NCBI RefSeq assembly: GCF_030127105.1
Contig: NZ_CP126161.1
Location: forward strand, 1,736,001 to 1,800,000
Source of the DNA: Haloarcula pelagica
GTDB lineage: Archaea > Halobacteriota > Halobacteria > Halobacteriales > Haloarculaceae
Reading direction: 5' to 3'
DNA: 64,000 nt
The notes beneath the pieces were generated by a model. That model made no database searches. It was not told the origin of the DNA and saw only the letters and a list, made by a program, of their open reading frames with translations. Each line of letters starts with the position of its first letter. Positions within the stretch are counted from its first letter, which is position 1. Below, piece by piece: positions 1 to 64,000 of this stretch. The position numbers and the translations under genes were made by a program.

Positions 1-1248
1 GACGCGGTTGGGGTGGTCGGGATCGAGTTCGAACGACGCGCCGCGGTTCTGGAGGGTGAGGCCGGTGTCGCCGGCGACCAGTCCGCTGCCAAAGCCCATG
101 AAGAGAGAGTTGATAAAGGAGACGACGTTGCCGTCGCCGTCCGCGACGGTCAGCAGGACGGTGTCGGCGTCCTCCGCCGGCGAGTCGAGCATCCCCACTT
201 CGGGCGAGTCGATGGCCGCCTGGCCGATCTCGGCGGCCCGCTCGCGTGCCCACTCGGCGGAGTTCAGCGGCGGGATCGACTCGTAGTCGGGGTCGGTGAT
301 GTAGCGGTGGCCGTCGGTGAAGGCCAGTTTCGTCGCCTCCGCGAGCAGGTGGGTCCGCTCGACCGGATCGTCGGTCTCGGGGACGCCGAGCTGCTGGGCG
401 ACGTTCAGTGCCTCCAGCGCGACGAGTCCCTGGTTGTTCGGCGGCAGTTCGAACACCTCCGCGCCGTCGTAGGTGGTCGAGACGGGGTCGGGGTACTCGA
501 CGGTGAACGCCGCGAGGTCGGACTGATCGAGCAGGCCGCCGGCGTCCCGAACCGTCGCGACGATCTCGTCGGCGATTTCGCCCTCGTAGAACGGGTCGGC
601 GCCCTCGGCCGCGAGCGTCGCCAGAGTCGACCCGAGTTCGGGGAGCGCGACCGTCTCGCCCACCGACGGGGCGCGCTCGCCGTCGACGAGATACTGCTCG
701 CGGGCGGCGTCGTTCCGCAACGCCGGTTCACAGAGATCCCAGGCCGAGGCGATCACCTCGCTGACCGGGAACCCCTCGGTGGCGTAGTGGATGGCGTCGG
801 CGAGCACGTCTTCCAGGTCCAGCCGGCCGAAACGCTCGACGGTGGCCTCCCAGCCCCGGGGGGCACCGGGCACGGTCACCGCCAGCGGCCCGCGTTCGGG
901 CATCTCGGCGTCGGCGGGGTCGCCTCCCTGTTCCGCGGCGGCGGCCTCGCGGACCTGCTCCAGCGTGGCGGCCTCTGGCGCGCCGCCACAGGCCCGCATC
1001 GCGCCGATATCGCCGTCCGCCGTCCGATAGAGGGCGAAGGCGTCTCCACCCAGCCCGGTACTCATCGGTTCGACGACGTTGAGCGTCGCCGCCGTCGCGA
1101 CGGCCGCGTCGAAGGCGTTGCCCCCGTCCCGGAGGGTATCGATACCCGCCTGAGCGGCGAGTGGCTGGCTCGTCGCGACGACGCCGCGGGTCCCGTAGGC
1201 CGTCGACCGCCGGGAGTCGAACCGGTCGAGGTTCGGTTCGCTGTCCAT
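1..1248 (-). CDS. ggt: gamma-glutamyltransferase (3' end cut by window edge)
   Basis: Gamma-glutamyltransferase family Ntn-hydrolase, which moves or hydrolyses gamma-glutamyl groups of glutathione-like thiols or gamma-glutamyl peptides. The first 416 residues are present from an ATG, and the C-terminal part runs off the left edge. Family hallmarks are visible: GGNAFDAAVA near residue 42, an NNQG motif near 271, and the self-processing region around residue 363 (DTVLLTVADGDGNVVS), where Thr363 aligns with the nucleophilic Thr at which the precursor is cleaved. FGSGL and the following TGLTLQN match the start of the small subunit. No signal peptide is visible, so it is probably cytoplasmic. Family assignment is firm; the substrate in a haloarchaeon (gamma-glutamylcysteine is the known major thiol there) is inference. 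Confidence 0.93.
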   Translation of the reverse strand, partial: MDSEPNLDRFDSRRSTAYGTRGVVATSQPLAAQAGIDTLRDGGNAFDAAVATAATLNVVEPMSTGLGGDAFALYRTADGDIGAMRACGGAPEAATLEQVREAAAAEQGGDPADAEMPERGPLAVTVPGAPRGWEATVERFGRLDLEDVLADAIHYATEGFPVSEVIASAWDLCEPALRNDAAREQYLVDGERAPSVGETVALPELGSTLATLAAEGADPFYEGEIADEIVATVRDAGGLLDQSDLAAFTVEYPDPVSTTYDGAEVFELPPNNQGLVALEALNVAQQLGVPETDDPVERTHLLAEATKLAFTDGHRYITDPDYESIPPLNSAEWARERAAEIGQAAIDSPEVGMLDSPAEDADTVLLTVADGDGNVVSFINSLFMGFGSGLVAGDTGLTLQNRGASFELDPDHPNRV

Positions 1249-1285
1249 GGGGAGAGTGGCGGCGGCAGCCCGGAAAACGGTTGTG

Positions 1286-1711
1286 TCAGCAACAGGGCGA
1301 GGCGTCGTCCTCGGGCGGGTCGCCGCTCGCCGCGAACACCTGGTCGGTGATGCGGACCCAGAGGCCGTAGGCGTCCGAACCGTCCGTGAGGTACGTATCG
1401 ACACCGACCGCGTCGGCGATCCCGTCGAGCGCGGCTGTCCGGTCAGTCTCCTCGCGCATGCACGCTCTGACGACTCCCTCGTCGATGGCCGTCCGGAGCA
1501 TCTCGCGTTCCCGCTCGGCGAAGTCGGCGAGAGCGACGGTGTCGGCGTCGTCGGGCACCGAGTCGACGGGTGTGACGGCGAGTGCCGCATCGTGGGGCAG
1601 TCCGTCCCCGCCGAACGGGACACACTGCGTGAGTCGGCCCGCACAGCCCGCAGTCAGGGCCGAGGCGGCCCCGGCACCGGCCGCGAGAAACTGTCGACGG
1701 TCGAGTGACAT
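1286..1711 (-). CDS. small Tat-exported lipoprotein, function unknown
   Basis: A 141-residue protein with a twin-arginine signal at the N terminus (DRRQFLAAGAGAASALTAGC): RR at residues 5-6, a hydrophobic stretch, and a lipobox ending in Cys. It should therefore be exported folded by Tat and lipid-anchored outside the membrane, as is usual for haloarchaeal lipoproteins. The mature part is acidic, ends in a double cysteine, and matches no family I recognise. It lies 37 bp upstream of the gamma-glutamyltransferase on the same strand. A role linked to that gene is possible but unsupported. Confidence 0.8.
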   Translation of the reverse strand: MSLDRRQFLAAGAGAASALTAGCAGRLTQCVPFGGDGLPHDAALAVTPVDSVPDDADTVALADFAEREREMLRTAIDEGVVRACMREETDRTAALDGIADAVGVDTYLTDGSDAYGLWVRITDQVFAASGDPPEDDASPCC

Positions 1712-1774
1712 ATCCGGCTGTTCGCCTGGCTGGCGTAAGTGTCTCGTGGACAGTCAAACCGGGACTGAGTGTCG

Positions 1775-3070
1775 TCATGCCGCCCCGGCGTCCGTTCCGC
1801 GCCGGCCGCGGAGGGCGACCGCGAGCACCACGCCGACCAGTGGGAAGAGCGCCAGCCCCAGGAAGGTCCCGCCCTCGCCGACGGCCGACAGCAGGTAGCC
1901 CGACACCGCCGCGCCGGCCGCGCCGACGCCGAAGTTCGCCAGGTAGGTGTAGCCGTACGACAGCCCCCGGTCACCCGCCGGACTGACCTCCGCGATGGTC
2001 GCCTGATACAGCGGCTGGATGGCGAACAACAGGAAGCCAAGCACCGCGCTGACCGCAAGCAGCGGGCCGACGCCGGCCTCGGCCGCCGGGACGAACAGGA
2101 CGCCGACGACACAGAGCCCCGCGAAGACGCCGGCGAGGCCGGTCGTCACCGGTACCCTGTCGGTGAGTTTTCCGCCGACGTACTGGCCGCCGATCCCGAC
2201 CACGAGCAGCCCCGTGTAGATGTAGTACGCCAGGTCGAACTCCTCGGCCATGGCGCTGCCGGGCTCGAACAGCCGGACGTACTCGGTGACACTGGGGAGG
2301 TACCCACTCAACACGTCGGGGAGGAACGTGAGCGTCCCCCGGTAGAACAGTCCGTTCATCGCGACGACGCCGAGCGCCAGCGCGAAGCCGGCGGTGAACA
2401 GCGTCCGGGAGTCGGCCAGAAACGCCGACAGGGACGCGGGTGCGTCGGTCTCCTCGGTCGTCGCTGCGTCGTCCTCGCCCGCCCCGTCCTCGGTCCCCCC
2501 GTCGGCGCTGACGGCCGCCGTCGCGTCGAACTCCGCGGTGAGGGCGACGCCGACCGCCAGGACCGCCGGGATCGCGAGCAGCGCGGCGACCAGCCGCCAG
2601 TCGAAGACGAGCAACAGGAGCGCGGTCGCGAGCGGGCCGAGCGCGATCCCGGCGTTGCCGGCCATCCCGTGATAGGCGAAGCCGGTCCCGCGGTCGTGGA
2701 CCCCGGTCGAGATGAGCGACAGGCCGGCGGGGTGGTAGACACTGGCTGCCAGTCCCCACACCCCCAGCGCGAGCGCGATCGTCGGGACGTTCGGGGCGAG
2801 ACTCACCAACAGGAACGATCCACCCATCCCCAGGAGACAGCCGACGACGAGCCACTGCGGGCCGTATCGGTCGGCCAGCACCCCGCCGGGGAGCGCACCG
2901 GCCCCGAACAGGCCGTACCCGACGGCGACCACCGATCCGAGTGTCGCCGTCGTCACCGGGAACTCGGTGAGCCAGACGAGCACGAGAATCGGGATCGACA
3001 GCTCGTAGGTGTGGACGACGGCGTGTGACAGTCCGGTAAAGGCGACGATGGCGCGATCGTTCTCTCGCAT
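1775..3070 (-). CDS. MFS transporter
   Basis: Major facilitator superfamily permease of 431 residues with about twelve hydrophobic segments in two halves. The halves are separated by an acidic cytoplasmic loop around residues 190-215 that is rich in Asp, Glu, Thr and Ala. The loop after the second helix contains GGVLADRYGPQ, the usual MFS motif A variant between helices 2 and 3. The substrate cannot be read from sequence; the overall style (short loops, no glycosylphosphate motif) resembles drug or metabolite efflux members. ATG start. It lies alone between the lipoprotein and a small membrane protein, so context does not help. Confidence 0.88.
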   Translation of the reverse strand: MRENDRAIVAFTGLSHAVVHTYELSIPILVLVWLTEFPVTTATLGSVVAVGYGLFGAGALPGGVLADRYGPQWLVVGCLLGMGGSFLLVSLAPNVPTIALALGVWGLAASVYHPAGLSLISTGVHDRGTGFAYHGMAGNAGIALGPLATALLLLVFDWRLVAALLAIPAVLAVGVALTAEFDATAAVSADGGTEDGAGEDDAATTEETDAPASLSAFLADSRTLFTAGFALALGVVAMNGLFYRGTLTFLPDVLSGYLPSVTEYVRLFEPGSAMAEEFDLAYYIYTGLLVVGIGGQYVGGKLTDRVPVTTGLAGVFAGLCVVGVLFVPAAEAGVGPLLAVSAVLGFLLFAIQPLYQATIAEVSPAGDRGLSYGYTYLANFGVGAAGAAVSGYLLSAVGEGGTFLGLALFPLVGVVLAVALRGRRGTDAGAA

Positions 3071-3120
3071 CCGATACCGGGAGGGAACGGGCGAAGGCGG
3101 TTAACGGTTTCCGGACCGGC

Positions 3121-3513
3121 TCAGACGAGCCCGAAGATGTTGTTGAGCGCGATGCCAAGCACCGCCGCGAAGGTGAAGTGCAACACCACGAGCGGCGCGG
3201 TCGAGCGGCCCGAGAGACGGTAGACGGCACTGATCGCGATGCCGTCGGCCAGCATCGTCACGAGGACGACGACCAGCACGCCCAGGCTCGGGGAGACGAT
3301 ACCGCTCTGGAGGCCGTACTGCTGGAGCAACAGCGAGACGATCGCGGGGACGATCGCGGCCTTGGCCGCGAGCTGGCTGGGGACCTCGCCGATGAAGAAC
3401 GTCGCCGCCAGGTGGAGAGTGGCGGCGTAGAACAGCCACGTGACGAGCAGCGTGACGACCACCGCCAGCAGTCCGCCGCCGGTCAGTCCCGACGGGCCGG
3501 CCTGAAGCAACAT
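3121..3513 (-). CDS. four-helix membrane protein, haloarchaeal, unknown function
   Basis: A 130-residue integral membrane protein with four predicted transmembrane segments (roughly residues 13-33, 42-62, 74-94 and 107-127). There are few charged residues and no catalytic motif that I recognise. It begins with ATG and is followed after 50 bp by the MFS gene on the same strand, so co-transcription is possible. It looks like a conserved haloarchaeal membrane family rather than a spurious reading frame, because hydrophobic residues fall regularly in this frame and the codon third positions are GC-rich. Confidence 0.75.
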   Translation of the reverse strand: MLLQAGPSGLTGGGLLAVVVTLLVTWLFYAATLHLAATFFIGEVPSQLAAKAAIVPAIVSLLLQQYGLQSGIVSPSLGVLVVVLVTMLADGIAISAVYRLSGRSTAPLVVLHFTFAAVLGIALNNIFGLV

Positions 3514-3621
3514 GTTCCACTGTGGGGCCGCGCGGCGCTTGTGCGTTGTGTTTCAGCGGGATCGGTGTGAGACACCGGCCCCGGGAGTCGGTGCCGTCCG
3601 GAGCGACGATCGGCCGGTCGA

Positions 3622-4185
3622 TCAGTCGGTCAACAGCCCGAGGTCGTCGAGCCGGGAGACGATCTGATCGACGGCCTTCTCGGCGTCCTCGGGCTCCTTG
3701 CCGCCGGTGATGACCAGCTTGCCCGACCCGAACAGCAGCGCGACCACGTCGGGTTCGTCGAGGCGGTAGACCAGCCCGGGGAACTGCTCGGGCTCGTACT
3801 CGATGTTCTCGAGCCCCAGCCCGACCGCGATAGCGTTGAGGTTGAGGTTCTCGCCCAGGTCCGCGCTGGTGACGATGTTCTGGACGACGATCTCGGGCTC
3901 CTCGTCGACCTGGATGTTCAGCTCGCGGAGCTTGTCGAAGACGATCCGTAGACTCTGGTGGACATCCTCGGTGGATTTCGCGCCGGTACAGACGATCTTG
4001 CCCGAGCGGAAGATCAGCGCCGCCGATTTGGGGTCCTGGGTGCGGTAGACGAGGCCGGGGAACTGCTCTGGGTCGTAATCCGCCCCTTCGAGGTCCATCG
4101 CCACACTCTGGAGGTCGAGCTCCTGACCGATTCCAGTCGAGGCGACGACGTTTTCGATGTTGATGGTCTCCTTGGGGTCAGCCAT
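3622..4185 (-). CDS. tbp: TATA-box-binding protein TBP
   Basis: Archaeal general transcription factor that binds the TATA box and recruits TFB and RNA polymerase. The 187-residue protein is made of two pseudo-repeats of about 90 residues. Each has the signature block EQFPGLVYR (near residues 40 and 130) followed by a LIFxSGKIVxTGAK-type strand (AALIFRSGKIVCTGAK, then ALLFGSGKLVITGGK). This twofold repeat forms the saddle-shaped DNA-binding fold. Length is normal. The acidic C terminus is short. The gene has its own AT-rich promoter just upstream. Haloarchaea usually have several TBP paralogues, so this may be one of a set. Confidence 0.97.
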   Translation of the reverse strand: MADPKETINIENVVASTGIGQELDLQSVAMDLEGADYDPEQFPGLVYRTQDPKSAALIFRSGKIVCTGAKSTEDVHQSLRIVFDKLRELNIQVDEEPEIVVQNIVTSADLGENLNLNAIAVGLGLENIEYEPEQFPGLVYRLDEPDVVALLFGSGKLVITGGKEPEDAEKAVDQIVSRLDDLGLLTD

Positions 4186-4203
4186 ATCTCGATTTAAACC
4201 TCG

Positions 4204-4220
4204 TATTTAAGGCTTATAAA
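4204..4220 (-). promoter_or_regulatory. tbp promoter (TATA box)
   Basis: Read on the minus strand, TTTATAAG at 4213-4220 lies about 28-35 bp upstream of the tbp ATG (4185). A second AT-rich element (CTTAAATA, 4204-4211) follows. The spacing implies a very short or absent leader, as for most haloarchaeal mRNAs. Confidence 0.6.
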
Positions 4221-4323
4221 GGTTCATGCCATCGATGACAGGTCGGCCAGTGGAAACGTCATTCTGTTGACTGCTGAGCCGGGGACCGGCACGCTCATAC
4301 GCGCCGGGAGACAGCACTCGGGC

Positions 4324-5360
4324 GTGTACGTCCTCGAACTCGGCGGCCAGGACGACGCGTTCGCGGCCCGCGAAGCGGCCAGCGGGGCGAGCGGCGTCGA
4401 GCGGATCGGGCCGGGCTGGCCACCGCACGCGGGATCACCGACCGAGTGGGCCACCTCGCGCTGACTCACCGCGCCTGCGAACTGGTCGGGACCGGCGACC
4501 CGGACATCGACAGCGCACGCGCCGTGCTCACGTCGGCACCGCTCGACCGCGAGGGGACCGTCGCCGTGCGCGCGGTCGACGTTCGTGGCACCACCGGCGT
4601 CGACACACAGCGCGCGGAGCGCGAACTCGGCGGGGTACTCACCGGGCAGGGCTTCGCCGTCGACCTGGAGACCCCCGACAACGTCCTGTACGCCTACTTC
4701 ACCGATCCCGCGGGCGACGAGGAGTCGAACGAGAGCGAGGGCGCGGCCTGCTGTGCGGTCGGGTGGCTGGCCGTCGAGAGCCACCGCGATTTCGGCGGTC
4801 GCCGGCCGACCGACCGGCCGTTCTTCCAGCCGGGTAGTATGGCGCCCCTGGAGGCCCGCGCGCTCGTCAACATCGCCGGTGCCCGCCCGGGCGCGACCGT
4901 CCTGGACCCGATGTGTGGCACCGGCGGCGTCCTCCTGGAGGCCGGCCTCCTGGGCGCCAGCGTGCTCGGCGGCGACGCACAGCGGAAGATGGTCGCGGGG
5001 AGCCGGAAGAACCTCCGGCACGTCCTCGACGGCGACGGCCACCCCGGCCGGGACGACTACCCTGAACCGGGTCGCTGGGACCTCTTCCGGTCGGACGCGG
5101 CCTCGCTCCCGCTCCCGGACGGCGCCGTCGACGCGGTCGTCTTCGACGCGCCCTACGGCCGCCAGTCCCGCATCGAGGGCGACCTCGCGCCGCTCGTCTC
5201 GGGCGCGCTCGCGGAGGCCCGCCGGGTCGCACCGCGGTGTGTCGTCGTCGCCGACCGCGACTGGAGCGACGCCGCAGTGGACGCCGGCTGGACCGTCACC
5301 GACCGGTTCGAACGGCGCGTCCACCGGTCGCTGGTCCGGCACGTCCACGTCCTCTCGTGA
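4324..5360 (+). pseudogene. trmG10: tRNA (guanine-10-N2)-dimethyltransferase Trm-G10, frameshifted near residue 31
   Basis: THUMP plus SAM-methyltransferase enzyme that dimethylates G10 of tRNA. The N terminus starts at a GTG (VYVLELGGQDDAFAAREA), matching the usual start of haloarchaeal homologues. That frame stops at 4464, and the rest of the protein (GLATARGITDRVGHLAL onward) continues in the next frame to 5360. Restoring one C at about 4416 (GGGCTGG to GGGCCTGG) joins both parts into about 345 residues, the normal family length. Downstream motifs are intact: MCGTGGVLLEA (SAM-binding motif I) and the catalytic DAPYG (family motif [ND]-x-PYG). This is either a sequencing error or a recent single-base deletion. 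If real, translation from the GTG at 4446 would give a 304-residue protein lacking the start of the THUMP domain. Confidence 0.85.
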
Positions 5361-5390
5361 CACCACAGACGCGGCTGCTGTCGAACCGCC

Positions 5391-5933
5391 TCACTCGCCG
5401 CGTAAAACCGCAAGCGCCCGGTCGCTGTCGCCGTCCATCCGTTCGAGCAGCGACCGCGCCCGGTCGCGCGCGTCGCCGTCGGGCGTGACCAGCACCATCC
5501 CCTCGTCCGGTTGGCCGTAGACGACACTCCCGGACGGGGGCACGGCGAGCACCGCCGGCAGCGCCGCCAGATCCTCCTCGCCGTCGACGACGAGCAGCGT
5601 CGTCCCGTCGTCGTCGAGTCCGGCCCGGAGCGCGGCGAGCAGCTCCTCGGTCAGCGTCGCCGCCGGGTTCTCGACGGTCACCTCGCGGTCGAACCCGTCG
5701 ACGGCGGCCTCGACCGCCTCGTCGACCGCGCTGCGGTGGGTCCGGCCGTCGACCAGTGCCACGTCGGGCGTCCGGTCGGCTTCGAGCAGGTGGTACGTGA
5801 CGATGTCGCCGACCGCGACGATCGGGTCGCCGGCGTCGGCAAGCAGCGCCGCTGTGTCGGTGTAGATCGGCCCCAGTGGCTCCTTGAGTGCCGTCCGGAG
5901 CGCCGCCGGGAGTTCGAGAACGACGGTTGCCAC
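5391..5933 (-). CDS. GTP-dependent dephospho-CoA kinase (DUF359 family)
   Basis: A 180-residue protein of the archaeal DUF359/COG1909 family, whose characterised members use GTP to phosphorylate dephospho-CoA in the last step of coenzyme A synthesis. The family blocks are visible: an N-terminal PAALRTALKEPLGPIY, then VGDIVTYHLLE and DVALVDGRTHR (putative nucleotide and acidic active-site region), then GLDDDGTTLLVVDGEEDLAALPAVL and GSVVYGQPDEGMVLV. Start is GTG at 5933, one base after the spt4 stop codon, so it is the last gene of the aIF2-gamma/rpoE operon, as in many euryarchaea. Functional assignment rests on family knowledge. Confidence 0.88.
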   Translation of the reverse strand: MATVVLELPAALRTALKEPLGPIYTDTAALLADAGDPIVAVGDIVTYHLLEADRTPDVALVDGRTHRSAVDEAVEAAVDGFDREVTVENPAATLTEELLAALRAGLDDDGTTLLVVDGEEDLAALPAVLAVPPSGSVVYGQPDEGMVLVTPDGDARDRARSLLERMDGDSDRALAVLRGE

Positions 5934-5934
5934 G

Positions 5935-6132
5935 TTAGCGGACCTTCAGCGCGTACTGGCCCGGCTTCGTCACTTCCATCTCTTTGGCGATGTCGGACTT
6001 CTCGGGGTGGGCGATGACGACGTAGCCAGCCCAGTCCTCGGTCAGCGAGGTACCGCCACAGGCCTCACACTGACTCTCGATTTCGGCGCCCTGGACGCGG
6101 TGACAGTCCCGGCAGACGAGTCGGTCCGCCAT
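5935..6132 (-). CDS. spt4: transcription elongation factor Spt4 (RpoE'')
   Basis: A 65-residue zinc-ribbon protein with two CxxC knuckles (CRDC and CEAC), the archaeal Spt4, formerly called RNA polymerase subunit E''. It pairs with Spt5 on elongating RNA polymerase and increases processivity. The length and the C-terminal VVIAHPEKSDIAKEM segment, which forms the Spt5-contacting sheet, fit the family. ATG at 6132 overlaps the TGA of rpoE1 by one base, so the two are translationally coupled. Confidence 0.95.
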   Translation of the reverse strand: MADRLVCRDCHRVQGAEIESQCEACGGTSLTEDWAGYVVIAHPEKSDIAKEMEVTKPGQYALKVR

Positions 6133-6710
6133 CAGCTCTCACCGGCTTCCGCCGCTGCTTCGCGTTTCTCGCGCTCCTCTTGGAGCCAGCCGTGCTTGCC
6201 CAGGCCGACCTGTTTGGCCGTCAGCCCGATCTTGGAGTCGCGGGGGTTGCGCTCGTCGATGCTCTTGGTGACGATGCGGGCCCGGACGGCGTCGCCCTCG
6301 GCCAGGATTCGGTTGGACTCGCGGGAGGCGAGTTGGTTGTTCTCCTCGTCGTACGCGAGATATTCGTCGGAGATCTGGGAGACGTGCAGCAGGCCGTCGA
6401 CGGGGCCGATGCCGACGAAGGCACCGAAGTTGACGACTTCGACGACCTCGCCGTCGACGACTTCCTGCATCTGTGGATCGAACGTCAGCGCGTCGAACTC
6501 GGCCTCGTAGTAGACGCCGGGTTTGTTGGGCAGGACGGCCCCGTCACCGATGTCGTGGACTTCGATGACCGAGACGACGCTGCCGACATCCTCGTCCATC
6601 CGTCCCTCGAGTTTGTCCTGCAGGAGCTTCTTGACGAGATCCGGACTAACGTCTGCCAGATGCCGTGGTGGAACTTCGACCGTATCGCGGAGGCGTACCC
6701 GTTTGTACAT
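6132..6710 (-). CDS. rpoE1: DNA-directed RNA polymerase subunit E' (Rpo7)
   Basis: Subunit Rpo7/RpoE', which forms the polymerase stalk with Rpo4 (RpoF). The N-terminal tip domain (MYKRVRLRDTVEVPPRHL onward, residues 1-80) is followed by an S1 RNA-binding domain at about residues 80-165, containing GEVVEVVNFGAFVGIGPVDGLLHVSQI. The 192-residue length is normal, with a charged C-terminal tail. It sits between the PIN gene and spt4, in the order conserved in many euryarchaea. ATG start. Confidence 0.97.
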   Translation of the reverse strand: MYKRVRLRDTVEVPPRHLADVSPDLVKKLLQDKLEGRMDEDVGSVVSVIEVHDIGDGAVLPNKPGVYYEAEFDALTFDPQMQEVVDGEVVEVVNFGAFVGIGPVDGLLHVSQISDEYLAYDEENNQLASRESNRILAEGDAVRARIVTKSIDERNPRDSKIGLTAKQVGLGKHGWLQEEREKREAAAEAGES

Positions 6711-6713
6711 GTG

Positions 6714-7121
6714 TTATGGTTGAGTGATACCCAGTTTGTTCTTGCCCCGTAAACTAATTACCGGAACGCCTGCGTCGAGCAGGCGGCGTTTCAGGGGTTT
6801 GTCGTTCGTGACTGCGTGTGTCGCGTCGTCGCTGCGTGCCAGTTCCAGCACCGCGTCGTCGGCGTAGTCGGCGTCGGTCCGCCGGATCGAACACCGATCG
6901 AGCAGGTCCCGGCCGACCGCCGCCGCGGTCGCCTCGGCGCCGGCGCCGTCGGCGAGTTTGTCCAGTTCTGCACGGACTGCCTCGGGGACGACGTAGGCGA
7001 CTGCGCTGGCGTCGTCGGCCGAGCGGTCGATCGTCTCGCGGACGACCCGGTCGAGTTCCTCGAACAGTCTGAGGTCACACTCGACCGGCATCATGAGTGC
7101 GTTGGTGTCCAGCACGATCAT
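6714..7121 (-). CDS. PIN-domain ribonuclease-like protein (Fcf1/UPF0129-like)
   Basis: PIN-domain protein of 135 residues. The N-terminal VLDTNALMMP carries the first catalytic Asp, and further acidic residues occur in the middle (ADYADDAVLELA) and at the C-terminal VTNDKPLKRRLLDAGVPVISLRGKNKLG. This resembles the Fcf1/Utp24-like PIN proteins found beside aIF2-gamma and rpoE' in archaea, which are thought to act in rRNA or tRNA processing. I chose the ATG at 7121, which overlaps the aIF2-gamma stop codon by one base (TGATG); a TTG one codon upstream is also possible. It is not a vapC toxin: there is no antitoxin gene and the context is an information-processing operon. Confidence 0.88.
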   Translation of the reverse strand: MIVLDTNALMMPVECDLRLFEELDRVVRETIDRSADDASAVAYVVPEAVRAELDKLADGAGAEATAAAVGRDLLDRCSIRRTDADYADDAVLELARSDDATHAVTNDKPLKRRLLDAGVPVISLRGKNKLGITQP

Positions 7122-8350
7122 CAACGCAGCGTCCCGACACCGATGAGTCGCCAGCGCGCGCCGACACGGCGGTTGATGGCGATCTTCGCACCGGATTCGG
7201 CACAGACGGGCCGTTTGAGCGCGACCTCACACTCCCCGTCCCGGGCGCTGGTGACCGAGCCGACCGTCGTGGCCGTCCCGATGGTCAACATGAGCGGTTC
7301 GCCGGTCGAGATCTGTTCGACCTCGCCACCCTCGTCGCCGACGATCCGTTCGAGCAGGTCCACGTCCATCGTGAACTGTTCGCGGGTCGGCGGGAGCGTG
7401 CCCTCCGGGCCGGCGACCTGGCCGGCCAGGGCGTCGCCCTTGGTGATCGCGGGGTCGAGTCCGGTTCCGACGCCCAGTAGCCCGCCGGGGGTGACCGTGT
7501 CGACGAAGTCCCCGCCCGATTGCAGCGAGCGAACGTCGGTGGTCACCGGCCGCCACTCGGTCTTGCCGCCCTCCTCGACCTCGCGGCCGGGCCGGAGTTC
7601 GATCTCGTCGTCGACTTCGAGTTGGCCCTGGACGAGCGAGCCGCCCAGCACGCCGCCCATCAGGTCCTCCCAGGTAGTGCCCGGGCGGTTGATGTCGAAC
7701 GAGCGCGCGACCATCATGCGCGGGTCGGCGTCGGGGTCGCGCTCGGGCGTCGGGATCTCCTGCTCGATGGCGTCGATGAGCAGGTCGATGTTGGCCTCCT
7801 GCTGGGCGCTGATCGGGACGATGGGGGCGTCCTCTGCGACGGTCCCCTCGACGAACTCCTGGATCTGCTCGTAGTTGCGCATCGCCTGGTCCTGGTCGAC
7901 GAGGTCGACCTTGTTCTGGGCGATGACGATGTTGTCGATACCGATGATGTCGAGCGCCATCAGGTGTTCTTCGGTCTGTGCCTGCGGGACGGGTTCGGTC
8001 GCGGAGACGACCAGGACCGCACCGTCCATGATCGCTGCGCCCGACAGCATCGTGGCCATCAGCGTCTCGTGGCCGGGGGCGTCGACGAACGACACCGTTC
8101 GGAGGTGGTCGGTGTCGACATCGTGGTCCTCGCAGTGTTCTTCGACGGTGAACGCCTCGGGCTCCTCGGCCTCGGGACAGCGACGGAACGTCGCGTCCGC
8201 GTAGCCGAGCCGGATAGAGATACCGCGTTTCATCTCCTCGGAGTGCTGGTCGGTCCACTCACCTGAGAGCGCCTGGACGAGCGTGGTCTTGCCGTGGTCG
8301 ACGTGGCCGACGAGTCCGATGTTCACCTCCGGTTGTTTGTTCGATGTCAT
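7121..8350 (-). CDS. eif2g: translation initiation factor aIF2 subunit gamma
   Basis: GTPase subunit of archaeal initiation factor 2, which carries initiator Met-tRNA to the small ribosomal subunit. G1 is GHVDHGKTT near residue 15, DAPGHE is the G3 motif, and NKVDLV is the G4 motif. EF-Tu-like domains II and III follow. The segment after switch I contains a Cys knuckle ([21 protein letters not shown]), a degenerate form of the zinc knuckle of this family. The 409-residue length is normal. First gene of the five-gene operon aIF2-gamma, PIN, rpoE1, spt4, dephospho-CoA kinase; each junction overlaps or is separated by only a few bases. Confidence 0.97.
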
Positions 8351-8460
8351 GTCGGGAGTAATCGTGGTGGGAAGTTCGCCGCCTGCGGGTGATAAACCTA
8401 CTGTTCTGCACGCGCGAGAGCCACGATCGCCCCACGTGCGGCCGACCCGCCGTGTCGCTC

Positions 8461-8766
8461 TCAGGCCGCCAGGGCGTCGGCGTCGGCCGCGGCGGCCACC
8501 GGGATCAGGAAGCTCACCGGTCCAAGTTCGGGGACCGTCACCGCGACCACCACGGCGAGGCCGATCCCCCCGACGAACCAGCCCACGCCGCGGGCGATCT
8601 CGCCGAGAGAGACGTGACCGACGCCCGTGATCAGCAGCGCGCGGAGCGCCGCCAGCCTAGCGCTCTTGGAGGCGTCGCCCGCGTCGGATCCGAGGCCGGT
8701 CTGACAGTTCGGACAGCGCAGCGCCACGCCGTCGAGTTTCACACCGTGGTCGGGCGACCCGCTCAT
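8461..8766 (-). CDS. zinc-ribbon membrane protein, unknown function
   Basis: A 101-residue protein starting at the ATG at 8766. It has one CxxC knuckle near the N terminus ([11 protein letters not shown]), a short polar stretch, and two hydrophobic segments at about residues 50-75 and 78-95. Only one knuckle is visible, so zinc binding would need a partner or dimer. Small haloarchaeal membrane proteins of this layout are common and uncharacterised. No operon partner is evident. Confidence 0.65.
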
Positions 8767-8815
8767 CGTACGGGTCCGTCGACAGCCCGAATGAACTGCT
8801 TTCTGTCCCGCGGTG

Positions 8816-9217
8816 TCAGCGCTCCTGTCCAGCCACGAGGGTCGCGAGTTCGTCGTACGGCCCGGTGCCGACACCCTTCGAGACGAAGGTCGCTCCACGC
8901 TCGCGGGCCTGGCGCACCACCGCGTCGTCGTCGACACCCGAGAAGACAACGAACTCGGCGTCCGTCTCGGCCCGTTCGATGAGCGCCAGTCCGTCGAGCC
9001 GTGGCATCTCGTAGTCGGTCACCACCCAATCGAACGACCCGTCGAGCCGTTCGAGTGCCGCCGTCGGCGCCGTCGTGTGGACCACGTCCAGTGCGTCACC
9101 GACCGCGTCGAGGTACTCCGCCACGGCGGTCGCCACCATCGGTTCGTCGTCGACGACGAGCACGCGCCGCGTGTGCGCGCCGGCGTCGCCGTCGGCGTCT
9201 CCGGTACCCAGCCCCAT
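8816..9217 (-). CDS. single-domain response regulator (receiver)
   Basis: A CheY-like receiver domain of 133 residues with no output domain. After a 17-residue polar leader come VLVVDDEPMVA (acidic pocket), WVVTDYEMPRLDG (phospho-acceptor Asp in TDY) and the C-terminal FVSKG Lys. ATG at 9217. No histidine kinase is adjacent, so it is an orphan regulator whose partner is elsewhere. Haloarchaea encode many such stand-alone receivers. The gene is divergent from the DUF5787 gene, with 142 bp between the two starts. Confidence 0.87.
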   Translation of the reverse strand: MGLGTGDADGDAGAHTRRVLVVDDEPMVATAVAEYLDAVGDALDVVHTTAPTAALERLDGSFDWVVTDYEMPRLDGLALIERAETDAEFVVFSGVDDDAVVRQARERGATFVSKGVGTGPYDELATLVAGQER

Positions 9218-9359
9218 GTGATCTCGGTTGGAGAGATCGCATAATAAACGGTCAGCGGTGGTTTCACGCGCTGAAAAAACTACGAAGAGACAGTTCAACA
9301 ACACCAGCACGGCGCCGGAGGGCGGACTGCTTTTGCCGACAGCGCCCCTCGCTGTGGGT

Positions 9360-10433
9360 GTGCGGGAGTTCGACTTCGAACTGGCGCTGTGTGCCCACCT
9401 CGAACGCGCGGGGCATCTCGTCAGCCGGCAACTGGGCGGGCACGTCCACGGGCGCCGAGTGCTCGATACCGTCGTGATCGAGCCCGGCCCCGAGTTCGAC
9501 GAGCGGGCCGCGATCACCGCCGAACGGCTCCCGGCGGCCGCCGTCGAGTCCGACGTGGGACCGGGCGAGGCCCGCTACTGGAAGCCCGCGTTCGACTGTC
9601 ATCCCGACCGCGCCAGGCAAGCCGTCGAACTGGCCGTCGAGCGGGGGTTCTTCGAGCGCGAACGCCGCGGCGGCCGCACCTACGTCCGCCAGACCACCCG
9701 CTATCCCGACTGGGTCGGCGGGATCACGGCCATCGAGAACAAGCCCGACCTCGACCGGCCCGGCGACCTCCAGGCCCAGCTTCGGACCGACGTGTCGCTG
9801 GCGCTTGCCGACGAGGTCGTGCTGGCGACGGCCTCCTACGTCACCCGTGCCCACCTCAACCGCATCCCGGAAGCCGTCGGCGTCTGGCGGTTCGACCCCG
9901 AGACCGGCGACCGCGAGGTGGTCCGGGAGCCGACACCGCTTCCGACCGACGAGGCCGGCGTCGAACCCCTCGATTCCCACCCGGGACGGACGGATATCCG
10001 GATCGTCGACGCGGCGGCCAAGGCACGGGCGCGCCGTCGGCTGGCCGAGCGCGCCTACGCGAAAGGGTGGCGCAGTTTCGACTACCCCGCCTGTAGCCGG
10101 TGTGTGCCCGACGGCGACGGCCGACCCTACTGTGAGTGGCTGGGCCGGGCCGTCCGGGCGAGCGACGAGTGTGGGGCCGACTGCGAGGGTCACGACCCCG
10201 CCGACCCACCCGTGTTCGACGGCGACGGCCTGCGTGCCGGGCGGACGCCCTGGGAGCCCGACCCGTCGGGCCGTGTCCGCCGGCAGTCCGGCCTCGACCG
10301 CTTCGGCAGCGTCAGGTGTCCCGGTCGGTGGCCGCCTCCGCCGCAGCCGAGTCGGACGGGTCGCCGCCGTTACCCGCCGCGTCCGGCGCGTGTGCCTCGA
10401 AGTCCCGGGCGGTCGCGTCGGGCGCCTCGGTAG
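9360..10433 (+). CDS. DUF5787 family protein
   Basis: Haloarchaeal protein of unknown function, recognised as DUF5787 from the N-terminal FDFELALCAHLE, the SDVGPGEARYWKPAFDC segment and the IENKPDL / LALADEVVLATASYVTRAHLNRIPEA blocks. The latter resemble a restriction-endonuclease-like core (E-x-K within IENK), but nuclease activity is only my inference. Cysteines cluster near the C terminus (CSRCVPDGDGRPYC, then CGADCEGH), a possible metal site. GTG start at 9360 gives the family's usual N terminus. The last 40 or so residues are Pro/Arg-rich and overlap the convergent gene by 122 bp; homologues would be expected to end near LDRFG, so this tail looks like read-through past a lost stop. Confidence 0.78.
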   Translation: MREFDFELALCAHLERAGHLVSRQLGGHVHGRRVLDTVVIEPGPEFDERAAITAERLPAAAVESDVGPGEARYWKPAFDCHPDRARQAVELAVERGFFERERRGGRTYVRQTTRYPDWVGGITAIENKPDLDRPGDLQAQLRTDVSLALADEVVLATASYVTRAHLNRIPEAVGVWRFDPETGDREVVREPTPLPTDEAGVEPLDSHPGRTDIRIVDAAAKARARRRLAERAYAKGWRSFDYPACSRCVPDGDGRPYCEWLGRAVRASDECGADCEGHDPADPPVFDGDGLRAGRTPWEPDPSGRVRRQSGLDRFGSVRCPGRWPPPPQPSRTGRRRYPPRPARVPRSPGRSRRAPR

Positions 10434-10617
10434 CGACCTGTTCGGCGTGGCCGGTCCGGCCCCGGTAGTTCGCCGCGGCGGCGAGGCTCACAGTGGCGAC
10501 GAGGCCGGCCACGAGCACCCAGTCGATCCGGCCGGCGAACAACCGGAGGCCGGCGACCGCGAGCCCGCCGCTGACCAGCGCCGCGCCGACGACCTCCGCG
10601 ATACCACGCCTGTCCAT
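10312..10617 (-). CDS. small membrane protein, unknown function
   Basis: A 101-residue protein from the ATG at 10617 with two hydrophobic helices (about residues 8-28 and 34-53). A hydrophilic, acidic, Ala-rich tail without recognisable motifs follows. The 3' end overlaps the 3' end of the DUF5787 gene on the other strand. It is the more plausible gene in the overlap, because the membrane-helix pattern and Asp/Ala-rich tail are typical haloarchaeal coding sequence. Confidence 0.6.
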   Translation of the reverse strand: MDRRGIAEVVGAALVSGGLAVAGLRLFAGRIDWVLVAGLVATVSLAAAANYRGRTGHAEQVATEAPDATARDFEAHAPDAAGNGGDPSDSAAAEAATDRDT

Positions 10618-10733
10618 GCGTTCTGTTGGGTGAGCATCCCACAAAGGAGTAGCGTCGGTTTCACGCTGCGAGTCGTTCGCGGGCGACTGCTCGCGAGCCG
10701 GTCGGCTCGTTCACTTCCGAGTGCCGGCCCGGC

Positions 10734-11606
10734 TCACAGCGAGAACTGCTCGCCGTCCAGGGCGATGTCGTCGGCGAACGCGCGGTCGGCCGGGACGTAG
10801 TGGGCGGTGTGGACGATGCGGTACTCCTCGGCCCCGATGTCGGCGGCGAACTGGCGGGCGCCGGGGAGTGTCATGTGTTTGGTACCGAAGGTCCGCGGGA
10901 CGCCCTCGTCGTCGAAGTCGGCCCCGCCTTTGGGGTGGAATTCACAGGCTTCGGGGTGGACGAGCCCCTCGACCAGCCCCAGGTCCGCGCCGGAGAGGGC
11001 CTCGCGGGATCGGTCGGGCACGTCGTAGCAGGTGTCCCCCGAGATCGAGAGGACGGCGCCCGTCGACGGCTCCTCGATGCGCAGGCCGTAACACAAAAGC
11101 GGCGGGTGTTCGACGGGGACGAGCGTCACCTCCAGACCCGCGACCGAGAACGGGTCGTGAGGTGTCCGGGGTTCGACCGAGACGGTGTCGAGGTAGTCGT
11201 AGCGGCTCCGGATTCCCTCGGCGACGCTCTCGCCGGTCACGGGATCGGTCTCGTCGGCGGCGTACACGGGGAGGTCGTCGAACAGGCGGTAGGCGTTGCC
11301 CAGCCCGTCGAGGTGGTCGAAGTGGACGTGGGTGACAAGCGCGGCGTCGGGCAGGCCAACGTCGGCGTCGAGGAACTGCTGGCGGAAGTCGGGGCTGCAG
11401 TCGATCAGCAGCGACTCGCCGCTCTCGCTCCGGACGAACACCGAGAAGCGTGACCGTTCGACGCCGCCGGCGGGGTCGATGCCGCGCTCGCGGACGCGCT
11501 CGCACAGCTCCGGGTCGGGCTCGCGCGCCCGCTCGCAGGTGGCACAGTCACAGTCGACGGTCGGCGTCCCGGTCGTGTCGCCGGTCCCCAGCAGTGTGAC
11601 CTCCAT
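10734..11606 (-). CDS. MBL-fold metallo-hydrolase (PhnP/RNase Z-like)
   Basis: Metallo-beta-lactamase-fold hydrolase of about 290 residues. Near the N terminus, LLGTGDTTGTP is followed by CDCATCERA, the cysteine-rich insert typical of PhnP-like phosphodiesterases. The metal-binding motif THVHFDHLDGLG is intact, with the later metal ligands in SGDTCYD and in IVHTAHYVP. Homology to PhnP suggests a cyclic phosphodiesterase, but the substrate is not known. I prefer the ATG at 11606; a GTG one codon earlier exists. Divergent from the Usp gene. Confidence 0.86.
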   Translation of the reverse strand: MEVTLLGTGDTTGTPTVDCDCATCERAREPDPELCERVRERGIDPAGGVERSRFSVFVRSESGESLLIDCSPDFRQQFLDADVGLPDAALVTHVHFDHLDGLGNAYRLFDDLPVYAADETDPVTGESVAEGIRSRYDYLDTVSVEPRTPHDPFSVAGLEVTLVPVEHPPLLCYGLRIEEPSTGAVLSISGDTCYDVPDRSREALSGADLGLVEGLVHPEACEFHPKGGADFDDEGVPRTFGTKHMTLPGARQFAADIGAEEYRIVHTAHYVPADRAFADDIALDGEQFSL

Positions 11607-11689
11607 CACCTCCCCGTGTGTGGGCGACGGCCCTAAGCCCCCCGCTTTGGTTCGGTGGTGCTAAGCGGACCCGGCCCCGCCCTCCCGAC

Positions 11690-12130
11690 ATGACGTTCCT
11701 GGTCGCGTTCGACGGCTCACCACGCTCCCGGGCGGCGCTCGAACGGGCCGACAGGCTCGGCAGCGGCGTCGGCGAATCCGTCCTGGCAGCCACCGTGATC
11801 CCGACGGACGCCGCCTACGCCCGTGAGGTGGGGTGGCTCGACCCCGGCGAGCCCTTCGACGCCGAGCGGGTCGCCACGGCGCTCCGGGAACGCGTCGCAG
11901 AGATTGCACCGGACGCGTCGTTTCGCTACGAGACCACCGGCCGCCCGCCGTCGGCCAACGCCATCGCGAAACCGATCCGGAAACTCGCAAAGCGGACGGG
12001 CGCGTCGATGGTGTTCGTCGGCTCGGGCGACGGCGGTCGGCTGACGACGACGCTGTCGAGCATCTCGGGCCGGATCGGGACCGACGACGCCTACGATGTC
12101 GTCTTCGTCCGGTCGCTCCCGGAGTCCTAG
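11690..12130 (+). CDS. universal stress protein (UspA family)
   Basis: A 146-residue single Usp domain. It begins with FLVAFDGSPRSRAALERA (ATP-binding Asp of the first strand) and ends with a nucleotide-loop region VFVGSGDGGRL and VVFVRSLPES. The canonical GxxGx9G(S/T) loop is only partly kept, so ATP binding is uncertain. ATG at 11690, 83 bp from the divergent MBL gene. Function in stress adaptation is family-level knowledge only. Confidence 0.82.
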   Translation: MTFLVAFDGSPRSRAALERADRLGSGVGESVLAATVIPTDAAYAREVGWLDPGEPFDAERVATALRERVAEIAPDASFRYETTGRPPSANAIAKPIRKLAKRTGASMVFVGSGDGGRLTTTLSSISGRIGTDDAYDVVFVRSLPES

Positions 12131-12134
12131 CGGG

Positions 12135-12410
12135 CTACTCCAGGCGGTCGCCCAGAGTCGCCGGATCGAGCCCCAGTCTGTCGGCGGTCCGTGCGAGAAC
12201 CCTCGCGGCCCGCTCGTCGCCGACATCGCCGACGAGACACTCGATAAAGCCCGACAACAGCGCCGGGTCGATCCGCAGGTCGACGTACTCGACCTGTCCG
12301 CCCGCGACCACCGCGTCGATGTCCCACTCGCCTCTCTCGGGGTCGGTCATCCGTACGTCGACCCAGTCCTCGGCCGTCTCGTCGGTGTCTGTGAACACAT
12401 CGTCTGCCAT
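12135..12410 (-). CDS. acidic haloarchaeal protein, unknown function
   Basis: A 91-residue, strongly acidic soluble protein. VDVRMTDPERGEWDIDAVVAGGQVEYVDLRIDP suggests a small beta-rich domain, followed by a helical C-terminal half. No signal peptide, helices or metal motifs. It ends 4 bp from the Usp stop on the other strand. The compositional bias supports a real gene; I recognise no family. Confidence 0.65.
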   Translation of the reverse strand: MADDVFTDTDETAEDWVDVRMTDPERGEWDIDAVVAGGQVEYVDLRIDPALLSGFIECLVGDVGDERAARVLARTADRLGLDPATLGDRLE

Positions 12411-12452
12411 ACCTGTCAGACGACGATCGGGTAGATAGCTGTTACTGCCCGA

Positions 12453-13796
12453 TCAGTGGTCGTGATCGTGGTCGTGGCCGCCGTCGCCTCCGGAGAAGTC
12501 CCCGCCGGCGACGAGGGCGTCGTGGTCGCCCTCGATCATGTCCATGTTCTTCAGGTTGTCACGCTCCTCGAAGTCGGCGACGGCGTCTTCGAGGTCCTGC
12601 TGGGTCAGCGTCGTCCGTTCCTCGGTCAGGGCTTCGAGGACAGCCTCCCGGAGGACGAGTCGGAGGTCGCTGCCGGTCAGCCCCTCGGTCAGATCGGCGA
12701 GCGTCGCCGGGTCGAAATCCAGGATGTCCATCTCCCTAGTGATGATCCGCAGGATGTCCGCGCGCATGTCGTGGTCGGGCTTGGGGAAGTTGACGATCTC
12801 GTCGAAGCGCCGCCAGGCCGCGGCGTCCAGTTGGTCGGGGTGGTTGGTCGCGCCGATGAGCAACACCTCGTCCTGGATGAGCGAGATCTCGTCGATGCTC
12901 TTGAGCAGGGTGTTGACCGCCCGCTTGATCGCCGCGTGCTCGTCCGACGAGCGGGTCTTTGCGACGAAGTCGAACTCGTCCATGAAGAGGATACACGGCG
13001 AGAGGCGTTTGGCGACCTCGAAGACCTTCTCGACGTTCTTGGCGGTCTCGCCCAGATACTGGGAGGTGATCATCGACAGTTTCACCTCGACGAAGGGGAG
13101 GTCCAGATCGTGGGCGAGCGCGCGGGCGACGCTGGTCTTGCCGGTGCCGGGCGGCCCGACGAAGAGGAGTTTCCCGATCTCTCGAAGCCCGATCTGGGCG
13201 AGGTAGTCGCGGTGTTCGATAGCCTTGACGATCTTCTGGATCTCGCCTTCCTGGTCGGGGGTGAGCACGAGGTCGTTCAGGGTCATCTCGACCTCCTCGG
13301 GGGCCCGAACGTCGACGAGGTCGAGCATCTCCTCGTCGTCCTCGTCCTCGGTGTCGAACGCCTCCTCCAGCATGGCGTCGATGAAGGCCCGGTCGGCCCG
13401 CGCCGGCCGGTTCTGCTCGCGTGCCCGCTCGTAGTCGAGGTCGTCGAACTCCCGGTCGAACTCGGCCGCGAGGACGGGGTTGGCCAGGAGACGGTCGGCG
13501 TCGACCCGGTCGAGGAACCACTCCTCGGCCATCTCGCGGTTCGTGAACGACATCGTCCCGGAGAAGTCGTCCCGGTCGGTGAACATCAGCCCCGAGACCG
13601 TCGCCCAGGGCTGCTCGACGCCGGTCGCTTCGCTGGCGGTCGACTCCGTCGCAGACAGCGGTCGTTCGATCGTCCCGTCGCTCCAGAACACCGCCCGGTA
13701 GGCCGCCGGAAGGTCGTCCGGTTCGAGGTCCCGCCGGTCCGTGTAGACGACTGTCGTCAGCAGGAACTCGACGACATCCAGTTCCGCGTTGCTCAT
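12453..13796 (-). CDS. AAA+ ATPase with His/Asp tail
   Basis: AAA-family ATPase of 447 residues. A novel-looking N-terminal domain (about residues 1-185) precedes the AAA module: Walker A GPPGTGKTS around residue 215, Walker B LFMDEFDF, sensor-1 LIGATNHPDQLD, and WRRFDEIV with the Arg finger region. The C-terminal lid follows (LTGSDLRLVLREAVLEAL). The protein ends in Gly-rich HDHDHDH, a possible metal-binding tail. It resembles proteasome-regulatory or CDC48-like single AAA proteins of haloarchaea, but lacks the coiled coil and HbYX end of PAN. ATG at 13796. Substrate unknown. Confidence 0.88.
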   Translation of the reverse strand: MSNAELDVVEFLLTTVVYTDRRDLEPDDLPAAYRAVFWSDGTIERPLSATESTASEATGVEQPWATVSGLMFTDRDDFSGTMSFTNREMAEEWFLDRVDADRLLANPVLAAEFDREFDDLDYERAREQNRPARADRAFIDAMLEEAFDTEDEDDEEMLDLVDVRAPEEVEMTLNDLVLTPDQEGEIQKIVKAIEHRDYLAQIGLREIGKLLFVGPPGTGKTSVARALAHDLDLPFVEVKLSMITSQYLGETAKNVEKVFEVAKRLSPCILFMDEFDFVAKTRSSDEHAAIKRAVNTLLKSIDEISLIQDEVLLIGATNHPDQLDAAAWRRFDEIVNFPKPDHDMRADILRIITREMDILDFDPATLADLTEGLTGSDLRLVLREAVLEALTEERTTLTQQDLEDAVADFEERDNLKNMDMIEGDHDALVAGGDFSGGDGGHDHDHDH

Positions 13797-13857
13797 TCCC
13801 ACTTTGATTGGCCCGCGACGGGCATAAGTGACTCGGAGCGTGCCCACCAGCGCAAAC

Positions 13858-13866
13858 AGATATATA
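13858..13866 (+). promoter_or_regulatory. TATA box of the DUF1508-repeat gene
   Basis: AGATATATAG-like box about 24-32 bp before the ATG at 13890. The spacing predicts a leaderless transcript starting at or near the A of the ATG. Confidence 0.6.
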
Positions 13867-13889
13867 GTTTCGCTTAGAATATTACGTCT

Positions 13890-15479
13890 ATGTCATCTCG
13901 AAACTCCCTCGTTCGGATGTACAGCGGGCGGATCGGCGAACCGACCACGGACGACGAAGCGTACGGCTACTGGCTGTTCGTCCTGGGCATCCTGCTCGGT
14001 ATCGCGGGCCTACTGCTGTTTTACTTCTCGCCGGACAACTCCCTCCCCCGGCAGTTGGGCTACATCGCCGGCGCGATCGGTCTCGTCTCGCTCATCGTTG
14101 GGCCGACGCTCCGCTTACCGCTGTCGCGGCGGGCACTGACGCTCTCGTACGTCGGGGCGGTCGTCTGTCTGGCCGGGATCGTCTGGTTCACGATGGTCTA
14201 CCCGGCGAACTGGACGGGGCCGACCGGACACGTCGGCGTCATCTCCGTGTACCTGCTCGGCCTGTTCCTGACGGCCGTCGGCGCCATCGTCGCACCGCTG
14301 TTGACCGGCCGACAGGAAGAGTACGAGCGGATGCGTGAGACCGCCGAAACCGCCACGCAGACGGCGAAGGCATCGTCGGCGGCGGCGAGTGAGGCGACTC
14401 GGGCGGCCGAGCAGGCGACCGAGGAACGCGACTCGCTGGCCGAGCAACTGGCCACCAGCGACGCCGCACGCGAGGAGATGGCGACGGTGCTCGACGCGAC
14501 CGAGGCGGAACTGACCGCTGCACACGAGACGATCGCGGCCGCGATGGAGAGCAAGGCGACCTTCGAGGTGTACGCGGACAGGGCCGGGAAGTACCGCTGG
14601 CGGCTCCGTCACCGGAACTCGAACGTCATCGCCGACAGCGCCCAGGGGTACGCCTCCCGACAGAAGGCGATGCAGGGCCTGCGCAGCGTCCAGGCAAACG
14701 CCGCCGGCGGCGGCGTCGTGCTCCTCCCGGACGCCACGGAGGACGACACGGCCGAGGATGTCCCGGAGATTCCGGCCGAAGAGAGCCAGGCGACCTACGA
14801 GGTCTACGAGGACAAGGGCGGGGAGTTCCGCTGGCGGCTGCGTCACGACAACGGGAACATCATCGCCGACGGCAGCGAAGGGTACGCCTCGAAGTCCAAC
14901 GCCCGCCGCGGCCTCGCCGGCGTCAAGGCGTACGTGGCCGGCGCTCCCTACCTCACGCTCGATCCCGTCGGATTCGAGGTGTATCCGGACGCCGCCGGCG
15001 AGTTCCGCTGGCGGTTGCTCCACCGCAACGGCAACGTCCTCGCCGACAGCGGCGAGGGGTACACGACCCGCGCCAGCGCCCGACGCGCGGCCGAACGGGT
15101 CCAGAAGCGGGCACCGGCGGCGGCCGTCGACGACGGCTTCGAGGTCTACGAGGACACCGCCGGGAAGTGGCGCTGGCGGCTCCGGGCCGAAAACGGCGAG
15201 ATCGTCGCCGACAGCGGCCAGGGCTACAGCAACCGCAGTAAGGCCATGGACGGCCTCGAACGGGTCCAGAACTACGCGGCCGACGCGGGCCTGCTCCCGG
15301 TCGGGAGCACCGTCTTCGAACTGTTCGCCGACAAAGCCGACGAGTGGCGCTGGCGACTGCGCCACCGGAACGGGAACGTCCTCGCCGACAGCGGCGAAGG
15401 ATACACGGAACGAAACAAGGCCATCGACGCCATCGAAGGCGTGAAACGCCACGCTCCGGGCGCCGAAACCGCCGAGTAA
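13890..15479 (+). CDS. membrane protein with coiled coil and five DUF1508 (YegP) repeats
   Basis: A 529-residue protein in three parts. Four transmembrane helices span about residues 28-137. An Ala/Glu/Thr-rich coiled coil follows at about 142-220. Then come five copies of the DUF1508/UPF0339 (YegP-like) domain, starting near residues 225, 303, 361, 417 and 475. Each copy carries FEVYxDxxGxxRWRLRHxNGN and later IADSxxGY, followed by about 20 residues ending in V. Bacterial YegP has one or two copies; five on a membrane-anchored coiled coil is unusual. YegP-type domains are dimeric mini-barrels of unknown function. The repeats point to a scaffold or sensor at the inner face of the membrane, which is inference. 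Confidence 0.9.
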   Translation: MSSRNSLVRMYSGRIGEPTTDDEAYGYWLFVLGILLGIAGLLLFYFSPDNSLPRQLGYIAGAIGLVSLIVGPTLRLPLSRRALTLSYVGAVVCLAGIVWFTMVYPANWTGPTGHVGVISVYLLGLFLTAVGAIVAPLLTGRQEEYERMRETAETATQTAKASSAAASEATRAAEQATEERDSLAEQLATSDAAREEMATVLDATEAELTAAHETIAAAMESKATFEVYADRAGKYRWRLRHRNSNVIADSAQGYASRQKAMQGLRSVQANAAGGGVVLLPDATEDDTAEDVPEIPAEESQATYEVYEDKGGEFRWRLRHDNGNIIADGSEGYASKSNARRGLAGVKAYVAGAPYLTLDPVGFEVYPDAAGEFRWRLLHRNGNVLADSGEGYTTRASARRAAERVQKRAPAAAVDDGFEVYEDTAGKWRWRLRAENGEIVADSGQGYSNRSKAMDGLERVQNYAADAGLLPVGSTVFELFADKADEWRWRLRHRNGNVLADSGEGYTERNKAIDAIEGVKRHAPGAETAE

Positions 15480-15518
15480 CGCCGACCGACCGTTCTCCGC
15501 TGGGGAGAATGCCCGAAC

Positions 15519-15526
15519 TACTTAAG
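15519..15526 (+). promoter_or_regulatory. TATA box of the PPOX-family gene
   Basis: TACTTAAG lies about 25-32 bp upstream of the ATG at 15551, matching the haloarchaeal leaderless-promoter spacing. Confidence 0.55.
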
Positions 15527-15550
15527 CGGATTTCCCCCGAAGTTCCGAAC

Positions 15551-16018
15551 ATGACAGTTGATTCACTCGAATCGGCGGGACTCACGCGGATGGACGAGGA
15601 CGCCATCGAGGCGTTCCTCGAAAGCCAGCGCGTCGGCGTGCTGGGCCTGCCGGCGGAGGACGCACCGTACATGGTGCCGATCTCCTACGGCTACGACGGC
15701 GAGGCGCTGTACTTCACGTTCGTCGGCGGCCCTGACAGCCGGAAGCGACAGCTCGTCGACCGGGCCGAGACGGCAGGCTTTCTCGTCTACGACGTTCGGT
15801 CGATGTTCAACTGGGAGAGCGTGGTCCTGACCGGCCGGCCCGAAGCCGTCCCCGAGTCGGAACTGGCGGACCTCGAAACGGTGCTCGAAGGCGCGTGGCG
15901 TCCGGAAGTGTTCGAGCGGGCCATCGCATCGGACGACATCGTCGTCTATCGGTTCCGGATCGAGGACCGCGACGGCATCAAACACACGGGGCTGCCGCCG
16001 GGCTTTGGCGAGGCCTGA
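15551..16018 (+). CDS. pyridoxamine 5'-phosphate oxidase family (FMN-binding split barrel) protein
   Basis: A 155-residue protein of the PPOX/FMN-binding split-barrel class. The core runs from the N-terminal helix (AIEAFLESQRVGVLGLP), through PYMVPISYGYDGEALYFTF (strand pair around the flavin), to SRKRQLVDR, followed by VVLTGRPEAVPESEL. These small haloarchaeal proteins are thought to bind FMN or F420 and act as oxidoreductases or flavin sensors; the substrate is unknown. ATG at 15551 has a well-placed TATA box, so I rejected upstream starts. Confidence 0.84.
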   Translation: MTVDSLESAGLTRMDEDAIEAFLESQRVGVLGLPAEDAPYMVPISYGYDGEALYFTFVGGPDSRKRQLVDRAETAGFLVYDVRSMFNWESVVLTGRPEAVPESELADLETVLEGAWRPEVFERAIASDDIVVYRFRIEDRDGIKHTGLPPGFGEA

Positions 16019-16093
16019 GCCCGGCTCGACAACTCCCCACCGGGTGTGCGGAGTTTGTCAGGGTTTAACACGAGCGGGAGCGTTGAGTCGGCC

Positions 16094-17227
16094 ATGCCAA
16101 CACCGGTCATCGTCGACGCAGTGCGGACGCCACAGGGGAAAGAGGACGGCGCGTACGCCGAGGTTCGCAGCGAGGATCTGTCGATCCCGCTGGTCAACCA
16201 GTTGCTCGCCAGCACCGGCGTCGAATCTGACGAGGTCGACGACCTGCTGTGGGGCTGTGCCCAGCAACGAGGCGAACAGGGGAACAACCTCGCCCGCGTG
16301 ATCTCGCTGCTGTCTGACCTGGGCGAGTCGGTCCCCGGATCGACGGTCAACCGCTGGTGTGCGTCCTCCGCGGAGGCGCTGATGCGGGCCGCCGACGCCG
16401 TCGCCGCGGGGCAACGCGAGGTCCTGATCGCCGGCGGCGTCGAGTCGATGTCCCGGGTGAAGATGGGCGAGAACACTCACAACGTCCACCCGCGGCTGGC
16501 AGAGCTGTACAACATCGGCGAGCTCCAGATGGGGATGACCGCCGAGAAGGTCTCCGAGGAACACGAGATCACACGCGAAGCACAGGACGAGTACGCTCTC
16601 CGCAGTCACGAGCGGGCCGCCGCGGCGACCGACGACGGTCGCTTCGGCGACGAGATCGTCCCGATCGAGACCGACGAGGGCCGCGTCGACGAGGACGAGG
16701 GCATCCGCCGTGACACCTCCCTGGAGACGCTCGCCGGCCTGCCGACCGTCTTCAAGTCCGACGGCACCGTCACGCCGGGCAACGCCTCGCAGGTCTCGGA
16801 CGGCGCGGCCGGCCTCATGGTCACCTCCCGGGAGTTCGCCGAAGAGCGCGGGCTGGACGTGCTCGCGGAGATCGGCGCCCACGAGGTCGCCGGCGTCGAC
16901 CCGACGGTCATGGGTATCGGGCCGGTCCCCGCGGTCCGGCAGTTGGGCGAACGGATCGGCCGGGACACCGACGAGTACGACCTGATCGAACTGAACGAGG
17001 CCTTCGCCTCCCAGACGCTGTACTGCCAGCGGGAACTGGGCTTCGACGACGACGCGTTCAACGTCAACGGCGGCGCCATCGCCATCGGCCACCCGCTCGG
17101 GGCCAGCGGCGCCCGCCTCCCGGTGACGCTCGTCCACGAGATGAACCGCCGGGACGCCGACCTGGGGCTGGCGACCGAGTGTGTCGGCTTCGGCCAGGGC
17201 GCGGCCATCGAGTTCCACCGGCCCTGA
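16094..17227 (+). CDS. acetyl-CoA C-acyltransferase (thiolase)
   Basis: A 377-residue thiolase. The acyl-accepting Cys is at about residue 89 (NRWCASSAEAL). The C-terminal catalytic blocks are GGAIAIGHPLGASGAR (His) and a final Cys loop (ECVGFGQGAAIEF). The enzyme either condenses two acetyl-CoA or cleaves 3-ketoacyl-CoA in beta-oxidation. Thiolase would feed the PHA pathway, whose granule genes lie 14 kb away, but this gene is not in that operon. ATG at 16094 gives the standard N terminus TPVIVDAVRTP. Confidence 0.93.
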   Translation: MPTPVIVDAVRTPQGKEDGAYAEVRSEDLSIPLVNQLLASTGVESDEVDDLLWGCAQQRGEQGNNLARVISLLSDLGESVPGSTVNRWCASSAEALMRAADAVAAGQREVLIAGGVESMSRVKMGENTHNVHPRLAELYNIGELQMGMTAEKVSEEHEITREAQDEYALRSHERAAAATDDGRFGDEIVPIETDEGRVDEDEGIRRDTSLETLAGLPTVFKSDGTVTPGNASQVSDGAAGLMVTSREFAEERGLDVLAEIGAHEVAGVDPTVMGIGPVPAVRQLGERIGRDTDEYDLIELNEAFASQTLYCQRELGFDDDAFNVNGGAIAIGHPLGASGARLPVTLVHEMNRRDADLGLATECVGFGQGAAIEFHRP

Positions 17228-17277
17228 CGCGCTGCTCGCGCGGAGCGGCCGACCACGGGCTGTCCCTGGTCGGCCGA

Positions 17278-17451
17278 CTACCCGACCTGGGCGAGTATCC
17301 GGGGGACGAACACGGCCTCGAAGGCCGCGAGCGCGAGGACGACCCACCGGAGGGGCCCCGAGAGGAAGACGAACGCGACGAACGTGAGGACCAGCGCGCT
17401 GACAAAGCCCATCCCGTAGCGGACGGCGGGGCTGTCGAATAGAGCGTTCAT
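17278..17451 (-). CDS. small two-helix membrane protein
   Basis: A 57-residue protein from the ATG at 17451 with two hydrophobic helices (about 12-30 and 33-52) and no other motif. Small proteins of this shape are frequent in haloarchaeal genomes. Support comes from the regular hydrophobicity and its position downstream of the TrmB gene on the same strand; function unknown. Confidence 0.55.
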   Translation of the reverse strand: MNALFDSPAVRYGMGFVSALVLTFVAFVFLSGPLRWVVLALAAFEAVFVPRILAQVG

Positions 17452-17524
17452 ACGAGGGGGATCGGCGAGGACCGGGATAGCCGTTGTCATCCCACAGCAG
17501 AGGGTCGTCGTCGCGCGGCAGGGC

Positions 17525-18568
17525 TCACTCCTCGCGTACGGAGAGCAGTTCGGCGGCCAGGTCCTCGGTGTAGGCGCCGCTGCCGCCGACGCTGCGGTGG
17601 GTCCCCTCGACATCGAGGACGAGTCCGTTCTGGCCGGTGAACTCGGCTGTCGCGGGCTCGACCAGCCCCTGTTTCGTCTCGACGACTCGCCCCGTCACCG
17701 TCTCCGCTCCCTGTCCCGGGAAGAGGTGGGCCGTCACCGTCAGCGACTGGGGGTCGTGGTAGGTCGCGACGGCGAACAGCCCGTGGCGAAACGACACCCG
17801 CTCCAGTGGAAGCGAGGGGCAGTCGGCGCGGTAGACCTGGTCGCCGGCCGCCCAGAAGTTCGACCACTGCGAGAGGATCGCGATGGCGTTTTTCGGGCTC
17901 TGTTCGATCGCGAGGCCGTACTCCCCCTGACGGTGTTTGCCGTGCAACAGCGAGGAGTCGCTGGTGATCGAGACACGCCCGTCGGCGGCGGCCAGACTCG
18001 CGACGGTCGCCTCCCACGTCCGGACGGCGTGTGCCCCGCTGGCGATCTGCTCGACATCGACACGGTCGTCGATCCCGGCCGTCCCCAGCAGGACGGCGAC
18101 GAACACGCCCCGGTGGACGGCGCGTTCGAGCGGCGCCGCGAGGCGGCTGATCGCGGGCGCGGGAACCGACAGGAACACCTCCTGCTCGGCGTCCTCGATG
18201 AGCCGTTCCAGGCGGTCGTAGAGGGTCTCCCGCGTCCGGACGAGTTCGACCGCGGGGTAGTCCGGTTCCGTCTCGGTGTGGCGCTTGGCGAGGTCGGTCG
18301 CCAGTTCCGAGAGCTCGTCGGTCATCGACTCGATGGCCGACTCCGGGTCGACCGCCCGGACCTGTGTCGGCGTGCGGTGATCGTCGACGACGACGAGCCC
18401 GCGGTCCTCTAAGCTCTCGACGAGGTCGTAGACGTAGCCCGTCGAGATGTCGGTCGCCGTACTGAGCTCCGCGATGGTCGCGGAACCCCGTTCCAACACC
18501 GCGACGTACGTGCGTGCCTCCGTCTCCGAGAGCCCGAACCGGGTCAACTGCGCTACCGTCTCCGCCAT
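17525..18568 (-). CDS. TrmB-family transcriptional regulator
   Basis: A 347-residue regulator. The N-terminal winged helix (LTRFGLSETEARTYVAVLERGSATIAELSTATDISTGYVYDLVESLEDRGLV) is typical of TrmB. It is followed by a short coiled region and a C-terminal sugar-binding-type effector domain. TrmB proteins bind operators near sugar-metabolism promoters and respond to sugars or sugar phosphates. The effector and targets cannot be told here: the gene is alone, divergent from the thioesterase gene with 115 bp between starts. ATG at 18568. Confidence 0.9.
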   Translation of the reverse strand: MAETVAQLTRFGLSETEARTYVAVLERGSATIAELSTATDISTGYVYDLVESLEDRGLVVVDDHRTPTQVRAVDPESAIESMTDELSELATDLAKRHTETEPDYPAVELVRTRETLYDRLERLIEDAEQEVFLSVPAPAISRLAAPLERAVHRGVFVAVLLGTAGIDDRVDVEQIASGAHAVRTWEATVASLAAADGRVSITSDSSLLHGKHRQGEYGLAIEQSPKNAIAILSQWSNFWAAGDQVYRADCPSLPLERVSFRHGLFAVATYHDPQSLTVTAHLFPGQGAETVTGRVVETKQGLVEPATAEFTGQNGLVLDVEGTHRSVGGSGAYTEDLAAELLSVREE

Positions 18569-18683
18569 GCACGCAATGGCGTGGCCGACGCCTTCAGTCC
18601 ATCGACGGTGACGTTCGGTACCACGACTGACACGTTGCTCCGAATTCTCACGGGCTTTTACCGCTCGCTGTCGTCGTGACCGT

Positions 18684-19106
18684 ATGGACGTTCAGGGAAT
18701 CTTCAACGAGTTGCCGTTCGTCGAGGAGCTGGGAATGGAACTCACCACCGTCGAAGAGGGCCACGCCGAGGGACGGCTCCCGCTGGCGGACGAACACTCC
18801 TCGAACCCGGCGAAACAGATCGCACACGGCGGCGTGACGTACTCGCTGGTCGACACCGTCGGCGGCGCGGCCGTCGTCTCGCTGTCGGGGACGATCTCGC
18901 CGACCGTCGACATGCGGATCGACTATCTCGCGCCGGCGACGGCGGACCTCCACGCCGAGGCCGAGGTGGTCCGGATGGGCGGGAGCGTCGCCGTCGTCGA
19001 CATCGACGTGTACGACGCCGACGACCACCACGTCGCGACGGCTCGCGGGACGTACAAGACGAGCGGCGAGGGCGACGGATCGCCCTGGCGACACGAGGAC
19101 GCTTAG
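18684..19106 (+). CDS. PaaI-family hotdog thioesterase
   Basis: A 140-residue hotdog-fold protein. The central AHGGVTYSLVDTVGGAAVVS is the classic HGG block of PaaI/4HBT thioesterases, followed by the strand PTVDMRIDYLAPA. These enzymes hydrolyse acyl- or aryl-CoA esters. ATG at 18684. Its last bases overlap the convergent antiporter gene by four. Confidence 0.9.
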   Translation: MDVQGIFNELPFVEELGMELTTVEEGHAEGRLPLADEHSSNPAKQIAHGGVTYSLVDTVGGAAVVSLSGTISPTVDMRIDYLAPATADLHAEAEVVRMGGSVAVVDIDVYDADDHHVATARGTYKTSGEGDGSPWRHEDA

Positions 19107-21007
19107 TCGCTGCCGACCAGTTTCATTCCGTCACGGACGGACTCACGGCGACCCAGCAGCGTCACCATATCGCCGTCCTGAAGGACGTAGTCGGCCGTCG
19201 GAACCTGTGCTTCCTCGAAGTTCTCGCCGCTGACCAGCGCGATGAGACACGCTTCGGGGAGCATCGGCCCGACCTCACGGACGGACTTGCCGACGAGGTC
19301 CGAGTTCGTCAGTTCGACCTCCTGTACGTCGCCGGTCCGGCCCACGTCGGTCATCCAGTGGGCGATCGCCGGCCGCTCGATCTGGTTGTCGATGGCCCAG
19401 GCGGTCGCCATCGCCGAGGAGATGGTCCGCACGCCCAGGTCCTCGAAGGCCTCGACGTTGTCGGGGTTGTTCGCGCGAGCGATGACCCGCTCGACATCGA
19501 ACTTCGAACTGGCCAGTTGGGACACCAGCAGGTTCGCGTCGTCGTCGCCGGTGGCCGCGACCACGGTCTTGGCGTTCTCGGCCCCGGCAGAGCGTAACAC
19601 GTCGGTATCGGTACCGTCACCGATCTCGACGGCATACCCCAGGTTCCGGGCACGTTCGACGATCGATTCGTCCTCTTCGATGATGACGACGTTCTCGCCT
19701 CGATCTTCGAGGCGTTCGGCGAGCGCACGGCCCACCTGTCCGCCGCCAACGATGATGACTCTCATTGGTATCACGTCCAGATATTCCGCGATGTAGCGCG
19801 CGAGACCGCCCTCGAACAGCGCGGTCACGAAGATGACCAGGAAGACGGTCCCCAGCAGGATCTCCGCCTGTGTGGCCAGCAGTTCCGCCTGCGCACCGCC
19901 GACCTCCTCGGCGACGGTGTTCAGTTCGACGGCGAACAGCGTCGCGACCGACGCCGGGATGATCCCGCGTGGCCCGACGAAACTGACGAACAGCTTCTCG
20001 CCCCGCGTGAACCGGTCCCCGGCCGTCGAGATGAACACGAGCAGCGGGCGGATGAGCAAGGCGACGGCGGCGACGACGACGATCCCCGCCAGTCCGACAT
20101 CGATCAGGGCGTCCAGGCTCAGTTGGGCGGCCAGCGCGATGAACACGAACGAGAGGACCAGCAGCGTGATGTCGCCTTTGAACTCCTCGATGTCCTCCTC
20201 GTAGGGGTGGTCGATGTTACCGAGCGCGATCCCGGCGGTGGCGGCCGCGGCGACGCCCGCCTCGGTCGCGATGGTGTTGGCCACGGCGTAGGCGACCAGC
20301 GCGCCGGCGAGCGTCAACAGCCGGGCGTTCCGCGGTGCGTCGCTTGGCGAGAGGTCGATGTACTGCAGGAGGTAGTACAACAGCCCGGCGACGACGAGGC
20401 CGACCAGCAGGCCGGTCCCCAGTCGGAGCGCGAACGCCTGGATCAGTCCCTCGCTGGTCGTGGCGGGGTTGACCGTCTCGAAGACGACCACGGCGATGAT
20501 CGCGGCGGTCACGTCGTTGACGATCCCCTCCGTCTCCAGGGCGGTCGCGACCCGGTCCCGGACCGGGACGACGCTCAGGATCGGCGTGATGACCGTCGGC
20601 CCCGTCGCCACTAGCAGGGCGCCGATGAGCACCGCGAGGTTCCAGGAGACGGCCGGGTCGTCGAACGCGAACTTGACCGCGATAGCGGTGCCGACGAGGG
20701 CGATGACCGCGCCCAGTGTCACGAGCCGGAACGTCGCCGCAGGGGCCTCGCGGATACGCTCGAACCGGAGGTGGTAGGCCCCCTCGAAGACGATGATCGC
20801 GACGGCCAGGCCGACGATCGCCGACAGGGCACCGCCGAAGGTGCCGCTGCCGATGATCCCCAGTCCGGGTTGCCCGATGATGATTCCGACGAGCAAGTAG
20901 AAGATGATACTCGGGACCCTGAGCCGGGCGGCCGCGACCTGTGCGAGCACACCGAGTCCGATGATACCGGCGACGAGTGGAATCAGTAGGGCGGAGCTAC
21001 CAGCCAC
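19103..21007 (-). CDS. CPA-type cation:proton antiporter with RCK (TrkA) domains
   Basis: A 634-residue membrane transporter. About 12 transmembrane segments fill residues 5-405, in Na+/H+-exchanger style (FVGPRGIIPASVATL contains a charged pocket residue). A cytoplasmic TrkA-N domain follows, with a Rossmann motif VIIVGGGQVGRALAERLE near 410. A TrkA-C domain ends the protein (EVELTNSDLVGKSVREVGPMLPEAC and VPTADYVLQDGDMVTLLG). The nucleotide- and ligand-gated RCK part suggests regulated K+ or Na+ efflux coupled to protons, relevant to salt balance. ATG at 21007. Confidence 0.92.
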   Translation of the reverse strand: MAGSSALLIPLVAGIIGLGVLAQVAAARLRVPSIIFYLLVGIIIGQPGLGIIGSGTFGGALSAIVGLAVAIIVFEGAYHLRFERIREAPAATFRLVTLGAVIALVGTAIAVKFAFDDPAVSWNLAVLIGALLVATGPTVITPILSVVPVRDRVATALETEGIVNDVTAAIIAVVVFETVNPATTSEGLIQAFALRLGTGLLVGLVVAGLLYYLLQYIDLSPSDAPRNARLLTLAGALVAYAVANTIATEAGVAAAATAGIALGNIDHPYEEDIEEFKGDITLLVLSFVFIALAAQLSLDALIDVGLAGIVVVAAVALLIRPLLVFISTAGDRFTRGEKLFVSFVGPRGIIPASVATLFAVELNTVAEEVGGAQAELLATQAEILLGTVFLVIFVTALFEGGLARYIAEYLDVIPMRVIIVGGGQVGRALAERLEDRGENVVIIEEDESIVERARNLGYAVEIGDGTDTDVLRSAGAENAKTVVAATGDDDANLLVSQLASSKFDVERVIARANNPDNVEAFEDLGVRTISSAMATAWAIDNQIERPAIAHWMTDVGRTGDVQEVELTNSDLVGKSVREVGPMLPEACLIALVSGENFEEAQVPTADYVLQDGDMVTLLGRRESVRDGMKLVGSD

Positions 21008-21056
21008 TGGTGTCCTCCATCGTCCCGGGTGACGGACGGCCTACTGATAAACGCGT

Positions 21057-21974
21057 CTACTCGCCGTGCTCGGTGTCGCGCCGGTCCAGCGCGACCAGCA
21101 CGCCACGGACGTTCATCGCCACCTCCGCCCGTGCCTTGTGGTCGCTCCAGACATCGGGAGTCGTGACGGTCTCGACGAAGTGGTCGACGACCGCCTGGTC
21201 GTCCTCGCGGTCGGCACGGACCGTCGCCACGTCGGCGACCCACTCCGACAGTTTGTCGGCGTACACCGCCAGCCGGTCGTCGGTCGGGGCGGGGCCGAAG
21301 TGGCCGTACAGCAGCGTCTCGGGGTCGATCTCCTGGAGCCGTTCGACATCTTCGAGCGCCGTCTCCAGTTCGAAGTTCACCGGCGGGCTCGTGACGTGGA
21401 CCTCGTCGGTCGAGGGCGTGTAGATGCCGGCGGCGTCGGCCGTGAACACCCCGTCGATGGTCGGGTCGTGGAAGACGACCTGGTGGGGGGCGTGGCCCGG
21501 CGCGTGGATCACTTCGAAGGTGTGATCGCCCAGGTCGATCTCGTCGCCGTCTTCGACCGTCTCGATGCGCTCTTCGGGGACCGGTTCCGGTTCGACGTAG
21601 TACTGGATCTGGTCGCCGACGGCCTGTTTGGTCCCCTCCCAGAGTCGGCCGGGGTCGACGAGGTGGCGCGCGCCCGACTCGTGGACGTAGACCGTGGCGT
21701 TCGGGCACGCCTCCGCAAGGTAGCCGGCCCCGCCGGCGTGGTCCAGATGGACGTGTGTCACCGCGATCGTTTCGAGGGCCTCGGGAGCGACCCCGACCTC
21801 GTCCATCGCATCGAGGATGTTCTCGTAGCGGGTGCCGATGCCCGTGTCCACGAGCGCCGGCCGCTCGGCGTCGACGATGTACACCGAGCCGTATTCCTCG
21901 ACATCGTACATCCCGGTGTCGACGTAGTAGACATCCGCACAGTCGTCGGCCTCGAACACGTCACCGATTGCCAT
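21057..21974 (-). CDS. MBL-fold metallo-hydrolase
   Basis: A 305-residue metallo-beta-lactamase-fold protein. It has the metal motif TVHLDH-type (VTHVHLDHAGGAGYL), the later His in IHAPGHAPHQVVFHD, and Asp in VFTADAAGIY. YGHFGPA near the C terminus supplies the final ligand. It resembles glyoxalase-II-like or flavo-diiron-related hydrolases; the substrate is unknown. ATG at 21974. It lies just downstream of leuS on the same strand, with a 44-bp gap. Confidence 0.88.
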   Translation of the reverse strand: MAIGDVFEADDCADVYYVDTGMYDVEEYGSVYIVDAERPALVDTGIGTRYENILDAMDEVGVAPEALETIAVTHVHLDHAGGAGYLAEACPNATVYVHESGARHLVDPGRLWEGTKQAVGDQIQYYVEPEPVPEERIETVEDGDEIDLGDHTFEVIHAPGHAPHQVVFHDPTIDGVFTADAAGIYTPSTDEVHVTSPPVNFELETALEDVERLQEIDPETLLYGHFGPAPTDDRLAVYADKLSEWVADVATVRADREDDQAVVDHFVETVTTPDVWSDHKARAEVAMNVRGVLVALDRRDTEHGE

Positions 21975-22018
21975 AGCTCGGATGGCGGCCGGCGGCGGGA
22001 AAACCGTTGCGACCCCGG

Positions 22019-24673
22019 TCAGGAGATGTGGATGGCGGGCTTGTTCGGCCGGGCCTTCCGGGCGAGGTCGTCGTCGCCGCCCCGTCGGACAGTCACGTCG
22101 GCACCGAACTCGTCTTCGAACAGCCAGCGGGCCTGCTCCAACACGGCGAGTTCCCGGTCGCCGTCGACGATCGGTTCCAGCCCGGCACCCTCCGCGGCCA
22201 GGTCGGCGGCGTAGTCGGCCGCGGCGTCGCCATGCTCCCTGATCCGCTCGTCGTCCATGATGGCGCCGACGATGGCGTCGCCGGGATCGGCCGCGCGGGC
22301 GATCTCGTAGGCGTCGTACTGCCAGTCGGGCGCGACGACGAGTTCGATCGTCTCGGGATCGTCGATGTCGACCACCTCGGTGATGTCCCGAACGTCGTCG
22401 AGCGTCGTCCGGACGAGCTGGCGCTCGATACGGTAGTGTTCGACATCCCGCAGCGACTCGGGCCAGTCGGCGGCCGCGACCGGGCCTTCCTCGTCCAGGG
22501 TGAGCCACATCTCCTCGGCGAGATACGGGGCGATCGGGGCGACCAGTTTCGTCAGTACGCGCAGCGCCCGCCCGTAGGCGAACCGATAGGGCTCGTCGTA
22601 GCTGGCGTACCGGCGCAACAGGCGCGCGAACCGCTGGAGTTCGCTGACGACGCGGTGGAAGCGGAACCGCTCGTACTCCTCGGTGACAGCGGCGATGGTG
22701 CGGTCGATCTCGCGTTCGAGGTAGGCGTCGTGGTCGGCGCTGTCGGTCCGGCCCGTCCCCTCGGCGAAGTCGGTTGCCATCCCGTAGAGAGTCTGCTGGA
22801 AGTCGTAGGCCGTCGACACGTCCTTGACCGTCCACTCGAAGTCCTGGGCCGGGTGGGCCGCAGAGAGGACGAACAGCCGGGTCGTCTCGGCGCCGTACTC
22901 GTGGGGCGCGATGTCGTTGCCCTTCGACTTGGACATCTTCTCGCCGCCGTGCAGCACCGTCCCCTGGTTGATGAGCCGGTCGACCGGTTCCCGCCGGTCC
23001 AGCAGTCCCAGGTCCGCGAGCGCGCGGGTGAAAAACCGGATGTACAGCAGGTGGAGCACGGCGTGTTCCTCGCCGCCGACGTACACGTCCACGGGAAGCC
23101 ACTCGTCGGCGGTCGCCTGGTCGAAGGGGGCGTCGTCGAAGTGGGGCGAGAGATAGCGCAGGAAGTACCACGAGGAGTCGACGAACGTGTCCATCGTGTC
23201 GGTCTCCCGCACCGCGTCGGCCCCACAGTCCGGACAGGTCGTCTGTTTCCACTCCTCGGCGGCGTCGAGCGGGTTCCCGGTCGTCTGGACGTACTCCGGC
23301 AGTTCGACGGGGAGGTCCTCATCGGGGACCGGAACGTGTCCACAGTCCGCACAGTGGACGACGGGGATCGGCGTCCCCCAGTAGCGCTGCCGGGAGATGA
23401 GCCAGTCCCGCAGGCGGTAGGTGGTCGCCGCCTCGGCGGTGTCGTGAGCCAGCAGACGGTCGCGGGCGGCCGTGCTCGCCAGCCCGTCGTACTCCCCGCT
23501 TGCGGTGAGCATCCCGTCGTCGGTGTACGGTTCCCCCGGGAGGTTCGTTCCGGTGCCGTCGACGGGTTCGACGACCTGCTCGACCGGGAGGTCGTGCTCG
23601 CCGGCGAAGGCGTGGTCCCGCTCGTTGTGGGCCGGGACACCCATCACCGCGCCGGTCCCCACGTCGTCTAAGACGTAGGCTGCGACGTACACCGGCAGCT
23701 CCTCGCCGGTGTAGGGGTGGGTCGCCGTGAGGTCGGTCTCGACGCCGGACAGGCCGGCGTCGTCGGCGTCGGCGACCGACTCGACGTAGTCGGCCACGGC
23801 CTCGTCCGCGGCGGCCAGTTCACGGGCGAGGTCGTGGCCCGGCGAGAGCGCGAGGTAGGTCGCGCCGTAGACGGTGTCCAGCCGGGTCGTGAACGCCTCG
23901 ATCGGGCCGGCGTCGGTCTCGAAGGCGACGCGGGCGCCCTCCTGGCGGCCGATCCAGTTGCGCTGGCTGTCCCGGACGCCTTCGGGCCACCCGTCGAGGT
24001 CGTCCAGGCCGTCGTAGAGTTCGTCGGCGTAGTCGGTGATCGTGAAGAACCACTGGTCGAGATCACGCTGTTCGACGCCGGTGCCACAGCGCCAGCAGAC
24101 CCCGCGGTCGTCGCCGTGGCCGGGACCGTGGCTCCGGTGGCGCTCGCTCCCCTCGGGTCGTTCGACCTGGGCGTCGGCCAGCACCGTCTCGCAGTCGGGA
24201 CACCAGTTGACCGTCGCGGCGTCGTACTCGACGAGTCCCTCGTCGTAGAAGCGGGTGAACAGCCACTGGTTCCACCGGTAGTAGTCGGGATCACAGGTGG
24301 TGATCTCCCGGGACCAGTCGTAGCCAAAGCCCATCTCTTCTAGGTCGTCGCGCATCCGCTCGATACACGAGCGAGTCCAGGACTCGGGGTCGGTGTCCCG
24401 TTGGTAGGCGGCGTTCTCGGCCGGCAGCCCGAAGGCGTCCCACCCCATCGGGTGGAGAACATCGTCACCGTCCATCCGGCGATAGCGGGCGTAGGCGTCG
24501 GTGATCGCGTAGTTGCGGATGTGGCCCATGTGGAGCGATCCCGACGTGTAGGGGAACATCCCCAGGACGTAGGTCGGGTCGGTAGCGTCGTCGGGACAGT
24601 CGTAGACGCCCTCCCGCTCCCAGACGTGTTGCCAGTACTCCTGGACCCGCGTGTGGTCGTAGCGACGAGCCAT
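22019..24673 (-). CDS. leuS: leucyl-tRNA synthetase (bacterial type)
   Basis: Class I synthetase of 884 residues that charges tRNA-Leu. HIGH is present as HMGH inside [28 protein letters not shown], which is the bacterial LeuRS form. KMSKS is present as MSKSKGN near residue 585. An editing (CP1) domain lies between, from about residue 220 to 430, with [21 protein letters not shown]. Two Cys pairs (CPDCETV, CWRCG) form the zinc region. Bacterial-type LeuRS is known in haloarchaea from ancient transfer. I chose the ATG at 24673; a longer upstream reading contains repeat-derived sequence and is not protein-like. Confidence 0.95.
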
Positions 24674-24690
24674 TCGATACCGTAGCCTCC

Positions 24691-24781
24691 GCCGGCCGTC
24701 CACATGAGTGTTCGGCCGGCGAGGCTGTCGACTCCGTGATCCGTGGACCGAGCCGGCCATCCACATGAGTGTTCGGCCGAC
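24691..24781. repeat. two near-identical 30-bp inverted-repeat elements between leuS and hel308
   Basis: Copies at 24691-24720 and 24752-24781 differ at 2 of 30 positions and have starts 61 bp apart. Each has an 8-bp arm (GCCGGCCG in copy 1), a 14-base centre identical in both (TCCACATGAGTGTT) and a closing arm. Copy 1 has perfect arms. In copy 2 both changes turn a pair into G-U when read as RNA on the leuS strand, but into mismatches on the hel308 strand. Copy 1 ends 17 bases before the leuS ATG. Confidence 0.7.
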
Positions 24782-24790
24782 AGTGCGACA

Positions 24791-24798
24791 GTTTAAAT
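24791..24798. promoter_or_regulatory. shared bidirectional TATA box for hel308 and possibly leuS
   Basis: GTTTAAAT sits 26-33 bp upstream of the hel308 ATG (24824), giving a leaderless start. It is AT-symmetric enough to serve the minus strand too; a leuS transcript from it would start inside repeat copy 2. Confidence 0.5.
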
Positions 24799-24823
24799 CG
24801 CGGCAGGACCCAACCGAGCAGTA

Positions 24824-27229
24824 ATGGACGTTGCGGACCTGCCGGGCGTGCCCGACTGGCTGCCCGACCATCTACGCGGAGACGGGATCGAGGAGCTGTA
24901 TCCACCCCAGGCCGAGGCCGTCGAGGCCGGGGTCACGCGCGGTGAGAACCTCGTCGCCGCCATCCCGACCGCGAGCGGGAAAACTCTCGTGGCGGAACTG
25001 GCGATGCTGTCCTCGGTCGCCCGCGGCGGGACGGCGCTGTATATCGTCCCGTTGCGCGCGCTGGCAAGCGAGAAGCGCGCCGAGTTCGAACAGTTCGAGG
25101 AGTACGGCTTAGACGTAGGCGTCTCGACGGGCAACTACGAGTCCGACGGCGGCTGGCTGGCCGACAAGGACATCGTCGTCGCCACCAGCGAGAAGGTCGA
25201 TTCCCTCGTGCGAAACGACGCGCCCTGGATCGGGGACCTGAGCTGTGTCGTCAGCGACGAGGTCCACCTCGTCGACGACGGGAACCGGGGACCGACGCTG
25301 GAGGTGACCCTGGCGAAGCTCCGCCGGCTCAACCCCGACCTGCAGACGGTTGCGCTGTCGGCGACCATCGGCAACGCCGACGAACTGGCCGGCTGGCTCG
25401 ACGCCGAACTCGTCGACTCGGACTGGCGGCCCATCGACCTCCAGAAGGGGGTCCACTACGGCCAGGCGCTCCACCTCGAAGACGGGAGCCAGCAGCGCCT
25501 CGCCGTCCGTAACAACGAGAAGCCGACCGCCGCGATCGTCCGGGACACGCTGACCGACGACACCGACGAGGACGGCGAAGTGGTCGAGGAGGGGGGCTCG
25601 ACACTGGTGTTCGTCAACTCCCGGCGCAACGCCGAGTCGGCCGCCGGCCGGCTGGGGAGTACGGTCCGACCCCACCTCAGCGACGACGAGCGCGACCAGT
25701 TGGCCGACGTGGCCGCCGAGATCCGGGACGTGAGCGACACCGAGACCAGCGACGACCTGGCCGACGCCGTCGCCGACGGCGCGGCGTTCCATCACGCCGG
25801 GCTGGCACGGGGCCACCGGGAACTCGTCGAGGAGGCGTTCCGGGACCGGCTCGTGAAGGTCGTCTGTGCGACGCCGACGCTGGCCGCCGGCGTGAACACG
25901 CCCTCCCGGCGCGTGGTCGTCCGGGACTGGCGCCGCTACGACGGCGAGGCCGGCGGGATGCAACCGCTCTCCGTGCTGGAGGTCCACCAGATGATGGGGC
26001 GGGCCGGCCGGCCCGGACTCGACCCCTACGGCGAGGCGGCGCTGATCGCCAACAGCCACGACGAACTCGACGAACTGTTCGAGCGGTACGTCTGGGCCGA
26101 CCCCGAGCCCGTGCGGTCGAAACTCGCCGCCGAACCCGCTCTGCGGACACACATCCTGGCGACGGTCGCCTCCGGGTTCGCCCGGTCGCGCGGCGGCCTC
26201 CTGGAGTTTCTCGAACAGACGCTGTACGCGAGCCAGACGACCGAGAGCGGCCGGCTCGAACGGGTCGTCGGCGACGTGCTCACCTACCTCGAACGGAACG
26301 GCTTCGTCGAGCGGGACGGCGACGAACTCGACGCCACGTCGCTTGGCCACACCGTCTCGCGGCTCTACCTCGATCCGATGAGCGCCGCCGAGATCGTCGA
26401 CGGGCTGGAACACTGGGAGCGCCACGCGGCCGAACCGGCGACCGACGGCGCCGAGCGGGCCGCCGATGACGGGTTCACGACCGCGAGCGAACTCGCGGAC
26501 GGCGAGCAGGCCGGCGCGGCCGGGACGGACCCCGACGACATCTCGGCGCTGGGCCTGTTCCATCTCGTCTCGCGGACGCCGGACATGTACGAACTGTACC
26601 TCCGGTCGGGCGACCGCGAGGAGTACGAGATGGCGGTGTACGAGCGCGAGGCCGAACTGCTCGGGCCGACGCCCTCGGAGTTCGAGGACGACCGCTTCGA
26701 GGACTGGCTCGCGGCGTTCAAGACCGGCCGGCTGTTGGAGGACTGGGCCTCCGAGATCGACGAGGAGACGATCACCGAACGCTACGGCGTCGGCCCGGGC
26801 GACATCCGCGGGAAAGTCGAGACCGCGCAGTGGCTGCTGGGGGCCGCCGAGTCCCTGGCAAGCGAGGTCGGTCTGGACGCCGCACCGGCGATCAGCGAGG
26901 CCAGGCGGCGGGTCGAACACGGCGTCGGCGAGGAGCTGATCGATCTGGCGGGCGTGCGCGGCGTCGGCCGCAAGCGCGCCCGACGGCTCTACGACGCCGG
27001 CATCACCGACCGCGCCGCGCTGCGCGACGCCCCGAAACCGACCGTCCTCGCGGCGCTCCGGGGCCGGGAGAAGACCGCCGAGAACGTCCTGGAGAACGCC
27101 GGCCATCGGAACCCCTCGATGGAGGGGGTCGAACCGGACCCGGACGTTGCGGTCGTGGCGGACGACGGCTCGGCCGGAGAACGGTCGGACGACACTGCCG
27201 AGGACCAGTCCAGCCTGGGGGATTTCTGA
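24824..27229 (+). CDS. hel308: Hel308 family ATP-dependent DNA helicase
   Basis: Superfamily 2 helicase of 801 residues that unwinds lagging-strand forks with 3'-5' polarity and helps fork restart. Motif I is [16 protein letters not shown] near residue 45; the DEVH box is [12 protein letters not shown] near 144; motif VI is [14 protein letters not shown] near 390. The C-terminal ratchet and a helix-hairpin-helix ([21 protein letters not shown]) follow, with a short acidic tail. The Q-motif-like start ([17 protein letters not shown]) is intact. ATG start. The TGA overlaps the ATG of cgi121, a pairing conserved in many haloarchaea. Confidence 0.96.
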
Positions 27230-27717
27230 TGGAGGTCGTCGACGGGACCACGACGGTCGACGACGTGGGGGCGTTCGTCGCGGAGCTTGAGGGGATCGGC
27301 GACACCTACGGCGCGACGATCCAGGCGTTCGACGCCCGCTACGTGGTCGACCGCGCACACGTAGAGCGGGCGGTCGAACTGGCGACCCGCGCCCGCGACC
27401 GCGGCGAGGGGATCGCCGAGGACTTCGGCGTCGAGATCCTGCTGTACGCCGCCGGACGGCGCCAGATCAACCAGGCCCTGGAGATGGGCCTCAGCGACGG
27501 GGACTGTCCGGTCGTCGCCGTCGTGGTCGGCGGGGACGAAGCCGCCGCTGCCGCCGCCCTTGGCGACCTGCTCGACCCGGGTGAGACGCTGGGGGAGTAC
27601 GACCGCGACCGGGTCCGCTCGTTTTTCGACGTGACCGACACCGAGTTGGCTGCGACCGAGGGAACCATCGCCGATGCCGTCCACGAGCGGGTCGCGCTGT
27701 TGCCCGTCGAGAAGTAG
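27229..27717 (+). CDS. cgi121: KEOPS complex subunit Cgi121
   Basis: A 162-residue Cgi121-like protein, the KEOPS subunit that binds tRNA and helps Kae1/Bud32 make the universal t6A base at position 37. The family's helical core is visible (VDRAHVERAVELATRARDRGEGIAEDFGVEILLYAAGRRQINQALEMGL), with the conserved LLYAAGxRQI block near residue 70. Length is normal. ATG overlaps the hel308 stop codon, so it is translationally coupled. Confidence 0.9.
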   Translation: MEVVDGTTTVDDVGAFVAELEGIGDTYGATIQAFDARYVVDRAHVERAVELATRARDRGEGIAEDFGVEILLYAAGRRQINQALEMGLSDGDCPVVAVVVGGDEAAAAAALGDLLDPGETLGEYDRDRVRSFFDVTDTELAATEGTIADAVHERVALLPVEK

Positions 27718-27816
27718 CGACAGTGTTTTTCCGCGCTGTGTGTTACGCTGGGCCATGGATTCGCCGCGAACTGCCCGAACCGGTATCGACTCGCGTGTCT
27801 GTCGTCGCCGGAGACC

Positions 27817-29130
27817 GTGACCGCACTGACCGATCCGGTCGACATCGGCGGGCTCACGGTCCCGAACCGGCTCTACCGAGCACCGGTCCTCGAATGCGCC
27901 GGCAACGGACCGGACGCCGTCGACACGCTCGTCGACGAACTCGAACCGACCGCCGAGTCCGGCGTCGGCCTCGTCTTCCAGGGGGCGAGCATCGTCACCG
28001 ACAGGGGCGGCTGTGCGGCCCCGAACATGACGCGGGTCCACGACCCCGATTTCGTCGCGGACCTGGAGCGGCTGACCGGCGCCGTCCACGACCACGGCGG
28101 GCGCATCTTCCTCCAGTTGGCCCACGGCGGCCTGCGAAGTATGTCGACCTGGCACGCCGGCTATCGTGAACGGCATCCCGAACAGCGCCAACTGGCCGTC
28201 TCGCGCCCGCCCTGGCAGCTCCGACTGCTGGACCGGGCGGGCCTGATCTCGCTCCGGCCGGCCGTGCTCTCGACCGACGAGGTGTGGGACCTGGCCGAGC
28301 AGTTCGGCCGGTGTGCCGGCTACGCGGCCGACGCCGGCTACGACGGCGTCCACCTCTCGGCGGCGAACATGAGCCTGATCCAGCAGTTCCTCTCGCCGTT
28401 CTACAACCGCCGGAACGACGAGTTCGCCGACGGCGTGCGGTTTCTGGAGGCGATCCACGACGCCGTCCGCGACCACGCCGGATCGATCCCCCTGGTGACC
28501 AAGGTCCCGGCCGAGACGGTCGCACCGGAGTTCGTTCGAAGGCATCTATCGAGAGCCGACGGGCTCGCGATCGCCGAGCGGCTCGCCGGGATCGGCTACG
28601 ACGGCCTGGTCCCCGTCGAGGTGTCGACGTTCTGGGACATGAGCATCGTCCGCGGGGCATTCCCGGACCGCGCGTGGGCCGCAAGCGACCTCCAGAACGA
28701 CTACGCGTCGGTCTTCGGAAGTCGACTGCGGGCGCGGGCCGTGGCGCTGTTGAACCGGTTTCAGGCCAGGCGGTTCGACCACGACCCGGGCTGGAACGCC
28801 GACTTCTGTCGGGCGGTCCGTGAACGGGTCGACGTGCCGGTGTTGCTCGAAGGCGGGCTGCGGACCCGGGCGGACTGTGACCGCTATCTGGGCACCGGCA
28901 GCGACAGGCCTGCTGCCGACCTGGTGGGGATGGCCCGCCCGTTCTACGCCGAACCGCGGCTTGGCGCTCGCCTGCTTGCCGGCGCGGACGCGCTGTGTGA
29001 GAGCTGTAACAACTGTACGATCCCGCAGGTGACCGGCGAGCCCGGGCGGTGTCGGACGCCGTCGGTCGTCCGCGAGCAGGGCCGGCTCACGAGTCGAGGT
29101 GCCTACGAGAGAAATAGTTCCGACGAGTAG
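27817..29130 (+). CDS. old-yellow-enzyme-type NADH:flavin oxidoreductase
   Basis: A 437-residue TIM-barrel flavoenzyme of the 2,4-dienoyl-CoA reductase/OYE group. IGGLTVPNRLYRAP opens the protein, with IFLQLAHGGLR and GYDGVHLSAANMSLIQQFLSPFYNRRNDEF in the middle. The C-terminal cysteines ESCNNCTIPQVTGEPGRC fit a [4Fe-4S] ligand set. It lacks the long NAD(P)H-binding C-terminal half of full dienoyl-CoA reductases. GTG start at 27817. The substrate is not deducible. Confidence 0.88.
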   Translation: MTALTDPVDIGGLTVPNRLYRAPVLECAGNGPDAVDTLVDELEPTAESGVGLVFQGASIVTDRGGCAAPNMTRVHDPDFVADLERLTGAVHDHGGRIFLQLAHGGLRSMSTWHAGYRERHPEQRQLAVSRPPWQLRLLDRAGLISLRPAVLSTDEVWDLAEQFGRCAGYAADAGYDGVHLSAANMSLIQQFLSPFYNRRNDEFADGVRFLEAIHDAVRDHAGSIPLVTKVPAETVAPEFVRRHLSRADGLAIAERLAGIGYDGLVPVEVSTFWDMSIVRGAFPDRAWAASDLQNDYASVFGSRLRARAVALLNRFQARRFDHDPGWNADFCRAVRERVDVPVLLEGGLRTRADCDRYLGTGSDRPAADLVGMARPFYAEPRLGARLLAGADALCESCNNCTIPQVTGEPGRCRTPSVVREQGRLTSRGAYERNSSDE

Positions 29131-29306
29131 CCGGTAGCGACGGTCTGTGAGGCGGAAGCACCGCACGGCAGTGGTCTGGACCGACTCGTGTCGACAGCGC
29201 TGTCGACACACTCCGGCCCCGTAACGGTTGGTCAGATTACAATTATATTTTGTCTCCGGCAGCGGTGAGAGAAAGCCTGATACAGTTCCAACACTGATGA
29301 CCGCCG
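29131..29306. other. intergenic region with a 22-bp perfect palindrome and a TATA box
   Basis: The 176 bp between the flavoenzyme gene and the hydrolase gene hold a perfect 22-bp palindrome at 29188-29209 (half GTGTCGACAGC) and an AT-rich stretch around 29234-29251 (ATTACAATTATATTTT), probably the hydrolase promoter. No reading frame in it is convincing. Confidence 0.6.
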
Positions 29307-30149
29307 ATGACCGCCGAGATTACGTCGGAATCCGTCGAGTTGACAGTCGACGGCGACGACATCGACGTTCACTACCGGACCGGTGGCGACGGGCCGCCGC
29401 TGGTGTTTCTCCACGGGATCGGGCTGGACGCCGCGACGGTGTCCTGGCGCCACGCGCTCCCCGCGCTCGCGGGCGAACGGACCGTCTACGCGCCCGATCT
29501 CCCCGGCCACGGACGCAGCGACAAACCCGATCGGGCGTACACGACCGAGTACTACCTGGAGACGGTCACGGCGTTTCTCGACGTCCTCGACATCACGCAG
29601 CCGGCGCTCGCGGGCCTCTCGATGGGGGGTGCGCTGGCGCTGGGGTACGCGCTGGACGGCGGCGAGGTTGAACGGCTCGTCCTCGTCGACAGCTACGGCC
29701 TCGGCGCGGACGCGTACTGGCGGGTCGCCGCGACGGGGATCTTTCAGACACCCGTCGTAGGCAATATGCTCTGGCAGGGCGTCAGCACGTCGAAACCGGC
29801 GATCAGATCGGGGCTGCGAAGCATGGGGGCGACGGAGCCACCACAGGAACTGGTCGACCGGGTCGCGTCGGTCGTGGATCGCCGGACCGTCCGGGCGATG
29901 CGGCGCTGGCAGCGCAGCGAGTTCCGCGCGACGGGGTTCAAGACCGACTACTCCGACCGCCTCTCGGAGGTGAAGGTGCCGACGCTGTTGGTCCACGGCG
30001 CGGCGGACCCGCTGCTCCCGAAATCGTGGGCCGAACGGGCGGCCGCGTCGCTCTCGGATAGCGAACTGGAGATACTGCGGGAGTGCGGACACTGTCCGCC
30101 ACGGGAACAGCCGGAGCGGTTCAACCGGGCACTGCGGGCCTTCTGTTAG
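29307..30149 (+). CDS. alpha/beta hydrolase
   Basis: A 280-residue alpha/beta-hydrolase-fold protein. The oxyanion region VFLHGIGLDAATVSW is followed by the nucleophile elbow AGLSMGGALALGYAL (Ser near residue 108). The acid lies in LVHGAADPLLPKSWAERAA and the catalytic His in ECGHCPPREQPERF. The architecture resembles the HAD/dehalogenase-like and ester-hydrolase members. It ends 4 bp into the convergent MaoC gene. ATG at 29307; an earlier ATG ten bases upstream is out of frame. Confidence 0.9.
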   Translation: MTAEITSESVELTVDGDDIDVHYRTGGDGPPLVFLHGIGLDAATVSWRHALPALAGERTVYAPDLPGHGRSDKPDRAYTTEYYLETVTAFLDVLDITQPALAGLSMGGALALGYALDGGEVERLVLVDSYGLGADAYWRVAATGIFQTPVVGNMLWQGVSTSKPAIRSGLRSMGATEPPQELVDRVASVVDRRTVRAMRRWQRSEFRATGFKTDYSDRLSEVKVPTLLVHGAADPLLPKSWAERAAASLSDSELEILRECGHCPPREQPERFNRALRAFC

Positions 30150-30751
30150 TTCGGCAGTTCGTCGATCAGGACGACCGCTTCGCCGTCGATGGCGACCTCG
30201 CCCTCGTCGATGACGCGGGTCGTCAGGCGGTACTGATCGTCCCCGAGGTCTTCGACGATCTCACACTCGGCTGTCAGTCGGTCGCCGATGCGAACCGGGT
30301 TGTGGAACTCCAGGTCCTGCGAGAGGTAGATCGTCAGGCCGGGAAGCCGTGCCAGCGCCGCGCTGATGAGGCTCCCGACCAGCGTCCCGTGGGCGATCCG
30401 CCCGCGGAAGCGGGTTTGCTCGGCGAACTCGTCGTCGAGGTGGAGCGGGTTCGTGTCGCCGCTCGCGGCGGCGAACTGCCGGACATCGTCGTCGGAGATG
30501 GTCTTCGTGAACTCCGCACGGTCCCCGACACCCAGGTAGTCGGGATGGTCCTCCGAGAGCGAGACGTGCCACTCGGGGAGGTCTTCGTCGGGTTCGATAC
30601 GTTCGACGGGTTCAGCTACGTCCTCGTCGTCCTGCTGGACGCCGAAGGCGGCGAAGGCTGCCCGGTTGGCCGCGACAACGCTGTTGAACATGTGTGTGGA
30701 AGTCTCCGTCCACGTGTCCAGCAGCGGGTTCCGATGGGATTCAGAACTCAT
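30146..30751 (-). CDS. MaoC-like (R)-enoyl-CoA hydratase of the PHA locus
   Basis: A 201-residue hotdog protein. After an approximately 75-residue N-terminal helical region comes the MaoC core with the active-site pair near FAAASGDTNPLHLDDEFAEQTRFRGRIAHG (Asp and His). (R)-specific hydratases of this kind convert enoyl-CoA from beta-oxidation to (R)-3-hydroxyacyl-CoA, the PHA synthase substrate. The gene is divergent from phaR and shares its regulatory region, which supports a PhaJ role by inference. ATG at 30751. Confidence 0.87.
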   Translation of the reverse strand: MSSESHRNPLLDTWTETSTHMFNSVVAANRAAFAAFGVQQDDEDVAEPVERIEPDEDLPEWHVSLSEDHPDYLGVGDRAEFTKTISDDDVRQFAAASGDTNPLHLDDEFAEQTRFRGRIAHGTLVGSLISAALARLPGLTIYLSQDLEFHNPVRIGDRLTAECEIVEDLGDDQYRLTTRVIDEGEVAIDGEAVVLIDELPN

Positions 30752-30773
30752 CGATACTGATATCTAGTCGTCC

Positions 30774-30785
30774 GGGTATTAAACC
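30774..30785 (-). promoter_or_regulatory. TATA box of the MaoC gene
   Basis: Minus-strand GGTTTAATACCC lies about 23-34 bp upstream of the ATG at 30751, indicating a leaderless transcript. Confidence 0.55.
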
Positions 30786-30918
30786 TTGGCGTTGTTTCAC
30801 CGTTTACAGCCCCGAGAGCCCGTCTATCCGCCGGGGAGGGTGTTTTACGGTCAGCTTGAACGACATATATCGCCCGACGGGGCCGGGACGAAAGGACAGA
30901 TTACCGCTCTCCACTTGC

Positions 30919-30943
30919 TACCATTGAATGGTAACGAATGGTA
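30919..30943. promoter_or_regulatory. candidate PhaR operator (palindrome plus half-site)
   Basis: TACCATTGAATGGTA at 30919-30933 is a perfect palindrome with a one-base centre. GAATGGTA is repeated 10 bp further on (30936-30943), one helical turn away. The block lies about 10 bp upstream of the phaR TATA box, between the divergent MaoC and phaR promoters. PhaR of Haloferax mediterranei is known to autoregulate phaRP by binding its promoter; the exact sequence here is my inference. Confidence 0.55.
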
Positions 30944-30953
30944 TTGAGGGGAA

Positions 30954-30961
30954 GTTTTATG
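30954..30961 (+). promoter_or_regulatory. TATA box of phaR
   Basis: GTTTTATG about 29-36 bp upstream of the phaR ATG (30990), directly downstream of the candidate operator. Confidence 0.5.
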
Positions 30962-30989
30962 TCGTTGAAGGGAGTAGACGGTAGTACCG

Positions 30990-31286
30990 ATGGCCGACGA
31001 GGACGATGGCCTGCTGTGGCCCCCGATGTTCAAAGGGATGCAACAGGCGAGCGAGAACGCGATGCAACAACAGCAGGAGATGATGAAACAGCTGTTCGCC
31101 TCCGGCGGCATGCCGAGCATGGATATGAACCAGCTCGGTGCAATGAGCCAGATGGCGACGTTCAAGACCCGCGTGCAAAGCGGGGGTCGAATCAGCATCC
31201 CCGATGCCGAGCGCGAGGCGCTGGACATCGAAGAAGGGGACATCGTCCAGGCAGTCGTCCTCCCGGTCAGTAAAAATTCAGAGTGA
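30990..31286 (+). CDS. phaR: PhaR, AbrB-like regulator of PHA granule genes
   Basis: A 98-residue AbrB/SpoVT-type DNA-binding protein. A Gln/Met-rich N-terminal half (residues 15-55, MQQASENAMQQQQEMMKQLF) is followed by the swapped-hairpin DNA-binding fold (FKTRVQSGGRISIPDAEREALDIEEGDIVQAVVLP). In haloarchaea this protein represses phaRP and also binds PHA granules; the amphipathic N-terminal half probably mediates granule contact. First gene of phaR-phaP-phaE-phaC. phaP starts 5 bp after its stop codon. Confidence 0.93.
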   Translation: MADEDDGLLWPPMFKGMQQASENAMQQQQEMMKQLFASGGMPSMDMNQLGAMSQMATFKTRVQSGGRISIPDAEREALDIEEGDIVQAVVLPVSKNSE

Positions 31287-31291
31287 TTACA

Positions 31292-31843
31292 ATGGTAGAC
31301 TACACAACCCCCGTCACGACCGCTTTCGAGATGCAGCGCGCGTCGATCGAACAGAGCCAGAAGGCCCTCGAACAGAGCTTCGAGTTCCAGAAGAACGTCA
31401 ACGAGGCCGTCATCGGCAGCCTCGACACCCAGGAGTCGGCCCAGCGCCGCGGTGTCGAACTCTCGAAGACCGCCTTCCACAGCTACCTCGACGCCATCGA
31501 GTCGACGATGCCCGGCGTCGCCGGCAGCGTCGAGGAGGTCCGCCAGGCAGTCGACGACCAGTACGACTTCCTGCTGGAGAACCACGCCGAGCTGTTCGAC
31601 AACATGGAGAGCGAGATGGTCGAAGGCGCCGACGCCTACGACGAGATGACCCAGGAGTACCTCGACGCCGTCACCGAGCAGGTCGAGATGCTCGTCGAGG
31701 CACACGAGGAACTGGAGTCCCAGTCCGTCGAGGCCGCCGAGCAGTTCGGCGACCAGCTCGACGAGGTCCAGGAGCAGGTCGAGGAGATGCAGGCCCAGGT
31801 CGAGGAAGTCCAGGCGAAGGCCGCCGACGCCGTCGAGGCGTAA
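31292..31843 (+). CDS. phaP: PhaP phasin
   Basis: A 183-residue, highly helical, acidic protein without hydrophobic core, the haloarchaeal phasin that coats PHA granules. Repeated heptads dominate the C-terminal third (DQLDEVQEQVEEMQAQVEEVQAKA), predicting a coiled coil. ATG at 31292 lies 5 bp after phaR, so both are probably transcribed together. A T6 run follows the stop codon. Confidence 0.92.
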   Translation: MVDYTTPVTTAFEMQRASIEQSQKALEQSFEFQKNVNEAVIGSLDTQESAQRRGVELSKTAFHSYLDAIESTMPGVAGSVEEVRQAVDDQYDFLLENHAELFDNMESEMVEGADAYDEMTQEYLDAVTEQVEMLVEAHEELESQSVEAAEQFGDQLDEVQEQVEEMQAQVEEVQAKAADAVEA

Positions 31844-31854
31844 CGAACCAGCCG

Positions 31855-31860
31855 TTTTTT
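31855..31860 (+). terminator. T-run after phaP
   Basis: T6 begins 11 bases after the phaP stop codon; archaeal termination commonly uses such oligo-T tracts. Partial termination here would raise phasin mRNA over that of phaE and phaC. Confidence 0.4.
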
Positions 31861-31885
31861 GTGCGCGAACGCGCGAGCTATTACT

Positions 31886-32428
31886 ATGAGCAACAACGAG
31901 ATGCAACAGGAATGGGCGGAGATGGTCGAGGAGATGAACAACGCGGTCGCCGACTCGATGGAACAGAACATGAAGGCCCAGTCGGCCTTCGTCGAGTCCT
32001 GGGCGGACGCCGTCGAGGATTCGATGCTGGGACAGGAGGAGATGAGCGAGGGCTTCGAAGGGTACGGACAGGCCTACGAGACCTGGCTCGACGCCACCGA
32101 ACAGCTGATGGAACGGTCGACCGACGCCGCACAGGGCGAGGATGTCGACCCGGCGGAGTTCCGTGACATCTGGCTGCAGGCGGCCAACGAGGCGTTCAAG
32201 AACGTGATGAGCACGTCGGCCTTCGCCGCCGCCAACGGCCAGCTCGTCGAGTCGATGATGGAGATGCAACAGGAGGCAGACGAGGTGAGCCAGGACGCCA
32301 TCGCACAGATGGGGTTCCCGACGCGGGACGACATGGACGAGGTCGGCGAGCGCCTGCTCGAAGTCGAGCGCCGCCAGCACGCCGTCGAACAGAAGCTCGA
32401 CCGCGTCCTCGAACACCTCGAGGAGTAA
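31886..32428 (+). CDS. phaE: PhaE, subunit of class III PHA synthase
   Basis: A 180-residue PhaE-like protein. It is mainly alpha-helical and acidic, with a C-terminal leucine-rich heptad region (VGERLLEVERRQHAVEQKLDRVLEHLEE). Class III synthases need PhaE bound to PhaC for activity and stability. Typical haloarchaeal PhaE is much shorter than bacterial PhaE (180 versus about 350 residues), consistent with this. It precedes phaC by 3 bp. Confidence 0.93.
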   Translation: MSNNEMQQEWAEMVEEMNNAVADSMEQNMKAQSAFVESWADAVEDSMLGQEEMSEGFEGYGQAYETWLDATEQLMERSTDAAQGEDVDPAEFRDIWLQAANEAFKNVMSTSAFAAANGQLVESMMEMQQEADEVSQDAIAQMGFPTRDDMDEVGERLLEVERRQHAVEQKLDRVLEHLEE

Positions 32429-32431
32429 GCC

Positions 32432-33811
32432 ATGTCGAGCAACCCACTCAACCCCTTCGCGGCGGCACTGAACGTCCAGACGAAGACCCTGGAATCGATG
32501 AGCGACGCCGCCGACCGGAGCCAGATCGCCGACGAGCGCCTGGAGCTGATGGAGTCGGTCGAGGTCGGCCAGACGCCCAGCGAGGTCGTCTACGAGGAGA
32601 ACAAGCTCGAACTGCTCCACTACGACGCCGAGGCCGCGGGCATCGAGGTCGCCGAGGAGGACAAGGAGTCTGTCCCCATCCTCATCACGTACGCGCTGAT
32701 CAACCGACCGTACATCCTGGACCTCCAGGAGGAGCGGTCGGTCGTCCGACGGCTGCTCGAGGGCGGCCACGATGTCTACCTCATCGACTGGAACGAGCCC
32801 TCCCGGCTCGACCAGCACCTGACCCTGGACGACTACGTCAACCGCTACATGGACAACTGCGTCGACGTGGTCCGGGAACGGTCGGGCCAGGACGCCATCA
32901 ACATCCTGGGCTACTGCATGGGCGGGACGATGTCGGTGATGTACGCCGCGCTCCACCCCGAGAAGGTCAACGCACTGGGCCTGATGGCCGCCGGCCTCTG
33001 TTTCGACCACACCGGTGGCGTCCTCGAAGAGTGGGGTAGCGACGAGTACTACTCCCCCGAGGACGTGACCGAGACGTTCGGGAACGTCCCGGCGGACATG
33101 CTCGACATCGGCTTCGCGCTGATGGACCCCGTCGAGAACTACGTCTCGAAGTACATCCGCCTGGCCGAGAACATCGAGAGCGAGGGCTTCGTCGAGAACT
33201 TCGGCCGGATGGAGAAGTGGCTGGGCGACGGTATCGACGTTGCCGGGGAAGCGTACGTCCAGTTCCTCGAAGACGTGTACCAGGACAACAAGCTCTACCG
33301 GAACGAACTGGAGCTGGACGGCAAACACGTCGACCTGAACAACATCGACATGCCAGTCCTCCAGCTGATGGGCGAGTACGACCACCTCATCCCGCCGGAG
33401 GCCTCCAAGCCGTTCAACGATGTCATCGCCAGCGAGGACACCAGAACTATCGAGTTCTCGACGGGCCACATCGGCCTCTCGGTGTCCTCGTCGACTCACG
33501 CGGACCTCTGGCCCGAGGTGGCACAGTGGTACAGCGACCGCAACCGCGGCGACGAAGTCGACATCGCGGTCGAGTCGCCCGGCGAGCACGACGAGGACCC
33601 GGTCGACGACGCTGCCGCGACCGAGGAAGGCGGCGTCGAGGCCGCCGCGGATGTCGAGACGGTTTCGGGCATCGGCCCGACCTACGCCGACCGCCTCCAC
33701 GCGGCCGGGATCGAGACCGTCGCGGACCTCGCGGAGTACGACGCGGCCGAACTGGCCGAGATCGCCGAGACGACCGAGTCCCGCGCCCAAGACTGGCTCG
33801 ACCAGCTGTAG
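32432..33811 (+). CDS. phaC: PhaC, class III poly(3-hydroxyalkanoate) synthase with C-terminal helix-hairpin-helix extension
   Basis: A 459-residue synthase that polymerises (R)-3-hydroxyacyl-CoA into PHA. The lipase-like box is GYCMGG with the nucleophile at Cys162. The Asp ([10 protein letters not shown], Asp317) and His (FSTGHIGLS, His346) complete the triad. After residue 400 come an acidic linker and a helix-hairpin-helix fold ([24 protein letters not shown]). Haloarchaeal PhaC is known to be longer at the C terminus than bacterial class III enzymes. ATG at 32432, last gene of phaRPEC. Confidence 0.95.
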
Positions 33812-33822
33812 CGCGGCCGCTC

Positions 33823-33827
33823 TTTTT
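33823..33827 (+). terminator. T-run after phaC
   Basis: T5 tract 12 bases after the phaC stop codon, a plausible end of the phaRPEC transcript. Confidence 0.35.
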
Positions 33828-33852
33828 CACACTCGCGGCCCTATCGACAGCT

Positions 33853-34293
33853 ATGCGCGTCTCCGTCATCGGCGGCTCGGCGGTCACCGACGACCAGTAC
33901 AGCCAGGCACGGGAAGTCGGTCGATTGCTGGGCGAACGCGGTCACGAGGTCGTCTGTGGTGGGCTGGGCGGCGTCATGGAAGCGGTCTGCAAGGGCGCGA
34001 GCCGGGCCGGCGGGCACACTATCGGGATCGTCCCGGGCGACCGTCGCGCAGCGGCAAACGACTACGTCGACACAGTCATCGCGACCGGGCTGGGAAGCGC
34101 CCGGAACGTCCTGGTCGTGATGAACGGTGCCGCGGCGATCGCCGTCGACGGCAACACCGGGACGCTCTCGGAGATCGGGCACGCCCTCGACATGAACCGG
34201 CCGGTCGCAGGGATAGACACCCACGACATCGACGGGGTCGAACACGTCGAGGCGCCACGGGAAGCCGTGGAGTACGTCGAGTCAACGCTGTAG
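33853..34293 (+). CDS. TIGR00725/LOG-like nucleotide-binding protein
   Basis: A 146-residue Rossmann-like protein of the LOG/YvdD (TIGR00725) group. The motifs are VIGGSAVTDDQYSQAREVGRLL, CGGLGGVMEAVCKGASRAGG (the GG(x)GG-type PGGxGT region) and VDGNTGTLSEIGHAL. Family members bind nucleotides, some acting as phosphoribohydrolases on cytokinin-like ribotides or as molybdenum-cofactor-associated proteins; the substrate here is unknown. ATG at 33853, 41 bp after phaC. Confidence 0.85.
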   Translation: MRVSVIGGSAVTDDQYSQAREVGRLLGERGHEVVCGGLGGVMEAVCKGASRAGGHTIGIVPGDRRAAANDYVDTVIATGLGSARNVLVVMNGAAAIAVDGNTGTLSEIGHALDMNRPVAGIDTHDIDGVEHVEAPREAVEYVESTL

Positions 34294-34506
34294 TCGGCGG
34301 ACGACGGCCGCGAGCGCCAGCAGCCCGATCCCCACCGCCCGGACCCGGCCGCGGGCACCGCTCCGGGGCCGGAAATCGACCGCGAGCGTGACGCGGTAGC
34401 CGATCCGGGCGGTCCGTAACAGGAGCCCCGGGACCAGTAGGTGGACGATACCGGCCAGTGCCGTCCCGATCCAGACCAGTCGGCGTTCGATCGTCGAGAG
34501 ACGCAT
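34282..34506 (-). CDS. small membrane protein
   Basis: A 74-residue protein from the ATG at 34506 with hydrophobic segments at about residues 10-30 and 55-70. No motif. It overlaps the LOG gene's 3' end by 12 bp on the opposite strand. A real gene is probable but not certain. Confidence 0.5.
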   Translation of the reverse strand: MRLSTIERRLVWIGTALAGIVHLLVPGLLLRTARIGYRVTLAVDFRPRSGARGRVRAVGIGLLALAAVVRRLQR

Positions 34507-34561
34507 GGGACCGGGTACGGACCGGAGCGGCATAAGCGGTCGATCGCCTGTGAAACCGAGT

Positions 34562-35470
34562 TCACAACCGGGCGTCGGTGTCGGCGGGTCGGCGTTCGAG
34601 CGACGTCACCGCCGCGCGCTCGTCGAGGTCGACCGCCAGCCGTTCGCCGCCAGCCGAGAGCGTGACCGTGACCGTCCACGGATCTGTCCCCCGGACCGTG
34701 ATACGATCGGGGTCGACGACACAGTCGAACGCCCAGGCCGGCGTCGTCCGCGGGTCGACCCCGTGGTCGTAGAGCCAGCCCGCGACGGCGGGGTGGGCGA
34801 GGACGGCGATCCCGACCGGCGGATAGTTGTAGAAGCTACAGCCCGCACAGTCGACGGCGAGGACGGCCGGGTGGTCGTCGGCGTAGTGGCTGTCCAGTTC
34901 CGACCCGGCGCCCGACGCGAGGCGCGTCTCGACGACGCCGGCACAGACCGGACAGACGCCGGCCAGCGCGAACCGCCAGAACAGCCGTGTCCGCCGGTCG
35001 AACGCCGCCGCGACCGCCGGTGGGGAACGGTCCTGGATCCCGCCCGGATCGAACGGAAAGGAGAGGACGATCGACGCACAGTCGAGACAGCCCACCCGAC
35101 CGAGGTAGTCCTCGTACGTGAACGTCAGCGACGCCCCGCAGTCCGGACAGGCCGCGTCGAGGGACACCGAGTCGACTTCGGCCTCCCGGTGGAGGACGCC
35201 GCTGCGGATCGCGTCGATGACGCGGTGGCCCGGATAGCGCAGCGTGTAGTCGTCGCCTTCTTTCCCGACGAACTGGCCCGTCACCTGCGAGAGGTGGTAG
35301 TTGAACTTCCCGCTGTCGCGCTCGCCGACGCGGTCCTGTAGTTGTGCGTAGGGCAGCGCGTGGCCGTCGGCCGCCCAGAGCGCGAACAGAATCTCGACGC
35401 GGAGTTCGTGGCTGAAGAGTCCGAACGCCTCCTCGGGCGCTCTGTGGGAGACGCCCTCGTCGTCGGCCAT
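34562..35470 (-). CDS. winged-helix regulator with zinc-ribbon domain
   Basis: A 302-residue ArsR-like protein. The N-terminal winged helix is residues 15-80 (EEAFGLFSHELRVEILFALWAADGHALPYAQLQDRVGERDSGKFNYHLSQVTG). It is followed by cysteine pairs at CPDCGASLTF, CLDC, CPVCAG and CAGC, suggesting two zinc ribbons. The C-terminal part is beta-rich. Such haloarchaeal regulators may respond to redox or metals; this is speculation. ATG at 35470, divergent from the FMN reductase gene. Confidence 0.82.
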   Translation of the reverse strand: MADDEGVSHRAPEEAFGLFSHELRVEILFALWAADGHALPYAQLQDRVGERDSGKFNYHLSQVTGQFVGKEGDDYTLRYPGHRVIDAIRSGVLHREAEVDSVSLDAACPDCGASLTFTYEDYLGRVGCLDCASIVLSFPFDPGGIQDRSPPAVAAAFDRRTRLFWRFALAGVCPVCAGVVETRLASGAGSELDSHYADDHPAVLAVDCAGCSFYNYPPVGIAVLAHPAVAGWLYDHGVDPRTTPAWAFDCVVDPDRITVRGTDPWTVTVTLSAGGERLAVDLDERAAVTSLERRPADTDARL

Positions 35471-35587
35471 ACGGCCGTTTCGACCGGTCCGTACTAAACG
35501 CCTGCGCCGTGTCCGACGTGTAAGGAGAGTTACTGAAACGGAGTTCTCAGAGTTTTTACAGTACCGGCTGCCCTGGATCGTCCTACG

Positions 35588-36159
35588 ATGACAGCGACAG
35601 ACCACGTCCTCGGGCTGTGTGGCAGTCTGAGCGACGACAGCGGGACGCGGATCGCCGTCGAACGGGCGCTCGACGCCGCCGAAGCGACCGGCGCGACGAC
35701 CGAACTGCTCGACCTGCGGGAGTGGGAACTTCCGCTGTTCGATCCGGACGCCGACGACGCCGGCGACGGCCCGGAACTGGCGGCGCGGGTCCGCGCGGCC
35801 GACGGGATCGTCGTGGGGACGCCGATGTATCACGGGTCGTACTCGTCGCCGCTGAAGACGGCGCTCGACTACTGTAGCATCGAGGATGTCGAGGGGACGA
35901 CCGTCGGCCTGCTGGCGGTCGCCGGCGGCGGGTTCCCGACGCCGGCGCTGAACACCTGCGGGCGACCTGCCGGGAGCTGAAGGCCTGGCCCCTGCCGACC
36001 CAGGTCGCGATCCCGAACTCGTGGCAGGCGTTCGAGGACGGCCGGCTCGTCGAAGCCGACATCGCCGAGCGCGTCGACGAGTTGGGAGCGGACGTGGCTA
36101 CCTACGCCGGCGTCGAGCGCTACCCGGACGAGCGCGAGCGAGCGGAGCTGACGGCCTGA
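35588..36159 (+). pseudogene. NADPH-dependent FMN reductase, frameshifted
   Basis: Flavodoxin-like FMN reductase. The first 125 or so residues read LGLCGSLSDDSGTRIAVERAL (phosphate-binding loop) and VVGTPMYHGSYSSPLKTALDY, then the frame ends at 35980. The remainder (LRATCRELKAWPLPTQVAIPNSW, ending at 36159) is in the next frame. Adding one C in the CC at 35955-35956 restores AACACCCTGCGGGCG and a protein of about 190 residues, normal for the family. Either a sequencing error or a fresh frameshift. ATG at 35588; a TTTTTACAG box lies about 30 bp upstream. Confidence 0.85.
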
Positions 36160-36163
36160 CCGA

Positions 36164-37684
36164 TCACTCGAACCAGTCGACGAAACTGCTCGACAGCAGG
36201 GTGTCGCGCTGGTTGCGGATGTACTGGGCCTGCATCCCCCAGATCGCCTCGGCGAGCGGGACGTTCTCCTCGACGCGCCGGCGGACGAAGTCGTGTTTCC
36301 AGCGGGCGGGCGTCAGTCGGCGGTCGACCCGTTCGCGGAGCGGTCGGATGTACTCGTGGGCCTCCTCCGTCGAGAGCCCGCGCTGTTCGAGCCCGTCGCG
36401 GGCGAGTTCGAACAGTTCGCCGTAGATCTCGTCGGTCGCGGTAGTGCTTGCCCCGTTGGCCGTGATCCACTCGATGTCGGCCCGCAGACCGTCCTCGACG
36501 GCGGCGTAGAAGTTGTCCTGGGCGGTCTCCCAGTCCAGCGACTGGATCGGGTGCTCGAACCGCCGGAGACTCTCCATCAGCCCGGCGAAGACCGCCTCGA
36601 ACCCGATGGCGTCGGCAAGCGTCGGCTGTGCGGGCAGTGGCCGGAACTCGATCCGGGCGTTGGCCGCAGAGCGGGTCGCGCCCTCGAACACCGGCCGGAT
36701 CCACCGCCAGTACGAGCCGTGTTTGTGCCGGATGTGGACGAAGTCGTCGTCGAACCGACCGCCCGACTGGATGTCCATCGGGACGATGGTGTCGTCCTCG
36801 ACGATGTCGTCGATGGCGTCCTCGACGGTCTCGAAGTCCGGCGGGAAACAGACTTTCGGCGGTGTCGAGTCGCCGGCCGGCGGATTCAGAACGGACTCGA
36901 AGACGCCGATACGGTTCTCCATGTGCGCGTCGGCGACGATCTCTCGGTCGGGGGCGTCGTCGTAGAGATCAGGCGGGAAAAAGGGCGAGTTGACGCCGAG
37001 CGCGAGCAGGGGGCCCGCGACCCGGAGGGCGTAGCTGAAGTACTCGGGGAGATCGGGCGCGTGTGGGATCTGGTAGTGGGGCTGGATCGACGTGATGAGC
37101 GCCTCGGGCATCACCGTCGGCGCCGACAGGGAGACGTTGGGGGCGTCGAGTTCGAACGCGGCGGGGTACTCGGTGTTTGCCATCGTGTGGTACCGGACCG
37201 AGTCTGACATGTTCGTCCCGATGCGTACACTGTCGTGTTCGACGGCGTCACAGAGGTAGCTCCCGGCGGTCTCGCCGTTGGGCGGCACCGTCCACATCCC
37301 GTCGGAGACCAACCGGATCCCTTCGTTACCCAGCCGCTGCTGGGCGGGCATCAGCGACGCCTTCAGTTCGTTGCGCTGTGCGGCCAGCCCGTGGGAGTTC
37401 AGCGGCTGTGGGCTGGTCTGCATCTCGGCGTTGTGCAAGCCAAGTTCCTTCTCGAAACCGATGAGTTCCAGCAACTGACGGGGGACCCGGCGGAGCGCGT
37501 CGGTCCGATCGTCGACGGCGTACAGCTCCAGTTCCATCCCGACGATGGCTTCGGTGTTGTCGAAGGTGCCCGACCGGACCGCCTCCTTCAGGTGGGCGGC
37601 CTCCGCCCGGGCACGCTCGTTGAACGCTTCACCATCGACATCGAGCGCCTGCCGAACCTGCGCTGCCAGTTCCGAAGCCGACAT
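36164..37684 (-). CDS. glutamate-cysteine ligase family (GCS2) protein
   Basis: A 506-residue ATP-grasp-unrelated GCS2-type ligase. Near residue 48, VGMELELYAVDD is the GCS Glu-rich start, followed by HNAEMQTSPQPLN and the middle block NARIEFRPLPAQPTLADA. Haloarchaea make gamma-glutamylcysteine as their main thiol. This protein is longer than the standard haloarchaeal GshA (about 360 residues), so it may be a paralogue acting on a different amine or amino acid. ATG at 37684. Its 3' end lies 4 bp from the FMN reductase gene. Confidence 0.82.
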   Translation of the reverse strand: MSASELAAQVRQALDVDGEAFNERARAEAAHLKEAVRSGTFDNTEAIVGMELELYAVDDRTDALRRVPRQLLELIGFEKELGLHNAEMQTSPQPLNSHGLAAQRNELKASLMPAQQRLGNEGIRLVSDGMWTVPPNGETAGSYLCDAVEHDSVRIGTNMSDSVRYHTMANTEYPAAFELDAPNVSLSAPTVMPEALITSIQPHYQIPHAPDLPEYFSYALRVAGPLLALGVNSPFFPPDLYDDAPDREIVADAHMENRIGVFESVLNPPAGDSTPPKVCFPPDFETVEDAIDDIVEDDTIVPMDIQSGGRFDDDFVHIRHKHGSYWRWIRPVFEGATRSAANARIEFRPLPAQPTLADAIGFEAVFAGLMESLRRFEHPIQSLDWETAQDNFYAAVEDGLRADIEWITANGASTTATDEIYGELFELARDGLEQRGLSTEEAHEYIRPLRERVDRRLTPARWKHDFVRRRVEENVPLAEAIWGMQAQYIRNQRDTLLSSSFVDWFE

Positions 37685-37736
37685 ACAACGGGGTTGTCCG
37701 GGGGGACTATTAAGGGTGGTCCAGTAGCTCGTCCCT

Positions 37737-38306
37737 TCAGTCGCCGGTCCCGTCGCGGCTCGACTCCTCCAGGCGCCAGCGCTTCTCGACCTCCCGGTTG
37801 GCCAGGACGACGAGCGAGCCGTCCTCGACGCGCAGCCGGGTCTTCCGGAGTCCGATGGCAGTGATCCGACCCGTCACCGACGCCGTGTCGACGCGATACC
37901 CCTCGTTGAAATCCGGGTCCCGGAGGAGGTAGACCCCGGCGACCGTGTCCGCGATCATGTCCTGCAGTGCGAAGGCGACACCAAGCCCGATGAACCCGCT
38001 CGCGGTCCCCAGACTCGCCGCGACGTTCCCGAGTCCGACGATGTTCAACAGGACCAGCGCCGCACCGAACCACAGGAAGATGGCGATGACCGTCACGGTC
38101 AGGTCGACGACGAGCCGCTGGCTCGCGGGATAGACCCGCTCGAACACCGAGCGGGCGATCGTGAGAACGATTCTAATTCCCACGTAGGCGATAGCGAGAA
38201 ACAGCGTCCCGAGAACGATTTTCGGGATCGCGGCGGTGATGCCGTCGATCAGTTCCGTCCCGATAGCGGCGAGTTGCTCGCGGAACGACACGGCCTGAAT
38301 CAGCAT
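37737..38306 (-). CDS. small-conductance mechanosensitive channel (MscS family)
   Basis: A 189-residue MscS-type channel. Three hydrophobic helices (about 15-40, 62-85 and 88-118) lead into the beta domain with GNVAASLGTASGFIGLGVAFALQDMIADTVAGVYLL, the pore helix and its Gly/Ala-rich packing. It lacks the large C-terminal cage of E. coli MscS. Relieves osmotic stress by opening on membrane tension. ATG at 38306. Confidence 0.9.
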   Translation of the reverse strand: MLIQAVSFREQLAAIGTELIDGITAAIPKIVLGTLFLAIAYVGIRIVLTIARSVFERVYPASQRLVVDLTVTVIAIFLWFGAALVLLNIVGLGNVAASLGTASGFIGLGVAFALQDMIADTVAGVYLLRDPDFNEGYRVDTASVTGRITAIGLRKTRLRVEDGSLVVLANREVEKRWRLEESSRDGTGD

Positions 38307-38408
38307 ACGTCGCCCGTTTGCGACCCAGACAGTTAGTAACACACGCCACGGTCGGAATCGAACACATTCACCGGCTCCAGCGTCCGAATCCCCGTGGCTC
38401 CGGCCGAC

Positions 38409-38903
38409 TCACAACAGTTCGTCGATGTCGCTCATCGTCTCGTCCAGCGGGTCGCCCTGCCGTGTCGACAGCGCGCCCTCGACGGCGTCCCGGGCCGCCG
38501 GCAGCGGGTCGTGGGTCTCACAGTAGACCGCCAGTGCGAACTCGCGGTCGCCGAGTCCGGAGAGCGCCAGCGCGTCCGTCCGCGCAAGGGTGCCCGACAG
38601 CCAGTCCCGGACGATCTCACGCCCCTGTGGGCCGACGGGTGTGACCTGCTCGCCGAGCAGGTGGAGCGTCTTCGCCGCGGTGACCGGGGCGATCCCGGCC
38701 GCGTGACCGCTGGCGCCGACAGTTCGGCCGGCAGCGTAGGCCTCGACGACGGTCGCTGCGTCCGCGGGCGGACAGGGCAGCGCGGCCGCGACCGGAGTGA
38801 GCCGTTCGGCGAGCGTGGTGTCGGTGTCGTCGACGGCGGCGACGCCCTGGTCGCGCTGTCGCTCGGTGACCTCGATCCCGGCGGCGATGTCGGACAGCGC
38901 CAT
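38409..38903 (-). CDS. haloarchaeal protein of unknown function
   Basis: A 164-residue, Asp/Ala-rich, mostly helical protein. An ALPCPPADAATVVEAYAAGRTVGASGHAAGIAPVTAAKTLHLLGE block looks like a helix-turn-helix or MarR-like helical repeat, but I cannot name the family. ATG at 38903 with a correctly placed TATA box (minus-strand GGTTAAATTACT, 38924-38936). Divergent from tfb across a 174-bp region. Confidence 0.7.
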   Translation of the reverse strand: MALSDIAAGIEVTERQRDQGVAAVDDTDTTLAERLTPVAAALPCPPADAATVVEAYAAGRTVGASGHAAGIAPVTAAKTLHLLGEQVTPVGPQGREIVRDWLSGTLARTDALALSGLGDREFALAVYCETHDPLPAARDAVEGALSTRQGDPLDETMSDIDELL

Positions 38904-39077
38904 TTGTCTCACGTTCTCCCGAGAGTAATTTAACCCTGGCGACTCCCCGCCCCCAGCGCGTGGCGACCCCCAGGCACTACCTACCGGTTACCGGTCGGTA
39001 GTTCGGCCGTGAAAACGTCGATTTCGCGGCCTCGGATCGGTTTTTTAACCCCCCTATCGCCCGTAGGAAACGATACG
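38904..39077. promoter_or_regulatory. divergent regulatory region before tfb, with inverted repeat
   Basis: The 174 bp hold the minus-strand TATA box near 38930, the tfb TATA-like TTTTTTAACC at 39041-39050, and between them an inverted repeat at 38981-39001 (CTACCG ... CGGTAG) enclosing ACCGG-type halves. The repeat lies roughly midway between both promoters. Confidence 0.45.
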
Positions 39078-39938
39078 ATGAGTGCGACAGTGTCGAGTTG
39101 TCCGGAATGCGATAGCACGGTCGAACGAACCGGGGCAGAGACGGTCTGTTCCCACTGCGGGTTGGTCGTCGGCGAGGACGCCATCGACCGCGGCCCGGAG
39201 TGGCGCTCGTTCGACGACGACGACACCGAACGGGCGCGGACCGGCGCCCCGCTGACCTGCTCGCGTCACGACCGCGGACTGTCGACGGAGATCGGTCGAT
39301 CGACGCGGCTCAAGGGCCGGAAGCGCCGGCAACTGGCCCGACTGCGCCGGGAACACACCAGAGCACAGGTCAGTTCGAAACGGGAGCGCAACCAGATCTA
39401 CTCCTTCACCGAGATCCGGCGGATCGTCGGCGCGCTCGGACTCTCGGACGCGCTGCGGGATCGGGCGTGCGTGCTGTTCGAGTCCGCCCAGCAGGCGGAC
39501 CTACTACAGGGCCGGTCGCTTGAAGGGTTCGCGGCGGCGGTCGTCTACGCGACCTGTCGGACGGAGGGTGTCGCCCGGACCGTCGAGGAACTGTGTCGCG
39601 TCGCGAAGGCCGACGCCGACGAGTTGCGGGCGGCCTACGACGCCTTGAACCGGGACCTGGGGCTTCCGACCGGCCCGATCGACCCCCGGGAGTACGTCCC
39701 GCGGTTCGCGACGGAACTCGATGTCCCGGCGGCTGTCAGACAGTGTGCGGAGGACCTGGTCGGCGAGGCGCGGGAGCGAAACCTCGTCAGCGGCCGCAAC
39801 CCGGCAGGGGTCGCAGCGGCCTGTCTGTACACCGCGGGGCGCAGACACGACCTCGATCTCACGCAGGCCGAGGCGGCCGCGGTCGCCGACGTGACGCCGG
39901 TGACGCTTCGGGGAACCTACAGCGAGCTACAGCCGTAG
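39078..39938 (+). CDS. tfb: transcription initiation factor TFB (TFIIB)
   Basis: A 286-residue TFIIB homologue. The N-terminal zinc ribbon (CPECDST and CSHCGLVVGED) is followed by the B-finger region (GPEWRSFDDDDTERARTGAPLT). Two cyclin-like repeats follow, from about residue 100, including the box GRSLEGFAAAVVYATCRTE and the second repeat GRNPAGVAAACLYTAGRRHD. It loads RNA polymerase onto TBP-bound promoters. Haloarchaea usually have several TFBs with specialised regulons. Its end overlaps the convergent MinD gene by 22 bp. Confidence 0.96.
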   Translation: MSATVSSCPECDSTVERTGAETVCSHCGLVVGEDAIDRGPEWRSFDDDDTERARTGAPLTCSRHDRGLSTEIGRSTRLKGRKRRQLARLRREHTRAQVSSKRERNQIYSFTEIRRIVGALGLSDALRDRACVLFESAQQADLLQGRSLEGFAAAVVYATCRTEGVARTVEELCRVAKADADELRAAYDALNRDLGLPTGPIDPREYVPRFATELDVPAAVRQCAEDLVGEARERNLVSGRNPAGVAAACLYTAGRRHDLDLTQAEAAAVADVTPVTLRGTYSELQP

Positions 39939-40582
39939 GCGGCGCTCGCGAGGGTCTCGAACGCTTCGGCGGCCGGGGAGTCCGGCGCCGTGTGACCGAC
40001 GGGGCGCCCGTGCTCGTGGGCCGTCGCCAGCCGGCCGCTCTCCGGGATCGTGACGACCGGCGCGCCGAACTGGTCGGCCAGATCGGCCGTTCGAGCGGTC
40101 CCCTGCACACGATTGAGGACGACACGACAGAGCCCGGTGTCGAGTTCCCGGGCCAGCGCCCGGACGCGGAGCGCGTCGGCGAGTGCCGCCCGGTCGGGGA
40201 CGGTGACCAGAACGGCGGCGTCGGCGACCGACAGCGGGAGTCCCACGTCTGCCTGAAGCCCGGCAGGCGAGTCGACGACGACCCAGCGGTAGGCCCGGTC
40301 GAGCCGCGAGAGCACGTCGGCGAGCGCGGTCGGGTCGGACGCCCGTGCCCCCGCGAGCGTTCGCCCGCAGGGCAACAGGGTGACCGGCCCGCTCTCGTCG
40401 ACGGCCGTCAGCGGGTCCGCGCGGCCGGCCAGGACATCGTGGAGGTCCGGCCCGCGCCGTTCCGGGAGGTCGGCCATCGCGAGGTCGCCGTCGACGACGA
40501 CACCGTCGAGCGCTGCCCCGAGGTTGTACGCGACCGTCGACTTCCCGACGCCGCCCTTGCCGCCGGTGACAGTCAGGATCAT
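39917..40582 (-). CDS. MinD/ParA-like ATPase
   Basis: A 221-residue deviant-Walker-A ATPase of the ParA/MinD superfamily. TGGKGGVGKSTVAYNLG gives the deviant P-loop, DGDLAMADLPE follows, and VVVDSPAGLQ is Walker B. It lacks a clear amphipathic C-terminal membrane helix. It is the last gene of the operon that starts at mcm, five genes upstream; the stop and start of its upstream neighbour overlap by 4 bp (ATGA). A role in chromosome or complex positioning is inference. Confidence 0.88.
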   Translation of the reverse strand: MILTVTGGKGGVGKSTVAYNLGAALDGVVVDGDLAMADLPERRGPDLHDVLAGRADPLTAVDESGPVTLLPCGRTLAGARASDPTALADVLSRLDRAYRWVVVDSPAGLQADVGLPLSVADAAVLVTVPDRAALADALRVRALARELDTGLCRVVLNRVQGTARTADLADQFGAPVVTIPESGRLATAHEHGRPVGHTAPDSPAAEAFETLASAAYGCSSL

Positions 40583-41256
40583 TCCACTCGGCCCGGTGGG
40601 TCCGCCAGCGTTCGACGGCGGTCCGCGAGCCGGTCGCCCCGTCTGGCGAGCTGTCGGAGCGCCCGCTCGTCGGGGAGCGCCGGCCGGCCGTCCTCGTCGG
40701 AAGAATCCGTCTCCACCGCTCTCCCGGCCTCGGACTGCTCACGTCGTTCGAGGCGCCGTTCCACGGCGTCCAGCCAGTCGGTCACTACCGATGGGAGGTC
40801 GCCGGGCGTCGCCAGCGGCGGGTCGTCACCCTCCACACCTGCCCCGGCTGTCGCCGGCTCGACGCCGGAGTCGGGGGCGTCGGGGATGTCCGCTGCGGGG
40901 ACGGCGTCGGCGGGTGGCGAGGGGTCGCCGAGGTCACAGACGATCGCCCCCGGTGTGGTTCGCTCGCCGACGGGCTGGGCGTCCGGAGCGGGGGTCGCCG
41001 CGCCGAGCCGCGCCGGCGGATCGGCCGGAGGTGCCTCGACGGCGTACCCCAGTGCGTGGTGCCCAGGGTCTACGACGCCCGCGAAGCCGTCGTCGGTCCA
41101 GCCCGGCACCGGACAGCCCTCACGTCGGGGCGGACGGACTGCGCCGTCGAGACAGTTGGTGACGGTGACGTGTGTCGGTTCCTCGGCGACGGTGACGCCG
41201 GCGGTCACCAGCGTCACCCCCTCGTGGTGTGTCCAGGAACACTCGATCGAGGCCAT
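40579..41256 (-). CDS. haloarchaeal protein of unknown function (mcm-minD operon)
   Basis: A 225-residue protein. A small N-terminal beta domain (residues 5-70, VTLVTAGVTVAEEPTHVTVTNCL) is followed by a Pro/Ala/Asp-rich disordered middle (about 75-150). A C-terminal helical segment is charged (VTDWLDAVERRLERREQ). I recognise no family. It is coupled to the MinD gene by a 4-bp overlap and lies 32 bp downstream of the coiled-coil gene. ATG at 41256. Confidence 0.7.
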   Translation of the reverse strand: MASIECSWTHHEGVTLVTAGVTVAEEPTHVTVTNCLDGAVRPPRREGCPVPGWTDDGFAGVVDPGHHALGYAVEAPPADPPARLGAATPAPDAQPVGERTTPGAIVCDLGDPSPPADAVPAADIPDAPDSGVEPATAGAGVEGDDPPLATPGDLPSVVTDWLDAVERRLERREQSEAGRAVETDSSDEDGRPALPDERALRQLARRGDRLADRRRTLADPPGRVE

Positions 41257-41288
41257 ACGCGCCCTGGTCCCGGCTTGGGTTCTAAACG

Positions 41289-42098
41289 TTAGCACCGGAC
41301 GACCGGAGCGTCGAGCCACGCCGCGGCGGCCGCGGGCGTCGTGAACCGGTCGACCGAGAGGACGACCGGGGCCGGCGTGCTGGCGACCCGGAGGACCGCC
41401 AAGGCAGCGGTCACCGGCTCCGCGTCGAAGGGGTCGGTCGGTGTCGGGCCGGGCGCGTCGGCGACGGCCGTCTCGAACGCCGGACGCAGTCGCTCGACCA
41501 GCGTGGCCCGGGCGGCCCGCTGGCGGTTGGCGAGTCGGTCTTCGAGGCGGCGGCGCTGGGCCAGGTGGTCGCGGTACGTCCGGAGTTCCTCGCGCCGGCG
41601 GCGGCGGCTCTGTTCGGCCGCGGTCCGCGCGGTCCGGCGCTCCGCGAGCGTCGCGGCGGCCGCTTCGAGGTCCGCACGCGCGTCCTCGGTGTCGGCGTCC
41701 AGCGCCTCGCGTGCCCGAACGCGGCCGCGGTGGACCCCGACCGACTCCTGCAGCGCGGCGAGGTCGTGCTCGGGGACGGCGTCGGCACGCGTCGTCCGGT
41801 CGGGGACCGCCGGCTCGATGTCGGCGAGACGCTCGCGCACCTCCTCGATCGCCCCGTCCTCGGGAGTCGTGTGGCCCGCCGATCTGGCCGCGGCGGCCAG
41901 GGCCGTCCGCGTCCGCAGTCCGAGGTCTGGGTGGACGTATCCGGCGGCGTCGTAGACGGCCGTCGGTTCGGGCGCGTCGACCGCCGGCAGACACCGCTCG
42001 CCCCGGACGGCTGCGGCGACAGTCCGGCCGTCGACCGACCGCGCCCGCAGATCGACGACACGTCCCTCGTAGGTCGTCGCCCCGACGGTGAGTCTCAC
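41289..42098 (-). CDS. coiled-coil haloarchaeal protein (mcm-minD operon)
   Basis: A 269-residue protein. An N-terminal beta part (MRLTVGATTYEGRVVDLRA, residues 1-45) is followed by a long helical region with heptads (about residues 85-210: EEVRERLADIE, then ATLAERRTARTAAEQSRRRRREEL). The C-terminal domain has a hydrophobic strand pattern (VVLSVDRFTTPAAAAAWLDAP). Function unknown. Starts at GTG and overlaps the preceding gene's stop by 4 bp (GTGA), so translation is coupled. Confidence 0.7.
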   Translation of the reverse strand: MRLTVGATTYEGRVVDLRARSVDGRTVAAAVRGERCLPAVDAPEPTAVYDAAGYVHPDLGLRTRTALAAAARSAGHTTPEDGAIEEVRERLADIEPAVPDRTTRADAVPEHDLAALQESVGVHRGRVRAREALDADTEDARADLEAAAATLAERRTARTAAEQSRRRRREELRTYRDHLAQRRRLEDRLANRQRAARATLVERLRPAFETAVADAPGPTPTDPFDAEPVTAALAVLRVASTPAPVVLSVDRFTTPAAAAAWLDAPVVRC

Positions 42099-42430
42099 AG
42101 CGGCTCCTCCCGCATCGAGGCCGGTGACGGGAGCGCTCGCCCCGACGCGAACCGCTCGTAGGGGACCGCGGGCTCCGCGCGGTCCTCGTATCGCCGGGCA
42201 GCCGTCCGGACGTGGTCGGGCGCGTCGGCCGGTTCGAACGGGCGGACCCGTTCCAGTTGCACGTCTACCCCGTGTTTCGCCTGGAGCCGGAGCGCCTGGA
42301 ACGCCCCGAACTCAGTCGCCGAGAGCAGTGCGGCCCGACCGAACCGCCGGACGACACAGCGGTCGTGTGCCCGACAGACGTTACGCAGGTCCCGGCGAGC
42401 CGCTCGCGAGTGGGTGACGACAAGCAACAT
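42095..42430 (-). CDS. haloarchaeal protein of unknown function (mcm-minD operon)
   Basis: A 111-residue basic-to-neutral protein starting LLVVTHSRAARRDLRNVCRAHDRC, with a compact hydrophobic beta strand near residue 2 and a polar tail. Several Arg and His residues could bind nucleic acid, but no motif supports it. It is the third gene after mcm in the operon. Confidence 0.65.
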   Translation of the reverse strand: MLLVVTHSRAARRDLRNVCRAHDRCVVRRFGRAALLSATEFGAFQALRLQAKHGVDVQLERVRPFEPADAPDHVRTAARRYEDRAEPAVPYERFASGRALPSPASMREEPL

Positions 42431-42472
42431 CGACCGTATTTTGTGGCCCCCAGGTGGAAAAATTCCGCGTTT

Positions 42473-43060
42473 TCACTCCTGCAACGTTTTCCGAGTGCGG
42501 ATCTCTCGGTCCCCGTCCCGGACGTAGACGGCGGCGTCGAACAGCGATGTCACCGCGTCGACCGTCTGGCTGTCGTGGGCGCTCGGGTCGAGGTGGAAGT
42601 GCGCTCGTGCGTCGGCCGCGTGGAGGTGGCCGACGACCGCGTGGAGGAACTCGTAGAGCGGTTCGAGTTCGACGTACTGGAGGACGGCCGTCAGGGAGTC
42701 GAAACAGACGACGACATCCTCACAGTCCGACAGCCGCTGGCTGAGTGTGATCCCCAGGCCGGTCAGGTCACTGGGTGTCGAGACGCTGTCGATGCTGACC
42801 GACGAGAGCGAGTCGGCCCCGGTGGGCGCCTCGCCGACGGCGATGACAGACAGCGACGCCGTCTCGATCGACGACGAGCGAACCGCCTCGACACACGCCG
42901 ACGGCGACCGCGTATAGGTGACCCACAGGACGCTCCCCGGCGGCTCCGGGGCCTGGAGCAACTCCGTACAGAGCCCGCCACCACCGGCGTGACCGCTCAT
43001 CGACGGGGCACAGAGCACCGTGTTCGTCGCCCCGTCGAGCCGCTCGGGAAGGTCACACAT
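42473..43060 (-). CDS. KaiC/RecA-like protein with degenerate P-loop (DUF7504-like; mcm-minD operon)
   Basis: A 195-residue RecA-fold-like protein. Where KaiC proteins carry a Walker A loop, this one has APSMSGHAGGGGLC without the GKT/S. The Walker B strand is kept (DVVVCFDSLTAVLQYVE), and VLWVTYTRSPSACVEAVRSS and AHFHLDPSAHDSQTV follow, as in haloarchaeal KaiC-like DUF7504 proteins. It is therefore probably a non-hydrolysing structural or regulatory member. ATG at 43060, 45 bp after the 91-residue gene. Confidence 0.7.
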   Translation of the reverse strand: MCDLPERLDGATNTVLCAPSMSGHAGGGGLCTELLQAPEPPGSVLWVTYTRSPSACVEAVRSSSIETASLSVIAVGEAPTGADSLSSVSIDSVSTPSDLTGLGITLSQRLSDCEDVVVCFDSLTAVLQYVELEPLYEFLHAVVGHLHAADARAHFHLDPSAHDSQTVDAVTSLFDAAVYVRDGDREIRTRKTLQE

Positions 43061-43105
43061 CGGTGTCGAGTCCTGATACGTCCTTCTGGTGTAAAACCAC
43101 TTTCA

Positions 43106-43381
43106 CTACCGTTCCACCGGGGTGACCTCGAAGGGGCCGGGCTCCCCCACGAGCGAGCGGATCCGGTCGCGTGCGGTGGGACGGTCCGTGGCCAGGACGA
43201 CCAAGCCGTCGGCCGGACCGTCCCCGTCGGCTCGGTAGGCTCGTAACTCGCCCTCGAAGTCCGTGGCGTAGGTACGCAAGACCCCGCGAACCTCCCGTTC
43301 GAGGTCCGCCAGCGAACAGTCGCCGTCCTCGAAGGTCGCAAGCGCCTCCTCGACGTTCCGGAGTGCGGAGATGCGGTCCAT
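43106..43381 (-). CDS. 91-residue protein coupled to mcm
   Basis: A small acidic protein (MDRISALRNVEEALATFEDGDCSLADLEREVRGVL at the start) with predicted helix then beta strands (GELRAYRADGDGPADGLVVLATDRPTARDRIRSL). Its ATG overlaps the mcm stop codon by one base (TAATG), so it is translated right after MCM. Function unknown; the coupling suggests an MCM-linked role. Confidence 0.75.
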   Translation of the reverse strand: MDRISALRNVEEALATFEDGDCSLADLEREVRGVLRTYATDFEGELRAYRADGDGPADGLVVLATDRPTARDRIRSLVGEPGPFEVTPVER

Positions 43382-46092
43382 TATGTCGTCCGGAGGTGGT
43401 CGGTGCGTGGCTCGTACACCTCGCCTTTCTGTTTGAGCTTCTCGATCTCGTGTTCGGCTTTGGACTCGTCGATACCGACCTCCTCGGCGCGCTCGACCAC
43501 CACGTCGACGGGCGCTCCCTCGTCGTACTCGTCTTCGATGTCGGCGATGATCCCGCGGATGTTCTGGATGCGGTCCCGCTGGCTCTTGGAGGTCCCCGTC
43601 TCGACCACGTCGGCGTCGAACTCCCCGGTCTCGGGGTCGACACCGATCTCTTTCAGACAGTAGTGGGCGATCTCGACGGCCCGGTCCGCGTCTTCCTCCT
43701 CGACGGTGTCCGAGAGCCGGATGCGCGCGGAGGCTTCCGCCAGGCGGACCAGCGCCTCCAGTTTCCGGGCGGTCACGGGAACGGGGGCGTCCTCGTCCTG
43801 GCCTTTCAACCGCAGGTCGACGTAGAACTCCTCGATGACGGTCTTTGCCTCCTCGGTCATCGTCGGGAAGCAGTTCCGTTTCGCGTAGGCGATGTACTTC
43901 CGCAGGAGATCCGGTTCGATGGTCGGTGCGACCTCGTCGGTGACGGTCTCGACCTCCTCGGCCGAGTAGTTCGAAGTCGAGGTCTCGACCCGGTGGGTGT
44001 TCAACTCGCCGGCGTAGTTGGTCTGGATGATGTGCTGGGCGAGGTTGCGGTCCTCCTCCTCGTCCGGCTGGTCGGTGACCGTGAAGATCAGGTCAAAGCG
44101 GGAGATCAACGCCGGTTCGAGGTCGATCTGCTCGCCGATGGGCTCGTACTGATCGAACCGGCCGTACTTGGGGTTGGCCGCGCCCAGCAGCGAGCAGCGA
44201 CTCTTCAGTGTGGCGTTGATCCCGGCTTTCGAGACACTGATCCGTTGCTGTTCTAACGCTTCGTGCATCGCCGAGCGGTCCTCGGAGTTGTGGACGACCA
44301 TGCCGTTGGCGACGAAGTTATGTGTCCCAGCGACGGTCAGGTCGTAGACGCACGGATCCGGTCTGGATTCAGTTTCCGCAGGTACCGTCTCGACCGATTC
44401 GACACGCTGGCACGTCACGTCCTCGGTGGCAAGCTCTGGACGTTCAGAGGGGGGCACTCCATCTGAATCACCAGCCGAAAGCACCGTCGACGAGTCCGAT
44501 TCGATAGTCGGTACTGTTCCGCCGTCGGCGGCCGTCCCGGTCAGCTCTCGTGGAACGTACGCCCAGTCACCGGCCTCCAGATCGGCGGCTGGCCGTTCGA
44601 CACGCTCGCCGCCTTCGCGGACGAAGAACGGATGGTCCGCGGTCGCGGTGAGTCGTTCGCCCGTCTGGAGTGTCACCCGCGTCAGGTCCTCGGGCGCGTC
44701 GTACTCGTGGATGGCCGTCACCGGGCGGGTGACGAGCCGCCCATCGTCGGTCATCGTCCAGACCTGCAGGTCGTCGATAGCACGGATTATGCGACCGTTC
44801 GAAAGGGGCTCGACGGCACCGTCTTCGGCGTACTCGTGGGCGAGATCACGGATCCTGCTGATCCTGTCGGCTCCGTGGACGAGGGTGTCCCCGGTCACGC
44901 AACTCATCTTGTCCAGCTCGTCGACGGCGGCGATCCCTTGATCGGCCAGAACGAGCGCTCCAGCCTCCAACGTCCACTGTTGTCCGTCGCCGAAATCGTC
45001 TCTCACAGCCGCCGCGGTAAGGCCGGCAGAACTGGAGCCTTTCCCCGACGTGTAGACAGACCGAGGGGCGATCTCTCGGATATACGACAGCATCTGCGAT
45101 TTCCCCGTACCGGGGTCACCGATCAGGAGCATGTGCAGGTCACCCCGGATGCGTGAGCCGTCGGGGAGTTCCTTGGTCACACCGGAGAACAGCTGGAGCA
45201 TCATCGCGAGCTTCTCCTTCTCGTAGCCGTAGATGGAGGGGGCGATGGCGCCGACCATCTGGTCGTAGATATCGGGCTCGTTCGAGAGCTCGACGATGTC
45301 TTTCTTGTCGGCGTCGGTGATGTCCATGTCCTCGAACTGCTCGTCCTCGATGACGACGCTGACTCCGTCCATGTAGATGTCGAACATCGGGGACTTGTCC
45401 TGGTCCGACCCCTGCTGGTCGAGCTTGAGGACGCCCGTCACCCTGACGTGGTCGCCCGCCGTCACCGTCCCGGTGATGTCGTCCTCGACGTTGATGTCGA
45501 TGGACTGAGGTGTCTCGCCGCCGCGCAGGCCCTCGGGTGACTCCTGGACGCGAATCTTCTGGGCGTCGATGAACTGGGACTGTTCGGTGTTGAGCCGGAA
45601 CGGGCCCTGGCGTTCACAGCCCTGGCACTCGTGGGGTTCCTGGAAGTCGCCGGTGCTCTGGGGGATGCGGGTGAGGGTGCCACAGCGCTGGCACTCGAAG
45701 GCGGCCTCGATCACCTTCGGGCGAACGTCGGTCGCCTTCCGGACGATCCCCTGGACGGCGATGAGGTTGCCGTGGTGTTCGTGGCGGATCTCGCGGATGT
45801 CCTCGGAGTCGGGGAGGTTCTGGACACGGACGTGGGCCTGACCCAGCGAGACATCGACGGGGAGGTCGTACAGCCGCAGCGCCTCCTCGGCGTACTCCTG
45901 AAGCTGTTCGGGCTTCGTGCGGTAGTCGTCGGCCAGGTCGGGGTCGAACCGGTAGAGGTCCTGCCAGTCGATGTACAGCGACTTCTGGTCGTTGGGGTAC
46001 TTCTGGGCGAGCTCACCGATCTCGTTGCGGTAGTAGTTGCGGTAGAACTCCTCGAAGCGGTCGATGAGCTCGGTGTTGTCGGCGGTCGCCAT
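43381..46092 (-). CDS. mcm: MCM replicative helicase, intein-containing
   Basis: Minichromosome maintenance helicase, 903 residues as encoded. Removing the 205-residue intein leaves 698 residues, the usual haloarchaeal length. N-terminal zinc motif: CQRCGTL and CQGCERQG. P-loop: LIGDPGTGKSQMLSYIREIAP. Walker B: AAVDELDKM, then the intein. Post-intein: SEDRSAMHEALEQQRISVSKAGINATLKSRCSLLGAANPKYGRFD with sensor-1, then the Arg finger region SRFDLIF. The C-terminal winged helix is present. I chose the ATG at 46092; a TTG four codons upstream also exists. First gene of the mcm-minD operon. Confidence 0.97.
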   Translation of the reverse strand: MATADNTELIDRFEEFYRNYYRNEIGELAQKYPNDQKSLYIDWQDLYRFDPDLADDYRTKPEQLQEYAEEALRLYDLPVDVSLGQAHVRVQNLPDSEDIREIRHEHHGNLIAVQGIVRKATDVRPKVIEAAFECQRCGTLTRIPQSTGDFQEPHECQGCERQGPFRLNTEQSQFIDAQKIRVQESPEGLRGGETPQSIDINVEDDITGTVTAGDHVRVTGVLKLDQQGSDQDKSPMFDIYMDGVSVVIEDEQFEDMDITDADKKDIVELSNEPDIYDQMVGAIAPSIYGYEKEKLAMMLQLFSGVTKELPDGSRIRGDLHMLLIGDPGTGKSQMLSYIREIAPRSVYTSGKGSSSAGLTAAAVRDDFGDGQQWTLEAGALVLADQGIAAVDELDKMSCVTGDTLVHGADRISRIRDLAHEYAEDGAVEPLSNGRIIRAIDDLQVWTMTDDGRLVTRPVTAIHEYDAPEDLTRVTLQTGERLTATADHPFFVREGGERVERPAADLEAGDWAYVPRELTGTAADGGTVPTIESDSSTVLSAGDSDGVPPSERPELATEDVTCQRVESVETVPAETESRPDPCVYDLTVAGTHNFVANGMVVHNSEDRSAMHEALEQQRISVSKAGINATLKSRCSLLGAANPKYGRFDQYEPIGEQIDLEPALISRFDLIFTVTDQPDEEEDRNLAQHIIQTNYAGELNTHRVETSTSNYSAEEVETVTDEVAPTIEPDLLRKYIAYAKRNCFPTMTEEAKTVIEEFYVDLRLKGQDEDAPVPVTARKLEALVRLAEASARIRLSDTVEEEDADRAVEIAHYCLKEIGVDPETGEFDADVVETGTSKSQRDRIQNIRGIIADIEDEYDEGAPVDVVVERAEEVGIDESKAEHEIEKLKQKGEVYEPRTDHLRTT
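44287..44901 (-). mobile_element. mini-intein in MCM at the Walker B motif
   Basis: Residues 398-602 of the MCM precursor form an intein. It starts at Cys1 (CVTGDTLVHG, block A) and has a block B with TATADHPFFVR. It ends with block F (VYDLTVAGTHNFVANG) and block G VVHN, followed by the +1 Ser of the extein. The junction is DELDKMS then Ser-Glu-Asp-Arg. At 205 residues it has no LAGLIDADG or HNH endonuclease; the middle is a short disordered acidic stretch. It should splice but not home. Confidence 0.93.
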
Positions 46093-46236
46093 CTGGTTGG
46101 GCAACGATTGCGCCCGACAGGCTAAGAACCTTCGGCAACCGCGGCGGAAGTGACGGCACGGGCGGACCGACCGTCGGGACCGCGGGACCGACAGACGGCA
46201 TCGGGACGAGCCGACCCTGCTAGCGGCTCGGCCGGC

Positions 46237-47417
46237 CTACTCACCGAAACTGCGGAGGCTCTCGTAACAGGCGCCGATAGGGTGATAGCCCGGTTCCACC
46301 GCCGCCCCGTCGCCGGTCGGATACGGTTCGTTGTCGGCGTCGACCCGCTCGTACCAGTTGCCACTGGGCGCGACCATCGTCTCGGCGGCGTAGTCCCAGC
46401 AGTGGTCGTACCACTCCAGATATCGGTCGTCGTCGGTCCGCTCGGCCAGCGCGGCGGCGGCACCGATCGCTTCGGCCACCTCCCAGCCGTACTTGTCGTC
46501 GACGACGGGGTCGCCGTCCCGGTCCAGCGAGTAGTAGAACCCCCCCGCAGTCGTCGTCCCAGCCGTCGAGCGCCGCGTCGAACAGGTCCGTGGCGCGGTC
46601 CAGCAGCCACGCCTCGCCGGCGTGGCGGTGGAGGATCGACAGCAGTTTCGCCCACTCGGCGTGGTGGCCGGGCTGGTACCCCCACGGTCGGAACTGGTGG
46701 GTCGGGTCGTCGCGGTTGTACGCGAAGTCGTGGTCCCAGTCGGCGGTGTAGTGTTCCCAGAGCCGACCGTCGGTCTCGCCGGCTTAGGTCGACACAGAGC
46801 CGCTCGGCGACGGTCAGCGCGCGGTCGAGATACCGCTCCTCGCCGGTGACCTCGTAGGCGACGATGTTGGCCTCGCAGGCGTGCATGTTGGCGTTCTGCC
46901 CGCGGTAGTCCTCGGCGGTGTCCCAGTCGGCGTCGAAGACGCTCCGGTACAATCCCTGCTCTGGCTCGTAGAACCGCTCGTCCAGCAGTTCCCACGTCTC
47001 GTCGAGGGCCGCCTGCGCCCCCGCGACGCCGGCCTCGGTCGCTCGGGCGTACGCGAGGACGACGAACGCGTGGCCGTAACAGACCCGCCGGGAGTCGGCC
47101 GGTGTCGTCCCGTCCAGCAGCCAGTGGTAGCCGCCTCGTTCTACGTCCCGGAACTGCTCGTAGAGGAAGTCGGTGCCGCGTTCGGCCGCGCCCAGCCACG
47201 GGTCGGCCCCGAACAGGTCGACGGCCAGCGCGAAGTTCCGGGTGAACCGCGCCGCCGCGACCAGATGCTTGCTGTCGGGATCGTAGATCTCACCGGTTTC
47301 GGTGTCTAACTGCGCGACGAACCCGCCGTGGGTCTCGTCGACGCAGTCGGGGTAGTAGAACGCAAGCACGCCCTCGATGTGGTCCCGGAGCCAGTCGGCC
47401 TCGGTGTACTCGCTCAT
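46237..47417 (-). pseudogene. N-acylglucosamine 2-epimerase/mannose isomerase (AGE) family, two frameshifts
   Basis: AGE-type (alpha/alpha)6-barrel sugar isomerase. The N terminus is intact (ADWLRDHIEGVLAFYYPDCVDETHGGF, then WEGYHW-like ERGGYHWLLDGTTPAD). At about 46783-46788 (CTTAGG) the frame shifts, and the middle (DWDHDFAYNRDDPTHQFRPWG, QPGHHAEWAKLL) reads in another frame. A second shift lies in the run of seven C at 46540-46546 (six would be right), after which FYYSLDRDGDPVVDDKYGW through SFGE completes it. Correcting both gives about 393 residues, normal for the family. Two indels in one gene suggest pseudogene or poor base calling. ATG at 47417. Confidence 0.85.
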
Positions 47418-47506
47418 AGCCCAGCGTGGACGCCGGCGCAGTATGGGTCTGTCGGCGACAGGTGTGCAACCGTGTGAGTTAAGCCGCGAGTGTGTGAACG
47501 GCCGGC

Positions 47507-48034
47507 GTGGACAGCCCAGTGCTCATCGCGTTCTGTGGTCTCCCGGGTGTGGGGAAGTCGACGGCCTCTGGCTACGCCGCCCGGCAGTGCGAGGCCTCGC
47601 GGTATCGGAGCGACGAAGTGCGCAAATCGCTGTTCGAGGACCCCTCCTACACCGACGCCGAGATCGAGCGGACCTACGAGGAACTGCTCTCGCAGGCCAG
47701 AGCGGAGCTAGAACGTGGTGAGTCCGTCGTCGTCGACGCGACGTTCAACTCGACGGCCTACCGCGAGATGGCCGCCGAGACGGCCCGTTCGACCGGCGCC
47801 GAGTTGCTGTTCGTCAGGGTGACCTGTTCGCGCGAGGTCGTCAGAGAGCGGATTCGCGCCCGGGAAGGGAGCGTCAGCGACGCCGACTTCGCAGTCTACG
47901 AGGAACACCGAGCGGCGTTCGATCCCTTCGAGCGCGACCACGTCGTCGTCGACAACTCCGAGACGGTCGAGGCGACACACGACCAGATCGACCGGCAGGT
48001 CGTCGGAGCGGTCCGGGAGACGGTCCAGCAGTAG
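47507..48034 (+). CDS. P-loop kinase-like protein
   Basis: A 175-residue small AAA/zeta-kinase-like P-loop protein. Walker A is FCGLPGVGKSTASGYAA near residue 10, and the later VVVDATFNSTAYREMA and RVTCSREVVRERIRAREG (LID-like region) resemble ATP-dependent kinases of small molecules. It is a plausible sugar or nucleoside kinase, with substrate unknown. GTG start at 47507, divergent from the AGE gene by 89 bp. Confidence 0.8.
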   Translation: MDSPVLIAFCGLPGVGKSTASGYAARQCEASRYRSDEVRKSLFEDPSYTDAEIERTYEELLSQARAELERGESVVVDATFNSTAYREMAAETARSTGAELLFVRVTCSREVVRERIRAREGSVSDADFAVYEEHRAAFDPFERDHVVVDNSETVEATHDQIDRQVVGAVRETVQQ

Positions 48035-48062
48035 CTAGGTGGTCGAGAGAACCGGAGTGAAG

Positions 48063-48135
48063 TGGGATCGCCCAGATTTGAACTAGGGGCACGGGCACCC
48101 AAGGCCCGAAGGTTACCAAGCTACCCCACGATCCC
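48063..48135 (-). tRNA. tRNA-Pro (UGG anticodon)
   Basis: A 73-nt cloverleaf on the minus strand. The acceptor GGGATCG pairs with CGATCCC plus discriminator A. The anticodon stem CGGGC/GCCCG encloses loop CTTGGGT with anticodon TGG (Pro). The T arm carries GTTCAAATC. No intron is visible and CCA is not encoded. Confidence 0.93.
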
Positions 48136-48191
48136 GCACGTGAGGATGCGACCGTCACCGAGTAAAGGGTTTCGTTGCCCGTCGGGCCGTG

Positions 48192-50075
48192 CTACGGTGG
48201 CGCGAGGCCCCAGAAGAACGCGATTCCGAGCGTGGTCACGACGGCGAACACCGCCTGCAGCGGCGCACCCACTTTCACGTAGTCGCTGAACCGGTAGCCC
48301 CCCGGCCCGTAGACGAGGAGGTTCGTCTGGTAGCCCACCGGAGTCATGAACGCCGTCGACGCGGCGAAGGTGACCGCCAGGACGAACGCGAACGGATAGG
48401 CGCCCAGTTGCTGGGCCGCCTCGACGGCGACCGGGATCATCAGGACGACGGAGGCGTTGTTCGAGATGATGTTCGTCAGAAGCGCCGTCACGACGTACAT
48501 CAGTCCGAGGACGACGATGGGCGCGAACCCGGGCGCGGTCATCACGAACAGGTCCGCAAGCAGGTCCGCACCGCCGGTCTCCTGGAGCGCGATCCCGAGC
48601 GGGATGACCCCCGCGAGCAGGAAGATCACGTCCCACTGGACGGCGTCGTACAGCTCCTGGGGGCGCAGACAGCCGGTCAGCACCATCGCGACCGCACCGG
48701 CGAGCGCCGAGGCGACGATGTGGATGGGAGTGAGTGCGGCGACGCCGACGACGGCCGCGACGATGCCGACGGCGACGGGGATCTTCGACCGCCGGAAGTC
48801 GGGTCGTTCGATCTCCTGAGCGACGATGAAGTCGTTGTTGATGTTGAGGCGGTCGATGCTCTCGGGCGTGGCCTGGACCAGCAGAGTGTCACCGACTTTC
48901 AGCCGAACCCGGTCCATGCGCTGGCGGAACAGCTCACGACCGCGCCGGAGCGCCAGCACCGTCGCGTCGTAGCGCTGGCGGAAGTTGGTGGAGGCGAGCG
49001 TCTCGCCGACCAGCGACGAGCCCGGCGCGACGACGACCTCGACGAGGTTCGTCCGCTCGCTGGCGCTTTCGAGTTCCGCGTCGTCGACTTCGACCTCGGG
49101 CATCAGGTCCAGCCCCTCGGCGTCGAGGAGGTCGACGAGGGTGTCACGGTCGGTCCGGATCGCGAAGACATCGCCGGCCCGGATCGATTTCGGGCCCAGT
49201 GGTTCGAGAAAAGTTCGGCCGCCCCGGACGAGCTGGACGATGTCGACATCGAACTCGGTCTCTTCGAGTGCGGTCTGGACGGTCTGGCCGACGATCGGCG
49301 AGTCCTCCCGGACGACAACTTCGGTGAGGTACTCGCCCATCTCGAACTCGTCGGTGAGGTCCTCGCGGGCCTCGATCCGCGACGGGACGAGCCAGCGGCC
49401 GACCGTCAGCAGGTAGGCCGTCCCGACGACGGAGACGAGCAGGCCCAGTTGCGTGAACTCGAACATCCCGAAGGGGTGATCGAGCAGTTCCGCCGACAGC
49501 TGGGAGGCGAGGATGTTCGTCGAGGTACCGATCAGGGTGAGCATCCCGCCGAACATCGAGGCGTACGACAGCGGCAGGAGGAGTTTCGAGGGTGAAATCT
49601 TGCCCTCGTGTGCGATATCTGTCACCATCGGGAGTAGGATGGCGACGGCTGCGGTGTTGTTGATGAACCCGGAGATCGGCGCGACCAGTCCGACCGTCGC
49701 GCCCAGTTGTCGGGACTCGCTGTCGCCGGTCAGCGAGGCGAGTTTCGCCCCGAGTAACTGGACGATACCCGTCCGTTGCACCCCATCGGAGAGAATGAAC
49801 ATCGCCAGGACGGTGATCGTCGCCGTCGACGCGAAGCCCGACAGCCCCGCAGTCAGTGGCGAGCCGCCGTCCCCGGGCTGGTGGAGGACGTACACCGGAT
49901 CGGCCAGCAGGTTCGCGTCGACGGCGACGGTCGTCACCGGCTCGACGAGCAACAGCGCGACCATGACGCTGATCGCGGTCACGTCGACCGGGAGCGCCTC
50001 CGTCGCAAACAGCACGAGCGCCAGGAGGATCAGCGCGAACACGAACGCCATCCCCGGCGTGACTGACTCCAGCAC
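48192..50075 (-). CDS. SLC13/divalent anion symporter-like permease with TrkA-C domains
   Basis: A 627-residue membrane protein. About 11-12 transmembrane helices flank two cytoplasmic TrkA-C (RCK_C) domains near residues 215-370: EVVVREDSPIVGQTVQTALEETEFDVDIVQLVRGG and VEVVVAPGSSLVGETLASTNFRQRY. This layout is the SLC13/ArsB-like (DASS) permease with regulatory RCK_C pairs, probably moving sulfate, thiosulfate or dicarboxylates. Start is GTG at 50075; the ATG at MAFVF is a weaker choice. It lies 56 bp from tRNA-Pro. Confidence 0.88.
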   Translation of the reverse strand: MLESVTPGMAFVFALILLALVLFATEALPVDVTAISVMVALLLVEPVTTVAVDANLLADPVYVLHQPGDGGSPLTAGLSGFASTATITVLAMFILSDGVQRTGIVQLLGAKLASLTGDSESRQLGATVGLVAPISGFINNTAAVAILLPMVTDIAHEGKISPSKLLLPLSYASMFGGMLTLIGTSTNILASQLSAELLDHPFGMFEFTQLGLLVSVVGTAYLLTVGRWLVPSRIEAREDLTDEFEMGEYLTEVVVREDSPIVGQTVQTALEETEFDVDIVQLVRGGRTFLEPLGPKSIRAGDVFAIRTDRDTLVDLLDAEGLDLMPEVEVDDAELESASERTNLVEVVVAPGSSLVGETLASTNFRQRYDATVLALRRGRELFRQRMDRVRLKVGDTLLVQATPESIDRLNINNDFIVAQEIERPDFRRSKIPVAVGIVAAVVGVAALTPIHIVASALAGAVAMVLTGCLRPQELYDAVQWDVIFLLAGVIPLGIALQETGGADLLADLFVMTAPGFAPIVVLGLMYVVTALLTNIISNNASVVLMIPVAVEAAQQLGAYPFAFVLAVTFAASTAFMTPVGYQTNLLVYGPGGYRFSDYVKVGAPLQAVFAVVTTLGIAFFWGLAPP

Positions 50076-50114
50076 ACCGGGAGTGAGAGAGCGGCAGGCA
50101 AAAAGCGTGCGGAG

Positions 50115-51497
50115 TCACGCCTCCAGATCGGCGAGCAAGGCGCGGTAGCTCCGGTCGAACGCGCCGTCGTCGCGGACCGCGCCGATCGCTACCTCCGAGA
50201 CAGGGACCGCCAGCCGGCCGTCGGCGCCCGTCACGACGACGGCGTCGTGGTCGGTCTCGTCGGTCCACTCCCCGTCGAGGTCCCGGACCACCACCTCGCC
50301 GAAGTAGCTGCCAAGCTCCTCGACGAGGCTCGTGAACGCCCGGTCGTCGAAACTGTCGGTCCCGCCGTAGGTCGCGTCGGCGAAACGGTCGTCCTCCCAC
50401 TCGGCGTCGACGAGGTCGTCGAGACGAGTCAGCGACTCGGGGGTGAAATCCAGGTCGCGTTCGCTCCAGAACTCGGCGAACTCGGCCGCTCGCTCGGCGT
50501 GGTCGGCGCGGAGGCCGTCGCCGGCAGCCGGGTCCGACGCCGGATCGCCCTTCCGATCCATCCGGTCGAGTAGCGACTCTGTGGGGTCGCCCCCGGCCTC
50601 GGGGTCCGACGCCGCAGCCAGCGACCAGGCGTCCGTGCCGGTCTGGTTCCCGTCGTCGGTATCTGTGTCCGCGTCGGCCGGTGGCGTGGTGCCGGCCGTC
50701 GCAGCGACGCCCCCCTCAGCGTCCGGGATGTGAAACGCGTCGTCGTCCACCGGGTCCGCGTCGTCCGGTGTGTCGGCGACGCCTCCTTCGTCTGCGTCGG
50801 CATCGCTCCCCTCGTCCGCGTCGGCATCGCTCCCGTCGAACCCGGGCGTCTCCGTCGCCGGCTGCCAGCCGCCGGCGTCCTCCCAGCTCGTCACCGTCGA
50901 GTCCGTGTCGTCGCCCTGTGGCGACTCGCTGGTGGCTGGCCCGCTTGGCTCCGGTTCGTCTGCGGGGTCGCCCGCTCCCGCCGGACCGTCGGAGTCGGCG
51001 GGGACGGACAGCTCCGTCTCTAGTCGATCGAGGACGGCCGCGAACACCGGCTCGTCGGCGAACGAGCGCGCGGCCACGTCGAAGACGGCGACCGTGCGTT
51101 CGTCGTCGGCACCGGCGACGGTAACACCCCAGCCGTCGTCTTGGACCCAGCGGCCGTCCAGCTCCCGGACCAGCACCTCGCCGAGATAGCTGCCAAAACG
51201 GACGGTGTGGGTCGTGTACGCCGTGTCCTCGCTGGCCGCGACGGGCTCGTCGTCGAACTGATCGGCGACGGCAGCGTCGAGCCGGGAGAGCGACGCCGTC
51301 GAGAAATCGAGGTCGGCCGACCGGTCGGCGACCGTCTCGGCCCGCTGGCGGAACTCCGCCGGCGAGAGCGCGGCGCTGTCGGTCACTGTCGGGCCGTCCG
51401 AGGCCGGTTCGGTCGCGGACTCGCCACTCTCGGAGTGCTCGTTCGCGGTGTCGTCGCCGCCGCCGAGCGTCCGGCGGATACTGTCGAACAGCCCCAT
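50115..51497 (-). CDS. protein with duplicated unknown domain separated by an acidic linker
   Basis: A 460-residue protein. Two copies of one domain occur at about residues 45-160 and 345-458. Shared blocks are LDFSTASLSRLDAAV versus LDFTPESLTRLDDLV, and FGSYLGEVLVRELDGRW versus LGSYFGEVVVRDLDGEW. Between them lies a long linker rich in Asp, Glu, Ala, Thr and Pro with DADADEG repeats. No signal peptide and no catalytic motif. The paired soluble domain on a flexible linker suggests a binding or bridging protein. ATG at 51497. Confidence 0.8.
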   Translation of the reverse strand: MGLFDSIRRTLGGGDDTANEHSESGESATEPASDGPTVTDSAALSPAEFRQRAETVADRSADLDFSTASLSRLDAAVADQFDDEPVAASEDTAYTTHTVRFGSYLGEVLVRELDGRWVQDDGWGVTVAGADDERTVAVFDVAARSFADEPVFAAVLDRLETELSVPADSDGPAGAGDPADEPEPSGPATSESPQGDDTDSTVTSWEDAGGWQPATETPGFDGSDADADEGSDADADEGGVADTPDDADPVDDDAFHIPDAEGGVAATAGTTPPADADTDTDDGNQTGTDAWSLAAASDPEAGGDPTESLLDRMDRKGDPASDPAAGDGLRADHAERAAEFAEFWSERDLDFTPESLTRLDDLVDAEWEDDRFADATYGGTDSFDDRAFTSLVEELGSYFGEVVVRDLDGEWTDETDHDAVVVTGADGRLAVPVSEVAIGAVRDDGAFDRSYRALLADLEA

Positions 51498-51544
51498 ACC
51501 GATCGGATGGGTGGCCCGCTACAAGAATGTACGCTCCGCCCCAG

Positions 51545-53590
51545 TCAGTGCTCGTCGCGCAGTTCCATCGCCGCGACGATCTCGTAGGGGTCGTCGCCTT
51601 TCCGAATGCCGTCGAGCAACTGGAACGACTCGTCGGGCGCGAGGAAGTGCCGGGTGACGGCCCGCCCCAGCGGTGTCGGCGAGAGTCCGTCGATGAACTC
51701 GTACTCCAGCAGTTTGCCCAGCGCGTGTTTGGTCGGGACCTCGCCGATCATCCGGTCGTTGAGCGCCTTCGCGCGCTTGCCGGCGACGGTGACGTTCGCC
51801 AGTGTCTCCTCCACGGCGGCGCTCTCGTCGTAACGGGTGATCACCGGCTCCATCTCGCCTTTGAGGAGCTTGAACGCCACCTCGTCCTCGGTCATCTCCA
51901 TGCTGTTGTGGTAGGTGCAGTCGGGTTCGACGAGGACGTAGACGGTCCCCTTGTCGTGGTAGTCCGGCCGGCCGGCGCGCCCGAGCATCTGGCTGAACTC
52001 CTGGACGGTGAGCCACTCGATCCCCATGGCAAGCGAGTCGAAGATGACCTGCGAGGCGGGGAAGTCCACGCCGGCCGCCAGCGCCGCCGTCGTCACCACA
52101 GCGGCGAGATCCTGGTCGGCGAACTGCCGCTCGACCCGCTGGCGGCGCCTGTTGTCCAGGCCGGCGTGATACGGCGCCGAGTCGTACTGGAGCTTCCGGG
52201 AGATCTCGTGACAGCGCCGCCGGGAGTTGGTGAAGATGATCGTCTGACCGCGGTACCCCTTGCTAGATTTCGTGTCGAAGGCCCGCTTGACGAGTTTCTT
52301 CTCGGTCTCGATCTTCTCGCGACCGTCGGCGAACGTGACGTGGCGTTCGATGGGGACCGGGCGCTCCTCGAACTCGATGAGCTGGGCACGGAGCTTCTCG
52401 GCCAGTTGGCTCGGGTTGCCGACCGTCGCCGAGAGGTAGATCCACTGTGTGGCCCCCGAGTCGGGCGCGCCACCGGTCTCACAGTAGTGTTTCAGCCGCG
52501 AGATCAGCCCGTCGAGCCGGTGGCCACGTTCGTCTTCCCCGAGCGTGTGGACCTCGTCGATGACGACCGTCCCGATCGTCCCCAGGTCCTTGTCGGTCCG
52601 GAGCGCGTGGTCGATTCCCTCGTAGGTACCGACGATAACGTCGGCGTTCGGGTCGAACTGCCCGCCCTCACCGGCGATCCGACTGGCGCCGACCCGCAGC
52701 GACACGTCGACCATGTCGCCGTATCGCTCCCGGAACGACTCGTACTTCTGGTTCGCCAGCGCGACCAGCGGGACCAGAAACAGCATCTTCCCCTTGTTGT
52801 TGAGCACGCGGTCCAGGCCGGCCATCTCGCCGACGAGGGTCTTCCCCGTCGCGGTCGCCGAGACGATGAGCTGATCCTGCCCGTCGGTCGCGCCGTGCTC
52901 CACAGCGAGACTCTGGACCGGCAGCAGAGTGTCGAACCGGGACTCCAGATGGTCCTGGATACCGGGGTGCAACGACAGCGAGTCCGTCGGCACCAGTTCG
53001 ACATCGTCGACGGTCGCGGAGATCTCGTCGAACTTCGTGAGGTCGGGGTCCAAGTTCCCCGAGAGGAGATTCGAGATGCGGTCCAGGTCCTGGACCTCCA
53101 GCATGAGTTCTTCGAGGCGCTCGCGCGCCTCACCGGTTATGGTGCCTTCGAAGGCGAGTTCGCGGTCCAGCTCTTCGCGGGCACAGTCGGGGCAGATACT
53201 CTCCCCGTCGGTGTGGATCTCCGTCTCGCTCGTGATCGGGGAGTACCGGCCGGCGTTGGCGCAGTACCGACAGGTCCGGACGACTTTCGCGGACAGTTGA
53301 TAGGCGTCGAACAGCCGCCGGGCCTGGTCGCGGGCCCGCCTGGAGGTCTGCTCGGAGATACGCAGTCGGGCCGCCCGCCGGGCGAGTTCGACGAACTGGT
53401 CGGGTGATCGCAGGTCCTCGTCGGTGCCTTCCTTGATGCGGAGCCGGCGGGGTCGCGGCCCCGCGTCGGTCTCCTTGACTTCGAGGACGCCGTGGAACAG
53501 CCGTTCCCCGTCACGTTCGGCGACGACCGTGTACTCCTCGCCGCGCTCGTGGAGAAACAGCGTATCGACCTGTGCAGCCTGCTGGGACAC
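51545..53590 (-). CDS. DEAD/DEAH-type helicase, DUF5814 family
   Basis: A 681-residue superfamily 2 helicase. The N-terminal DUF5814 domain (residues 1-200) includes a zinc ribbon CRYCANAG ... CPDC near 108-140. Motif I is SATATGKTLVGEMAG near 246, the DEVH box VVIDEVHTLGEDERGHRLD follows, then the SATVGNP motif and the motif-VI block MLGRAGRPDYHDKG. It resembles Hel308-like Ski2 helicases and is conserved in haloarchaea beside the site-2 protease here. GTG start at 53590. Confidence 0.9.
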   Translation of the reverse strand: MSQQAAQVDTLFLHERGEEYTVVAERDGERLFHGVLEVKETDAGPRPRRLRIKEGTDEDLRSPDQFVELARRAARLRISEQTSRRARDQARRLFDAYQLSAKVVRTCRYCANAGRYSPITSETEIHTDGESICPDCAREELDRELAFEGTITGEARERLEELMLEVQDLDRISNLLSGNLDPDLTKFDEISATVDDVELVPTDSLSLHPGIQDHLESRFDTLLPVQSLAVEHGATDGQDQLIVSATATGKTLVGEMAGLDRVLNNKGKMLFLVPLVALANQKYESFRERYGDMVDVSLRVGASRIAGEGGQFDPNADVIVGTYEGIDHALRTDKDLGTIGTVVIDEVHTLGEDERGHRLDGLISRLKHYCETGGAPDSGATQWIYLSATVGNPSQLAEKLRAQLIEFEERPVPIERHVTFADGREKIETEKKLVKRAFDTKSSKGYRGQTIIFTNSRRRCHEISRKLQYDSAPYHAGLDNRRRQRVERQFADQDLAAVVTTAALAAGVDFPASQVIFDSLAMGIEWLTVQEFSQMLGRAGRPDYHDKGTVYVLVEPDCTYHNSMEMTEDEVAFKLLKGEMEPVITRYDESAAVEETLANVTVAGKRAKALNDRMIGEVPTKHALGKLLEYEFIDGLSPTPLGRAVTRHFLAPDESFQLLDGIRKGDDPYEIVAAMELRDEH

Positions 53591-53676
53591 GGCTGTGTGT
53601 ACGACGCGGCCCCTACTTCAGTCACTCGGGACGCCTCCACGGCGACTTTAAGTCGGTCGGCCGACAACACGATCAT

Positions 53677-54867
53677 ATGCGCCGGTTCCGAATCGGCAGT
53701 GCGTTCGGCATCCCGATCCAGCTCGATCTGACCTTCCTGCTGGTCCTGCCGCTGTTCGCCTGGATCATCGGGACACAGGTCGGCGAGACCGCCGACCTCC
53801 TCAACGACGTGCTCGGCGCCGGGCTGGAGCCGTCGGTTCTCACCGTCGGCTCGCTGGTCTGGGTGCTGGGCGTGGCCGCCGCCGTCGGTCTGTTCTCGGG
53901 TGTCGTGTTGCACGAACTGGGTCACTCGCTCGTGGCCATGCGCTACGGCTTCCCGATCGACTCGATCACGCTGTGGCTCTTTGGCGGGATCGCACAGCTC
54001 ACCGAGATGCCCGACGACTGGAAGCAGGAACTGGCCATCGCCGTCGCCGGTCCGATCGTCAGCGTGCTCCTCGGGGGCCTCTCGTACGTCGCGTTCGCGG
54101 TCCTGCCCGCGACGGAGTCGACGCTGCTCCAGTCGGTCCGGTTCGTCCTCGCGTATCTCGCCGTGATGAACCTCGCGCTGGCCGTGTTCAACATGCTCCC
54201 GGGGTTTCCCATGGACGGCGGCCGCGTCCTCCGGGCCTTGCTCGCTCGCACCCGGCCGTACGCCCGGGCGACCGAGATCGCCGCCGAGGTCGGGAAGGTG
54301 TTCGCCATCTTCCTGGGCCTGTTCGGGCTGTTCGTCGTCGGCAACATCTTCCTGGCCGGGCTGGCCTTCTTCATCTACATCGGCGCGGCCGGCGAGGCCC
54401 GCCAGACCTCGATGGCGGCGGCCTTCGAGGGTGTCACCGTCGGCGACGTGATGACCCCCGCCGACCGCGTGACGACGGTCACCCCCGACCAGTCGGTCCG
54501 GGACCTCATCCGGACGATGTTCGCCGAGCGCCACACCGGCTACCCGGTCGAGCGCGACGGCGAGGTCGTCGGCCTGGTCGCCCTGGAGGACGCCCGCGCC
54601 GTCCGCGAGGTCGAACGGGACGCCTACACCGTCGGCGACGTGATGACGACCGACCTCGTGACCGTCTCCCCGACGACCGACGTGATGGACGCGCTGACTC
54701 AACTGCAGGACAACTCCGTCGGCCGCCTGCTCGTCACCGACGAGGACGGCGCCTTCCAGGGGTTGCTCACCCGTTCGGACATCATGACCGCGCTCTCGAT
54801 CATCAAATCGAGCGGCGACTACGCGCCAGCCGCCGGCGAGCGCGGTTCCCTCCGGCCGAAACCCTGA
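53677..54867 (+). CDS. site-2 protease family membrane metalloprotease with two CBS domains
   Basis: A 396-residue intramembrane metalloprotease of the S2P/M50 type. The zinc motif HELGH is in VVLHELGHSLVAMRYG near residue 75, with the second motif NMLPGFPMDGGRVL near 175. Six or so helices lead to a pair of CBS domains at about residues 245-370 (VGDVMTPADRVTTV and VGDVMTTDLVTVSP). CBS pairs bind adenine nucleotides, so the protease may be nucleotide-controlled. ATG at 53677. Confidence 0.92.
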   Translation: MRRFRIGSAFGIPIQLDLTFLLVLPLFAWIIGTQVGETADLLNDVLGAGLEPSVLTVGSLVWVLGVAAAVGLFSGVVLHELGHSLVAMRYGFPIDSITLWLFGGIAQLTEMPDDWKQELAIAVAGPIVSVLLGGLSYVAFAVLPATESTLLQSVRFVLAYLAVMNLALAVFNMLPGFPMDGGRVLRALLARTRPYARATEIAAEVGKVFAIFLGLFGLFVVGNIFLAGLAFFIYIGAAGEARQTSMAAAFEGVTVGDVMTPADRVTTVTPDQSVRDLIRTMFAERHTGYPVERDGEVVGLVALEDARAVREVERDAYTVGDVMTTDLVTVSPTTDVMDALTQLQDNSVGRLLVTDEDGAFQGLLTRSDIMTALSIIKSSGDYAPAAGERGSLRPKP

Positions 54868-54873
54868 CCCCGA

Positions 54874-55722
54874 TCAGCAGACCCGCGAGCGCGGATCGTG
54901 CTCGCCCGCCGGGCGAGCGGTCCCCGCCCGAAAGCGCAGTTCCGCCCGCGTGAGCCGACCGAACTCCGCGCGCCGGTGACAGGCCGGACACAGCGACACC
55001 ACGTTGTCGAGGGTGTGGGCGTCGGCGACGGTCAGGACCGGCGAGGCGGCGAACAGCCGAACCGGGACGACGTGGTGGACGTCGGGGTTCCGACCGATGT
55101 CGGCGTCGTCGGCCCCGCAGACGACACAGGCGTGCCCGTCACGGCCGAGCGCCCGCTCACGGACCGCGGGCCACCCCGGCCCGTAGTCGTCGATCCCGCC
55201 ACCCTGCCAGTTGGGGTGGCCGTCGCCGGTGAACGCCGCCGAGAGCCACTCTGCGTGGCAGTCACGACTACAGAGCGTGACCTCGCCCTCAATCTGACTG
55301 GGGTATCGTTCGACAGGGTCACCACAGACATCACATTCCAGTGTCAGGGTTCCACCCGTCCAAGAATGGTGGTCCTCCCCCGACTGTGACGGTGGCTCTC
55401 GCCACGTTTCAGTCTGCACACAGTCCGCGCAGTAGACTCCCTCCTTGGCGGACGGGTAATACTCGAACGTCCGGTCACAGATCATACACTCGGTCTGTGT
55501 TTTGCCGCCGCGATAGTTCGGGTTAGCCGCCCCCTGGTACGATACCGCCTCTTCACGGCAATCGTCCGAGCAGTATCGCTTCTCGTACTCACAGTAGAAC
55601 TGCTGACCACACCGATCACATTGCCGGTTCGGAAGCCGTTCGTCGTGTGACTGGCTATGATGGACACCGAGGCCTCGCCGACTGTCGAACTGTCGTCCAC
55701 ACGTCGGGCACGTATGCGACAT
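54874..55722 (-). CDS. HNH endonuclease with several zinc ribbons
   Basis: A 282-residue protein. It starts with a C2H2-type finger (CPTCGRQFDSRRGLGVHHSQSH), followed by cysteine clusters at CDRCGQQF...CSDDC, CMICDRTF...CADC and CDVCGDPV...CSRDC. It ends with an HNH nuclease core (CVVCGADDADIGRNPDVHHVVPVRLF ... CPACHRRAEFG). NPNYRGGKTQ and HPNWQGGG repeats sit between the ribbons, like NUMOD-type DNA-binding modules. This is the layout of free-standing HNH nucleases in haloarchaea. It lies beside tRNA-His in a somewhat AT-richer stretch. Confidence 0.87.
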   Translation of the reverse strand: MSHTCPTCGRQFDSRRGLGVHHSQSHDERLPNRQCDRCGQQFYCEYEKRYCSDDCREEAVSYQGAANPNYRGGKTQTECMICDRTFEYYPSAKEGVYCADCVQTETWREPPSQSGEDHHSWTGGTLTLECDVCGDPVERYPSQIEGEVTLCSRDCHAEWLSAAFTGDGHPNWQGGGIDDYGPGWPAVRERALGRDGHACVVCGADDADIGRNPDVHHVVPVRLFAASPVLTVADAHTLDNVVSLCPACHRRAEFGRLTRAELRFRAGTARPAGEHDPRSRVC

Positions 55723-55744
55723 ACAATTATGTTCTGCGCGTTCG

Positions 55745-55770
55745 AAAATAAAAGCACGCTGACCAGCGTG
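55745..55770 (-). promoter_or_regulatory. HNH gene promoter with adjacent inverted repeat
   Basis: Minus-strand GCTTTTATTTTC (55745-55756) is a TATA box about 24-34 bp before the ATG at 55722. Immediately upstream is an inverted repeat, CACGCTG-AC-CAGCGTG (55755-55770), a candidate operator. Confidence 0.45.
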
Positions 55771-55819
55771 AATGTGAAACTATGGAGCGTCGTAGCGGGT
55801 GTGTAAGATATGTTAAATG

Positions 55820-55892
55820 AGTCCGGGTGCGGGAATTGAACCCACGTCTCAGCCACCACAAGGCTGAAGGATACCACTACCCCAACCCGGAC
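55820..55892 (-). tRNA. tRNA-His (GUG anticodon)
   Basis: A 73-nt cloverleaf on the minus strand. The acceptor is GTCCGGGT paired with ACCCGGAC, so the extra G-1 is encoded in the gene and pairs with C73, the His identity signature. Anticodon stem CAGCC/GGCTG with loop TTGTGGT gives GTG. T arm has GGTTCAATT. No intron. Confidence 0.93.
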
Positions 55893-56033
55893 ACGCGTGC
55901 TGAAGCAGCCTTAGCTACTCCGCTGGTACAGAAATACGTTACGACTCCCCGGTCGGTTCGAGACACCCTTACACGGCCGTCGTCGCCGCTTCAGTCTGCG
56001 ACACGACGACAGACGACAGCCCGGGTTCGTCGA

Positions 56034-57095
56034 TCACTCGGCGATCGGCGTGATCTCGATGCCCGTGGCCGCGACATCCTCGACGGTCGCTCGCCACCCG
56101 CCGACGGTGAGCGTCTCTTCGGCGGTCGACAGTGTCAGCGACGAGACCGTCGGCGGGGCCAACGAGAAGTCGATCTCGACCTCGCTCTGGAGTTCGTAGT
56201 CCTCGACGACGCCCTCCCACGTACCGGGTTCGTGCGAGTCGGTGTGGTACCCCTCGATCGTCGCCCGGAACCGAGTCCCGTCGTCGAGTTCGGAACGGAG
56301 ATCGGTGATCGCTCGGCGCGGGTCCAGATACCGGCGCGGGAACGTCCGTCCGGTCCGGACGACGGCCGACGCCCCCCAGACGGTCTCGGTGTAGTCCTGC
56401 AGCAGTAAGACGAGGTTCGACTCCTGCGTGATCAGGTATCGTTGCGTGTCCTGTATCGGGTGGTTGCTCCCGAAGATCCCGTAGGTCCGGTCGGCGGCCA
56501 CGACCGTGTCTGCCGTCGCGCGGGACCGGACCGACATCCGATCGGGATACGTGCGTTCGGCCGTCGACGCGTCGCCGCTCATCAGGAGCCTGACCGTGAC
56601 GCCGTCCTCGAGCGCCACTCGGAGCGCCGGTTCGATCTGTCGGTAGATCCGTGGTGACGTGGCGACGACGAGCCAGTACTCGGCGGCCTCGATCGCCTGT
56701 TCGATGTGCCGCAGCGCCGTCTGTTCGCGGCTCGCCATCGTCACGTAGTCGTCGGACACGTCGACGGTGTCGTCGTGGACCCGACGCAGTTCCGACCCCA
56801 GCGTGTCGATCGTCTCGCTCAGTTCGTCGATTCGCCGTCGTTTGAGGTCGTTCAGGACATCCTGCGGCGACGGCGCGATGACCTCTTTCCCCCGCCCGCG
56901 GGACCTGATCTCGACCAGGCCCATCTCTTCGAGATCGTACAGCACGTCGTAGATCCGGCCCTGCGGGACGCCGGAGGCGTCGACGAGGTCCGTCGGGGTC
57001 GCCTTCCCCGAGCGGACGGTGGCGACGTACGCCTTCGCCTGGTAGGATGTCAGCCCGAGTTCTTCGAGGCGGCTGGTCAGTCTGCTGTCACTCAT
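56034..57095 (-). CDS. TrmB-family sugar-responsive transcriptional regulator
   Basis: A 353-residue TrmB. The winged helix occupies residues 1-70 (LEELGLTSYQAKAYVATVRSGKATPTDLVDASGVPQGRIYDVLYDLEEMGLV), then a helical linker and a C-terminal effector domain of about 230 residues. It is divergent from the glycosidase-like gene and next to a sugar ABC locus, so it most likely controls that locus, either repressing or activating according to operator position. ATG at 57095. Confidence 0.92.
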   Translation of the reverse strand: MSDSRLTSRLEELGLTSYQAKAYVATVRSGKATPTDLVDASGVPQGRIYDVLYDLEEMGLVEIRSRGRGKEVIAPSPQDVLNDLKRRRIDELSETIDTLGSELRRVHDDTVDVSDDYVTMASREQTALRHIEQAIEAAEYWLVVATSPRIYRQIEPALRVALEDGVTVRLLMSGDASTAERTYPDRMSVRSRATADTVVAADRTYGIFGSNHPIQDTQRYLITQESNLVLLLQDYTETVWGASAVVRTGRTFPRRYLDPRRAITDLRSELDDGTRFRATIEGYHTDSHEPGTWEGVVEDYELQSEVEIDFSLAPPTVSSLTLSTAEETLTVGGWRATVEDVAATGIEITPIAE

Positions 57096-57200
57096 GGGTC
57101 CGGTGATCCGCTATCGGTCTGTCGTCGCCGCTGTGCGGTCGGGTCGCGCTGGGTCGGCGGCCTCGGGGCGGTGTGCATCAGGTGTGTACACGCCCCCCGT

Positions 57201-57225
57201 GTTATTTAACACCACGATTCGTGGT
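57201..57225 (+). promoter_or_regulatory. glycosidase-like gene promoter with palindromic operator
   Basis: GTTATTTAAC (57201-57210) is a TATA box about 23-32 bp before the ATG at 57233. Directly after it lies ACCACGA-T-TCGTGGT (57211-57225), a 7-bp-arm palindrome between TATA box and transcription start, a repressor-type position for TrmB. Confidence 0.6.
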
Positions 57226-57232
57226 TGTTATC

Positions 57233-58171
57233 ATGTCGACCTACGCGACACCCCCGGACATCGACATCGACGCGGCGGAGACGGTGCTCGAACCGTCCGG
57301 TGAGCGGCAGGGGTACTGGGTAGGTGCACCGTGTGTCCACCGCCACGACGGCGTGCCCTACCTCGCCGTCCGGTGGCGTGATCCGGACCGGCGCGGCCAC
57401 GAGGTGACGGTGTACGAGTACGGCGACGACCGGTCGCTCACGCAGCGAGCAGCCCTGACAGCGGCCGATCTCGGAGTCGTGAGTGTCGAGCGGGCGGCGC
57501 TCGTCACGGACCCACGGACGGGGGCGCTCCAGTGTTACCTCCCCGTCGACCGCGGCGGCAACGACTGGGTGATACAGAAACTCGCCGACGCCGAGGCGCC
57601 GTCGGACCTGGACCCGGACACCGCCCGGACCGTCCTCACGCCCGAACCGGGGACGACCGACGCGGGGACGGTGAAAGACCCCGTGATCGAGACGGTCGGG
57701 GGCCGGTACTACATGTTCTACGCGGGGGCCGACGGCCGCTCGGAGCAGGCGCATCTGGCGACCAGCGTCGACGGCGAGACGTGGACCCGCCACGGGGACA
57801 ACCCCGTCATCGAGCGGGCCTACTGGCACGACCACCACGTCAGAGTATCGGCCGTCGTCCCCGCGCCCGACGCACCCGTCTGGCTCGTGTTCTACGACGG
57901 GAGCGGCATCAGCGACACGGGCCGAACGTGGAACCTCCGGACCGGCGTGGCGGTGTCGCCGGACCTCGAACGGGTGACCGACACGTCGCCCGACGGCCCC
58001 GTCTACAGCGGCCCGGCCGCCGAGCGCGACACGGGAGTCGACACCTTCGCTACCTGCCGGTACGTCGACGTGTTGACTCGCGGCGACGAGTGGGAGGTCT
58101 TCGCCGAAGTCGCTCGCGAGGACGAGTCGTTCGCGCTCCGGCGAGCGACGGTCCCGGCACCGGGGCTGTGA
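57233..58171 (+). CDS. beta-propeller glycoside hydrolase-like protein (GH43/GH130-like)
   Basis: A 312-residue protein with repeated strand motifs of a five-bladed beta-propeller: APCVHRHDGVPYLAVRWRDP, KDPVIETVGGRYYMFYAGADG, and WLVFYDGSGISDTGRTWN. The layout resembles GH43/GH130-type glycosidases or phosphorylases, with acidic residues in the blades. It begins without a signal peptide, so it should act inside the cell on sugars brought in by the ABC transporter. ATG at 57233. Confidence 0.75.
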   Translation: MSTYATPPDIDIDAAETVLEPSGERQGYWVGAPCVHRHDGVPYLAVRWRDPDRRGHEVTVYEYGDDRSLTQRAALTAADLGVVSVERAALVTDPRTGALQCYLPVDRGGNDWVIQKLADAEAPSDLDPDTARTVLTPEPGTTDAGTVKDPVIETVGGRYYMFYAGADGRSEQAHLATSVDGETWTRHGDNPVIERAYWHDHHVRVSAVVPAPDAPVWLVFYDGSGISDTGRTWNLRTGVAVSPDLERVTDTSPDGPVYSGPAAERDTGVDTFATCRYVDVLTRGDEWEVFAEVAREDESFALRRATVPAPGL

Positions 58172-58213
58172 CCGGCGTGTCGGGGCGGTCAGACCCGGTA
58201 GTGAGAACGGGGG

Positions 58214-59362
58214 TCAGGCGTCCCGCTCGCGCGCCGGGACCGAACGGCCGCTGGTGGTGATCGCCTCGCCCGTCTCGGCGTCGAAGAGGTAGATGTCCGA
58301 CGGGGAGACGCTGAGACGGACCGTCTCGCCGGGCTCGGGTTTGACGGTCGGCGGCGAGACGGCGGTCAGTTCCGTCCCACCGACCAGCAGGTGGACGAAG
58401 TTGTCGCTCCCCTGGTACTCCGTGACGACGACCTCCGCCTCGAACACCGGGCCATCGGGCGACTGCGCGTCAATGTCGATGTCCTCGGGGCGGATGCCGA
58501 CGACGACCTCGGTGCCGGGAGCGACCGCGACCCCGCTCGGGACGGCAGCGAGCGGGACCGTCGGGTCGTCGGCCGGGAACCGGGCGGTGTACCGGTCGCT
58601 ATCCTGTCTGTCGAGAACCGCCGGGAGCTGGTTCATCGACGGGGTCCCGAGGAAGTCGGCGACGAAGCGGTTCGTCGGGTCCGCGTACACCCGGTCCGGC
58701 GGCCCCGCCTGCTGGAGGACACCGTCGTCGAGGACGGCGATGCGGTCGGCCATCGTCATGGCCTCCTTCTGGTCGTGGGTGACGTAGACGGTCGTGATGT
58801 CCAGTTCCGACTGGAGGCGCTGGAGCTCCGTCCGCATCTCCGACCGGAGCTTCGCGTCGAGACTGGCAAGCGGTTCGTCGAGGAGGAACACGTCGGGTTC
58901 CCGGACCATCGCCCGGCCGAGCGACACCCGCTGTTTCTGCCCGCCCGAGAGGTCGGTCACCGACCGGTCCAGCAGGCCCGCGATGTCGAACATCTCGGCC
59001 ATCTCCTCGACGCGTGCCTCCCGCTCGGCGGCCGAGAGGTCCGTGGAGTGTTTCAGCCCGTAGGCCATGTTCTCGCGGACGGACATCATCGTGTAGAGCC
59101 CGTAGTCCTGGAAGACCATCGCGATCGATCGGTCGCTGGGGGCCAGTCCCGTCACGTCGCGGCCGTCGATGCGGATGGCCCCGTCGGTGACGGTTTCGAG
59201 CCCGGCGATCATCCGCAGCGTCGTCGTCTTGCCACAGCCGGAGGGACCGAGCAACACGAGCAGTTCGTCCTCGACGGTCAGCGAGAAGTCGCTGACGGCG
59301 GTTTCGGTCCCCTGCGCGTCGTCGTAGCGCTTGGTGACGCCGTCGAGGGCGAGTTCAACCAT
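58214..59362 (-). CDS. MalK/UgpC-type ABC transporter ATP-binding protein
   Basis: A 382-residue ATPase of a sugar importer. Walker A GPSGCGKTTTLRM, signature LSGGQKQRVSLGRAMVREP, Walker B VFLLDEP, and the H-loop VTHDQKEAM are intact. The C-terminal OB-like regulatory domain follows (residues 235-382, with the TOBE-type VVVGIRPEDIDI). ATG at 59362 overlaps the TGA of the next ATPase gene by one base. Last gene of the operon. Confidence 0.93.
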   Translation of the reverse strand: MVELALDGVTKRYDDAQGTETAVSDFSLTVEDELLVLLGPSGCGKTTTLRMIAGLETVTDGAIRIDGRDVTGLAPSDRSIAMVFQDYGLYTMMSVRENMAYGLKHSTDLSAAEREARVEEMAEMFDIAGLLDRSVTDLSGGQKQRVSLGRAMVREPDVFLLDEPLASLDAKLRSEMRTELQRLQSELDITTVYVTHDQKEAMTMADRIAVLDDGVLQQAGPPDRVYADPTNRFVADFLGTPSMNQLPAVLDRQDSDRYTARFPADDPTVPLAAVPSGVAVAPGTEVVVGIRPEDIDIDAQSPDGPVFEAEVVVTEYQGSDNFVHLLVGGTELTAVSPPTVKPEPGETVRLSVSPSDIYLFDAETGEAITTSGRSVPARERDA

Positions 59363-60501
59363 CAACGGATCCGCCTCCCGTCGGCGTCGAAGTACGAGGC
59401 CGCGTCCGCGTCGAACGTCACCGCCGTCGGCGTGCCGCGGTCGAGGTCCGCGGGGACCGACCGGGTTCTGACATCGAAGGTCCGCCCACCGGTCTCGACC
59501 GTGAGTTCGTAGGCGCGACCGATGGGCTCGACCACCGTGACCCGGCAGTCGACGGAGGGAGTCCGCTCGGCGGGTCCAGCCTCGGTGTGGTCGCCAGCGA
59601 GGTAGACATCCTCGGGTCTGATCCCCACCCGCCGTGCGTCGGACGGTTTCGTGGCGGTGAGTGCGTCGACGACCGGTCCGGCCCCGCCGGTCACGTCGAA
59701 GACGTTCATCGAGGGATCCCCGAGGAAGGTGGCGACGAACTCCGAGTCGGGCCGGCGGTACACCTCCTCGGGCGTCCCGACCTGCTCGATACGGCCGCCG
59801 TTCATCACGGCGATGCGGTCGGCGAGACTCATCGCCTCCTCCTGGTCGTGTGTGACGTAGAGTGTCGTGATCCCGAGCTGTTGCTGGAGGTCCCGGAGTT
59901 CGGAGCGCGTCTGTATCCGGAGCTTCGCGTCGAGGTTCGACAGCGGTTCGTCCATGAGCAGGACCGACGGGTTCCGCGCGAGCGCCCGTCCGACCGCGAC
60001 TCGCTGGCGCTGGCCGCCCGAGAGCGCGGCGGGTCGTTTCTCCAGGAGGTCCGCGATATCCAACAGCGCGGCCGTCGACTGGATGCGCTCCCCGACGGCG
60101 TCGTCGTCGAGGTCCGTCTTCCGGAGCGGGAACCGGATGTTCTCCCGGACCGTCTTGTGGGGATACAGCGCGTAGCTCTGGAACACCATCGCCACGTCGC
60201 GGTCCTGTGGGACCGTCCGGGAAACGTCCCGGTCGCCGATCGTGACGGTCCCATCGGTGATCGGTTCGAGGCCGGCGACCATCCGCAGGGTCGTCGTCTT
60301 GCCACAGCCCGAGGGGCCGAGCAACACGAGGAGTTCGCCGCTGTCGACATCGAGGTCGACGCCGTCGACCGCGAGCGTCTCGTCGAACCGTTTCGTGAGC
60401 CCGCGCAGTCGGACCGAGTTGCCGCCGACGGCGTCCCCGACCGCGCCGATGGCGGTGCGCTCGGCCGCGTCCGCCGCGGGAGTGTGACTGTGCTCTGCCA
60501 T
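59362..60501 (-). CDS. second MalK-type ABC transporter ATP-binding protein
   Basis: A 379-residue paralogue of the adjacent ATPase, with its own intact Walker A (GPSGCGKTTTLRMVAG), signature (LSGGQRQRVAVGRALARNP), Walker B (VLLMDEP) and H-loop (VTHDQEEAM). A TOBE-type regulatory domain follows (DARRVGIRPEDVYLAGD). A 30-residue Ala-rich N-terminal extension precedes the domain. It sits between the permease and the other ATPase, so the transporter could use a heterodimer. ATG at 60501. Confidence 0.93.
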   Translation of the reverse strand: MAEHSHTPAADAAERTAIGAVGDAVGGNSVRLRGLTKRFDETLAVDGVDLDVDSGELLVLLGPSGCGKTTTLRMVAGLEPITDGTVTIGDRDVSRTVPQDRDVAMVFQSYALYPHKTVRENIRFPLRKTDLDDDAVGERIQSTAALLDIADLLEKRPAALSGGQRQRVAVGRALARNPSVLLMDEPLSNLDAKLRIQTRSELRDLQQQLGITTLYVTHDQEEAMSLADRIAVMNGGRIEQVGTPEEVYRRPDSEFVATFLGDPSMNVFDVTGGAGPVVDALTATKPSDARRVGIRPEDVYLAGDHTEAGPAERTPSVDCRVTVVEPIGRAYELTVETGGRTFDVRTRSVPADLDRGTPTAVTFDADAASYFDADGRRIR

Positions 60502-60503
60502 CG

Positions 60504-61400
60504 TTACCCCTCTACCGCCCCGGCCGTTAGCCCTTTGACCATGTACTGTTCGAGATACAGGAACATCACGATGATCGGCAGCGTGGTGAGAAACGACGCC
60601 GCCATGATCTGTCCCCAGACGTTGTTGAAGTTGCTGTTCATCTGTTCGATACCGATCGGGAGCGTGAGCTTCGCCTGTGATTTGAGAAACACCGACGCGA
60701 AGATGTACTCGTTCCAGGCGATCTTGAACGCGAAGAGGAAGGCGGCGACGAGCACCGGGAGGCTCAGCGGAACGACCACGCGAAAGATCGTCTCGACCCG
60801 GGAGTAGCCGTCCAGCAGCGCCGCCTCCTCGATCTCGACCGGGAGGCTCTCGAAGTAGTTCCAGAGCATGTACAGCGTGAGCGGGAGCGTACTCACGGTG
60901 TAGGTGATAAACAGCGACAGCCGGGTGTCGACGAGGCCGAACCGCGCGAGCAACTGGAACAGCGGGACGACGACGGTGATCGCCGAGAGCATGTAGACGA
61001 CGACGACTCCGCGCCGGACGAGACCGTTGCCCGGGAACTCCAGGCGCGTGAAACTGTACGCGCCGATGACGCCGACGACGAGCGAGAACGACGCCGTCAC
61101 CAGCGCGACGATCGCGCTGTTGAAGAAGTAGCTCGTGAACGCGAACGTCTCCGAGGTGAACAGGACGGAGTACTGCGACAGCGTCACCTCGCCGGGCAGC
61201 AGCGACGGGTCGTCGGAGTAGATGGCGGCGTCGGGGGTGAGACTCGTGATGAGCATCACGTAGAACGGGAGGAGCGCGATCAGGAGCGTCAGCGCCAGGC
61301 TCAGATAAAACCCCAGGTGACCGAGGCGGCTATCGGTGTCGTAGCCCGTCTTGAGGACGCCGAGGCTCGACCGGACCTGTGCGTAGATCCGGAGGATCAT
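60504..61400 (-). CDS. carbohydrate ABC transporter permease (MalG type)
   Basis: A 298-residue inner-membrane permease with about six helices. The EAA-type loop is EEAALLDGYSRVETIFRVVVPLSLPVL, which docks on the ATPase. It belongs to the second, MalG-like permease class. ATG at 61400; it overlaps the first permease gene by 4 bp. Confidence 0.92.
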   Translation of the reverse strand: MILRIYAQVRSSLGVLKTGYDTDSRLGHLGFYLSLALTLLIALLPFYVMLITSLTPDAAIYSDDPSLLPGEVTLSQYSVLFTSETFAFTSYFFNSAIVALVTASFSLVVGVIGAYSFTRLEFPGNGLVRRGVVVVYMLSAITVVVPLFQLLARFGLVDTRLSLFITYTVSTLPLTLYMLWNYFESLPVEIEEAALLDGYSRVETIFRVVVPLSLPVLVAAFLFAFKIAWNEYIFASVFLKSQAKLTLPIGIEQMNSNFNNVWGQIMAASFLTTLPIIVMFLYLEQYMVKGLTAGAVEG

Positions 61401-62320
61401 ATCTTGTCCTCCCCGAACAGCGTGACGAACCCGACGACGAACATCGCCTGGACGAGAAAGAGGAGCAGCGAGATCGCCGCGCCGGTCCCCTGCTCGAAGT
61501 TGGCGAAGGCGGTCTGGTAGGCGAAGATCGGCAGTGTGAGCACCTGTCGCGTGAGGAGCCAGACCTGCGCGAAGGCGTTGAACTCCCAGATGAACCGCAA
61601 CAGGACGACGATCGTGATCGTCCCGCGTAGCTCCGGGAGGGTGATGTCTTTGAACTGTGCCAGCGGCCCCGCCCCGTCGATCCGTGCCGCCTCGTACATC
61701 GATTCGGGGATGGCCTGGAGCCGGGCGACGATGAGGAGGAACGCGAACGGGAAGTTCCGCCACGCCGAGAAGACGATAACCATGGGAAGCGCCGTGGAAC
61801 TCTGTGCCAGCAGGCCAGTGCTGTTGCTGTACAGCCCCCACTCGGCGAGCATGTTCGGGATCGCGCCCCAGAGCGGGCTGAGCATGAACTGCCAGACGAA
61901 CGCGACGGCGATGATCGGCGTGACGTGTGGCAACAAGACGAGTCCGCGAGCGAGTCGCCGCCCGCGGAACTCCCGGTTGAACAGGATCGCGACGACCAGT
62001 CCGGCGACCGTCGAGAGGACGGTACTGCCGACAGTGAACACGAGCGTCGTCGAGAACGCCGACCAGAACCGGGTACTGGACAACAGTCCGACGTAGTTTT
62101 CGAGCCCGACCCACGTCGGCGCCCTGTCCGGGTTCAGCGGGACAGTGGTGAAACTGAGATAGACGTTGTAGCCGATCGGATAGAGGATGACGGCGCCGAT
62201 GAGGAGGACCGCCGGCAGGATCAACCCGATGCCGAGGAGGGCCTCCCGCTGCTCTGCCGGGGACTCGAAGTACTGATCGAGACCGGTCACGGATGCGAGC
62301 CGGGTCCCGACCGACATCAT
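61397..62320 (-). CDS. carbohydrate ABC transporter permease (MalF type)
   Basis: A 307-residue permease with about six transmembrane segments; an EAA motif loop is YEAARIDGAGPLAQFKDITLPELRGT. The MalF-like partner of the next permease. ATG at 62320 overlaps the stop of the binding-protein gene (ATGA). It forms the pore with the MalG-type protein. Confidence 0.92.
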   Translation of the reverse strand: MMSVGTRLASVTGLDQYFESPAEQREALLGIGLILPAVLLIGAVILYPIGYNVYLSFTTVPLNPDRAPTWVGLENYVGLLSSTRFWSAFSTTLVFTVGSTVLSTVAGLVVAILFNREFRGRRLARGLVLLPHVTPIIAVAFVWQFMLSPLWGAIPNMLAEWGLYSNSTGLLAQSSTALPMVIVFSAWRNFPFAFLLIVARLQAIPESMYEAARIDGAGPLAQFKDITLPELRGTITIVVLLRFIWEFNAFAQVWLLTRQVLTLPIFAYQTAFANFEQGTGAAISLLLFLVQAMFVVGFVTLFGEDKI

Positions 62321-63756
62321 TCGAGCGCGTTACGCATCTTCTCTGCCTGTTCGGTCGCGACGGTCTCGGGGTCGTCGCCGCTGATACAGACCCGGTTGAC
62401 CGCCTCCGCGACCAGCGATTGGCTGGATATCTGGCCGAACTCCGGAACGAGCGTGCCGTCGACCACGTCGAACCGCTCCATGTTCCCCAGCGCCGACGAG
62501 ATCTGGCTGATGGTATCGCTCCAGGCCGAGAGCGTCTCGTTGTCGCGGTACGCGTCGCTCTCGGAGGTCGACTGCAGGACCGGCATCGTGCCGCCGGGCT
62601 GGGTGTGCACCCAGTTGACGTAGGAGTCGCCGCTCATGACGTGGTTGACTAAGTCCTCCGACGCAGTGAGTCTGGCGTCGGTGTCGTCGAAGATGCAGTG
62701 TCCGAGCACCTGCCCGTACGTGCTGCGTCGCTGTTTCTCGGTCGCCGGTGCGAGCCCCGTGTCGGCGACCATCTCCTCGCCCTCGTCGGCCAGCAGGTCC
62801 GGGAGCAGGTACGACGAGTAGAGGAACATGTGTTCCTGCCGGTTCCCGTAGAGGCTCCGCGTGTCGTTGAATGTGACCGAACCCGGCGTGTACTGGCTCA
62901 GTTGCTGGTAGTACTCCAGCGTCTCGACCATCTCCTGGGAGTCGAAGACGACGTTCGCGTCTGCGTCGACGACCCGCGCGTCGTTCGACCGGGCGAACTG
63001 CGTGAAACACTGGCGTGCGTACGCGTCGACCTGGGTTCCGAACCCGATACCGTACGTGTTGTTGTCCGGATCGTGGAACGCCTGGGCCGCCGTGAGGATG
63101 GCGTCCCACGTCACGGGCGGTTCGAGCCCCTCCTCCTCGAACGCGCTCTTGCGGTACCAGATGCCCTGGACCCACGCGTCCGCCGGGACGCCGTAGTACC
63201 CGCCGTCACCGTCGCTCATGAACTGCAACGGGCCGTCCCGGAAGTCGTCCTCGCCGATCTCGTCGACGACCGATGTCGTGCTCTCCGCGGAGAGCGTGCC
63301 GTCGGCACCGAGGCGCTGGATCGTCTGGATCGCGAGCAGCCCCACGTTCGGCAGGGTGTCCGACGCGACCGCGCTGGACAGCTGTTCGGAGATGTCGTCG
63401 TTGTCGACGTACCGGGTGTTGACGGTCGTGCCGGCGCTGTCCTCGAAGTCGCTGACGATGGTGTTGATCGGTTCCCGGAAGTCGTCGCCGTTGTGGATGT
63501 TCCAGTAGCCGATCTCGCTCGCGGTCTCTTCTCCGCCACCGCCGCTCCCGCCGTCACCGCTGCCGCCGTCGCCACTGCCGCCGTCACCGCTGCCGCCGTC
63601 ACCACTGCCGCCATCGCCGCTACCGCCGTCGCCGCCACAACCGGCCAGCCCGGCCGCAGCAGCGATACTCCCGAGTTCGAGGAGCCGTCGCCGACTCAGC
63701 GACTGTCGCTCTGTTCCCGCCGCCCGATCGTGCCGCGTGTTATCATGCGGAGGCAT
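62317..63756 (-). CDS. sugar ABC transporter substrate-binding lipoprotein
   Basis: A 479-residue extracellular solute-binding protein (family 1 type). Tat signal SRRRLLELGSIAAAAGLAGC, with lipobox Cys40, should export it folded and anchor it to the membrane. Residues 44-73 are a GGSGD-type flexible linker before the binding domain (SEIGYWNIHNGDDFREPINTIVSDFE). It captures sugar for the two permeases. ATG at 63756. First gene of the operon. Confidence 0.93.
   Translation of the reverse strand: MPPHDNTRHDRAAGTERQSLSRRRLLELGSIAAAAGLAGCGGDGGSGDGGSGDGGSGDGGSGDGGSGDGGSGGGGEETASEIGYWNIHNGDDFREPINTIVSDFEDSAGTTVNTRYVDNDDISEQLSSAVASDTLPNVGLLAIQTIQRLGADGTLSAESTTSVVDEIGEDDFRDGPLQFMSDGDGGYYGVPADAWVQGIWYRKSAFEEEGLEPPVTWDAILTAAQAFHDPDNNTYGIGFGTQVDAYARQCFTQFARSNDARVVDADANVVFDSQEMVETLEYYQQLSQYTPGSVTFNDTRSLYGNRQEHMFLYSSYLLPDLLADEGEEMVADTGLAPATEKQRRSTYGQVLGHCIFDDTDARLTASEDLVNHVMSGDSYVNWVHTQPGGTMPVLQSTSESDAYRDNETLSAWSDTISQISSALGNMERFDVVDGTLVPEFGQISSQSLVAEAVNRVCISGDDPETVATEQAEKMRNALE
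63538..63627. repeat. 15-bp tandem repeat encoding a Gly-Ser-Asp linker
   Basis: Six tandem 15-bp units (five GGSGD and a last GGSGG) within the binding-protein gene just after the lipobox. The copies are near identical at DNA level, so the number could vary between strains by slippage. Confidence 0.85.
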
Positions 63757-63903
63757 ATGTAGAACTGTTTGTAATAATCATTTAAAACTCTATTGGATAA
63801 CAACCTCTCGGAGTTGTTGTGTTCATCCAAAGTGTTATTTTTCTGCCCTTCACAGTCTGAGCTATGGCCCCAATCCGGATCGAACCGACCCCCGAAGACC
63901 AGC
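63757..63903. promoter_or_regulatory. divergent promoter region of the sugar operon with inverted repeat
   Basis: Minus-strand TATA box (TTTAAATG, around 63780-63788) lies about 25-32 bp before the binding-protein ATG. On the plus strand GTTATTTT (63833-63840) precedes the ATG at 63864 by a similar distance. Between them is an inverted repeat, AACAAC ... GTTGTT at 63799-63818, a plausible regulator site serving both directions. Confidence 0.5.
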
Positions 63904-64000
63904 GTGAAACTGTCCCGCGAGGGTGAACAGATGACCCAGGAGACGCTCGTCGACGGGTACACGTACCTGGTGTTCCCGACCGCCACCCACGCCGACATCA
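63904..64000 (+). CDS. start of an unidentified gene (3' end beyond window)
   Basis: A frame open to the right edge begins at GTG 63904 (MKLSREGEQMTQETLVDGY...). The TATA box fits instead an ATG at 63864, whose frame stops after 20 codons (MAPIRIEPTPEDQ...). Removing one C from the C5 run at 63889-63893 would fuse both into MAPIRIEPTPKTSVKLSREGEQ. The product cannot be named from about 30 residues; the locus suggests sugar metabolism. Confidence 0.45.
   Translation, partial: MKLSREGEQMTQETLVDGYTYLVFPTATHADI

Follow-up and report, generated by a model that had tools for sequence, protein, structure and literature searches.

The two hairpin-forming repeats between leuS and hel308 in the window, the 64,000-nucleotide stretch of Haloarcula pelagica DNA analysed here, are very probably (we would say roughly 0.85) a duplicated BRE/TATA core promoter of leuS-B'', with transcription starting about 5 nt before the ATG. 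It appears that a short DNA element stays with this accessory leuS in most of the haloarchaea that carry the gene, and an RNA switch in the leuS messenger is an improbable reading of it.

Both 30-bp copies described in a sequence-only reading of this DNA are present where it placed them, and both can form hairpins. Copy 1, GCCGGCCGTCCACATGAGTGTTCGGCCGGC, spans 24691-24720; copy 2, GCCGGCCATCCACATGAGTGTTCGGCCGAC, spans 24752-24781. They are spaced by 61 bp and mismatch at two positions. The claim that their 14-base centres are identical holds for the identity but not for the length, since 20 nt run without change between the two differences. The direct repeat can be followed over 39 nt (85% identity, shift of 61 bp). 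Matches to the core number two in the 64 kb, against 0.03 expected (up to 3 mismatches allowed). As the same reading had remarked, the two differences between the copies keep pairing as G·U only in RNA of the leuS strand, being A·C on the other. The leuS-strand RNA is predicted to fold at -59.9 kcal/mol (z = -5.06), while z for the opposite strand is -3.13. The features are collected in Table 1.

Table 1. Features of the leuS/hel308 intergenic region and its two flanking genes (window coordinates).
Feature	Position	Strand	Basis or remark
leuS, bacterial-type leucyl-tRNA synthetase, probable B'' paralogue	22019..24673	-	ORF; TIGR00396 over cut-off; same start codon as in orthologues
Predicted start of leuS transcription, some 5 nt ahead of ATG (offset 36)	24678..24678	-	A in 61/67 distinct elements
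Conserved A of -10 element, offset 26 from BRE C	24688..24688	-	63/67 distinct elements
Palindrome of copy 1; either strand can form the hairpin	24690..24721	.	two arms of 14 nt, 86% complementary, as an inverted repeat
Copy 1 core GCCGAACACTCATGTG, putative leuS BRE and TATA-like element	24701..24716	-	genus position; top upstream site, 4.99 bits
Distal unit, 39-nt direct repeat	24741..24779	.	partner unit 24680-24718
Copy 2 core, putative duplicate BRE/TATA-like element, 61 bp upstream	24762..24777	-	identical core; lacks -10 A and start-site A
hel308 core promoter GCGACAGTTTAAATCG	24785..24800	+	10.1 bits at -39; kept with hel308 away from leuS
hel308, divergent neighbour	24824..27229	+	ORF

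Alignment of leuS upstream regions, proposed earlier as a check, confirms that the element is linked to leuS and kept in relatives, and that its centre is the conserved part. In nearly all of the 32 genomes of the genus, GCCGAACACTSATGTG occurs as an exact match upstream of leuS, always at this gene and 26-27 nt before its ATG, which is the position of copy 1 in the window. CGAACANTSATRTR is found at leuS orthologues of several families. The orthologues of other families have CGAACA[ACG]T[GC]AT[AG]T, situated 36-57 nt ahead of the start codon. In 78 of 91 leuS orthologues, other families included, the pattern GAACANTS turns up no farther than 90 nt from the start, although these sequences are related by descent and the counts are not independent. 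When 12 genomes were searched with CCGAACANTSATRTR, 11 of them had the pattern, each time at leuS only. This search with a strict 15-nt pattern thus brought no regulon to light. The orthologues of three genomes of the Halorhabdus group (G067, G070 and G072; loci L253, L254 and L255) are devoid of the element and have a seemingly ordinary T-rich TATA box. The promoter may thus have been exchanged there or never acquired.

The layout of the element is that of a promoter. A 16-nt promoter matrix was derived by EM from 131 genes with unambiguous starts in the window's own genome; the matrix is small, resting on 400 kb plus the window, and training set out from the consensus in the literature. Run over positions -200 to -8 of leuS (about 177 positions), it places the element first in 49 of 78 cases and among the top three in 71. 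On the leuS strand of the window the two copies outscore every other site, at 4.99 bits each, and leuS elements in general score in the middle range, 3-5.6 bits. Further upstream there is no promoter signal beyond chance, the best matrix score being 2.37 as against 2.39 in shuffled sequence. The AT profile upstream of leuS has its sole peak at the motif. Conserved cores of comparable size, 14-16 nt, are seen in other leuS and hel308 promoters of the genus.

Counted from the C of the BRE, the leuS element shows AA at 2-3, then T7, A9, T10 and T12 within a TATA-like block that spans 7-12, and finally A26 and A36. An A occupies offset 26 in 63 of the 67 distinct elements and offset 36 in 61, the latter despite a varying distance to the ATG. 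In 37 ordinary promoters of the window's genome, AT content peaks at 2-4 (BRE A), 7-11 (TATA) and 26-27 (-10). The offsets in the leuS element fit a BRE, a TATA box, a -10 element and a start site. CGAA is present in 70 of 75 elements and is followed by C, giving CGAAC, one off the BRE consensus. The core promoter of leuS-B'' would then comprise a BRE (CGAAC), the TATA-like TSATRT, the A at -10 and the start-site A. TFB and TBP would bind the core of the repeat as DNA, and the leuS mRNA would begin some 5 nt ahead of the ATG. The protein-binding operators that had been offered as an alternative to an RNA element thus survive in altered form, as a BRE/TATA site which TFB and TBP presumably occupy. 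The start predicted near 24678 lies downstream of both copies, the outcome that the sequence-only reading had itself set against an RNA leader.

A TATA box shared by leuS and hel308, which would have put the leuS start inside copy 2, is not upheld. TTTAAA scores 10.08 bits toward hel308 and 3.81 toward leuS, less than either copy. With its flank it is kept at hel308 in genomes of the genus where hel308 is far from leuS, the two genes being adjacent only in the window species and its sister species (G006). TTTAAA thus belongs to hel308.

The pairing that makes the repeats so striking is not conserved. Imposed on 30 rows of the genus alignment, the structure of the sequence-only reading pairs 68.5% of cells, compared with 67.6% after shuffling, and the covariation expected of its arms did not appear: one pair shows a double change, versus 1.8 in shuffled rows. 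An alternative pairing register gives the same outcome. Across the genus the 5' arm (GCCG) hardly changes while the 3' arm is free to vary, and a 4-bp stem is missing from half of the sequences. Arms of 9 bp are confined to the window species and G006, and the long GC-rich hairpin arms are a trait of this lineage. No Rfam covariance model, the T-box included, matches the region at its gathering score; among sub-threshold matches the best (E 0.029) is to a family of CRISPR repeats, on the opposite strand. The sole Rfam match in the window as a whole is a tRNA gene (55821-55891, minus strand). An upstream ORF starting at an ATG in the loop was discarded: its frame relative to leuS differs among relatives owing to 1-nt length changes, and no conserved peptide results. 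A K-turn/L7Ae site, suggested by the internal loop, was set aside once the pairing failed.

These counts bear directly on the proposal that leuS is transcribed from farther upstream and that its translation is controlled by a protein or tRNA attaching to the leader hairpins. The strong predicted fold of the leuS strand, the G·U character of both differences on that strand and a 'loop' sequence that is conserved across families between variable flanks all speak for such a leader. Nonetheless we regard it as very improbable on account of the pairing counts, the absence of a promoter signal upstream (a judgement from sequence) and the lack of an Rfam match. In addition, read on the leuS strand, G006 shows one C·A mismatch in copy 2 and several mismatches in copy 3, the inner CAC/GTG pairs are broken in other families, and the constant offsets of A26 and A36 are those expected of a promoter. 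Hardly any weight is left for chance, or for a mobile hairpin repeat inserted twice in the intergenic region, a notion which the GC-rich palindrome, present twice, might invite. The full core (up to 2 mismatches) has no other copy in the genome save two weak partial matches, and its orthologous presence at leuS of relatives already refutes such an origin. Since the core is seen at leuS only, a dispersed repeat was ruled out.

The duplication itself distinguishes the window species and G006, which have, respectively, two and three units at the 61-bp spacing. In both species the A at -10 and the start-site A are found in the proximal unit only. The distal units (copy 2 of the window and both distal copies of G006) have G at offset 26, and window copy 2 is also without A at offset 36. 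They are therefore likely to be weak or relict promoters, or additional TBP/TFB sites. According to the proposed scheme, a 61-bp promoter segment was tandemly duplicated in an ancestor of the two species, perhaps when leuS moved next to hel308, perhaps at another time. The proximal copy would have retained the full promoter architecture, and the distal copies the BRE and TATA-like block only. In another genome (L238, G215) the element has been partly duplicated in tandem, independently, with units 77 and 46 nt before leuS, 31 bp apart.

It could be that the distal copy also starts transcription, yielding a minority leuS mRNA with a leader of about 65 nt that contains the copy 1 hairpin. The BRE and TATA-like block of copy 2 are intact and score as high as those of copy 1, and the core has been kept in both copies while the flanks have diverged. 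We consider a second start doubtful, however, given the replacement of A26 by G in all three distal copies and the missing A36 of copy 2. The core promoter reading has difficulties of its own. All leuS elements have G or C at position 8 and A at position 9 of the TATA block, a combination found in none of 45 ordinary promoters. This non-consensus block and the mid-range matrix scores are points against a plain core promoter. Moreover, a weak dyad symmetry around the core amounts to 0.71 +/- 0.21 bp per genus, with 19 of 25 genera positive, compared with 0.13 +/- 0.13 in the 45 ordinary promoters, an excess that is inflated by shared descent. A plain core promoter would give no account of this excess, which leaves room for a regulator. 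One possibility, somewhat unlikely in our estimation, is a gene-specific operator: the imperfect palindrome would enclose the core promoter and be bound by a repressor or activator of leuS-B'', and duplication would add sites. The arms that pair do differ between clades (AACCG/CGGTT in G078 and G081, TGGCA/TGCCA in G058 and G059, GTGCCG/CGGCAC in G364), and CGAACA recurs 5 times upstream of leuS-B'', as against a mean of 0.52 for permuted hexamers. On the other hand, sequence conservation is limited to the 5' half, and a conserved pair of symmetric half-sites is therefore lacking. The free variation of the 3' arm within the genus and the stemless half of its sequences count against an operator too, many of the Natrialbaceae-type 3' arms are alike through descent, and at high stringency the regulon search found no second gene with the site.

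Haloarchaea possess many TBP and TFB paralogues (PMC4230888), so that a specialised pair reading TSATRT is possible. With due reserve, leuS-B'' may be imagined to have a promoter type of its own, handed on with the gene from lineage to lineage: the non-consensus TSATRT, set in an imperfect palindrome and either read by a specialised TBP/TFB pair or kept down by a dedicated regulator. If so, the spare synthetase would be made only under particular conditions, and the tandem copies would tune the switch. The leuS-B'' promoter is a defined 40-bp element with which it can be tested which TBP/TFB paralogue reads it.

The leuS of the window is probably the B'' and not the B' gene, an assignment that rests on the patchy, B''-like distribution of its orthologues. 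The second LeuRS-B of the same genome is a TIGR00396 match at G000:C1:2070774-2073056. Genes for B' have their own conserved core promoter, GGGAAAGSTATAGCA, upstream (L274-L293), quite unlike that of leuS-B''. Andam et al. (2012), who named the members of such pairs B' and B'', reported B'' always beside B' (PMC3436685). Here B'' occurs beside B' or LeuRS-A. In 13 genomes it is found without a second LeuRS-B and with a full archaeal-type LeuRS-A that exceeds the TIGR00395 cut-off (G075, G079, G114, G078, G080, G062, G063, G400, G422, G316, G230, G257 and G250). Neither a second LeuRS-B nor LeuRS-A was seen in G060, a genome 89% complete.

A striking pair of hairpins can turn out to be a duplicated promoter. 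Bacterial leader RNAs such as the T-box stand in front of aminoacyl-tRNA synthetase genes, and the repeats resemble them in placing a hairpin ahead of a synthetase gene. They differ in that the leuS hairpin is without covariation and without an Rfam match, and is predicted not to be transcribed with leuS.

The closer likeness is to the haloarchaeal core promoter, with its BRE CGAAA, TATA TTWT and -10 WW (PMC4983044). The leuS element shares with it the BRE-like CGAA and the offsets of the TATA-like block and of the -10 A, and is the only AT-rich spot upstream of leuS. Its A at offset 36 compares with a start some 36-38 nt after the BRE C in the known promoter. It departs from that promoter in having TSATRT, conserved across families, in having a single A instead of WW at -10, and, in the window, in being duplicated.

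A literature search retrieved no description of the leuS-B'' promoter. Haloarchaea retain this second, apparently redundant leucyl-tRNA synthetase (PMC3436685), and conservation of its promoter across families, with the same two deviations in the TATA block, suggests that its expression is distinct from that of the main LeuRS. As in the paper that described LeuRS-B'', the window leuS is a second bacterial-type LeuRS beside LeuRS-B', and gene neighbourhoods are not conserved. Unlike in that paper, B'' is here also accompanied by LeuRS-A in place of B', and the promoter, which was not treated there, moves with the gene.
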